Of a stretch of 38,152 bases of DNA, positions 1-38,152 are shown in pieces. Every line of letters begins with the position of its first letter. Within the stretch, counting starts at the first letter, position 1. This stretch comes from an uncultured Rubrobacteraceae bacterium. Its GTDB lineage: Bacteria; Actinomycetota; Rubrobacteria; Rubrobacterales; Rubrobacteraceae. Under the pieces are notes generated by a model. The model had not been told where the DNA came from, did not search any database, and saw nothing but the letters and a program-made list of their open reading frames with translations. Made by a program: the position numbers and the translations under genes. The stretch lies in contig CADCVH010000045.1 in the NCBI GenBank assembly GCA_902806085.1, forward strand, positions 1-38,152, in the 5' to 3' direction.

Positions 1-1958
1 GGGCGCGGGAGGAGGACAGGCCGATCCTGCTCTCCGTCGGCTACTCGGCCTGCCACTGGTGCCACGTCATGGAGCGCGAGTCTTTCGAGGACGAAGAGAC
101 GGCGCGCATGATGAACGAGCACTTCGTCAACATAAAGGTCGACCGCGAGGAGCGGCCGGACATCGACTCCATTTACATGTCCGCCGTGCAGGCCCTGACC
201 CGCCACGGCGGGTGGCCGATGACGGTCTTTATGACCCCCGACGGCGCCCCGTTCTACGGCGGCACGTACTTCCCGCCCGTCCCGTCGCGCGGCCTTCCTT
301 CCTTCCAGCAGCTCCTCCTGACCCTCGCCGACGCCTACGAGAACCGCCGCGAGGAGGTCCTCCAGAGCGCCGGCTCCGTCCGCGACTACCTCCAGGCCAC
401 CACCGGCGCCGCCATGCCGAGGGCCGAGGCCACGGGCACGGCCTTGCTGGACGCGGCGGCCGCCTCCCTTCTGGCCGAGCACGACGACCGTTTCGGCGGC
501 TTCGGCGGGGCCCCCAAGTTCCCCCAGCCGATGAACCTGGAGGTCCTGCTGCGCCACCACCACCGCACCGGCGATCGGGGCGCCCTGGCGGCCGTGGAGA
601 CAACCCTGCGCCGGATGGCCGACGGCGGCATCTACGACCACCTCGGCGGCGGCTTCGCCCGCTACTCCGTGGACGCCTACTGGCTCGTCCCCCACTTCGA
701 GAAGATGCTCTACGACAACGCCCTCCTCTCCCGCCTCTACCTGGAGGCCCACCAGGCGACCGGAGACCCCTTCTACCGCCGCGTCGCCGAGGAGACCCTC
801 GACTACGTCCTGCGCGACATGACGAGCCCCGATGGGGGCTTCTACTCGGCCGAGGACGCGGACTCCGAGGGCGAGGAAGGCAAGTTCTACGTCTGGACGC
901 CCGGGGAGATAGAGGAGGTGCTCGACCCGGAGGAGGCGAGGCTCGCGCTGCGCTACTGGGACGTCACCGAGCGGGGCAACTTCGAGGGCAAGAACATCCT
1001 CAACGTCCCGCGCCCGCACGAGGCGGTGGCCGACGAGTTCGGCATCACGCCGGAGGAATTGTGGGAGCGCATCGTCGGGATCCGGGAGAAGCTGTTCGCC
1101 GCCAGGGAGGGACGGGTCCGTCCGGGGCGGGACGAGAAGGTGCTGGCGGCGTGGAACGGCCTCATGCTCCGCTCCTTCGCGCTGGCCGCCCGCGTCACGG
1201 GCCGCGAAGACTACCGCGAGGCCGCCCGCAGAAACGCGGCCTTCATGCTGGACAACATGAAGACGGATGGGCGGCTCCACCGTTCGCACAAGGACGGGAG
1301 GGCGCGGTTCAACGGTTACCTGGAGGACTACGCGATGGTCGCGGACGGCCTCGTGGCGCTGTACGAGGCCACCTTCGAGACGCGCTGGCTCGCCGAGGCC
1401 GACGTGGTCTGCGACGCGATGAGCGAGCTTTTCTGGGACGAAGAGAGGCGCGCCTTCTACGACACCCCCGCCGACCACGAGGAGCTCGTCACCCGCCCGC
1501 GCGACGTCTACGACAACGCGACCCCCTCGGGCAACTCCGTCGCCGCGGAGGTCCTGCTCAGGCTCGCCCTCTTGCTCGACCGCAACGACTACCGCAGGCG
1601 GGCCGAAGAGGTCCTCGAAGAGATGGGCGGGGGGATGGAGAAGATCCCGTCCGCCTTCGGGCGCCTGCTCGCCGCCCTGGACTTTTCCGTCTCCGGGACC
1701 CGGGAGGTAGCGCTTGTGGGCGACCCCAGGGCACCGGATACCCAAACGCTCCTGGAGGTCGTCTACGCCCGCTACCTGCCCAACAAGGTCGTCGCGGGCC
1801 ACAGGGAGGACGACGCCGAATCCGCCGGCCTGGTACCGCTTCTCGCCGGGCGCCCCACGCGCGACGGCCGGGCGACCGCCTACGTCTGCGAGGGCTACGC
1901 CTGCCAGGCCCCGACCACCGACCCGGAGGAGCTGGGGCGGCAACTCGACGCCGGCTGA
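1..1958 (+). CDS. DUF255/YyaL-type thioredoxin-domain protein, 5' end outside window
   Basis: The frame is already open at base 3, and the residues before the first ATG (69) match the family, so the true start lies upstream of the window. The N-terminal thioredoxin-like domain shows the hallmark CHWCHVM motif (bases 48-71), followed by VDREERPD and the GGWPMTVF segment. The remainder is an alpha/alpha-barrel-like region with YDHLGGGFARYSVD and PHFEKMLYDNA, typical of the DUF255 / YyaL / spermatogenesis-associated-protein-20 family. About 650 residues are visible, close to the usual 650-700, so little is missing. The biochemical role of the family is not settled; the CxxC suggests redox chemistry and the C-terminal fold resembles sugar epimerases. 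The gene lies upstream of a DsbA/VKOR pair on the same strand. Confidence 0.9.
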   Translation, partial: AREEDRPILLSVGYSACHWCHVMERESFEDEETARMMNEHFVNIKVDREERPDIDSIYMSAVQALTRHGGWPMTVFMTPDGAPFYGGTYFPPVPSRGLPSFQQLLLTLADAYENRREEVLQSAGSVRDYLQATTGAAMPRAEATGTALLDAAAASLLAEHDDRFGGFGGAPKFPQPMNLEVLLRHHHRTGDRGALAAVETTLRRMADGGIYDHLGGGFARYSVDAYWLVPHFEKMLYDNALLSRLYLEAHQATGDPFYRRVAEETLDYVLRDMTSPDGGFYSAEDADSEGEEGKFYVWTPGEIEEVLDPEEARLALRYWDVTERGNFEGKNILNVPRPHEAVADEFGITPEELWERIVGIREKLFAAREGRVRPGRDEKVLAAWNGLMLRSFALAARVTGREDYREAARRNAAFMLDNMKTDGRLHRSHKDGRARFNGYLEDYAMVADGLVALYEATFETRWLAEADVVCDAMSELFWDEERRAFYDTPADHEELVTRPRDVYDNATPSGNSVAAEVLLRLALLLDRNDYRRRAEEVLEEMGGGMEKIPSAFGRLLAALDFSVSGTREVALVGDPRAPDTQTLLEVVYARYLPNKVVAGHREDDAESAGLVPLLAGRPTRDGRATAYVCEGYACQAPTTDPEELGRQLDAG

Positions 1959-2024
1959 CCGCCCGGTGCTCCCCCCCGGCGCGGGAGGGCCACGGACCTC
2001 TGGCGAGGATGCCGTCCCGGCCTA

Positions 2025-2030
2025 TACAAT
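2025..2030 (+). promoter_or_regulatory. -10 box (TACAAT) nine bases before a GTG start
   Basis: TACAAT, within TATACAAT, lies 9 nt upstream of the GTG at 2040. Transcription would start about 2-3 nt before the start codon, so the mRNA would be nearly leaderless. No Shine-Dalgarno sequence precedes the GTG. The -35 region is weak. Confidence 0.5.
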
Positions 2031-2039
2031 ATTCGGGCT

Positions 2040-2363
2040 GTGAAGTCTAAGGTTCGCACCTCGCACCTGCTGTTCGCGCTGCTGGTCGCGGCGTTCATCA
2101 CCTTCTACCCTCAGTTGGACGCCGGCGGATACTGCGGCGACGGCGGATGCCCCGAAGTCTCGTACCCGGCGCACGCGGCCGGTGCGGCGACCGGCGCGGC
2201 GTCGGTCGCGTCTGGGGCGTCTTTCGTGGTGGCCGCCCTCGTCGCGGTCCCGGGAGTTCTTCTCGTCCGCGCGGCCGGCTCCGTGCTCCCGATGCCGCCT
2301 CCCGGCGTCCTCTTCGGCATAACCCTCTCCCCGGAGACCCCCCCGCCCCGGCCCCCGGCGTAG
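2040..2363 (+). CDS. small membrane protein of unknown function
   Basis: This 107-residue protein starts at GTG. I do not recognise the family. It has an N-terminal hydrophobic segment (about residues 9-24) that could be an uncleaved signal or anchor, then a short loop with two cysteines (GYCGDGGCP, about residues 30-38). A second Ala/Val-rich hydrophobic stretch follows (about 48-80), and the tail is proline-rich. Supporting evidence for translation is the -10 box placed exactly for a leaderless transcript. It precedes the DsbA/VKOR pair, and the paired cysteines make an envelope redox link conceivable, but that is inference. An overlapping reading on the opposite strand is a GC-rich shadow. 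Confidence 0.55.
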   Translation: MKSKVRTSHLLFALLVAAFITFYPQLDAGGYCGDGGCPEVSYPAHAAGAATGAASVASGASFVVAALVAVPGVLLVRAAGSVLPMPPPGVLFGITLSPETPPPRPPA

Positions 2364-2372
2364 CCCGGGCAA

Positions 2373-2396
2373 GGCGCCGGCCTCGGGGCCGGCGCC
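2373..2396 (+). terminator. perfect 10-bp hairpin with TCGG loop
   Basis: GGCGCCGGCC pairs perfectly with GGCCGGCGCC around a TCGG tetraloop, starting 10 nt after the stop of the preceding small gene. No U-tract follows, so it may be a weak terminator or an mRNA-stabilising element rather than a classical intrinsic terminator. Confidence 0.45.
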
Positions 2397-2499
2397 GCCC
2401 ACGCCGATACAGCGGAGGCCGTACCCCCGAAGGACCGCCAGAGGCGTCTTCCGGCTGGCCGCGCCTCCGTCTCGAGAACACCCGCGAGAGGAGAAACCC

Positions 2500-3189
2500 G
2501 TGACGAAGACCGATGCGCCGAGATCCCGGCGCGTGTTGCTCACCCTTACTTTGACGATCGCCGTCCTCGCGACGGCGGCGCTGATCGCGTCGGGCCAACT
2601 GGGAGGCGGTGGAGGAACCGGCGACGCCGAAGGGCTCTACTCGGGGATACCGCAGAGCGGCACGACGCTGGGTGAGGCCGACGCCCCGGTGACCATCTCC
2701 GTCTACGAGGACTTCCAGTGCCCCTTCTGTGGCCGGTTCGGCCGCGAGGTTCTTCCGGGGGTGATACGAGACCACGTCGAAACCGGGGAGGCCAAAGTGG
2801 TGTCCCGGCCCCTGACCTTCCTCGGCGAAGACTCGGTGGAGGCCGCGAGGGCCGCCCTGGCCGCGGGCGAGCAGGACCTCTACTGGCAGTACCACTCGCT
2901 GCTGTTCGAGAACCAGGGCGCCGAGAACTCCGGCTACGTCACCGACGGGTTCCTCGACGGCCTCGCCCGGAAGGTCCCCGGACTCGACCGGGATGCGTGG
3001 AACAACGACCGGCGCACCGCGTACGCCTTCGAGGCGGAGCTTGCGGAGGCGGCCTCGGAGGCGCGGGCTTCGGGCGTGAACTCGACCCCGAGCGTGATCG
3101 TGGGCGGCCCAGACGGCGAGAAGAGGTTGACGGGTGCGGAGGGCCCCGAGGACGTCTCGGTTGCGATAAGAGAAGTGGGAGGTTCCTAA
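2500..3189 (+). CDS. DsbA-family thiol:disulfide oxidoreductase, membrane-anchored
   Basis: The 229-residue protein starts at GTG, with GAGAGGAG about 6 nt upstream. An N-terminal hydrophobic segment (about residues 12-32) anchors or exports it. The thioredoxin fold follows, with the redox-active CPFC at residues 74-77 in a YEDFQCPFC context, an inserted helical domain, and the cis-proline strand at STPSVIVGG. This is the DsbA/BdbD/thioredoxin_4 type, which oxidises cysteine pairs in proteins outside the membrane. The stop is 3 nt before the start of a VKOR-family gene, its expected re-oxidising partner, so the two form one functional unit: VKOR passes electrons from the DsbA-like protein to quinone. 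Confidence 0.9.
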   Translation: MTKTDAPRSRRVLLTLTLTIAVLATAALIASGQLGGGGGTGDAEGLYSGIPQSGTTLGEADAPVTISVYEDFQCPFCGRFGREVLPGVIRDHVETGEAKVVSRPLTFLGEDSVEAARAALAAGEQDLYWQYHSLLFENQGAENSGYVTDGFLDGLARKVPGLDRDAWNNDRRTAYAFEAELAEAASEARASGVNSTPSVIVGGPDGEKRLTGAEGPEDVSVAIREVGGS

Positions 3190-3192
3190 AGT

Positions 3193-3636
3193 ATGGCCCT
3201 TCGCGCGAAAGGCGCGCCGGATGACCGGGTCCTCCGGGCGGTACTGGGGGCGCTGGCGATCCTGGGCCTGCTGGTAAGCGCCTACCTGACCTGGGCCCAT
3301 TTCGCCGGTCTGGAGCCGGTGTGCGGCCTCGGGAGCCACGGCTGCCAGACGGTGCAGTCCAGCCGCTTCGCCACCGTCCTCTCCGTCCCGGTGGCGGTGC
3401 TTGGCCTGGCTGGCTACGCCGGCCTGCTGCTCGCCGCGCTGCTGAAGGGCGAGGCCGGGGCCTACCTCGGGCTGCTGGTGGCCCTGGTGGGCACGCTCTT
3501 CAGCGCCTACCTCACGTACCTCGAGGTCTTCGTGATCGGGGCCGTCTGCCAGTGGTGCGTGGCGAGCGCCGCGATCATGGCCTGCGCGCTGCCGTGCGCC
3601 GCCGTCAGGATCGCGAGGTCCCCGACGGGCCGGTAA
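3193..3636 (+). CDS. vitamin K epoxide reductase (VKOR) family protein
   Basis: The 147-residue integral membrane protein has four hydrophobic helices (about residues 16-35, 60-83, 89-110, 113-135). The VKOR cysteines are visible: the loop pair C44 and C51 (VCGLGSHGC) and the active-site CQWC at residues 119-122 near the periplasmic end of the last helix. The conserved serine/valine region (SSRFATVLSVPVAVLG) is also typical. In actinobacteria such proteins replace DsbB, re-oxidising a DsbA-like partner with quinone as acceptor. The ATG lies 3 nt after the dsbA-like stop, and a purine-rich ribosome site (GGGAGG) sits inside the end of that gene, so the genes are translationally coupled. Confidence 0.92.
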   Translation: MALRAKGAPDDRVLRAVLGALAILGLLVSAYLTWAHFAGLEPVCGLGSHGCQTVQSSRFATVLSVPVAVLGLAGYAGLLLAALLKGEAGAYLGLLVALVGTLFSAYLTYLEVFVIGAVCQWCVASAAIMACALPCAAVRIARSPTGR

Positions 3637-3870
3637 CGGATCGAAGGGCCCCGTCCTCCGCCAACCCCGACGCCTCGTGACCCAGCCTTCGCGGGAGCCG
3701 CTCCTCGCGCGCAGCATCGCGAGCCACCGGGTTCAAACGCGAAGGATCCGCCAGCGGAGGGCGCCCAGGCGGAGGATGCCCAGGCGTAGCCCGCCGCTGG
3801 CACGAAGCCGCGGGGCCCGGCGCGGCAAGCGCCCTACGGGGGCCGGTGGGCGGAAGCCCGGCGTTCGCTA
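3637..3870. other. intergenic spacer between convergent genes, no feature recognised
   Basis: The 234 bases separate the VKOR gene (plus) from the acetamidase gene (minus). The only structure noted is a 9-bp direct repeat, gcccaggcg, near 3769-3786. No good terminator hairpin with a T-run was seen. Confidence 0.4.
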
Positions 3871-4803
3871 TCAGCCGAAGATCGCGAGGGGCAGGTACGA
3901 AGAGACGATCCAGTTGGGGGCGTCGACGACCTCGCTGATCTTGAGGTCCACCACGAGGCTCGCCAGCGCGTAGGCCTCCACCGGTTCCAGCCCGTAGGTC
4001 GTGCTGATGTGCTCGACCATCGCCCGCACGGAGTCCTTCGTCGCCTGCATGAGATCGGTGCTGACGCCCATCGTCGCGTACCAGCCGCCGTCGTCGACCA
4101 GCGGGGTGAGCGGTCCCGGGGTCTGGAATTGCGGGGCGGGAATGCTCCTGTCCTTGATCAGGTCGAAGCGAAGGGCGGCGTGCATGGGGCACTCGATGCC
4201 GGTGACGCATACCTCGCCGTCGCCCTGGGCGGCGTGGGCGTCGCCGCAGGAGAAGAGCGCGCCCGAGTGCTGGACGGGCAGGTAGAGGACCGAGCCCTTC
4301 GTGATGTGCCTGGTGTCCATGTTGCCGCCGAAGGGCCCCGGGGGCATGATGACCGGCTTCTCCGGGCCGGTGGGGGAGACGCCCATCGTGCCGAAGAAGG
4401 GCTCGATGGGAACGACTATGTCGTCCTTGAAGAAGGTGTAGTCGCCGTTCGTGAGGTCGAAGACCTTCAGGTACGCGTCCGGGAAATCCTCCGGCAAGAG
4501 GCCGAAGCCCGGGAGGACTGCCATCCAGCCCCAGCCGACGGTGTGGATGTCCAGCACCTCGACCGCGAGGACGTCGCCCGGTTCGGCGCCCCGCATCGCG
4601 ACGGGGCCCGCGAGCGGATAGAGCCTCTCCCAGTCTAAAGCGGCGAGGTCGTCGACGGTCGAGTCCGGCGTGACCTGGCCGTCGGAGACCTCCCGCGTCC
4701 GGTATACGACGGTGTCCCCCGGCTCCACCGTGAGCACGGGCTCCTGGTCGTTGTCCCAGACGTAGTGGACCCTGTCCTCCGGAAAATAGTGCGTCGTCGC
4801 CAC
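3871..4803 (-). CDS. acetamidase/formamidase family amidohydrolase
   Basis: The 310-residue protein is a full-length member of the FmdA/AmdA family, which hydrolyses formamide or short aliphatic amides to ammonia plus the acid. Diagnostic segments are the MPPGPFGGNMDTRH block near the middle, the following YLPVQHSGALFSCGDAHAAQGDGE stretch that carries metal-binding His/Asp residues, and GIECPM. The GTG start at 4803 is supported by GGGAGG about 6 nt upstream. It is transcribed alone: the next minus-strand gene ends about 200 nt upstream, and the gap holds a repeat structure. The substrate cannot be told from sequence. Ammonia release fits with the glutamate dehydrogenase elsewhere in the window, but no operon links them. 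Confidence 0.9.
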   Translation of the reverse strand: MATTHYFPEDRVHYVWDNDQEPVLTVEPGDTVVYRTREVSDGQVTPDSTVDDLAALDWERLYPLAGPVAMRGAEPGDVLAVEVLDIHTVGWGWMAVLPGFGLLPEDFPDAYLKVFDLTNGDYTFFKDDIVVPIEPFFGTMGVSPTGPEKPVIMPPGPFGGNMDTRHITKGSVLYLPVQHSGALFSCGDAHAAQGDGEVCVTGIECPMHAALRFDLIKDRSIPAPQFQTPGPLTPLVDDGGWYATMGVSTDLMQATKDSVRAMVEHISTTYGLEPVEAYALASLVVDLKISEVVDAPNWIVSSYLPLAIFG

Positions 4804-4860
4804 CCGCGTCCTCCCGCTCTCGCTTTGCCCGGGCCGTACTTTCTCATAAGGAGGCCGTGA

Positions 4861-4995
4861 GGTTCTAGGTTCTGAGGTTTTAAGGCGAAAGGTTCTGGGT
4901 GCCGATTATCCGCTGCCAACCCCGACGGTTCCACATAACCTCACACTTCTCCGGCGAATTCCCGTCAACCGGGGAGCCCAAAAACCTCAGAACCT
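4861..4995. repeat. GGTTCT-rich repeat with a 15-bp inverted copy
   Basis: GGTTCT occurs at 4861, 4868 and 4891, with the variant GGTTTT at 4876. The 15-mer AGGTTCTGAGGTTTT (4867-4881) recurs as its exact reverse complement at 4981-4995, about 100 nt away, so the region can form a long hairpin. A related phrase, ggtttcgggttcga in two tandem copies, occurs in the intergenic region at 8067-8094, which suggests a family of intergenic repeats. Confidence 0.6.
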
Positions 4996-5008
4996 CGAAG
5001 CCTCGTGC

Positions 5009-6262
5009 CTAAAGCCTATCAAGCGCCTGTTCGAGGTCGGAGATGACGTCCTCCGGGTGCTCGATGCCCACGGAGAGCCGGATGAGGTTCTCCCTTACGC
5101 CGAGCCGCTCGCGGCGGGAGGGCGAGAGCTCCCGGTGGGAGGAGGTCGCCGGGTGGATGGCTAAAGTGTAGACGTCGCCGAGGCTCGGCGCCTTCACGCA
5201 GAGGTCGAGCGCGTTCAGGAACCGGAAGGCGGCGTCCCGGCCTTCCTCGGGATCGACGTCGAGCTCGAAGGAGACGAGGCCGCCGGCGTCCGAGAGGACG
5301 CGCTTTGTGGTCTCCAGGTCCGGGTGGTCCCCGAGGGAGGGGTGGTTGACCTTCGAGATCTTCGGGTGGTCCTGAAGACGGGCCGCGACCTCGCGGGCAT
5401 TCGCGCACTGGCGCTCCATCCGTAAAGAGAGCGTCTTGAGGCCGCGGTGGGCGAGCCAGGCCTCGAAGGGACCGAGCACGCCGCCGACGAGCTTGCGGAG
5501 GCTCTCAACGGCCGCGTCGTAGGGCGGACGGGCGACCACCACCCCTGCTGTCAGGTCGCCGTGGCCCGAGAGGTACTTTGTCGCGCTGTGGACCACGATG
5601 TCCGCGCCGAGGTCCAGCGGGCGCTGCAGGTAAGGGGTGCCGAAGGTGTTATCCACGATAAGGGCCGCGCCGGCGGCCCGCGTTATCCCGGCAAGGCCCG
5701 CGATGTCCGCGACGCGGAGCAGGGGGTTCGAGATGGTCTCGACCATCACGGCCCTTGGCCCCAGCTCCGCGACCTTTTTCTCGACGAGGCCGAGGTCGTA
5801 GGCGTCCACGAACCGGGTCTCCACGCCGTTCGCGCCGAAGACCTGAACGAGCAGGGTCGCCGTCGAGCCGTAGAGCTGCTCGGCGGCAAGGGCGGTCGTC
5901 CCGCCCGTCAGCTCCGTCGCCGCGAGCGCCGCGTGCGTGGCGGCCATCCCCGACCCGAAGGCGAAGGCGCGGGCTTCGCCCCGCAAGCCCTCCAGGGAGC
6001 CGACCGCGTCCTCAAAGGCGCGCACGGTCGGGTTGTCGTAGCGGGCGTAGCTGTAGCCGGGCTCCTCGCCGCCGAGGACCCTGTCGGTGGTCTCGATGTC
6101 CGGGTGGGAGAAGGTGGTCGAGGCGTAGATGGGCGTCGAGACCGGGTAGAAATCCCCCCGGCCGTTGCCGGAACCGCCGGGACTCCCGCCGCGGCTCTCG
6201 CCACGGCTCTCGCCGGAGTGCACGGCGCGCGTGTCGAAGCGGCGGGCGTCCGCGTTACCCAT
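5009..6262 (-). CDS. PLP-dependent trans-sulfuration enzyme (cystathionine gamma-synthase / methionine gamma-lyase / O-acetylhomoserine sulfhydrylase type)
   Basis: The 417-residue protein belongs to the Cys/Met-metabolism PLP family. The PLP lysine is K229 in [20 protein letters not shown] (Tyr and Arg for the partner subunit's phosphate) is at about residues 72-79, FGSGMAA is at 102-108, and the cofactor aspartate is in VDNTFGTP (about D204). The C-terminal substrate region [20 protein letters not shown] is intact. Family members interconvert homocysteine, cystathionine, methionine and cysteine; sequence alone does not separate them, although the length and [13 protein letters not shown] resemble homocysteine-synthesising or methionine-lyase forms. 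An unusual Gly/Ser/Arg-rich insert at residues 17-37 carries a short tandem GESR repeat. The ATG start follows AGGGGTG at good spacing. Confidence 0.88.
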
Positions 6263-6387
6263 GACGGATCACCCCTACCGCCCGGCGGGGCCGCCCGCCT
6301 CTCGCAAACCGGCCTAGTCCACAAAAGATCGAAGCGAATGACATGACCCTAGAATACCGGGTTTTGGGGGCGGCCGTCGGCCGAGCC

Positions 6388-7050
6388 CTAAACGGTCGTG
6401 GTCGCAGACCCGAGCATCCGCAGGCACCGTGCCAGGGCCTCCCCGTCCCGTTCGTCTTCGAACCGGATCCCCCCGGACTCCAGCGCCTCTTCGGGCGTCA
6501 TCCGCCCGCCGGTCATGGCCAGGAAGGTTTCGGCGCCACCGGAGACCACCACGTCCGGGGCTTCGGCATTTCCCTGCCGGGCCTCGACCGCGCCTCCTTC
6601 GGCCCGCAGGTGGAACGCCTCCCCGTCGATGCGAAACTCGTAGACTTCCCGCGGGCCACTCGCCTCCGGCTCGAACAGGGACCGCAGGGCCGTCACCACC
6701 CACGCCGGACGGTATTGGTCCCCGTCCCGCGGTTCCTGCGTGAGCCTGGACCCCCACCGCGACAGCGCCAGGACCACGGGCTCCAGCGACCGCCCCAGCT
6801 CCGTTAGCTCATAGACCTCGGACCCCGCAGGCGGCGGCAATGTCGCCCGCCGCACGATTCCATGCCCCGCCAACGCCTTTAGCCGCGCGGCGAGCAGGTT
6901 CGTGCCGATCCCCGGCAGCCCCGCCAACAGGTCTTTGAACCGCTTCGGCCCCGTCGAGAGCTCGCGCACTAGGAGCAGCGTCCACCTCTCCCCGACTACG
7001 TCCAAAGCCCGCGCCACCGTGCAGTACTGGCCGTAACTCCTCTTGCCCAC
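6388..7050 (-). CDS. HxlR-family winged-helix regulator with C-terminal SCP2-like domain
   Basis: The preferred start is GTG at 7050, with GGGAG 8 nt upstream; an in-frame TTG at 7065 lacks a ribosome site. The 220-residue protein begins with the HxlR DNA-binding domain: YCTVARALDVVGERWTLLLVREL, then FKDLLAGLPGIGTNLLAARLKAL and the beta wing up to YELTELG. The C-terminal half (about residues 120-215) resembles an SCP2/sterol-carrier-like domain (FRIDGEAFHL, DVVVSGGAETFLAMTGGRM), seen in many actinobacterial HxlR proteins and possibly sensing a lipid-like ligand. It is divergent from the sigma-factor gene, and the two promoters overlap completely, so it probably regulates itself and the sigma gene. 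HxlR proteins usually act as dimers on inverted repeats. Confidence 0.85.
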   Translation of the reverse strand: MGKRSYGQYCTVARALDVVGERWTLLLVRELSTGPKRFKDLLAGLPGIGTNLLAARLKALAGHGIVRRATLPPPAGSEVYELTELGRSLEPVVLALSRWGSRLTQEPRDGDQYRPAWVVTALRSLFEPEASGPREVYEFRIDGEAFHLRAEGGAVEARQGNAEAPDVVVSGGAETFLAMTGGRMTPEEALESGGIRFEDERDGEALARCLRMLGSATTTV

Positions 7051-7092
7051 AACTAGCGCTCCCAAGTCCGTTCATAATAAAGTAGCATTCAC

Positions 7093-7121
7093 TTGAAAAT
7101 TATATAGTAATGGTGTATATT
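7093..7121 (+). promoter_or_regulatory. sigma70-type promoter of the sigma-factor gene
   Basis: TTGAAA (7093-7098), a 17-nt spacer and TATATT (7116-7121) make a good housekeeping promoter. Transcription would start near 7128, giving a leader of about 30 nt before the ATG at 7160. Confidence 0.75.
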
Positions 7122-7126
7122 TACAA
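7099..7126 (-). promoter_or_regulatory. sigma70-type promoter of the HxlR regulator gene
   Basis: On the minus strand TTGTAA (7126-7121), a 16-nt spacer and a perfect TATAAT (7104-7099) form a strong promoter reading left into the regulator. It occupies the same bases as the plus-strand promoter, so both cannot be bound by polymerase at once. Confidence 0.75.
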
Positions 7127-7159
7127 GCGTGGACGAACGAAAGTTACGGGGGATATCGG

Positions 7160-8023
<864 letters not shown>

Positions 8024-8046
8024 AGAACCCCGGCACCGACCCGAAG

Positions 8047-8068
8047 CCGCCGCGTAACAGCGCGGCGG
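8047..8068 (+). terminator. GC hairpin downstream of the sigma-factor gene
   Basis: CCGCCGCG and CGCGGCGG pair perfectly around TAACAG, 24 nt after the stop, followed by only a short T-run (TTT). It is probably the terminator of the sigma gene, though weak in U content. Confidence 0.55.
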
Positions 8069-8147
8069 TTTCGGGTTCGAGGTTTCGGGTTCGAGGGGCG
8101 CTGGTCGGAACTTTTCCACGGCGCCCGTGGCCCGGCGCCCGTGGCCC
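8067..8147. repeat. two tandem 14-bp duplications in an intergenic region
   Basis: ggtttcgggttcga is repeated directly at 8067-8080 and 8081-8094. A second, unrelated 14-mer, ggcgcccgtggccc, is repeated directly at 8120-8133 and 8134-8147. The first resembles the GGTTCT-type repeat at 4861-4995. No coding function is apparent. Confidence 0.7.
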
Positions 8148-8252
8148 GGCGGCCGGTCCCGGCAAGATCCCCGAAGGCCCATCTACCGGAGCTCCAACTT
8201 CAAAACCTCGATGCCTTCCTCCGACGGGACGCGGGCTTTCCGGCGACCGCTC

Positions 8253-8258
8253 TATACT
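8253..8258 (+). promoter_or_regulatory. -10 box TATACT for the TPR gene
   Basis: TATACT lies 32 nt before the GTG at 8291; the matching -35 is poor. Confidence 0.45.
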
Positions 8259-8290
8259 AGGGACCGAGAAACCCGACGAAAGGTCTTCCC

Positions 8291-8614
8291 GTGGAGAACG
8301 CGCAGAACAGGATCGACTACTTCGAGCGGATGCTGGCCGACAACCCGGAGAACCCGACCGGCCTTTTGGCCCTGGCCAACGAGTACAAGAAGGCCGGGCG
8401 CGACGAGGACGAGGCGGCGGTGCTCGCGAGGTACGTGGAGGCGCACGAGGACGAGGGCAACGCGTACCTGCGTCTCGGGGAGGTCCTGACCAGGCTCGGG
8501 CGGGAGGACGAGGCTCGGGAGGCCTACGGGACGGGCATCGGGCAGGCCGAGAAGTTCGGGCACAGCGGTATGGCCGAGGACCTCAGGCTCGCGCAGGTCC
8601 AGCTGCGCGGGTAG
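8291..8614 (+). CDS. small tetratricopeptide-repeat protein
   Basis: The 107-residue protein is almost entirely helical TPR-like repeats: a first at about residues 5-34 (ending LANEYKKAGRDEDE), a second at about 38-72 (YLRLGEVLTRLGREDEA) and a third, partial, at 73-100. Such a protein is probably a small protein-protein interaction scaffold; the partner is unknown. It has no signal peptide or membrane segment, so it should be cytoplasmic. The GTG start follows AAAGG at a reasonable distance, and a -10 box lies just upstream. It sits between the sigma factor and the 2-oxoglutarate dehydrogenase genes with its own promoter, so no operon link is evident. Confidence 0.75.
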   Translation: MENAQNRIDYFERMLADNPENPTGLLALANEYKKAGRDEDEAAVLARYVEAHEDEGNAYLRLGEVLTRLGREDEAREAYGTGIGQAEKFGHSGMAEDLRLAQVQLRG

Positions 8615-8662
8615 GTCTAAAGAGGCCGGTTCGGGGGTAAGAATTCGACCGACCATGTGGGG

Positions 8663-8744
8663 TATCATAGAGAAGATCGAGTTGTCTTATAGCCTGGCCA
8701 AGAGTGCGGCGTGGGGGGAGGCGGGGCGCGTGCCCCGTCTCCCC
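8663..8744 (+). promoter_or_regulatory. leader of the 2-oxoglutarate dehydrogenase operon: -10 box and hairpin
   Basis: TATCAT at 8663-8668 is a plausible -10. About 50 nt further, GGGGAGGCGGGGC (8715-8727) pairs with GCCCCGTCTCCCC (8732-8744) around GCGT with a single mismatch. No T-run follows, so it is either a leader structure or a terminator of the TPR gene. Confidence 0.4.
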
Positions 8745-8793
8745 TCGTGGACGCTCGGGCCTCTTCAAGACCGCAACGTGAGGGTGTGATCCT

Positions 8794-11655
8794 GTGGAAA
8801 AACAGACGGAGTACCAATTTTACGGGCCCAACCTGGGCTACGTGCTGGAGTTGTACGAGAGGTACCGCGAAGACCCCGACTCAGTGGACGAGGGGGCGCG
8901 AGAGTTCTTCGAATCGTGGAGCCCGCCGCGGTCCAACGGGGCCGGCACCAACGGCAGCGCCGCGGCGGTGTCGCGGGACGTCGAGCTCGACGTCGAGAAG
9001 GCCGTCGGGGCCTCCAAGCACGTCAGGCACATAAGGGACTTCGGGCACCGGGCGGCGAAGCTCGACCCGTTGGGCAGCGAGCCCCCCGGCGACCCGACCC
9101 TCGACCCCGAGTTCTACAGGATCACGGACGATGACTTGGATCACCTGCCGCCCCTCATCATCGGCGGGCCAATAGCCGGGAAGAGCGCGACGGCGCGCGA
9201 GGCCGTGGAGGAGCTCAGGAACCTGTACTGCAACACCACCGGCTACGACTTCGGCCACGTCCACGACCCGGACGAGCGGTTCTGGCTCAGGGAGGCCGTG
9301 GAGTCCGGGCGCTTCGCCAAGCGCATGGAGGGCGAGAGCGCCAAACGCCTGCTCATGCGCCTGACGCGCATAGACACCTTCGAGAAGTTCTTGCACAAGT
9401 CCTTTCTCGGCCAGAAGCGGTTCTCCGTCGAGGGCAACGACATGGTCGTGCCGATGCTCAACCTTCTGGCCCGCAGGGCGACGGAGGGCGGGACGCCTGA
9501 GATGGTGCTCGGCATGGCCCACCGCGGGCGCCTCAACGTGCTCGCGCACGTTTTGGACAAGTCTTACTCCAGGATCTTCGGCGAGTTCCAGCAGCCGGAG
9601 AAGGGCGAGTCCTCCTCCGCGGCGAGCCGACCGGGCGACGCCTGGGTGGGCGACGTGAAGTACCACCTCGGCATCCGCGGCTACCACCTGAGCGACGCCG
9701 AGGCCGACGAGCAGGTGCTCGTGAACCTCGCCCCCAACCCGAGCCACCTCGAGCACGTCAACCCCGTGGTCGAGGGGATGGCCCGGGCCGCCCAGGAGAG
9801 GCGCGACTCGGCCGGTCCTCCGGTCCGGGACGAGGAGAAGTCGCTGCCGGTGCTGCTGCACGGCGATGCGGCCTTCCCCGGCGAGGGCGTCTCGGCGGAG
9901 ACGCTAAACCTCAGCCGGCTGCCCGGTTACAGGACGGGCGGGACCATCCACATCATCACCAACAACCAGCTCGGGTTCACCACGGAGCGCCAGGACGCGC
10001 GCTCGACGACCTACGCCAGCGATCTGGCCAAGGGGTTCGAGATCCCGGTCGTCCACGTCAACGCCGACGACCCGGAGGCCTGCCTGGCGGCGACCCGGTT
10101 GGCCTACGCCTACAGGGAGAGGTTCCACAAGGACTTCCTCATCGACCTGATCGGCTACCGCAGGTTCGGCCACAACGAGGGCGACGAGCCCGCCTACACC
10201 CAGCCCGTCATGTACCAGAAGATCAAAGACCACCCCACGGTGCGCGAGATCTGGGCGAAGGAGATCGAGGACAGGGGCATCATCAGGGCCGGGGAGGCCG
10301 AGGGGATGGTCGAGGAAGTCTACGCGGCCATGGAGGAGATCCGCAAAAAGCCCAAGGAACAGGTGCAGGATGAGGAGCTCGAGACCGAGCAGCCCCGCAC
10401 CCCCCTCGCCGAGGTCCCCGAGACGGCCGTTGCAACCGAGAAGCTCGTCGAGCTGAACTCGGCGCTCCTGGAGCGCCCGGAGGGCTTCAAGCCCAACTCC
10501 AAGCTCGAGCGGCTGTTCCAGAAGACGAGGGCAAACCTCGGAGACGAGGGGGAGGACAGGATCGACTGGGCGCACGCCGAGGCGCTCGCGTTCGCCTCGC
10601 TGCTGGAGGACGGCGTCCCGATCCGGCTTACGGGTCAGGACTCCGAGCGCGGCACCTTCTCCCAGCGCCACCTCGTCCTGCACGACGAGGAGGTGGGCGA
10701 GGACTACGTGCCGATGCAGAACATCCCGCAGGCCAAAGCGTCCTTCGCGGTCCACAACAGCCCGCTTTCGGAGATCGCGGTGATGGGCTTCGAGTACGGC
10801 TACACCATGAACGCCGACGACGCGCTCGTCCTGTGGGAGGCCCAGTACGGGGACTTCGCAAACGTGGGGCAGCCGATGATCGACCAGTTCATCGTCTCGG
10901 GCCAGGCCAAGTGGGGCGAGACCTCGGGCCTGGTCATGCTCCTGCCGCACGGCTACGAGGGGCAGGGGCCGGAGCACTCGAGCGCCCGCCTGGAGCGTTT
11001 CCTGCAGCTCGCGGCGATGGAGAACATCCGCGTCGCCAACCTCACCACGGCCGCCCAGTACTTCCACCTGCTCCGGGCGCAGGCGAAGCTCAAGGAGAAC
11101 AAGCGCCCGCTCGTCATCATGGCGCCCAAGAGCCTGCTCCGGCATCCGATGGCGGGCTCGGGCCTCAAGGACCTCTCCGAGGGCCGCTTCCGGACCGTGC
11201 TCGACGACGAGGAGGCAAAGGGGCGCGCGGAGGAGATCGAGCGCCTGATCCTCTGCTCCGGCAAGTTCTACACGGAGCTTGCGGGGAGCGACACCCGGGA
11301 GGAGGACGATTCCACCGCGGTCGTCCGCGTCGAGCTTCTCTACCCCTGGCCCGGGGAGAGCATCAGGGAGGTGCTCGACGGCTACCCCAACCTGCGGGAG
11401 GTCGCGTGGGCCCAGGAGGAGCCCGAGAACATGGGCGCCTGGACCTTCGTCCGGCCGCGGCTGGAGGAGGTTCTCGGCAGGGAGGTGCCGCTGCGCTACG
11501 TCGGCAAGCCCGCCCGCCCGAGCCCGGCCCAGGGTTCCGCGAGGTACCACAAAGAAGAGCACGCGGCCATCGTGCGCGAGGCCTTCGAGGAGGACGGGAA
11601 AGACAAAGAGGCCGTGGAGGAGACGCAGGACAGGGCCTCCGCCCCGAGCGCGTAG
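8794..11655 (+). CDS. sucA: 2-oxoglutarate dehydrogenase E1 component
   Basis: The 953-residue enzyme decarboxylates 2-oxoglutarate with thiamine diphosphate and transfers the succinyl group to E2 (TCA cycle). The family N-terminus (TEYQFYGPNLGYVLELYERYREDP) supports the GTG start. MAHRGRLNVL is near residue 240. The thiamine-diphosphate motif starts with GDAAFPGEG (about 356) and ends at ITNNQLGFT. IGYRRFGHNEGDEP and the transketolase-like C-terminal domain with LPHGYEGQGPEHSSARLERFLQ are intact. It lacks the extra E2-like acyltransferase domain of mycobacterial/corynebacterial Kgd/OdhA, so it is the standard E1 form. The E2 gene follows 36 nt downstream in the same operon; no E3 gene is in the window. 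Confidence 0.96.
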   Translation: MEKQTEYQFYGPNLGYVLELYERYREDPDSVDEGAREFFESWSPPRSNGAGTNGSAAAVSRDVELDVEKAVGASKHVRHIRDFGHRAAKLDPLGSEPPGDPTLDPEFYRITDDDLDHLPPLIIGGPIAGKSATAREAVEELRNLYCNTTGYDFGHVHDPDERFWLREAVESGRFAKRMEGESAKRLLMRLTRIDTFEKFLHKSFLGQKRFSVEGNDMVVPMLNLLARRATEGGTPEMVLGMAHRGRLNVLAHVLDKSYSRIFGEFQQPEKGESSSAASRPGDAWVGDVKYHLGIRGYHLSDAEADEQVLVNLAPNPSHLEHVNPVVEGMARAAQERRDSAGPPVRDEEKSLPVLLHGDAAFPGEGVSAETLNLSRLPGYRTGGTIHIITNNQLGFTTERQDARSTTYASDLAKGFEIPVVHVNADDPEACLAATRLAYAYRERFHKDFLIDLIGYRRFGHNEGDEPAYTQPVMYQKIKDHPTVREIWAKEIEDRGIIRAGEAEGMVEEVYAAMEEIRKKPKEQVQDEELETEQPRTPLAEVPETAVATEKLVELNSALLERPEGFKPNSKLERLFQKTRANLGDEGEDRIDWAHAEALAFASLLEDGVPIRLTGQDSERGTFSQRHLVLHDEEVGEDYVPMQNIPQAKASFAVHNSPLSEIAVMGFEYGYTMNADDALVLWEAQYGDFANVGQPMIDQFIVSGQAKWGETSGLVMLLPHGYEGQGPEHSSARLERFLQLAAMENIRVANLTTAAQYFHLLRAQAKLKENKRPLVIMAPKSLLRHPMAGSGLKDLSEGRFRTVLDDEEAKGRAEEIERLILCSGKFYTELAGSDTREEDDSTAVVRVELLYPWPGESIREVLDGYPNLREVAWAQEEPENMGAWTFVRPRLEEVLGREVPLRYVGKPARPSPAQGSARYHKEEHAAIVREAFEEDGKDKEAVEETQDRASAPSA

Positions 11656-11691
11656 AGTGTGGATCAGATCAGAGAGGTAAGGTGAGCCGCC

Positions 11692-13011
11692 GTGGCGGAT
11701 GAGATACACGTTCCGGAGCTCGGGGAGTCCGTCGCCGACGCGACGGTCGGCCGCTGGCTGAAGCAGGAGGGCGAGGCCGTCTCGGCGGGCGACGCGCTCG
11801 TGGAGCTCGAGACGGACAAGATCAACTTCGAGGTAGAGGCCGAACACGACGGCGTCCTCGAATCCATAGCCAAGGCCGAGGGCGACACGGTCACGGTCGG
11901 CGAGGTGATCGGCACTTTAGGCGAGGGCAACGGCTCGGTATCCCAACAGCAGGAGGCCGAGGCCTCAGAGGAAGGAGCTTCCGGGGAAGAAGAGGCGGCC
12001 GAGGAGCAGCCCGAGGCGGAATCCGGGACGGGGTCCCGGCCCTCCGCCGAAGAGGCGAACGGCCACAGGGAGGACGGCGGCGGCCGTGCCTCGCCCTCCG
12101 TGCGTAAGCTGGCCGAGGAGTACGGGGTACAGCTGGCCGAGGTCTCGGGGTCCGGCTCCGGTGGGCGCATAACCCGCGACGACGTGGAGCGCCTGATCCG
12201 GTCTCAGGGCGCCCCCGGAACCACCACCGCCCCCGAGAAGCCCGCCGAGCCCGAGACGGACGGCAAGGCCCAGCAGCCCGCCCCGCAACCGGCCGCCGGG
12301 AACGGCCGGGCCGACCTCGAAGAGAGGGTGCGGGTCTCGCGCCGCCGGCAGACCATCGCCCAGCGGCTCGTCGAGTCCCAGCAGACCGCGGCGATGCTCA
12401 CCACCTTCAACGAGGTGGACATGTCCGCCGTCATGGCCCTGCGCAAGCGGCGCAAGGAGTCCTTCCAGGAGCGTACCGGCGCCCGCCTCGGCTTCATGAG
12501 CTTCTTCGCCAAGGCCGCCATGGGCGCCCTCAAGGCCTACCCCAAGGTAAACGCCGAGCTGCAGGGCAACGAGCTCGTTCTAAAGAAGTACTACGACCTC
12601 GGCGTGGCCGTTTCGACCGACGAAGGTCTCGTCGTCCCCGTCGTGCGCGACGCCGACCGCAAGAGCTTCGCCGAGATAGAGGGCGGCATAGCCGACCTTG
12701 CCGTCAAGGCCCGCGAGGGCAAGCTCAAGCTCGAGGACCTGACCGGCGGGACGTTCACGATCACCAACGGCGGCATCTTCGGGAGCCTGCTCTCCACGCC
12801 GATACTCACGATGCCGCAGGTGGCGATCCTCGGGATGCACAAGATCCAGGAGCGGCCGATGGTCGTCGACGGCGAGGTCAAGGTCCGCCCGATGATGTAC
12901 CTGGCCCTCTCCTACGACCACCGCGTTATAGACGGCGCCGAGGCGGTCGGCTTCCTCGTCCGCATCAAGGAGCTAATAGAGGATCCGGAGTCGCTTCTGC
13001 TGGAGGGATAG
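11692..13011 (+). CDS. sucB: dihydrolipoamide acyltransferase E2 (2-oxoglutarate dehydrogenase complex)
   Basis: The 439-residue E2 takes the succinyl group from E1 on its lipoyl arm and passes it to CoA. The lipoyl domain (residues 1-80) has the lipoylated lysine K43 in ETDKINF. An acidic linker rich in Glu/Ala follows (about 82-130). The peripheral-subunit-binding domain is at about 134-170 ([10 protein letters not shown] to [11 protein letters not shown]). The catalytic domain starts near 205 and ends with the active-site DHRVIDG (about 409-415). A second Pro/Ala linker (about 172-205) separates binding and catalytic domains. The GTG start is chosen because [14 protein letters not shown] is the family N-terminus and a purine-rich site lies upstream. 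A strong terminator follows the stop. Confidence 0.95.
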
Positions 13012-13033
13012 TATGGGCTAGTTCCAGGCCCTG

Positions 13034-13059
13034 GGGGCTCCTCCCGGGGAGCCCCTTTT
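13034..13059. terminator. intrinsic terminator after sucAB, between convergent genes
   Basis: GGGGCTCC (13034-13041) pairs with GGAGCCCC (13048-13055), followed by TTTT. It lies 22 nt after the E2 stop and immediately beyond the 3' end of the convergent toxin gene. Confidence 0.85.
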
Positions 13060-13060
13060 C

Positions 13061-13459
13061 TTACCCGTAAACTTCTACCTCGGCCCGTATTCCGGGGGCG
13101 CGGGCGAGCTTGGCATCGCGGGTGACGAGGGGAGCTTCGAGCGTCTCGGCGAGCGCGATGTAGGCGGCGTCGTAGGCCGAGACGTTGTCCCGAAGCTCCC
13201 AGAGGCGGGGCAGCAGGGCGGTGTGGGGGTAGAGTGAGATGCTCAAGGTCGCGAGCCGACCCAGGGCCAGGCGCGCCCGGACAGGAGAGAGCGAGCCGTT
13301 CAGCGCGTAGCGTCTCAAGACGCTCGCGACCTCGATCTCGAAGAGGTGCGGGGCATGCAGGTCGTCGCCTGCCTGGCCCATCCTCTTACGGATACGCGCC
13401 GCGTCCGCGCCGCGGTTCAGCAGCACGGCCGCCGCCGCCGAAGCATCAAGCACTATCAA
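13061..13459 (-). CDS. vapC: PIN-domain ribonuclease toxin (VapC/FitB type)
   Basis: The 132-residue PIN-domain protein carries the acidic catalytic residues of the family: Asp5 in VLDASAAAAVLL, Glu in the HLFEIEVASVLRR segment, Asp in NVSAYDAAYIALAE, and Asp in LVTRDAKLAR. Toxins of this kind are Mg-dependent endoribonucleases, often cutting tRNA or rRNA, held inactive by the cognate antitoxin. TTG at 13459 is the only start giving the normal N-terminus. The antitoxin gene ends 6 nt upstream on the same strand, the usual antitoxin-first order. The RNA target is unknown. Confidence 0.9.
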   Translation of the reverse strand: MIVLDASAAAAVLLNRGADAARIRKRMGQAGDDLHAPHLFEIEVASVLRRYALNGSLSPVRARLALGRLATLSISLYPHTALLPRLWELRDNVSAYDAAYIALAETLEAPLVTRDAKLARAPGIRAEVEVYG

Positions 13460-13465
13460 AGACCG

Positions 13466-13714
13466 TTAGCCGAGATCTCGCGGGTCGTCCGCGTCACGCA
13501 TCCGGCGGATCGTCACCTCAGGCGGCTCGTCCACCTCGACCGGCTCGTCACGACTCACCTTCTCAAGCCACTCTCTCATCGTAGGCTTCGCCGCTACCCT
13601 CTCCACCTCCGAGAGCAGATAGTCCGAGAGCGTCATGCCCTCCTGCGCCGCCCGCACCTTCAGCTTGCGGTGGAGATCGTCGGGGACGTTTCGTATCTGG
13701 ATCATTTTCGTCAT
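13466..13714 (-). CDS. ribbon-helix-helix antitoxin (FitA/VapB type)
   Basis: The 82-residue antitoxin starts MTKMIQIRNVPDDLHRKLKVRAA, the classic FitA/Arc-like ribbon-helix-helix beginning, with the second helix at MTLSDYLLSEVERVA. The C-terminal half (about residues 45-82) is Glu/Asp/Pro-rich and should wrap the PIN toxin. The family normally dimerises and binds a palindrome over its own promoter; a suitable palindrome lies 11 nt upstream of the ATG. The open frame continues much further upstream, but the start at 13714 is the one consistent with the fold. ATG at 13705 would also work. Confidence 0.85.
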   Translation of the reverse strand: MTKMIQIRNVPDDLHRKLKVRAAQEGMTLSDYLLSEVERVAAKPTMREWLEKVSRDEPVEVDEPPEVTIRRMRDADDPRDLG

Positions 13715-13724
13715 GTGCAAAAGA

Positions 13725-13740
13725 GTAACACATGTGATAC
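13725..13740. promoter_or_regulatory. palindromic operator of the toxin-antitoxin operon
   Basis: gtaacacatgtgatac is palindromic except for one symmetric pair (GTAnCACATGTGnTAC), just upstream of the antitoxin start. Position and symmetry fit a ribbon-helix-helix antitoxin/toxin complex site. A second perfect 8-bp palindrome, catgcatg, follows at 13742-13749. Confidence 0.65.
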
Positions 13741-13769
13741 ACATGCATGGGGAAGATGCGTGCGGTTTC

Positions 13770-13798
13770 TTGTTACGGCTGGGGGCGTAGCGTACATT
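13770..13798 (+). promoter_or_regulatory. sigma70-type promoter of osmC-meaB
   Basis: TTGTTA (13770-13775), 17-nt spacer, TACATT (13793-13798). The osmC-like ATG is 33 nt further, with its own ribosome site. Confidence 0.65.
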
Positions 13799-13831
13799 GG
13801 GTTTTCGGAAGGGGACACGGCGAGGAGGAGC

Positions 13832-14329
13832 ATGGATCTCAGGGCAGTACAGAAGCCGTTGAAGGACAAGTACAGGAGCGAGCCCGGGTCGTCCAGGATC
13901 ACGCTGGAGGCCAAGGCGAGCCAGGAGGACACCCCGATCTCCTGCTCCGTGGACATAGGCCGCGCGGTCTACGAGGCCCAGGCCCACGCCGGCGCCGGCG
14001 GCGCGGGCACGGCCGCCTGCTCGGGGGACCTGCTGCTGGGCGCCCTGGCGGCCTGCGCCCAGGTCACCTGCCAGATGGTCGCCGGGGCGATGGGCATAGA
14101 GACCGAACGCATCGAGGTGACGGTAACGGGGGAGATGGACCTCGCGGGCACTCTGGGTATCTCCAGGGACGTGGCGGTCGGGTTCGAGAGCATCCGGACG
14201 CGGTTCGAGGTCGAGGCGCCGGGGGCGTCCGAGGAGGAGCTCGAGGGGCTGAAGAAAAAGACCGAGCAGTACTGCGTGGTGTTTCAGACCCTCACCCGTT
14301 CGCCGCGGCTCGACACGGAGTGGGCCTAG
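13832..14329 (+). CDS. OsmC-family protein
   Basis: The 165-residue protein begins at ATG 13832, with GAGGAGGAG immediately upstream. It shows the OsmC/Ohr-type fold features: the long helix region with GDLLLGALAACAQVTCQMVA (about residues 66-85, with two cysteines) and the C-terminal EQYCVVFQTL motif (about 148-157), which carries the second conserved cysteine. Proteins of this family reduce organic hydroperoxides or act as sulfur-handling thiol proteins. It is distinct from the short Ohr type. The meaB start lies only 4 nt after its stop, so the pair is co-transcribed and probably translationally coupled. The functional reason for this pairing is not obvious. A good promoter sits just upstream. 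Confidence 0.85.
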   Translation: MDLRAVQKPLKDKYRSEPGSSRITLEAKASQEDTPISCSVDIGRAVYEAQAHAGAGGAGTAACSGDLLLGALAACAQVTCQMVAGAMGIETERIEVTVTGEMDLAGTLGISRDVAVGFESIRTRFEVEAPGASEEELEGLKKKTEQYCVVFQTLTRSPRLDTEWA

Positions 14330-14333
14330 CCGG

Positions 14334-15272
14334 GTGGCGGAGGGCCTCGTCGAGAGGCTGCTCTCGGGCGACCGGCGGGCGCTGGCCCGGGTCATCTCCA
14401 AGATAGAGCGCGAGGACCCGGAGACGCCGGGGATCGTCGCGGGGATCTACCCGAAGGCCGGCGCCGCCCTCACCGTCGGCTTCACGGGGCCGCCGGGCGT
14501 CGGCAAGAGCAGCATTATCGCCAAGCTCATAGAGCTGTACCGGGCTGAGGGCAAGCGGGTCGGGGTCGTCTCGGTGGACCCTTCGAGCCCTTTCTCCAAG
14601 GGCGCGATCCTCGGGGACCGCATCCGTCTGTCGGACCATTTCCTGGACCCCGGGGTGTTTATCCGGTCGATGGGGAGCAGGGGGCATCTGGGGGGGCTCG
14701 CGGGCGGCTCGAGGCTGGCGGCGATGGCGATGGAGGCCGCGGGGATGGACGTGGTGCTCTACGAGACCGTCGGCGTGGGGCAGGGGGAGGTCGAGGTCGC
14801 CTCGGCGGCGGACACGGTGGTGCTGGCGTTGCAGCCGGGGGCCGGGGACGCGGTGCAGGCCTTGAAGGCCGGGGTCATGGAGATCGCGGACGTCTTTTGC
14901 ATCAACAAGGCCGACCACCCGCGGGCCAGGGGCGCGGCCTCCGAGGTCCGGTCGATACTGGAGATCGGGCACGAGCTCGACCCCGATCCCTGGTGCCCGC
15001 CCATCGTAATGACCCGCGGCGATACAGGGGAGGGCGTCGCGGAGCTCAAGGAGACCGTAGAAAAGCACCGCTCGTACCTCGTGGAGAGCGGGAAGCTGGA
15101 GGAGCGGCGTCGGGCCGCGCTCAAGAAGTTCGTCGTGCGGTGGGCGACGGACCGGCTGGAGAGGGAGATGCGCGGCCGGCTCGAACGCGAGGACACCGAG
15201 ACGATGGAGAAGGTCTACGACCGCGAGCTCGACCCGATAGCCGCCGCGGAGAGGATCTTCCGGCGCGGCTAG
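14334..15272 (+). CDS. meaB: methylmalonyl-CoA mutase-associated GTPase MeaB (ArgK family)
   Basis: The 312-residue G3E GTPase helps load and protect the adenosylcobalamin cofactor of methylmalonyl-CoA mutase. Motifs visible are the Walker A GFTGPPGVGKSS (about residues 49-60), the SVDPSSPFSKGAILGDRIRL switch region (about 80-100), the ETVGVGQGEVEV segment (about 144-155, Walker B/switch II), and the base-recognising NKAD (about 191-194). The C-terminal dimerisation helices are complete. The GTG start follows the OsmC stop by 4 nt. No mutase subunits are in the window, but a propionyl/acyl-CoA carboxylase operon lies about 15 kb away, so the methylmalonyl route is probably present. ArgK is the older, misleading name. 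Confidence 0.93.
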   Translation: MAEGLVERLLSGDRRALARVISKIEREDPETPGIVAGIYPKAGAALTVGFTGPPGVGKSSIIAKLIELYRAEGKRVGVVSVDPSSPFSKGAILGDRIRLSDHFLDPGVFIRSMGSRGHLGGLAGGSRLAAMAMEAAGMDVVLYETVGVGQGEVEVASAADTVVLALQPGAGDAVQALKAGVMEIADVFCINKADHPRARGAASEVRSILEIGHELDPDPWCPPIVMTRGDTGEGVAELKETVEKHRSYLVESGKLEERRRAALKKFVVRWATDRLEREMRGRLEREDTETMEKVYDRELDPIAAAERIFRRG

Positions 15273-15450
15273 CACAGCACGCCGCTTTGCGCCTTTCAGT
15301 GCGTCCCCTTCGGGGCATCTCAGCACGCCGCCCTACGGGCGGCTTTCAGCTTCTTGCGGCGTCGCCCCGGGCGCCGTACCCTGTTTGCGGTGGCCGGTTC
15401 AGAACGGCAAAACGGGCCCAAAGCGGGGCCGTAGGGCCGAAGCGCGCTGA
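15273..15450 (+). other. intergenic region with hairpins downstream of meaB
   Basis: GCCGCCC (15327-15333) pairs with GGGCGGC (15337-15343) around TAC, followed by TTTC, a weak terminator-like element. cagcacgccg occurs twice upstream of this loop (near 15276 and 15321), and a short CCCC/GGGG stem lies between them. Nothing coding is seen. Confidence 0.4.
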
Positions 15451-15609
15451 CTAGCGCGGGCGATGGCCGGGGCGTGCTACCCCGCGGCAGCGGTCGCTGC
15501 AGTAGACTACCGAATCCCAGTCCCTCGCCCACTTCTTGCGCCACCGGAACGGGCGCCCGCACACCGGGCACGTCTTCTCGGGAAGGTTCGCTTTCTTTAC
15601 GCCTCGCAC
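15451..15609 (-). CDS. DUF2256 zinc-ribbon-like small protein
   Basis: The 52-residue protein matches DUF2256: [27 protein letters not shown] and then YCSDRCR. Four cysteines (CxxC and CxxxC) should bind one zinc ion. The function of the family is unknown. The open frame runs far upstream, but the family begins near the KKANLP segment, and the only suitable start is GTG at 15609. No Shine-Dalgarno precedes it; instead TACACT (minus strand, 15621-15616) lies exactly 6 nt before the GTG, which suggests a leaderless transcript. The gene converges with meaB. Confidence 0.8.
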
Positions 15610-15615
15610 GGCGAA

Positions 15616-15621
15616 AGTGTA
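15616..15621 (-). promoter_or_regulatory. -10 box TACACT six bases before the DUF2256 GTG
   Basis: Transcription from this box would begin at or next to the start codon (leaderless). The -35 is not recognisable. Confidence 0.4.
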
Positions 15622-15680
15622 GGGGACGCGAACGGGGTGCGGCGTGGTTTCACTAACGGTTCTCCCCGCGAAGCGGTTTG

Positions 15681-16157
15681 TTAGAGGAGCCTCTCTACGA
15701 GGACCACGTCGCGCCAGGCGCCGTCGAGGCGGGCGTGGCGCTCGTGGACGCCGACCTCGCGGAAGCCGACGGAGCGGAGCAACCTCCGGCTGGGGGCGTT
15801 CTCGACGAAGACCTTGGAGAGAAGCTTCCAGAAGCCGCGCCTCTCGGCCTCCCGTATGAGCTCCGTCATCGCCAGGTGGCCGGCCCCGCGGCCCCGCTCT
15901 TTGGGGTCGGTGTAGACGGAGAATTCCGCGATACCCGAGTAGCAGTCGCGGGGGCTGTAGGCGGAGGTAGATGCGAAGGCCACGACGGCACCGTCGTCGA
16001 CCACGACCACGGCGGGGTAGGCACCGTCGAGCCAGGACCTTACCTCCTGCGGACGGCGCGGGCGGGTCTCGAAAGTGGCGATGCGCTCCTCGATGCCCGC
16101 GTTGTAGATGCGGGCCACGGCCTCGGCGTCCTCGGGGTTGGCCGGACGGGTTTGCAC
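15681..16157 (-). CDS. GNAT acetyltransferase, phosphinothricin/arsinothricin (ArsN1)-like
   Basis: The 158-residue GNAT enzyme transfers an acetyl group from acetyl-CoA to an amino group. The N-terminus [18 protein letters not shown] is characteristic of the Pat/Bar/ArsN1 group, which acetylates phosphinothricin, arsinothricin or methionine sulfoximine. The acetyl-CoA loop is at [20 protein letters not shown] (about residues 78-97) and the closing motif is [39 protein letters not shown], also typical of this group. The true substrate may be a cellular amine. The GTG start at 16157 has no ribosome site, but TAGGAT lies 6 nt before it, again a leaderless arrangement. Confidence 0.87.
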
Positions 16158-16163
16158 GGCCCG

Positions 16164-16169
16164 ATCCTA
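16164..16169 (-). promoter_or_regulatory. -10 box TAGGAT six bases before the acetyltransferase GTG
   Basis: Same geometry as at 15616-15621: a -10-like hexamer, 6 nt, then the start codon, without a ribosome site. Confidence 0.35.
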
Positions 16170-16314
16170 GCAGACGCCGCCCCCCGCTTCGCGACAAACC
16201 GGGACAAAACTTCCCGGCCCGGACGGGACACGGCCCCCATGACACCGGGACAAGCCCCGGCCTACAGTTCGGGATACGTCCCGGCGGGGACGCGGTTCGC
16301 TAGAGGAGGCCAGG

Positions 16315-16804
16315 GCGAACGACCGAACGATACTGCTGGTGGAGAACGACCCGAACGACGAGCTGCTCACCCGGCGCGCGCTCAAGAAGAGCGGAATCGG
16401 CAACCGGGTGGTGGTCCGCGACGGGGCCGAGGCCCTCGACCTGCTGCTAAAGCGCCAGGGGGTACGTGCTCAAGGGCGCCGACGCGGACGAGGTCATAAA
16501 AGTGGTCCGGGCCGTGGCCGAAGGGGAGGCGCACTTCGGGCCTGAGATAGCCCGGCGGCTCATGGGCTTCTTCTCCGCGCCAAAGCCTGGGACCCGCGAG
16601 GCCTTCCCCGAGCTCACGGAGCGCGAGGTCTTCGACCTCCTGGCGCGGGGCCTCGGGAACCCCGAGATCGCGCGCCGCCTCTACCTGAGCGAGAAGACCG
16701 TAAGAAACCACGTCTCCCACGTCTTCCTCAAGCCGCAGGTGGCCGACCGCTCCCAGGCCATCGTCCGCGCCCGGGAGGCGGGGCTTGGCGGGCCGGGGGC
16801 TTGA
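16315..16804 (+). pseudogene. chimeric response-regulator remnant: Rcp1/CheY-like N-terminus joined out of frame to a NarL/LuxR-type C-terminus
   Basis: Frame 1 from 16315 reads a receiver-domain start (RTILLVENDPNDELLTRRALKKS, then VVVRDGAEALDLLLKRQG) and stops being sensible at about 16461. The other frame then resumes at 16460 with YVLKGADADEVIKVVRAVAEGE, the final part of a different, NarL-type receiver. It continues through LTEREVFDLLARGLGNPEIARRLYLSEKTVRNHVSHVF, a LuxR-type helix-turn-helix, to the stop at 16804. The middle of the receiver (phosphoacceptor aspartate and following strands) is absent. The junction falls in a run of five G. A good ribosome site (AGAGGAGG, 16302-16309) is followed at the expected distance by GCG where a start codon should be. 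All this indicates a deletion fusing two response-regulator genes and later decay. An internal ATG at 16466 could still express the DNA-binding half. Confidence 0.75.
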
Positions 16805-16989
16805 TCCCAAAGACCGCCAGGGAAGACCGGCCTCTCTATCTCGTCCCGCCCGTATCCGGCGCCCGGGCTGGCGGAACCTTCGTATAAACTGCCCCCCGAG
16901 GGTCTTCGGCGTGGAGGGCCGGGGCGTTTGGTGCGGCGGTCTCCCGTCGACGGTGGTTGCGCGGTGGGACGAACGAAAGGGGTACGAGA

Positions 16990-17463
16990 ATGGGCGATGG
17001 GGAGAAGAAGGACAACCCGGGGGTGGTGGCCCCGCCGCCCCTGATCTTCGCGGTGGGGCTGGTCGCCGGCCTGCTGGCGAACCGGCTACGCCCGACCGGT
17101 TTTCTGCCGCAACGGCTGCGTAGGACGCTTGGGGTGCCCATGATCGCGGGCGGCCTCCTGCTGGGGCTCTCCGGCTTTCGCGAGATGCGCCGGGCGGGGA
17201 CCAACGTGGACCCGTCCCATCCCACGACCGCCATCGTCGAGGCGGGGCCTTACCGCTTTACCCGCAACCCGCTCTACGTGGGGATGGCCCTGGTCTACTC
17301 CGGGATCGCCGCCTGGGCGAACTCCCTGCCCGCGGCCCTGTTCCTGCCGGCCGTCCTGCACCTGGTGGATCGCGGGGTCATAAAGCGTGAGGAGCGATAC
17401 CTGGAGGGCAAGTTCGGCGACGAGTACCTGCGGTACAAGGGGCGGGTGCGGCGTTGGATCTAA
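16990..17463 (+). CDS. isoprenylcysteine carboxyl-methyltransferase (ICMT)-family membrane protein
   Basis: The 157-residue membrane protein starts at ATG 16990, with AAAGGGG upstream; an in-frame ATG at 16957 lies upstream of this ribosome site and is less likely. Hydrophobic helices span about residues 14-30, 48-62 and 93-120. The diagnostic core is GPYRFTRNPLYVGMALVYSGIA (about 82-103), with the SAM-binding RNP-LY motif, then EERYLEGKFGDEYLRYKGRVRRWI at the C-terminus. Bacterial members are annotated as isoprenylcysteine methyltransferase or phospholipid N-methyltransferase-like, and their substrates are mostly unknown. It converges with the next gene, leaving only 17 nt between. Confidence 0.86.
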   Translation: MGDGEKKDNPGVVAPPPLIFAVGLVAGLLANRLRPTGFLPQRLRRTLGVPMIAGGLLLGLSGFREMRRAGTNVDPSHPTTAIVEAGPYRFTRNPLYVGMALVYSGIAAWANSLPAALFLPAVLHLVDRGVIKREERYLEGKFGDEYLRYKGRVRRWI

Positions 17464-17480
17464 CCGCGAAGGACGGTCCC

Positions 17481-18182
17481 CTAACGGATGTTTCGGGTTC
17501 CGTCCTCCCTGGTGTAGCCGAGGTGGAGGTGTTCGTCGTGGAGGTCTAGCTGATCTTCTTCCAGGACCCAGCCCTCCTCGTACCCGGAGCCCAAAGTGCG
17601 CGTCCACTCCTCGGGGCCGATGATCTGGTCCGGCCGCCGGGCTGGCGGGAGGCCGGCGAGGACCCTGCCGACGCCGAGGACGGCGCGGCCCGCGCCGTTG
17701 CCCTCGACGGGCTCCCCGTCGACGTACCGGATGTCCGCGGCCCGGCCGAAGTAGTGGGTGTTGGGCAGGCCGCCGGCCTCGCCGTAACCTTCCGGGATGC
17801 GCGGGCCGTCTTCGACCCCTTCTATAAAGAAGTGGCCCTCCTTGAAGACGTCCACGCAGATCCTGTGCTGCTCTGTGACCGTCCGCAGGGTCTCTACGAG
17901 GCGGGGATCCACCTCGCCGCCGCGCAGGTCCTCCGCCGCCTCGTCCGACGCCCCGAAGTCCGGGTTGCGCAGGAGCTTTCGGACGGCGGTGCTGCCGCGT
18001 TCGTCGTCTGGGCCGAGGAAGCCGGGATCCAGGATGCCCCTCCCGAGGCCGGGCGGGCAGGCCGGGTCCCGGGTCGCCCGGTCCAGGCCGTCCGGGGTGC
18101 CGCACCCGGCGGCGAAGAGCACGCACAGGCACAGCAGGGCGGCGACCGGGGCACGCAAGCCTGAGGCGGTTTCGGCTTTCAC
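17481..18182 (-). CDS. lipoprotein with M15-like zinc-peptidase signature
   Basis: The 233-residue protein begins with a lipoprotein signal: a positive/hydrophobic stretch and the lipobox LFAAGC, lipidated at about C27. The rest should face the cell exterior. No family was recognised at first sight, but THYFGRAADIRYVDGEPV (about residues 142-159) gives the HxxxxxxD spacing, and DEHLHLGY near the C-terminus gives ExxH, the same arrangement as the zinc ligands and catalytic Glu of M15 peptidases (VanX/VanY/Hedgehog-like). It may trim peptidoglycan peptides or be a binding relative. The role is inferred. The gene may be followed or preceded in the same transcript by glutamate dehydrogenase (26 nt upstream on the same strand). 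Confidence 0.7.
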   Translation of the reverse strand: MKAETASGLRAPVAALLCLCVLFAAGCGTPDGLDRATRDPACPPGLGRGILDPGFLGPDDERGSTAVRKLLRNPDFGASDEAAEDLRGGEVDPRLVETLRTVTEQHRICVDVFKEGHFFIEGVEDGPRIPEGYGEAGGLPNTHYFGRAADIRYVDGEPVEGNGAGRAVLGVGRVLAGLPPARRPDQIIGPEEWTRTLGSGYEEGWVLEEDQLDLHDEHLHLGYTREDGTRNIR

Positions 18183-18208
18183 CCGCCTATTTTACGACGC
18201 GGCCTCCC

Positions 18209-21200
18209 TCAGCCGGCGGGCGTCCCGGCCTTCTCGGTGGGGGAGGAGGGGACGAGGTTGCGGACTTCCCTGAGGGCGACTGAGAGGGTGGCGAGGTCGA
18301 AGGCGCCGCTGGCGTTTATGTCCGAGAGGACGTGGAGGGTGCGGTCCACGGCGCCCGAGTTCGAGGAGGCCCAGGCCTCTATGCGCTCGGGCACCGGCGT
18401 CTCTTCGGGCGTTTCTCTGAGGACGGCGGCGGTCATGGCGGCCTGCAGGCCGTAGACGTCGTCGCGTAAAGCCGCGCGGGCGAGGGCGCGCCAGCGGTTG
18501 TCGCGGGGGAGCGCCTCTACGTGGCCGCGGAGCCAGTGGATCCTGAGCCGGTCCCCGAGCGCGAAGTAGACCTCGGCCGCCGCCCCCGGCGGCTCCCCGG
18601 CCGCGACCGCGACGTCCACCACGTCGAGCGCGCTGAACATGGCCCCGAAGGTGGCGACCCGCCGGGCGAGCGAAGCTGGCACGCCCGCCCCGACGAGCCG
18701 TTCGGCCTCCTCCTCGACCGCCTTCTTCTCGCCGTCGATCATGAACCGGTGGATGTTGCTCGCCAGGCCGGGCGCCTCCTCCCGGAAGTACGAGACCGTC
18801 GCCGAGACGTCCAGCGGCGGTCGCCGGTTGCGCAGGAGCCAGCGGGTGGAGCGTTCGACCAGCCTGCGCCACCCCAGGAACATCCCCGTCTGGATGCCGG
18901 CCTCGACCGTATCGTCCAGGGCCTCTATCTCTTCCCAGAGGCCGCGCAGGCCGAAGACCTCCACGGCGGCGGTAAAGGCGCGCGAGATCTCCGCGGTGGT
19001 CGCCCCCGTCTCCTCGCCTAAGCGGAAGACGAAGGAGGAACCGGCCTTGTTCACGAGCTCGTTGGCGACGCGGGTCGCCACGACCTCGCGCCGCAGCCGG
19101 TGCTCCTCCATCCGATCGCCGAACCGCTCGCGCAGCGGCGTCGGGAAGTACCGCTCGAGCTCGGCGGAGAGGTAAGGGTCCTCGGGGAGGTCGGAGTCCA
19201 GGAGCTGCCTGTAGAGTGAGATCTTGGTGTAGGACAGCAGGATCGCGAACTCCGGGGCGGTCAGGCCCCCGCCCTCCGAACGCCGCTCCGCGAGCGTCTC
19301 GTCGTTCGGCAGGAACTCGAGCTCGCGGTTCAGCGCGCCGGACTGCTCGAGGTGCCGGATGTAGCGGACGTGGACGTCCACCATGGGGTGCGCCAGGGTG
19401 AGGGCATTGCTTATGGCCAGGGTCTGGTCGTAGTTGTCCCGGAGGACCAGCTCCCCGACCTCGTCTGTCATCTCGGCGAGAAGCTCGTTGCGCTGCTTCT
19501 CCGTCATGTCGCCGCTCCGGACGACGGTGTCGAGCAGGATCTTGATGTTCACCTCGTGGTCCGAGCAGTCCACGCCCGCGGAGTTGTCCACGGCGTCCAT
19601 GTAGATCCGGCCTCCCCCGAGCGCGTACTCGATGCGCCCTCTTTGCGTGAACCCGAGGTTCCCGCCCTCCCCGACGACCCGGCACCGCAGGTCCTTGCCG
19701 TCTACCCGCAACGGATCGTTCGCGCGGTCCCCGACCTCGGCGTTGGCCTCGGTGCTCGCCTTGACGTAGGTGCCGATGCCCCCGTTCCAGAGAAGGTCTA
19801 CTTCCGCCTTTAACAGGCCGTGTATGAGCTCGTTCGGGGTTAGCGACCCCGCGTCCGTCCCGAGAAGCTCCTTTACCTGAGGGGTCAACGGTATGCTTTT
19901 GGCGGCGCGGGGGAAGACGCCGCCGCCCTCGGAGATGAGGCCGGTGTCGTAGTCCGCCCACGTCGAGCGCGGCAGCCTGAAGAGGCGTTCGCGCTCCGCG
20001 AAGCTCGCCTGTGGGTCGGGGTCGGGGTCCAGGAAGACGTGGAGGTGGTTGAAGGCGGCGACGAGCTTCGTGTGCGTGGAGAGGAGCATCCCGTTGCCGA
20101 AGACGTCGCCCGACATGTCGCCGATACCGACGACGGTGAAGTCCTCTTCCTGCACGTTCCTCCCGAGCTCGCGGAAGTGGCGTTTGACCGACTCCCAGGC
20201 GCCCTTGGCGGTGATGCCCATCTCCTTGTGATCGTAGCCGACGGAGCCGCCGGAGGCGAAGGCGTCGCCGAGCCAGAAGCCGTACTCGGCGGAGATGCCG
20301 TTGGCGATGTCCGAGAAGGTCGCCGTGCCCTTGTCCGCGGCCACGACGAGGTAGGGGTCGTCCTCGTCGTAGCGGGTAACATCCGGCGGGGGCACCACCT
20401 TGCCGTCCACGAGGTTGTCCGTCAGGTCTAGCATCCCGCAGATGAGCGTGCGGTAGCAGGCTATGACCTCGTTCTGAAGCGCCTCGCGCCCTCCTCCGGT
20501 CGGTGGACGTTTAACGACGAAACCGCCCTTGGCGCCGACGGGGACTATGACGGCGTTCTTGACCATCTGGGCCTTCATCAGGCCCAGGACCTCCGTGCGG
20601 AAGTCTTCGCGGCGATCGGACCAGCGGATGCCGCCGCGGGCGACCTCGCCGCCCCGCAGGTGCACGCCCTCGGCGCGGGGGGAGTAGACGAAGATCTCGA
20701 ACCGGGGACGCGGCAGCGGCAGAAGCGGTATCTCCCGCGGGTCGAACTTGAACGAGAGGTGTACCTTTCGTTCTCCCTCATCGTCCGTCTGGTAGTAGTT
20801 GGTGCGCACCGTCGCCAGCGTTACGTCGAGGAAATTGCGCAGGATACGGTCCTCGTCGAGGCTCACCACCTCGTCGAGGGCCTTCTCGATCTCGTCTTTC
20901 AGGCGCTCCGTCTCGTCCTTCGCGCGGCCGCCATTTTTCGGCTCGAAGCGCCATTCGAAGAGGTCCACGAGGAGGCGGGCTACGTGGGGGTTGGCGAAGA
21001 GGGTGTCCTCCATGTAGGCCTGGGAGAAGGTGGTGCCGGCCTGGCGCAGGTACTTGCAGTATGCCCGCAGTATGGTGACCTGACGCCAGGTGAGGCGGGC
21101 GCGGAGGACGAGGCGGTTGAAGCCGTCGTTCTCGACCAGGCCGCGGTAGGCGCGGGCGAAGGCGTCCTGGAAGATCTCGCGCACCTCGCCGGTCTGGAAC

Positions 21201-23056
21201 TCGCCGCGCGACTCGTCAACGAGACCGAAGTCGTAGATCCAGACGGGGGGAGAGCCGGCGGGTTCCACCTTGTGCGGCCTCTCGTCCACAACCTCGACGC
21301 CCATGTCTTCGAGGAGTGGCAGGACGGTGGAGAGGGAGATCTGCTCCCCGTAGCGGAAAAGCTTGAAGCCGAGGAACTCCTCGGGCTCCTCTATCGGGTG
21401 GTAGAGGCTCATCCCGATGTCGTCTTCGGAGGCGAGGCCTTCTATGCGGCGGATGTCGGCGACGGCGGTCCTCGCGAGGAAACCGGCCCGGTACCCGGCG
21501 GGGAAGGCGTCGCGGTACTTGTGGAAGAGCTCGTTGCCGCGCTCTTCCCCGACGCCTTCTATCAGGGCGTCGTAGAGGTTGTCCGCCCACGAGCGGGTAG
21601 TCTCCGCGAGCCGCTCCTCGATGTCCTCGACCTCGTACTCCGGGACGTTCCCCGGGTCCACGTAGACGATGAAATGGAGGCGGGCGAGCACGGACTCAGA
21701 GAGCCTGACGTCGAAGGCAGAGCTCACGCCGCCTAAAGAGTTCTGGAGGATGTCCTGCATCCGGCGCCTAACTTCCGTGTCGTAGCGGTCGCGGGGGACG
21801 TAGATCAGGCACGAGAAGAAGCGCCCGTAGGTGTCCTGGCGGACGAAGAGGCGGGTGCGCTGGCGCTCTTGCAGGTGCAGGATGCCCATGGAGATGTCGA
21901 AGAGTTCTTCCTTGCTTATCTGGAAAAGCTCGTCCCGGGGGTACGTCTCCAGGATCTCGACGAGGTCCTTCTCGTTGTGGCTCCCCTTCGGGAAACCGGC
22001 CCTCTCCAGGACGTACCGGACCTTGCGCCTCACGATGGGCATCTCGAAGACGCTCAAGCTGTAGGCGGAGAACGTGTAGAGCCCCAGGAACCGCCGCTCG
22101 CCGGTGACGTTTCCCTCCCCGTCGAACTTCTTGACGCCGACGTAGTCCATGTAGGAGGGGCGGTGGACGGTGGAGCGGGAGTTCGCCTTGGTGAGGTTGA
22201 GGAGGTTGGGCCTGCGGGCGAGACGGCGGACCTCCGGGGGAAGTTTGGAGAAGCTGCGGGAGTGGGGCTTGCGGCCGGTCTCCCGCAGGATGCCGAGGCC
22301 CGTGCCTCCCACGCCCATCAGGGCGTCCTCGCCGTTCTCGCTGGTCAGGTCGTACTCGCGGTAGCCGAGGAAGGTGAAGTTGTCGGCCGAGATCCAGTCG
22401 AGGAAGGCCCTGGCCTCCGCGAGGTCCTCCCTGTCGAGCGGCGGCGGGTCCTCGAAGCCCGAGACGATGTCCCCGACCCGCTCGAGCATCCGGGGCCAGT
22501 CCTCCACGGCGGCCCGCACCTGGGAGAGCACGCGCCCCGTGCAGGCGCGAAGCTCTTCGAGCACTTCTGGCTCCGTCTGCCGGTCCACCTCGACGTGGAT
22601 CACGGACTCCGAGATGGCGTCTTCGTCCTCGGAATCGGCCGGCAGCACCTCCAGGAGCGCGCCGCCCTCGTCGCGGCGGACCTTCATTATGGGGTGGAGC
22701 ATCAGGTGGATGCCGAAGCCGCGGGCGTTGACCTCCATCCGGGTCGAGTCCACGAGGAACGGCATGTCGTCCGTGACGACCTCTAGCGCCGTGTGGGTTG
22801 ACTGCCAGCCGTGCTCCTCGAAGAGCGGGTTGTACACCCGGACCTTCGATTCGCCGGGCGACCTCTGGAGGGCGAACCCGAGGTGGGCCATCGCGGCGCC
22901 GTAGAGGTCGATGGGCGAGCGGCCTTCGAGGTCTTCGCGCGGGATCCAGGCAAAAAACTGCCGCGCGAACTCCTCCGCCTGCGCCCCCCGGTCGTCGGGC
23001 ATGTGCTCCCGGATCCGGTCCACAACCCTGTCGAGAAGTTCGTCCTTGGCAAGCAT
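18209..23056 (-). CDS. gdh: NAD-dependent glutamate dehydrogenase, large (about 180 kDa) type
   Basis: The roughly 1615-residue enzyme oxidatively deaminates glutamate to 2-oxoglutarate and ammonia with NAD. It matches the GDH_180/Bac_GDH family throughout: the N-terminal regulatory domains (FAWIPREDLEGRSPIDLYGAAMAHL and the ACT-like EVVTDDMPFLVDS region), then the catalytic part with GGIRWSDRREDFRTEVLGLMKAQMVKNAVIVPVGAKGGFV (about residues 805-845). KDGxW-like and GDMSGDVFGNGMLLS segments of the nucleotide domain follow, and the family C-terminal domain ends near VPSSPTEKAG. ATG at 23056 is preferred because GGGGAG lies 7 nt before it; the upstream GTG at 23062 is too close to that site. Family size is usually 1550-1650, so it is complete. 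Its product also feeds the sucAB enzymes. Confidence 0.95.
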   Translation of the reverse strand: MLAKDELLDRVVDRIREHMPDDRGAQAEEFARQFFAWIPREDLEGRSPIDLYGAAMAHLGFALQRSPGESKVRVYNPLFEEHGWQSTHTALEVVTDDMPFLVDSTRMEVNARGFGIHLMLHPIMKVRRDEGGALLEVLPADSEDEDAISESVIHVEVDRQTEPEVLEELRACTGRVLSQVRAAVEDWPRMLERVGDIVSGFEDPPPLDREDLAEARAFLDWISADNFTFLGYREYDLTSENGEDALMGVGGTGLGILRETGRKPHSRSFSKLPPEVRRLARRPNLLNLTKANSRSTVHRPSYMDYVGVKKFDGEGNVTGERRFLGLYTFSAYSLSVFEMPIVRRKVRYVLERAGFPKGSHNEKDLVEILETYPRDELFQISKEELFDISMGILHLQERQRTRLFVRQDTYGRFFSCLIYVPRDRYDTEVRRRMQDILQNSLGGVSSAFDVRLSESVLARLHFIVYVDPGNVPEYEVEDIEERLAETTRSWADNLYDALIEGVGEERGNELFHKYRDAFPAGYRAGFLARTAVADIRRIEGLASEDDIGMSLYHPIEEPEEFLGFKLFRYGEQISLSTVLPLLEDMGVEVVDERPHKVEPAGSPPVWIYDFGLVDESRGEFQTGEVREIFQDAFARAYRGLVENDGFNRLVLRARLTWRQVTILRAYCKYLRQAGTTFSQAYMEDTLFANPHVARLLVDLFEWRFEPKNGGRAKDETERLKDEIEKALDEVVSLDEDRILRNFLDVTLATVRTNYYQTDDEGERKVHLSFKFDPREIPLLPLPRPRFEIFVYSPRAEGVHLRGGEVARGGIRWSDRREDFRTEVLGLMKAQMVKNAVIVPVGAKGGFVVKRPPTGGGREALQNEVIACYRTLICGMLDLTDNLVDGKVVPPPDVTRYDEDDPYLVVAADKGTATFSDIANGISAEYGFWLGDAFASGGSVGYDHKEMGITAKGAWESVKRHFRELGRNVQEEDFTVVGIGDMSGDVFGNGMLLSTHTKLVAAFNHLHVFLDPDPDPQASFAERERLFRLPRSTWADYDTGLISEGGGVFPRAAKSIPLTPQVKELLGTDAGSLTPNELIHGLLKAEVDLLWNGGIGTYVKASTEANAEVGDRANDPLRVDGKDLRCRVVGEGGNLGFTQRGRIEYALGGGRIYMDAVDNSAGVDCSDHEVNIKILLDTVVRSGDMTEKQRNELLAEMTDEVGELVLRDNYDQTLAISNALTLAHPMVDVHVRYIRHLEQSGALNRELEFLPNDETLAERRSEGGGLTAPEFAILLSYTKISLYRQLLDSDLPEDPYLSAELERYFPTPLRERFGDRMEEHRLRREVVATRVANELVNKAGSSFVFRLGEETGATTAEISRAFTAAVEVFGLRGLWEEIEALDDTVEAGIQTGMFLGWRRLVERSTRWLLRNRRPPLDVSATVSYFREEAPGLASNIHRFMIDGEKKAVEEEAERLVGAGVPASLARRVATFGAMFSALDVVDVAVAAGEPPGAAAEVYFALGDRLRIHWLRGHVEALPRDNRWRALARAALRDDVYGLQAAMTAAVLRETPEETPVPERIEAWASSNSGAVDRTLHVLSDINASGAFDLATLSVALREVRNLVPSSPTEKAGTPAG

Positions 23057-23471
23057 CGCCACGCTCCCCGTCGCGTTACCCTTCCACTACCACCATTCTA
23101 GCCCAGGCCCCACTCACGGGCTCCCTCGGCCGGTCACGCCAACTATAACCTGGGTGGGCCGGCCAAGGTGTAGTGTTCGTGACCGGCTCGGCAGGCTGAA
23201 GAAGACGTCCTCAAGGTAAGGAGATTCTTCGATCGACACACGACCGGCTACCGGAGCTTGACGAGCTCCCGTGCGATTGCGGGATCACCAGGCGGTCGAG
23301 CGAACTCGGTTTCCTGATATAGCTGTCCGCGGGTGCTTTAGGGACCTCGACTACTACGAGTTCATGCCCAAAGGCTCTCGTGCGTTTTGCTAGGCTTGCG
23401 ACCTTTGCCTGTGCGTGCCGGATACCGCCTTATTCTCCAGGTTCTGACGCTCGATGAACAAGGGTTGGTAA
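23057..23471. other. 415-base gap with no recognised gene, lower GC than surroundings
   Basis: The gap lies between the glutamate dehydrogenase promoter side and hicA. A minus-strand -10-like TATAGT (23147-23142) could serve glutamate dehydrogenase. The minus strand also holds an open frame of roughly 70 codons (about 23435 down to 23217) containing HELVVVEVPKAPADSYIRK but with no start codon and no recognised family, perhaps a gene remnant. A small inverted repeat, ggagct/agctcc, lies near 23255-23270. Confidence 0.35.
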
Positions 23472-23678
23472 GTGTGGATAACCCAGAACACGAAAATTCG
23501 CGAAGCCATCGGGCCGATCGAGCAGGACGGTTGGCGGTGGGCGAGGACCAAAGGCAGCCATCGTCAATACGAGCATCCCGACAAGCCCGGTCTCGTTACC
23601 GTACCAGGCAAACCGGGCGACGAACTGGCCCCCGGTACACTCGACAGCATCCTCAAGCAGGCGCGGTTGAAGGAGTAA
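23472..23678 (+). CDS. hicA: HicA mRNA-interferase toxin
   Basis: The 68-residue toxin has the HicA double-stranded-RNA-binding-like fold: REAIGPIEQDGWRWARTKGSHRQYEHPDKPGLVTVPGKPGDELAPGTLDSILKQ is all conserved, with the catalytic His30 in GSH. HicA cleaves mRNA and is neutralised by HicB. The GTG start follows AAGGG at 7 nt; the protein carries about 7 extra N-terminal residues relative to the usual start. The stop lies 4 nt before the best start of hicB. Hand counting gives clearly lower GC here (32 of 60 bases in 23461-23520) than in neighbouring metabolic genes, which fits horizontal acquisition. Confidence 0.9.
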   Translation: MWITQNTKIREAIGPIEQDGWRWARTKGSHRQYEHPDKPGLVTVPGKPGDELAPGTLDSILKQARLKE

Positions 23679-23682
23679 GAGA

Positions 23683-24024
23683 CTGAAGTACCCCGTGGTT
23701 ATCGAGCCGAGTGGCACGGGATTCTCGGCCTACTCTCCGGATTTGCCGGGCTGCGTCTCGACCGCGGCGACGCGCTCGGAGATCGAGGGCAACATGCGAG
23801 AGGCTATCGAGCTTCATTTGGAGGGACTGCGCGAGGAAGGCTGTCCGGTCCCCGCCCCCGGCAGCTCGTCCGCCTACGTAGAGGTCCCGGCTCGAGGTAC
23901 TCCGACCAGGAAGCGGTGTAGGGGACCCGAGCCGTACCAACCCCCAACCGACGACATCCGCTTGAGGCGGACGTGGCCCGTTGGTAACCTGCCGAGAAGA
24001 CGGGTTACCGGGGGAGGGTTCTAA
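23683..24024 (+). CDS. hicB: HicB antitoxin, probable CTG start and atypical C-terminal extension
   Basis: The protein reads KYPVVIEPSGTGFSAYSPDLPGC, then AIELHLEGLREEGCPVPAPGSSSAYVEV, the standard compact HicB partial-RNase-H-like fold (about 70 residues) that blocks HicA. Family members start MKY; here the codon before AAG TAC is CTG (23683), 7 nt after a perfect AAGGAG, so CTG is probably the real start. The GTG at 23695 would remove the first strand and lies 19 nt from the ribosome site. After YVEVPA the frame runs on for about 45 Arg/Pro-rich residues unlike the family, suggesting a lost stop codon or frameshift. Confidence 0.82.
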   Translation: MKYPVVIEPSGTGFSAYSPDLPGCVSTAATRSEIEGNMREAIELHLEGLREEGCPVPAPGSSSAYVEVPARGTPTRKRCRGPEPYQPPTDDIRLRRTWPVGNLPRRRVTGGGF

Positions 24025-24053
24025 ATCGTGGTTTTCCCTGAACGGGTGAGGTG

Positions 24054-25289
24054 ATGTCCCATCCGGACGAACTCCTTGAGGCGGTCTGGGACCGCATCGA
24101 CGGTGAGGAGCTCGTCCGATTGGCCCAGAAGCTGGTCCGAATTCCGAGCGTCTGTCGCCCGGAAGATCCGTCAGGCAACGAGCAGGGCGCCGCCCGGTTC
24201 GTGGCGGAGTACCTGGAAGGGGCGGGGTTCGAGGTCCGCACGGAGGAGGTGGCGCCGGGGCGGCCGAACGTTTGGGCGGTGTGGGAGGGAGATCTCCCGG
24301 GGAAGACGCTGCTCTTCGAGGCGCACACGGACGTCGTGACGGAGGGGGCGGCGGAGGACTGGGAGCGCCCGCCGTTTGCCGCGGAGCGGGTCGGGGGGCG
24401 CATCTACGGCCGCGGGGCCTGCGACACGAAGGGGAACCTGGCAGCGGCGGTCGTGGCGGTGCGGGCCATCAAGGACTCCGGTATCCCTTTTCCCGGCAGG
24501 CTCGTGCTCTGTCATCCCGTCGATGAAGAGGGGATGATGACGGGGATCAAGGCGTTCATCGAGGGGGGGCACGCGGAGGGGGTGGACGCGGCCGTGATCT
24601 GCGAGCCGGAGGAGAACAGGATCTGCGTGGAGCAGAAGGGCGCCATGCGCGTCGAGGTCACGGTGCGGGGCAGGATGGCCCACGGTGCTATGCCCCTCAG
24701 CGGCGTGAACCCCGTCACCCGCGCGGCCCGGTTCGTGGTGGCGGTCGAGGAGCTGGAACGGGCGGAGATAGAACGCCACGGCGAGCACCCGTTCCTGGGC
24801 TATCCGAGCCTGACGCCGACGATACTCATGGGGCCCGACTGCGGGGAGCCCCAGATCAACGTCGTCCCCGCGAGCGCCTACGTCGCGCTCGATATCCGCA
24901 CCACCCCCGCCCAGTCCCACGAGGAGCTGGTCGGCGAGCTTCGAGGCATCCTCTCGCGCCTCTCTTCGAAGGACCCGGACTTCGACGCGACGCTGGAGGT
25001 GATCGAGGAGCGCCCCCCGACGGAGACCCCGAGGGACGAGCCGCTCGTAAGGGCGATGGACCTCGCCTACCGCGGGCTCACCGGGGAGGAGCCGCGCTAC
25101 GACGGCGTGCCGGGGGCGACGGACGGCACGTTTTTGCACGCCTGGGCCGCAATTCCGATAGTGACGACCGGGGCCGGGAACCGCGAGATCCCGCACCACA
25201 AAGACGAGTGGGTGGACGAGGAGGAACTACTCGCCGCCTGCAAGCTCTACGCCGCAACCGCCATGCACTACGCCTACGGAAAGGACTAG
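24054..25289 (+). CDS. M20-family metallopeptidase (ArgE/DapE/CPG2 type)
   Basis: The 411-residue enzyme has all expected metal ligands: His91 in FEAHTDVV, Asp in YGRGACDTKGN, the catalytic Glu pair in HPVDEEG, Glu/Asp in VICEPEE, and the final His in REIPHHKDEWV. The dimerisation (lid) domain is inserted after about residue 190 (IEQKGAMRVEVTVRGRMAHGA and following). The family removes N-acyl groups or cleaves small peptides (acetylornithine, succinyl-diaminopimelate, carboxypeptidase substrates); nothing fixes the substrate here. ATG at 24054 is chosen over the GTG directly before it. The downstream SDR gene begins 2 nt after the stop, so both are one transcript. Confidence 0.9.
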   Translation: MSHPDELLEAVWDRIDGEELVRLAQKLVRIPSVCRPEDPSGNEQGAARFVAEYLEGAGFEVRTEEVAPGRPNVWAVWEGDLPGKTLLFEAHTDVVTEGAAEDWERPPFAAERVGGRIYGRGACDTKGNLAAAVVAVRAIKDSGIPFPGRLVLCHPVDEEGMMTGIKAFIEGGHAEGVDAAVICEPEENRICVEQKGAMRVEVTVRGRMAHGAMPLSGVNPVTRAARFVVAVEELERAEIERHGEHPFLGYPSLTPTILMGPDCGEPQINVVPASAYVALDIRTTPAQSHEELVGELRGILSRLSSKDPDFDATLEVIEERPPTETPRDEPLVRAMDLAYRGLTGEEPRYDGVPGATDGTFLHAWAAIPIVTTGAGNREIPHHKDEWVDEEELLAACKLYAATAMHYAYGKD

Positions 25290-25291
25290 CC

Positions 25292-26074
25292 TTGTTCGAC
25301 TACCGCTCCATGTTCGACCTTACGGGAAAGACCGCCCTCGTCGTCGGGGCCGGCAGCGGGATCGGCGAGGCAAGCGCCCACGGCCTCGCGGCCTTCGGGG
25401 CCGAGGTGTACGCGGCCGACGTCGACGCCGAGGCCGCCGAGGCGACGGCGGACGGCATCAGGGGGGACGGCGGGAAGGCCGTCGCGCTCGGGTTGGACAT
25501 GCTGGACTCCAAGAGCGTCGGGGCGATAGCGGAGAGGATCGGGGCCCCCGACGTGCTGGTCAGCACGCCGAGCGTCAACGTCAGGAAACCCCTGCTGGAG
25601 ATCACGGACGAGGAGTTCGACAAGATCGTGGACCTGAACCTCAAGGGGACTTTCCGGTTGTGCCGGGAGTTCGGAAGGGGCATGGCCGATCGGGGGTCGG
25701 GGAGCATCATCGCGTTCTCGAGCATCAGGGGTCAGGTCGTCGAGCCGGGGCAGGGGGTCTATGCCGCGACCAAGTCCGGGACCGTGCAGATGCTGCGGGC
25801 TCTGGCGGCGGAGCTCGGGCCTCGGGGGGTGCGGGCCAACGCTATCGCGCCCGGGATAGTGGAGACGCCGCTTACCGCCCAGATCAAGGACTCCCCCGAC
25901 TGGTACGGCGCCTACGCGAACAAGAGCATCCTCGGCCGGTGGGCGCTGCCGCACGAGATGGTCGGGATGGTGGTCTACCTCGCCTCCGACGCCAGCTCCT
26001 ACGTCACCGGGGCCTTCATGCTCGTGGACGGGGGCTGGACCGCCGCCGACGGGCGCTTCACGCCGCCGCTGTAG
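25292..26074 (+). CDS. short-chain dehydrogenase/reductase (SDR)
   Basis: The 260-residue classical SDR shows the NAD(P)-binding GAGSGIG (about residues 16-22), an acidic residue after beta-2 (AADVDA, favouring NAD), the catalytic Ser in FSSIRGQ (about 143) and the YAATK pair (about 155-159), then the APGIVETPL cofactor strand. The usual NNAG motif is replaced by STPSVN. TTG at 25292 has GGAAAGGA at the right spacing; ATG at 25310 is the alternative. It directly follows the M20 peptidase by 2 nt, suggesting a shared catabolic role, perhaps one acting on an acylated compound and the other on its alcohol or keto product (inference). The exact substrate is unknown. Confidence 0.88.
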   Translation: MFDYRSMFDLTGKTALVVGAGSGIGEASAHGLAAFGAEVYAADVDAEAAEATADGIRGDGGKAVALGLDMLDSKSVGAIAERIGAPDVLVSTPSVNVRKPLLEITDEEFDKIVDLNLKGTFRLCREFGRGMADRGSGSIIAFSSIRGQVVEPGQGVYAATKSGTVQMLRALAAELGPRGVRANAIAPGIVETPLTAQIKDSPDWYGAYANKSILGRWALPHEMVGMVVYLASDASSYVTGAFMLVDGGWTAADGRFTPPL

Positions 26075-26079
26075 CCCGT

Positions 26080-26108
26080 TTGACAGTTCGCACATAGCTG
26101 CGGATACT
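26080..26108 (+). promoter_or_regulatory. strong sigma70-type promoter of the ECF transporter operon
   Basis: A perfect TTGACA (26080-26085), 17-nt spacer and GATACT (26103-26108). The leader before the ATG at 26159 is only about 44 nt and too short for a known vitamin riboswitch. Confidence 0.75.
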
Positions 26109-26158
26109 TCGGCCGTCGGGAAAGTCCGGCGGAGGCCGGGAGAAGGAGAAGGTGATCG

Positions 26159-26779
26159 ATGGCGAACTCCGGCGGTGGCGGAGATAGAAGCAGTTCCATA
26201 TTCGACTTCAGTACGCGAGAGATCGTGATATCGGGGATTATCGGTGGCGTCGCCCTCTTTCTCGGTGCCACGCGTCTGGGCTTGATTCCCGTACCGATTC
26301 CCTTTGTCGGGAACGCCACTCTGCTGCACATACCGGCCGTTCTGGGAGGGGCGCTCGAAGGTCCCATCGTTGGCCTACTCGCCGGCGCGATATTCGGTGT
26401 CTTCTCATTCCTGTATGCCGAAGTGCCTCTGTTTAGAGATCCCGTCATCGCCCTCGGGCCCCGCCTGCTCATCGGTGTCGTGGCCTGGATAGTCTTCGTC
26501 AGCCTGAGGCGGTGGAATATAGATGTCGCTTCCGTCGCCGCGGGACTCGCCGGTTCGCTCACGAATTCCATAGGCGTGCTCGGTCTGGGTTTGATACTGC
26601 CTATCGGCCCCCAGGCCTACCTCCCGATAGAGGCGGTGATAGCAAGCCTGCCGCAGGTGATTATTGAAGCGATCCTCGCGGCCATCGTCACGGTCGTGGT
26701 GGTAAGGGGGGTCCTGCTCGTCCGAAGCGGACGGACCACGGCCGCGGAGACGGAGGCCGGCGAAGAGCGGCGCTACTAG
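26159..26779 (+). CDS. ECF transporter substrate-binding S component
   Basis: The 206-residue membrane protein has about six hydrophobic helices (from residue 24 on) and the HIPAVLGGALEGPIVGLLAGAIFGVFSFL block, typical of S components of the ECF_trnsprt type. It binds the vitamin-like substrate at the outer face. The substrate is unassigned: I could not place it confidently with riboflavin, pantothenate, folate or queuosine binders. It is first in a four-gene operon with its own two ATPases and T subunit, so it is a dedicated (group I) system. Its base composition is lower in GC (34, 37 and 34 of 60 bases in three lines examined) than the adjacent ATPase genes (45 of 60 in one line), hinting at separate origin. 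Confidence 0.88.
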   Translation: MANSGGGGDRSSSIFDFSTREIVISGIIGGVALFLGATRLGLIPVPIPFVGNATLLHIPAVLGGALEGPIVGLLAGAIFGVFSFLYAEVPLFRDPVIALGPRLLIGVVAWIVFVSLRRWNIDVASVAAGLAGSLTNSIGVLGLGLILPIGPQAYLPIEAVIASLPQVIIEAILAAIVTVVVVRGVLLVRSGRTTAAETEAGEERRY

Positions 26780-26797
26780 AGGGACGCTGGCGGCGCC

Positions 26798-27649
26798 GTG
26801 ATCGAGATAGAGGGCGTCTCCTTCTCCTACCGCACGGGCGAGGAGGACGCGGTGCCCGCGCTGCGCGGGCTGGACCTGCGGATAGAGCCGGGACGGTTCG
26901 TCGCGATCATCGGCCACAACGGCTCGGGCAAGAGCACGCTCGTCAAGCTGCTCACCGCCATCCAGTACCCGACGGAGGGCACGATCCGGATAGACGGCGT
27001 CCCCGTGGATGAGGGGAACCAGTGGGAGATCCGGCGCAAGGTCTCCGTCGTCTTCCAGGATCCCGACGACCAGCTCGTGATGAACCGCGTCGAGGACGAC
27101 GTGGCCTTCGGGCCAGAGAACCTGGGGCTGCCCCGGGAGGAGATAGCGGAGAGGGTCGAGTCGTCGCTCGGCGCCCTGGGGCTGCGGGAGATCCGGGGGC
27201 GCCTGATCGAGGACCTCTCGTCCGGCCAGAAGCAGCGGGCCGCGATAGCCGGGGCTCTGGCGATGCGCCCGCGGTTCTTGATCCTGGACGAGCCCACCTC
27301 GCTCCTGCCGGTCCCGGTCGCGATGCGCCTGGTCGCCGCGATCCGGGACCTCAATCGCCGCGAGAACATGGGCGTCTTGCACGTGACCCACTCCATGCAC
27401 GAGGCCTCCCTCTTCGACCGGGTCGTGGTGATGGAGGCGGGACGCAAGATCCTGGACGGCACCCCCGCTGAGGTCTTCCGCCAGGTCGAGCGCCTGCGAG
27501 AGGTCGGCCTGGACGTGCCCCTGGCCGCCAGCCTCGCCCACCGCCTGCGCGCCCGCGGCATCAGCCTTGAGGGCGACGTCCTGGACGAAAAGGACCTGCG
27601 GGTCGCCCTCTCCTCCGCCATAGGGTCCCCGGCCGACCCCCCCGCCTGA
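26798..27649 (+). CDS. ecfA: ECF transporter ATPase 1
   Basis: The 283-residue ABC ATPase has Walker A GHNGSGKS (39-46), the Q-loop in VVFQDPDDQL, signature LSSGQ (140-144, one change from LSGGQ), Walker B ILDE (catalytic Glu165) and the H-loop histidine His198 (VTHSMHEA). The D-loop reads SLLPV where family members have SALDP-like residues, so the D-loop aspartate is a proline (171). It should pair with the next gene's ATPase to form a heterodimer that powers the T subunit. The GTG start is 18 nt after the S-component stop. Its stop overlaps the next ATG by one base. Confidence 0.93.
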   Translation: MIEIEGVSFSYRTGEEDAVPALRGLDLRIEPGRFVAIIGHNGSGKSTLVKLLTAIQYPTEGTIRIDGVPVDEGNQWEIRRKVSVVFQDPDDQLVMNRVEDDVAFGPENLGLPREEIAERVESSLGALGLREIRGRLIEDLSSGQKQRAAIAGALAMRPRFLILDEPTSLLPVPVAMRLVAAIRDLNRRENMGVLHVTHSMHEASLFDRVVVMEAGRKILDGTPAEVFRQVERLREVGLDVPLAASLAHRLRARGISLEGDVLDEKDLRVALSSAIGSPADPPA

Positions 27650-28521
27650 TGGAAGACGCAACGCCCCCGATCCTGGAGCTGCGGAACTTCGGTTATACGT
27701 ACCTCGAAGGAACGCCGCGCGCGGTCGAGGCGATCCGGGACGTATCGTTCAAAGTGCGGCGCGGCGAGCGGGTTGGCATCGTCGGGGCCACCCAGTCCGG
27801 GAAATCCACCATCGTCGACTCTTTCGCCCACCTCCTGCGCGTGAAACCGGGGCAGGTCTTCTACGACGGCCGGGACATCGCCGAACCCGGCTACGACCGG
27901 GCCAAACTGCGGCGGGAGGTCGGCATCGTCTTCCAGCGGCCGGACTCCCAGATCATCGAGGACGTCGTCGGCGCGGACGTGGCCTTCGGCCCGACCGCCG
28001 CCGGGCTGTCCGCCCCAGAGACCAGAGAGCGCGTCGAGGAGAGCCTGGACACTTTGGGGCTTCCATACCCGGAGTACCGGCTGCGTTACGTCCACGCGCT
28101 CTCGGGCGGCCAGCGGCGGCGGGTGGCCATAGCGGGCGTGCTCGCCATGCGCACGCCGGTTTTGGTCCTGGACGAGCCGATGGCCGGCCTCGACCCGCGC
28201 GGGAGGCGCGGACTACTGGAGCTCCTGGTCCGGCTCCAGAACGAGCGCGGCCTCACCCTGATCGTGTGCTCCGCCAGCCTCACCGACGCAAGCCTCCTCT
28301 GCGACCGCTTCGTGGTGCTCGACGGCGGCACGGTCGCGATAGACGGCCCCGTGCGCGACGTGTTGCGCGAGGCCGACCGGCTCGCCGAGCTCGACGTCAC
28401 GCTCCCCGAACCCGTCATCGGGGCGCGCGAGATGCGCAAGCTCTTCCCGGACTTCCCGACGGACCTCCTCACGGAAGAAGAGCTCGAAGCCGAGCTCGTA
28501 AAGAGGATCGGGGCCGCGTAG
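27649..28521 (+). CDS. ecfA': ECF transporter ATPase 2
   Basis: The 290-residue ABC ATPase has Walker A GATQSGKST (46-54), Q-loop IVFQRPDSQI, a canonical signature LSGGQ (151-155), Walker B VLDE with its Glu, and a proper D-loop (AGLDP). The H-loop histidine is missing: where VTHDM would be, the sequence reads CSASL, with Ala209 at the His position. The ATG overlaps the preceding stop by one base (TGATG), so the two ATPases are translationally coupled, and the stop overlaps the next GTG (TAGTG). Together with the previous gene it forms the energising heterodimer. Confidence 0.93.
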   Translation: MEDATPPILELRNFGYTYLEGTPRAVEAIRDVSFKVRRGERVGIVGATQSGKSTIVDSFAHLLRVKPGQVFYDGRDIAEPGYDRAKLRREVGIVFQRPDSQIIEDVVGADVAFGPTAAGLSAPETRERVEESLDTLGLPYPEYRLRYVHALSGGQRRRVAIAGVLAMRTPVLVLDEPMAGLDPRGRRGLLELLVRLQNERGLTLIVCSASLTDASLLCDRFVVLDGGTVAIDGPVRDVLREADRLAELDVTLPEPVIGAREMRKLFPDFPTDLLTEEELEAELVKRIGAA

Positions 28522-29327
28522 TGCTCGAGCTTCAGCGGAACGTCATCTTCGGGCAGTACGTGGACACGGGCTCGTTTATCCACCGGATGGACGCGCGCAT
28601 CAAGCTGGTCATCACGTTCATCTTCGTCGTCGCCTCGTTCCTGATCGGGGACTTCGTCGGGTTCGGAATCGCGCTGTTGTTGCTCGTCCTTATGCAGATC
28701 GTCTCCCGCATCCCCTTCGGCTTCGTCCTGCGCGGCTCCCAGTTCTTTCTGGCGTTTCTCCTCTTCATCCTGGTCTTCCAGGTCCTCTTCTACCCGGGGG
28801 AGGCGTCGAACTACCTGTGGCGGTGGGGGATACTCTCGGTTTCGACCGAGGGGCTCTACACGGCCGGCATACTCGGGCTGCGCGTGATCTTCCTGTACCA
28901 CGTCACCACGATGCTGATGCTGACGACCTCGCTCGTGGACCTCACCAACGGCCTGGAGTTGATCTTCGCCCCGCTCCAAAGCCTCCGCCTGCCCGTGAAC
29001 GAGCTCGTCCTCGTCTTCGTCATAGCCATAAAGTTCGTCCCCATCTTTATAGAGGAGATGGAGCGCCTCGCCCGCGCCCAGACCGCCCGCGGCGTCCCCT
29101 TCGACGAGGGCGGCGCCGTCACGCGCGCCAGACGCATCGGACGCCTCCTCGTCCCCATCTTCATCAGCGGGTTCGCCCGCGCCGACACCCTGACCACCGC
29201 CATGAACACCCGCAGCTACCGCGGCGGCCGGGGCCGCACCAAGTACCGCCTGATGGAGGCGAAGCCCTCCGACTGGGCGGTCCTGGCGCTCGTCCTCGCC
29301 TGGATGATCGTCGCCTGGCTCGTGTAG
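28521..29327 (+). CDS. ecfT: ECF transporter transmembrane T component
   Basis: The 268-residue subunit starts at GTG overlapping the previous stop (TAGTG), before LELQRNVIFGQYVDTGSFIHRMDAR, the family N-terminus. About five or six hydrophobic helices follow. The two coupling helices that contact the ATPases are visible: the ARG-type motif in RAQTARGVPFDEG (about residues 192-204) and NTRSYRGGRGRT near residue 230. T components link ATP hydrolysis to toppling of the S component. It is last in the S-A-A'-T operon. The open frame continues upstream inside the ATPase gene, but the family N-terminus starts here. Confidence 0.92.
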   Translation: MLELQRNVIFGQYVDTGSFIHRMDARIKLVITFIFVVASFLIGDFVGFGIALLLLVLMQIVSRIPFGFVLRGSQFFLAFLLFILVFQVLFYPGEASNYLWRWGILSVSTEGLYTAGILGLRVIFLYHVTTMLMLTTSLVDLTNGLELIFAPLQSLRLPVNELVLVFVIAIKFVPIFIEEMERLARAQTARGVPFDEGGAVTRARRIGRLLVPIFISGFARADTLTTAMNTRSYRGGRGRTKYRLMEAKPSDWAVLALVLAWMIVAWLV

Positions 29328-29390
29328 GTTTCAGGGGAAAGAAGGCCAACCTACCTGAGTTGTCTCCCGCCGGCGTTCACGAAGCGCTCC

Positions 29391-29816
29391 CTAGGCAAAC
29401 CTAGCCGGAAGTCGTCCGTAGCTGTTGTTGTACGCCTTGCCCTTCACGGGATGGGTGAACTTCAGCGCGGACCACGTCTCGTCCACGCTCAGGCACTTGC
29501 TCTCGACGAGCCCGTGGTTGTACCCGATCTCTATGACCTTCGGCAGAGTGAGGTCGGTTCCCAATTTCTTGTTCTTCGGCCACGAGACCCAGAGCATGCC
29601 CGTTGGCTTGAGGTGCGCCTTGAGCTTCGGGAACGCGTCGTCGAGTTCCGCCCGACCCTTCGCGAAGAGATGAACGTAGTCGAACCATCCCGCAAGCTCC
29701 GGGGCGACATCGAGGTCCGGTGGATCGATGGCCCGAAGCGCCGTTTCGGGGGCATCGACGAAGATCGCGCGGGCCCCCTCTTTGATGCCCATCTTGGCGG
29801 ACACGGTTCTTGCCAC
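29391..29816 (-). CDS. DUF3052 family protein
   Basis: The 141-residue protein matches DUF3052: KMGIKEGARAIFVDAP at the N-terminus, FDYVHLFAKGRAELDDAFPKLKAHLKPTGMLWVSWPKNKK in the middle, and LVESKCLSVDETWSALKF at the C-terminus, all family landmarks. The function is unknown; the GMLWVSWPK region resembles part of a methyltransferase-like alpha/beta fold, but no SAM-binding motif is visible. GTG at 29816 is selected because GAGGAGG lies 4 nt before it; a longer upstream frame lacks similarity. The gene is lower in GC than its neighbours (31 of 60 in 29521-29580). It converges with the ECF operon and stands alone. Confidence 0.83.
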   Translation of the reverse strand: MARTVSAKMGIKEGARAIFVDAPETALRAIDPPDLDVAPELAGWFDYVHLFAKGRAELDDAFPKLKAHLKPTGMLWVSWPKNKKLGTDLTLPKVIEIGYNHGLVESKCLSVDETWSALKFTHPVKGKAYNNSYGRLPARFA

Positions 29817-30140
29817 GACGCCTCCTCGTGTAGGGCATGCTCGACCTTCGGCGGATATATTGTCTTGTCGGCAGGGATCACGAGCAAGCAGCGCGACCTC
29901 CGCCGGAATTGTACGCCGGGCCCTCCAAGAACCATTACCCGCCTTCCCATGCTCCCTCTCGGAGAGCCTCACGCCCTAGCGCGGCTGGTCGACGGGCCGG
30001 TACGTAGGACGGATGCGAGAGCTGACGAAGCGCGCCTTCGTGCGGGAGGCCGAGGAAACGTAGCCGATCGGGCAGTCCGCCCAAAGGGCCAGGGCCGATT
30101 GCTGACCCCTCCATAAAGCTCTCTGCTATCATCCGGGATC
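29817..30140. other. 324-base divergent intergenic region
   Basis: Between the DUF3052 gene (minus) and the carboxylase operon (plus). A minus-strand -10-like TATATC (29859-29854) could serve DUF3052, and TATCAT near the right end serves the carboxylase. In between is a tiny frame, MRELTKRAFVREAEET (about 30013-30063), which has no support as a gene. Confidence 0.35.
30127..30132 (+). promoter_or_regulatory. -10 box TATCAT eight bases before the carboxylase ATG
   Basis: TATCAT ends 8 nt before the ATG at 30141. No Shine-Dalgarno precedes the ATG, so a leaderless or near-leaderless transcript is likely. CTGACC at 30102-30107 is a possible but distant -35 (19-nt spacer). Confidence 0.5.
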
Positions 30141-31715
30141 ATGCAGGGTGAGAGGTTGGGCGGGGACACGACCGCCGGAAAACTGGAGGGGCTGGAGGAG
30201 CTGCGCGAGAGGGCTGCCCACCCCGCCTCCGAGCGGGCCGTGGAGCGGCAGCGCGAGAAGGGCAAGATGACCGCCCGGGAGCGCGTAGAGGCGCTCCTGG
30301 ACGAGGGGACGTTCGTCGAGCTCGACCGGTACAGGGTGCACCGTTCGGACAACTTCGGGCTGGGGGAGAACAGGCCGCTCGGGGACGGCGTGGTTACCGG
30401 GTACGGGGAGGTCATGGGCCGGAAGGTCTGCGTCTTCTCGCAGGACTTTACGGTGTTCGGGGGGTCCCTCGGCGAGGTCTACGCCGAGAAGATCTGCAAG
30501 GTCATGGACCTTGCCCTCAGCACCGGGTGCCCCGTCGTCGGGATCAACGACTCCGGCGGGGCGAGGATACAGGAGGGCGTCGTCTCGCTGGCGGGGTACG
30601 CGGACATATTCCACAGGAACGTGCTCGCCTCGGGGGTCGTGCCCCAGATCTCGGTCGTCATGGGGCCCTGCGCCGGGGGCGCGGTCTACTCGCCGGCCAT
30701 AACGGACTTCGTCTTCATGGTCGAGGAGACGAGCCACATGTTCATCACCGGCCCGGATGTCATAAGGAGCGTCACGGGCGAGGAGGTTAGCCAGGAGGAA
30801 CTCGGCGGGGCCGTTACCCACAACACCAAGAGCGGTGTCGCCCACTTCTCCTCACCGGACGAGGAGACGTGCCTCTCGGACGTGCGTTTCCTGCTCTCCT
30901 TCCTGCCGGAGAATAACCTGGAGACCGCCCCGTCCTATCCCCCGGCCGACGACGCAGGAAGGATGGAGGAGGACCTGGCGTCGCTCGTGCCGGACTCGCC
31001 GCGCCAACCCTACGACATCAGGGAGGCGGTGGGCCTCGTCGTGGACGACGGCGAGTTCTTCGAGGTGCAGGAGGGCTGGGCGCAGAACCTCGTGGTCGGG
31101 TTCGCCAGGCTCGACGGTCACGCCATCGGGGTGGTGGGGAACCAGCCCATGGTGCTCGCAGGTACTCTCGACATAGACGCGAGCGTCAAGGGGGCGCGGT
31201 TCGTGAGGTTCTGCGACGCGTTCAACATTCCCTTGCTCACCTTCGTGGACGTGCCCGGGTTCATGCCGGGGACGGGGCAGGAGTGGGGTGGGATCATCCG
31301 CCACGGCGCCAAGCTCCTCTACGCCTTCTCCGAGGCCACCGTGCCCAAGATGACCGTCATAACGAGAAAAGCTTACGGTGGGGCCTACGACGTCATGAAC
31401 TCCAAGCACATAGGCGCGGACGTCAACGTCGCGTGGCCGACCGGCGAGGTCGCGGTGATGGGGGCGTCCGCGGCGGTGGGCATCATCCACCGCAGGCGCA
31501 TAGCCGACGCCGAGGACCCGGAGGCCGAGCGCGAGGCCCTGATAGCGGACTACGAGGAGAAGTTCAACAACCCGATGGTCGCGGCGAAGATGGGCTTTAT
31601 AGACGACGTCATAGACCCGCGGGAGACGAGGCCCTACCTCATCAGGGCCCTCTCGATGGTGCGTACCAAGCGCCCCGAGCGCCCGCCGCGCAAGCACGGG
31701 AACATCCCCCTCTGA
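30141..31715 (+). CDS. pccB: acyl-CoA carboxylase carboxyltransferase (beta) subunit, propionyl-CoA carboxylase type
   Basis: The 524-residue subunit transfers carboxyl from biotin to acetyl- or propionyl-CoA. The family is obvious: [19 protein letters not shown] near residue 43, [20 protein letters not shown], the first oxyanion site in [12 protein letters not shown] and [14 protein letters not shown], and the second in [29 protein letters not shown]. It ends HGNIPL, like PccB/MmdA. Substrate choice is not determined, but this type usually takes propionyl-CoA. MeaB elsewhere in the window fits a propionyl-to-methylmalonyl route. It is first in an operon with an epsilon-like subunit and the biotin carboxylase/carrier subunit. 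The ATG is probably read leaderless. Confidence 0.95.
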
Positions 31716-31720
31716 GTACC

Positions 31721-32281
31721 GTGGCGGGGAGGGGAATAGCCGGGATACGCAGGCTCTGGCCGAGGACGGGCGGGGCGTGGGCGCTGGTGGTCCTCGGCGT
31801 CCTGACGTTCCTGGCGCTGGACGTGCTCACTTTGTGGGGGTCGGGCCTCGCGCTGGACCTCCTGATCTTCCTCTCCGGCATGCTCGCCGGCCTGGCCGTC
31901 TCCCGACTGGCTACCTACCCCTTCAGGAGGCGCTCGGGTGGTTCCGGCCTCGGGAGGACCGTCGGGCTCTTCGCGGGGCTTGCCTCGGTCTTTGCGATCG
32001 TCTTCGGCGGCACGGCCCTCGCCGGCATCCCGCCTTACCCCACCGCCGAGGGCGGCAACGCGGGGACCATGATCTACGGCCTGGCCCTGGGGTTCCTGGT
32101 CGGCGTGCCGGGCGGCCTGGTACGGGCCGAGGACAGGCCGCGACCGCCATTACCGGGTTCGAACCTCAAGGTCGTCGCCGTGGTCTTTGGAACGGTGGCC
32201 GCGTTGTTCGGGCTGCTCTTCGCGCTCTTCCTGCTGATCGAGTTCGTCGCCGTGCCCCTGATCCGGACCCTCGCCGCATGA
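31721..32281 (+). CDS. multi-pass membrane protein of unknown function in the carboxylase operon
   Basis: The 186-residue protein starts at GTG, 5 nt after the pccB-like stop, without its own strong ribosome site, so coupling is likely. I do not recognise the family. It has about five hydrophobic helices (roughly residues 19-38, 42-65, 80-103, 115-135, 150-177). The loop after helix 3 carries GIPPYPTAEGGNAG, and there is no obvious catalytic motif. Its stop overlaps the next ATG (ATGA). Its position between the carboxyltransferase and the epsilon-like gene is unusual: it might tether the cytosolic carboxylase to the membrane, or be a neutral passenger (inference). Confidence 0.7.
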   Translation: MAGRGIAGIRRLWPRTGGAWALVVLGVLTFLALDVLTLWGSGLALDLLIFLSGMLAGLAVSRLATYPFRRRSGGSGLGRTVGLFAGLASVFAIVFGGTALAGIPPYPTAEGGNAGTMIYGLALGFLVGVPGGLVRAEDRPRPPLPGSNLKVVAVVFGTVAALFGLLFALFLLIEFVAVPLIRTLAA

Positions 32282-32499
32282 CGGCCGGGCGCCGGACCCG
32301 CGTAGAACCGCCCCCGACGCCCGAGGAGGCCGCGGCCATCGTGGCCGCGCTGGGGGTGTTGCGGGGCGAAAAGCCGCGGGCGCAAGTCCCGGTCAGGAGC
32401 CGCTGGCGGTTGGCGGGGTTGCTCGGGCGCCCGGTGCCGCCGGGGATGAAGCTCGAAGGGGCGCTGTGGTCCTACTCCAGTTGGAAGGGTGGTCCCTAG
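32278..32499 (+). CDS. small acyl-CoA carboxylase epsilon-like subunit
   Basis: The 73-residue protein starts at an ATG overlapping the previous stop (ATGA) and ends directly before the GTG of the biotin carboxylase gene. The PPTPEEAAAIVAALGVL segment (about residues 10-26) matches the conserved motif of actinobacterial epsilon subunits (PccE/AccE), which hold alpha and beta together. The C-terminus is rich in Trp (ALWSYSSWKG), as in that family. The N-terminal strand seen in many epsilon subunits is short here. Between the beta and alpha genes is where epsilon genes commonly sit, which supports the call. Confidence 0.7.
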   Translation: MTAGRRTRVEPPPTPEEAAAIVAALGVLRGEKPRAQVPVRSRWRLAGLLGRPVPPGMKLEGALWSYSSWKGGP

Positions 32500-34260
<1,761 letters not shown>

Positions 34261-34272
34261 GACGGAACCGCC

Positions 34273-35373
34273 GTGGTGGAGCACGCCGAAGAGTACGGGT
34301 GGAGCGGCGAGGGGGAGGGCGCCGAGATCCTCGTCTACGCCCCCGACGGCGAGACGGCCGGAAGGGCCTTCGAACACGCCCTCCCGGCCGCCCGCCTCCC
34401 CGGCGTCGAGAGCCCCGTCTTCGCCGCGGCCTCGCCGACGCAATCCGGCCACGTCGCGGCCTCGGCGACGCACGCCGCGCCCGACCTGATCTCACCCCCG
34501 ACCCGCGGCCTGCTACTCGTCGCCGACACAGGTATAGAGAACCTCGGGATGCCCCCAAGGGACGTGGCGGACTTCGTCCTGCGCGGCCTCGCGCAGACGG
34601 GCCTTTCGCTGCCGGTCCTGAACGAGGCCGGGGTGCGGAGGGCATGCGAGGGAGGGGCGGCGGCCGCGGCCGAGGACGGCCTGATAGAGGAGGAAGACCT
34701 GAGGCGCCTCCCGCCCGTCGAGGGCGACCCGGACGCGCTCGGCCGAAGGGCGCTCGCCGCCGGAACGCGCGACTGGGAGGGCCGGTTCGGGTTGGAGGTG
34801 GCGGTGGTGGGGGAGGTGCTGGACGCCGACGGGGCCGAGGCCCTCGACCTCCGCCCCGGGATGCTCGCGCTCGTGGTTCGGGTGGGAGGCGGGGACCTCG
34901 GGCGGCTCGCGTTGGGCCTTCACCGGGATCGGATCTTCACCAGGATAAGGGCCGGCGCGGACCTCGGCGCCGAAGACGACCTGCCCTCAGCACCCGCGGG
35001 GTCCGAAGAGGCGGCCGACCTGCTGGCGGGCATCAGGGCGGCCGCCAACTTCGCCGACGCCCGCGCCGCCAGGGCGGTCTACGCCCTGCGGCGGGTGCTT
35101 AGGAGCGTGGCCGGCGGCCTGGACCTCCGCTCCTCCTGGCGGATCGGCGGCGTAGAAGAGCGCGATGGGTTCCTGGTCCAGCGCAAAGACCTCGCGGCGG
35201 CGGGGGAGGGGGATGCGCTGATCTCGGGTGGTGTGGCGGCGGTCGGGACGGGTAAGATGTGGCGGAGCGCGCCCCCGTTCGGTACGCCGGAGGACGACGG
35301 CCGGTGGCCCTGGGAAGAGGCGGGCCTGCTGGAGAGGTGGGCGGTCCTCGACCCGACCGGAGGAGAGAGCTAG
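34273..35373 (+). CDS. RtcB-like protein lacking the catalytic residues (probable pseudoenzyme)
   Basis: The 366-residue protein starts at GTG, 12 nt after the biotin carboxylase gene. It follows the layout of RtcB RNA ligases: ARLPGVESPV (about residues 40-49), DLISPP before the metal region, then EDGLIEEEDLRRL (134-146), VEGDPDALGRRAL (149-161), GLEVAVVGEVLDADGAEALDLRPGMLALVV (173-202), LLAGIRAAANFADARAARAV (250-269), VEERDGFLVQRKDLA (294-308) and AAVGTGKMW (322-330). The essential sites are gone. The metal Cys/Asp motif (D-x-G-C-G in active enzymes) reads LVADTG. The GNHF histidine site reads GRFG. The HSGSRG histidine site reads RVGGGDLG. The HN site reads RIGG. The C-terminal guanylated HGAGR is replaced by PPFGTPEDDGR. 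The protein is also shorter than the usual 400-480. It therefore probably binds RNA, protein or nothing catalytic. Recognition is from memory of the family. Confidence 0.62.
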   Translation: MVEHAEEYGWSGEGEGAEILVYAPDGETAGRAFEHALPAARLPGVESPVFAAASPTQSGHVAASATHAAPDLISPPTRGLLLVADTGIENLGMPPRDVADFVLRGLAQTGLSLPVLNEAGVRRACEGGAAAAAEDGLIEEEDLRRLPPVEGDPDALGRRALAAGTRDWEGRFGLEVAVVGEVLDADGAEALDLRPGMLALVVRVGGGDLGRLALGLHRDRIFTRIRAGADLGAEDDLPSAPAGSEEAADLLAGIRAAANFADARAARAVYALRRVLRSVAGGLDLRSSWRIGGVEERDGFLVQRKDLAAAGEGDALISGGVAAVGTGKMWRSAPPFGTPEDDGRWPWEEAGLLERWAVLDPTGGES

Positions 35374-35375
35374 AG

Positions 35376-35672
35376 TTGGACTTGCTGATGGTCAGGGACC
35401 GGGCGACGGGCCGTTTCCTGTACACCGAGCGCCTGGAGCGCCGCCAGGGGGAAACCTCCTGGGAGTACGTCCGCCGCAGCGTCCGCAGGGAGGCCCACAT
35501 CCGGGACCACTTCTCCGCCGACACGCAGCAGGTGATAATGGGCTGGGGGGCGGGCTCCGTCGAAGACTTCCTCAGGTCCTACCCCGAATACGGTCCCGAA
35601 TACGGTCCCACCGCCACGAACGGCGAGACGGATGGCGGGCCCGAACCGGAGGGAGAGATTGCTGACCGCTGA
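35376..35672 (+). CDS. unknown 98-residue protein at the end of the carboxylase/RtcB-like operon
   Basis: TTG at 35376 is chosen because GGAGGAGAG lies 7 nt upstream, inside the end of the preceding gene; ATG at 35388 is an alternative. I do not recognise the family. It is a basic, mostly helical, soluble-looking protein: MVRDRATGRFLYTERLERRQGETSWEYVRRSVRREAHIRDHF, then an acidic tail with a short DNA-level direct repeat encoding YGPEYGP (about residues 73-79). It may act with the RtcB-like protein, as both close the operon, but that is inference. The tail overlaps the start of a decayed DUF5654 gene. Confidence 0.55.
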   Translation: MDLLMVRDRATGRFLYTERLERRQGETSWEYVRRSVRREAHIRDHFSADTQQVIMGWGAGSVEDFLRSYPEYGPEYGPTATNGETDGGPEPEGEIADR

Positions 35673-35864
35673 AGTCCTCGACAAGTCCCCTACCCTCATA
35701 ACTACCGCCCTGGGCTTCGTCGTCGCTTCGCCTGGAACACCGCCATCCAGGACCCATTCGACGAGATCTTCGGCCGGGCCGGAGGCGAGCTTGCGGGCCA
35801 GTCCTTCTACGCGATCCTGGTAACCGTCGTCGTCATCCTCGCCACCGAACGCGCGAAAGACTAG
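35659..35864 (+). pseudogene. DUF5654 small membrane protein, frameshifted
   Basis: From TTG 35659 the frame reads LLTAEVLDKSPTLITTALGFVVA. The family then expects LAWNTAIQ, and that continuation (WNTAIQDPFDEIFG, ending FYAILVTVVVILATERAKD) is present in another frame up to the stop at 35862-35864. Inserting one base near 35730 (GCT-TCGCC where GCTCTCGCC would fit) restores a 68-residue DUF5654-like protein. Either the gene is broken by a single-base deletion or there is a sequencing error. DUF5654 proteins are short membrane proteins of unknown function. The start overlaps the previous gene's stop. Confidence 0.7.
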
Positions 35865-35913
35865 ACCGGATCAGCGCCGGGACGGAAATGTGGCCGGCGG
35901 CCGTGGGGTTGTA

Positions 35914-35934
35914 GGACGCTTCGCCGAAGCGTCC
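35914..35934. terminator. 10-bp hairpin between convergent genes
   Basis: GGACGCTTCG and CGAAGCGTCC form a near-perfect stem directly next to the stop of the minus-strand nuclease-like gene. No T-run is seen on either strand, so its role as terminator is uncertain. Confidence 0.5.
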
Positions 35935-36435
35935 CTACTTGAAATCTTCCGGGGAGACGCGGTTCATCCAGTCTTTGAACTTGTCCACGACCTCGTCTTC
36001 CGGGGCCTCTTCCATCGCCTCCTCGAACTCGACGCCCGCCTCCTGTATGACCTCGTCGGAGGCGAAGATCTCGGCCCCAGAGCGGATCGCCAACGCTATG
36101 GCGTCGGAGGGACGAGAATCCACCTCGACGGTCTTGCCGTCGAGGTCGAGCCTGATGGTGGCGAAGAAGGTCTGGTCTCTCAAGGCCGTCACCGTGATGC
36201 GCTCCATAGAGGCGCCGAGTTCGTTGACGAGGTTCAGGGCCAGGTCGTGGGTGAGGGGTCTGACGAACTCCTGGTTCTGGAGCTTCATGAGGATCGAACG
36301 CGCTTCGGGTTGGCCGATCCAGATGGGCAGATAGCGGTTTTCGTCCTCGACCTTGAGGATGACGATCGGGCTGGAGGAAAAGAGGTCCATGTTCATGCCG
36401 TAGATGGACATCTTGGTGAAGCCGTCGGCGCTCAC
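35935..36435 (-). CDS. bifunctional nuclease family protein (BFN / DUF151)
   Basis: The 166-residue protein is a member of the DUF151/BFN family: the conserved PIVILKVEDENRYLPIWIGQPEARSILMKLQ (about residues 23-53), then RPLTHDLALNLVNELGASMERITVTALRDQTFFATI, and the family hallmark DSRPSDAIALAIRSGAEIFASDEVI (about 106-130). Plant relatives degrade both RNA and DNA; the bacterial role is unproven. The C-terminal part resembles a UVR-like helical tail (acidic). GTG at 36435 has GAGAGGAG 10 nt upstream. The 5' leader contains a 7-bp hairpin (36457-36473). The promoter is identified further upstream. Confidence 0.9.
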   Translation of the reverse strand: MSADGFTKMSIYGMNMDLFSSSPIVILKVEDENRYLPIWIGQPEARSILMKLQNQEFVRPLTHDLALNLVNELGASMERITVTALRDQTFFATIRLDLDGKTVEVDSRPSDAIALAIRSGAEIFASDEVIQEAGVEFEEAMEEAPEDEVVDKFKDWMNRVSPEDFK

Positions 36436-36494
36436 TGGCTATACGCTCCTCTCACTCCGCGAATCTTTCGCGGCGGATGTTCCGAGTCTGGCCG

Positions 36495-36523
36495 ATTTTA
36501 CTTCCCGCCCCCCGGACCTGCAA
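36495..36523 (-). promoter_or_regulatory. sigma70-type promoter of the BFN gene
   Basis: On the minus strand TTGCAG (36523-36518), 17-nt spacer and TAAAAT (36500-36495). It is divergent from, and just 5 bases from, the tRNA promoter. Confidence 0.65.
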
Positions 36524-36528
36524 TCGGG

Positions 36529-36557
36529 TTGTCAGGGGCATGGGCGTGTTGTACATT
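36529..36557 (+). promoter_or_regulatory. promoter of tRNA-Ile
   Basis: TTGTCA (36529-36534), 17-nt spacer, TACATT (36552-36557), placing transcription start about 30 nt before the mature tRNA. Confidence 0.65.
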
Positions 36558-36593
36558 ATCCTGGCGTCGCGCGTCTGTCGCGTCGATTACTCC

Positions 36594-36670
<77 letters not shown>

Positions 36671-36711
36671 ACGGAACCCTTTTACCTACGCGGAAAGGGC
36701 CGAAAGTGAGC

Positions 36712-36741
36712 AGAGGGCCGGGATTCGTCCCGGCCCTCTTT
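36712..36741. terminator. 12-bp TTCG-loop terminator behind tRNA-Ile
   Basis: AGAGGGCCGGGA (36712-36723) pairs perfectly with TCCCGGCCCTCT (36728-36739) around TTCG, followed by TT. It sits between the convergent tRNA and integrase genes and may serve both. Confidence 0.85.
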
Positions 36742-36771
36742 GACACCAACCCGACACCAACGGGGCCTACG

Positions 36772-37932
36772 TCAGGTGATCGCATCCTCCACGGGCAAGA
36801 GCGCGTGGTGCATGGCACGGGCGGTCTGGTCGCCCATGCTGGGCATCACGTGGGAGTAGGTGTCGAGCGTTATCGCGATGGTCGCGTGCCCGAGTAGCTC
36901 CTGGACGAATTTGGGGTGCGTCCCCTGGGTCAGGAGCAGCGTCGCGCAGGTATGCCTGAGGTCGTGGAACCGGATGTGGGGCAGCCGGGCCTTCCTCAAC
37001 AGGGGCGCGAGGCTCCGCTTGCGCAGGTTGGACGGGTTGATCGGGCCGCCGGTGTCTGTGGCGAAGAGCAGCCCTTGGTCTTGGTAGCGGTCGCCCAAGA
37101 CCTCGATCTCCCGCAGCTGGCGCTCCAGGTGTGCCTTGAGCGCCCCCGCGGCCCGCGGCGTCAGGCGGATGGAGCGCCGGCTCTTCTTCGTCTTGGGCTC
37201 TCCTAAGGCGACGCGCCCGCCGATCCTGGTGAGCGTGCGCCCGACGCTGACGGTGGCGTTCTCCGGGTCCTCCAGGTCCAGGTCCGACCACTTCAACGCC
37301 AGCAGTTCTCCCTGCCGCATGCCGGTGGTCACAGCGAGGACGTACAGGGCCTCGAACCTCTCCCCGCCTGCGGCATCGAGGAGCCTGCGTGCCTCGGCAG
37401 GGGAGAGGGGGCGCATCTCCTTGGGCGCCGGCCGCGGAGGTTCTACTGCCTCCGCGACGTTTCGGGGAACCATGTGCCAGACCACGGCGCGGGCGAGCGC
37501 CTTGTGCAGGATGGCGTGCATCTTGTGCACCGTCGAGGCGCTGAGCCCTGAGTCGAGCCGGTCGCGGTAGAAGTGCTGCACGTGCGCGGCCGAGAGCTTC
37601 TTCAGCTTAATCCTGCCGAGGACGGGCGACAAGTGGTTCCGGATGAGGTTCGCGTCCCGGTCGTAGGTGCTCCGCCGCACCGAACCCCGCACGGTCCCTT
37701 TGAGCCAGGCGTCCAGGTACTCGCGAACTGTCATGTTCTCGTCGTCGTAGTCGATCCCCTCGATGCGGTCTGAGAGCACCTTGGCAAGCTTGTCGGCGGC
37801 CTCCTTGCGAGTCTTGCCGTAGACGTGCCTGCGCTTCGGTCCCTTCGCGGTGTGCACCGTGTACCGGGCCATCCAGCGGCCGTCCTTCCGTTTCGTTATC
37901 GACCCCTCGCCGTTGCCACGCTTCCTCGCCAA
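36772..37932 (-). CDS. tyrosine-type site-specific integrase
   Basis: The 386-residue phage-type integrase starts with an AP2-like arm-binding domain (GNGEGSITKRKDGRWMARYTVHTAKGPKRRHVYGKTRKEA). The core-binding SAM-like domain follows (TVREYLDAWLKGTVRGSVRRSTYDRDANLIRNHLSPVLGRI). The catalytic domain carries Arg (TTGMRQGELLAL, about residue 205), Lys (EPKTKKSRRSIRL), His-x-x-Arg (HDLRHTCATLLL, about 322-325), His (LGHATIAITLDTYSHV) and the nucleophile Tyr (about 359). All six are present, so it should be active. TTG at 37932 has GAGGAG about 8 nt upstream. It lies 3'-end-on to tRNA-Ile. Confidence 0.95.
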   Translation of the reverse strand: MARKRGNGEGSITKRKDGRWMARYTVHTAKGPKRRHVYGKTRKEAADKLAKVLSDRIEGIDYDDENMTVREYLDAWLKGTVRGSVRRSTYDRDANLIRNHLSPVLGRIKLKKLSAAHVQHFYRDRLDSGLSASTVHKMHAILHKALARAVVWHMVPRNVAEAVEPPRPAPKEMRPLSPAEARRLLDAAGGERFEALYVLAVTTGMRQGELLALKWSDLDLEDPENATVSVGRTLTRIGGRVALGEPKTKKSRRSIRLTPRAAGALKAHLERQLREIEVLGDRYQDQGLLFATDTGGPINPSNLRKRSLAPLLRKARLPHIRFHDLRHTCATLLLTQGTHPKFVQELLGHATIAITLDTYSHVMPSMGDQTARAMHHALLPVEDAIT

Positions 37933-37970
37933 CCTCGCTCCTCCTCATTCCGCGGATGCTTGAGGGTGCC

Positions 37971-37976
37971 ATTGTA
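37971..37976 (-). promoter_or_regulatory. -10 box TACAAT upstream of the integrase
   Basis: TACAAT on the minus strand lies about 40 nt before the TTG at 37932. A good -35 at the right distance is missing, so activation or another factor may be needed. Confidence 0.4.
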
Positions 37977-38004
37977 GCATTGTCGGCGTTGTATCACTAT
38001 TGTT

Positions 38005-38023
38005 TTTATATCTATTTATATCT
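38005..38023. repeat. two 9-bp direct repeats spaced by one helical turn in an AT-rich tract
   Basis: tttatatct occurs at 38005-38013 and 38015-38023, a period of 10 bp, in the AT-rich stretch between the integrase and the next gene. It could be an arm-type integrase/excisionase site or a regulator site (inference). Confidence 0.5.
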
Positions 38024-38078
38024 TTAAGGCAGTAATACTACTATCTTCCGGCATAATCACTCTTAGACAACGTAGGGA

Positions 38079-38107
38079 GCCCCGGCGGTGTTGGCTCACC
38101 CCGGGGC
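38079..38107. other. inverted repeat in the leader of the last gene
   Basis: GCCCCGG (38079-38085) and CCGGGGC (38101-38107) can form a 7-bp stem with a 15-nt loop, ending 10 nt before the AAGGAG ribosome site of the following gene. It may be a leader hairpin or a terminator for leftward transcription. Confidence 0.4.
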
Positions 38108-38128
38108 GCGGCCCATAAGGAGATGCTT

Positions 38129-38152
38129 ATGGACGAAAAGAGTGTAACCCGT
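38129..38152 (+). CDS. 5' end of an element gene, cut by the window edge
   Basis: ATG at 38129 with AAGGAG (38117-38122) 6 nt upstream starts MDEKSVTR and runs to the end of the window. Divergent position next to an integrase suggests an excisionase or small helix-turn-helix regulator, but 8 residues cannot show this. Confidence 0.5.

Follow-up and report, generated by a model that had tools for sequence, protein, structure and literature searches.

A predicted pseudo-ligase of the RtcB superfamily encoded beside acyl-CoA carboxylase genes in the Rubrobacteria

The carboxylase locus and its neighbourhood

The window, the whole 38,152-nucleotide stretch of DNA analyzed here from an uncultured Rubrobacteraceae bacterium, carries a predicted operon for an acyl-CoA carboxylase that also includes a gene for a shortened relative of the RNA ligase RtcB (Table 1). 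With its carboxyltransferase, epsilon-like, and biotin carboxylase/carrier genes the locus resembles the acyl-CoA carboxylase operons of actinobacteria (AccD, AccE epsilon, AccA3). The RtcB-like gene follows the stop codon of the biotin carboxylase/carrier gene by 12 nt on the same strand, as had been stated in the first-pass annotation of this DNA. Between the carboxyltransferase and epsilon-like genes lies an open reading frame for a membrane protein (31736-32281, +) that has no Pfam match; a homologous stretch is found in some relatives (L005, L009). Downstream of the RtcB-like gene are a small conserved open reading frame, with a product of about 86-98 amino acids in the window and at a second locus, L088:2143-2403 (-), and a DUF5654-like small membrane protein (35659-35864, +) that is apparently split over two frames. 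The latter protein is intact in L024 (PF18898), and its split in the window seems to be a frameshift or an assembly error. Beyond the convergent nuclease gene, a tRNA-Ile gene (36594-36670, +) is directly followed by a tyrosine recombinase gene (PF00589; 36772-37932, -). A tRNA gene with an adjacent tyrosine recombinase gene often marks an element inserted there.

Table 1. Genes of the carboxylase locus and segments of the RtcB-like protein, in window coordinates
Feature	Position	Strand	Remarks
Acyl-CoA carboxylase carboxyltransferase subunit (AccD type)	30141..31715	+	PF01039, 654 bits; TIGR01117 below its cut-off; same predicted operon
Acyl-CoA carboxylase epsilon-like subunit	32278..32499	+	PF13822, E 1.2e-4, 23.1 bits, slightly below the cut-off of 25
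Biotin carboxylase fused to biotin carrier (AccA type)	32500..34260	+	Directly upstream of the RtcB-fold gene
RtcB-fold gene (predicted pseudo-ligase)	34273..35373	+	366 aa; GTG start, second GTG directly after it at 34276
Residues 77-87 (TRGLLLVADTG)	34501..34533	+	Strand in place of canonical GFDINCG; Asp and Cys Mn ligands absent
Residues 173-175 (GLE)	34789..34797	+	Canonical SGNHFLE; His ligand absent, preceded by a 4-residue deletion
Residues 202-210 (VRVGGGDLG)	34876..34902	+	Canonical IHSGSRGLG; His and Arg absent
Residues 289-293 (WRIGG)	35137..35151	+	Canonical LAHNNAKFE; HN lost by deletion; W and GG specific to the family, conserved to at least 95%
Residues 331-337 (RSAPPFG)	35263..35283	+	Matched by eye to canonical SSAHGAG (guanylated His)
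Residues 344-352 (RWPWEEAGL)	35302..35328	+	C-terminal signature specific to the family, with W347 and E348 invariant
Small conserved open reading frame	35376..35672	+	About 95-98 aa; next in predicted operon; no family above cut-off
Bifunctional nuclease domain gene	35935..36435	-	Convergent; conserved locus boundary

Descent from RtcB and loss of the ligase site

The product of the RtcB-like gene descends from RtcB and is a member of the RtcB superfamily by descent and fold; its likeness to RtcB exceeds what chance would give. Taken alone, the window protein slightly misses the curated cut-off of the Pfam RtcB profile (PF01139; 23.2 bits against 27, E 4.7e-5), and it matches the RtcB of Pyrococcus horikoshii in the PDB with an E-value of 5.5e-7. 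Three orthologues scanned singly exceed the Pfam cut-off (37.1, 31.2, and 29.6 bits). A family profile built from 27 orthologues aligns with P. horikoshii RtcB (PDB) over profile positions 27-277 (E 2.8e-18). Profile-profile alignment with hhalign extends over 302 columns (residues 2-306; E 9.6e-16) and bears out the original observation of RtcB-like blocks over most of the protein's length. The likeness to the RtcB 3'-5' RNA ligases (PF01139; PH1602 of P. horikoshii, TTHA1785 of Thermus, and human RTCB) thus lies in the fold and in the core blocks of residues ~2-306. Unlike these canonical enzymes, the family is acidic and about 110 residues shorter, mostly in the catalytic loops, several of which are deleted, and in the C-terminal part; the tested Mn ligands and the guanylated histidine are missing as well.

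Structure prediction also points to RtcB. An AlphaFold2 model was built from eight orthologues with no RtcB sequence in the alignment, since adding true RtcBs would have biased the test of the fold. Confidence in the model is low (mean pLDDT 52, pTM 0.53), with a core of approximately residues 77-290 as its better part and the C-terminal 78 residues unresolved. Nevertheless, RtcB entries are the only Foldseek matches at E <= 0.001 (16 chains; best E 3.6e-10), and in structural alignment the ten best matches are RtcB, with Z-scores of 14.8-15.9 over 235-257 residues and the next entries at 6.9 or below. RtcB is therefore the best structural match of this low-confidence, orthologue-only model. 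Mediocre matches to HMG-CoA reductase (Z ~6-7 over ~107 residues) were put down to a widespread arrangement and discounted.

Ligation by RtcB depends on Mn ligands, which in the P. horikoshii enzyme are Asp95, Cys98, His203, His234, and His329, and on a guanylated histidine, His404. Pyrobaculum RtcB becomes ligase-dead when alanine replaces the Cys or two of the His ligands, and the same exchange at the Cys makes the E. coli and human enzymes ligase-dead too (reviewed in PMC10630183). In an alignment of 27 distinct orthologues with eight canonical RtcBs belonging to the same bacterial family, all residues tested are kept by 8 of 8 canonical proteins, whereas none of the five Mn ligands tested, nor the guanylated histidine, is kept in any of the 27 orthologues. 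The equivalents of D95, C98, H329, and N330 (P. horikoshii numbering) fall in deletions, those of H203, H234, and H404 are variable but never His, that of R238 is never Arg, and that of K480 is never Lys. The column of H404 contains Ala, Val, and other residues, and the SAHGAG motif is replaced by SAPPFG, a segment in which the family-specific P334 and F336 are invariant. Placement of the D95/C98 region depends on the aligner, HMMER setting the LLLVAD strand on GYDINCG ungapped whereas MAFFT and hhalign gap it; under all three there is no Asp/Cys ligand pair. Of the VHRKGA block, 26 of 27 orthologues retain the HR, which is QR in the window protein. The first-pass annotation had proposed a catalytically dead RtcB relative in which every metal ligand and the guanylated histidine are replaced; profiles, predicted fold, and family-wide ligand loss strongly support this proposal, with several of the positions being deletions. 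Judged by its residues, the whole family is catalytically dead, and the pseudo-ligase should not perform the RtcB reaction, i.e., Mn-dependent guanylation of histidine and joining of 3'-phosphate and 5'-OH RNA ends.

Distribution and linkage to the carboxylase

Orthologues of the pseudo-ligase, some of them fragments, occur in 12 of 13 genera of the Rubrobacteria and in 34 of the 39 genomes of the class. This count leaves out G016 and G026, which match only by way of canonical RtcB. The single absence counted as a real loss is that in G016, a genome 99% complete. A loss in G026 was rejected, the locus there meeting a contig end with the nuclease gene at the contig start, and absences in the incomplete genomes G004, G032, and G033 were not counted as losses. 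Among approximately 350 sampled actinobacterial genomes outside the class there is no orthologue, only weak matches, nearly all in open frames of RtcB size. These outside matches score at most ~70 bits with the family profile, compared with at least 460 for intact orthologues, and hence there are no intermediate forms. A scan of one-genome-per-species contigs, which reaches close relatives only, returned at least seven loci, each under the name Rubrobacter, Rubrobacteraceae, or Actinobacteria, and no relative was found in the viral contigs searched.

Canonical RtcB has a distribution of its own within the class. The window's genome encodes a second RtcB with canonical motifs (L001:1432-2892, -; G000:C19). 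This gene adjoins one for a DNA polymerase I-like protein. A Pfam search finds canonical RtcB in 9 of 16 genomes examined and fails to find it in the other seven (G010-G013, G022, G028, and G036), all of which are near-complete and carry the pseudo-ligase. The pseudo-ligase is not dependent on canonical RtcB.

The class-wide search recovered 30 loci, of which one is truncated and 29 are informative. A biotin carboxylase gene lies directly upstream on the same strand in 27 of these 29, the other two being without the carboxylase, and the carboxylase-linked loci span nine genera. Between the two genes are 1-46 nt at 24 of the linked loci and 105-246 nt at three. A search of related genomes for the carboxylase and RtcB-like pair had been suggested along with the original annotation, and such conservation means that the pair in the window's genome is not a chance neighbourhood. 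Exceptions occur in both directions, however, and co-presence of pseudo-ligase and carboxylase is not strict. In G016 the carboxyltransferase, epsilon-like, and biotin carboxylase genes and the small open reading frame follow in order, with no room for an RtcB-like gene, and the carboxylase therefore works without the pseudo-ligase in that organism. In G025 and G027 the pseudo-ligase gene stands alone beside the nuclease gene and the carboxylase is gone; what best matches biotin carboxylase and carboxyltransferase in these genomes is in each case a distant paralogue (54 and 36% identity, respectively). Pseudo-ligase and carboxylase are probably partners, though not strictly so.

Selection, alternative explanations, and probable role

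High-GC DNA contains many spurious open reading frames, and the gene might in principle be an overlapping frame or a gene in decay. This pseudogene or artefact explanation is refuted by the breadth of conservation described above together with dN/dS ratios of 0.17-0.33 in eight close pairs, which indicate purifying selection, and it is further opposed by the conserved motifs and significant RtcB homology; its probability is negligible. Constraint persists in the genomes without the carboxylase (dN/dS 0.26 for G025/G027). Conservation reaches 95% or more in 46 alignment columns, of which canonical RtcB does not share 25, so that the constraint is of a new kind rather than a stage of decay. Polar residues occur among these 25, and one might suppose that family-specific positions such as H217, R218, D249, W289, and E348/E349, with H303/R304, form another catalytic site. 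A new enzyme of this sort is improbable. No cluster of such residues could be discerned, as the AlphaFold2 model is unresolved in its C-terminal part, and the pseudo-ligase changes more quickly (mean distance 0.77, vs. 0.31 for the carboxylase), more in the manner of a binding protein. A role as antagonist or helper of canonical RtcB in RNA repair, exerted through RNA binding or mixed oligomers, would draw on the common fold and on the presence of canonical RtcB in the window's genome and in more than half of the relatives examined. The seven genomes with a pseudo-ligase and no canonical RtcB disfavour control of the latter. RNA binding is disfavoured by the strongly acidic character of the family (mean pI 4.6 and net charge -26, vs. 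pI 6.0-7.8 and about neutral for their canonical counterparts in this bacterial family); the window's carboxylase subunits, however, are similarly acidic. This role is accordingly very improbable, and the seven genomes and the acidity together make work of the pseudo-ligase on RNA in general unlikely.

A more serious competitor is persistence by inertia, in which the protein does something that does not involve the carboxylase and an old adjacency survives in a neighbourhood that is rarely rearranged. The independent losses in both directions fit this explanation, as does the position of the G025 and G027 genes beside the convergent nuclease gene, a sign that the whole neighbourhood is stable. 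Against it stand the very tight spacing from the carboxylase gene at most loci and evolutionary rates that track those of biotin carboxylase more than those of the nuclease gene. In partial Mantel tests, the correlation of pseudo-ligase with biotin carboxylase is 0.54 (p 0.0002) when the nuclease gene is controlled for, and the reverse test gives 0.17 (p 0.10). The nuclease gene is short, slow, and very conserved, and with such a control the correlation may reflect shared ancestry only, making it suggestive and no more. Inertia is a fairly plausible explanation of the pair, although not the one we favour.

The favoured explanation, with a probability of roughly 0.6, is a lineage-specific pseudo-ligase that probably serves as a binding or accessory factor and is predicted to be co-expressed with the carboxylase. 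Deletions and substitutions would have abolished the RNA-ligase active site ahead of the divergence of the known members in the Rubrobacteria, while selection kept the core of the fold along with the new set of family-specific residues. The gene is most likely co-transcribed after biotin carboxylase/carrier in the AccD-epsilon-AccA operon, and its product is probably an accessory factor without catalysis of its own, with a protein or a small ligand as what it binds. Binding or scaffolding would most simply concern another product of the operon, and the carboxylase is the likeliest, though not an obligatory, partner. In at least one species the carboxylase does without the pseudo-ligase, and in at least two the pseudo-ligase is of use where the carboxylase is lacking. 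A direct role on this particular carboxylase is somewhat doubtful, and that an RNA-ligase fold was turned, in one bacterial class, into a subunit of acyl-CoA carboxylase with no catalytic part, or into its regulator, can be put forward only tentatively. The first-pass annotation had suggested that assembly or translation of the carboxylase is perhaps controlled in response to RNA or nucleotides. The pair on which this idea was founded is real and conserved, but each of the two has been lost where the other remains, and the specifics of RNA or nucleotide response find no support in an acidic protein whose tested GMP-site residues are gone.

An RtcB relative within a conserved gene pair is also known from the RtcB2-PrfH pairs, in which the RtcB2 ligase is active. 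The partner in those pairs is a release factor, whereas the partner here is a carboxylase and the ligase site is gone. RtcB2 is a bacterial RtcB paralogue encoded next to the gene for release factor PrfH (PMC9223846, PMC1586002). In the open-access literature searched, no RtcB-fold gene is described with actinobacterial acyl-CoA carboxylase operons, and no publication there combines RtcB with a pseudoenzyme or with Rubrobacter. Open-access papers concerning both RtcB and biotin carboxylase describe no such gene pair in their titles or the opening parts of their abstracts. The fold family itself is known; that a lineage-wide RtcB pseudo-ligase in a carboxylase operon was not found in the open-access literature is weak evidence that it is new.

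We know of no earlier pseudoenzyme in the RtcB family, and the protein described here would, if it is such a carboxylase subunit or regulator, be the first known to us, as well as the first tie of RtcB ancestry to fatty-acid precursor metabolism. RtcB is treated and annotated as a family of metal-dependent RNA ligases. As some orthologues exceed the Pfam cut-off, they could be called RNA ligases even though none keeps the residues needed. A pseudo-ligase conserved across a lineage indicates that the RtcB fold can be retained for another purpose, and the position 3' of the biotin carboxylase gene offers a concrete candidate partner. The small conserved open reading frame lies directly 3' of biotin carboxylase in the genome without an RtcB-like gene, and it was not seen at the locus in the genomes without the carboxylase. 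It may therefore be a truer companion of that enzyme than the RtcB-like gene.
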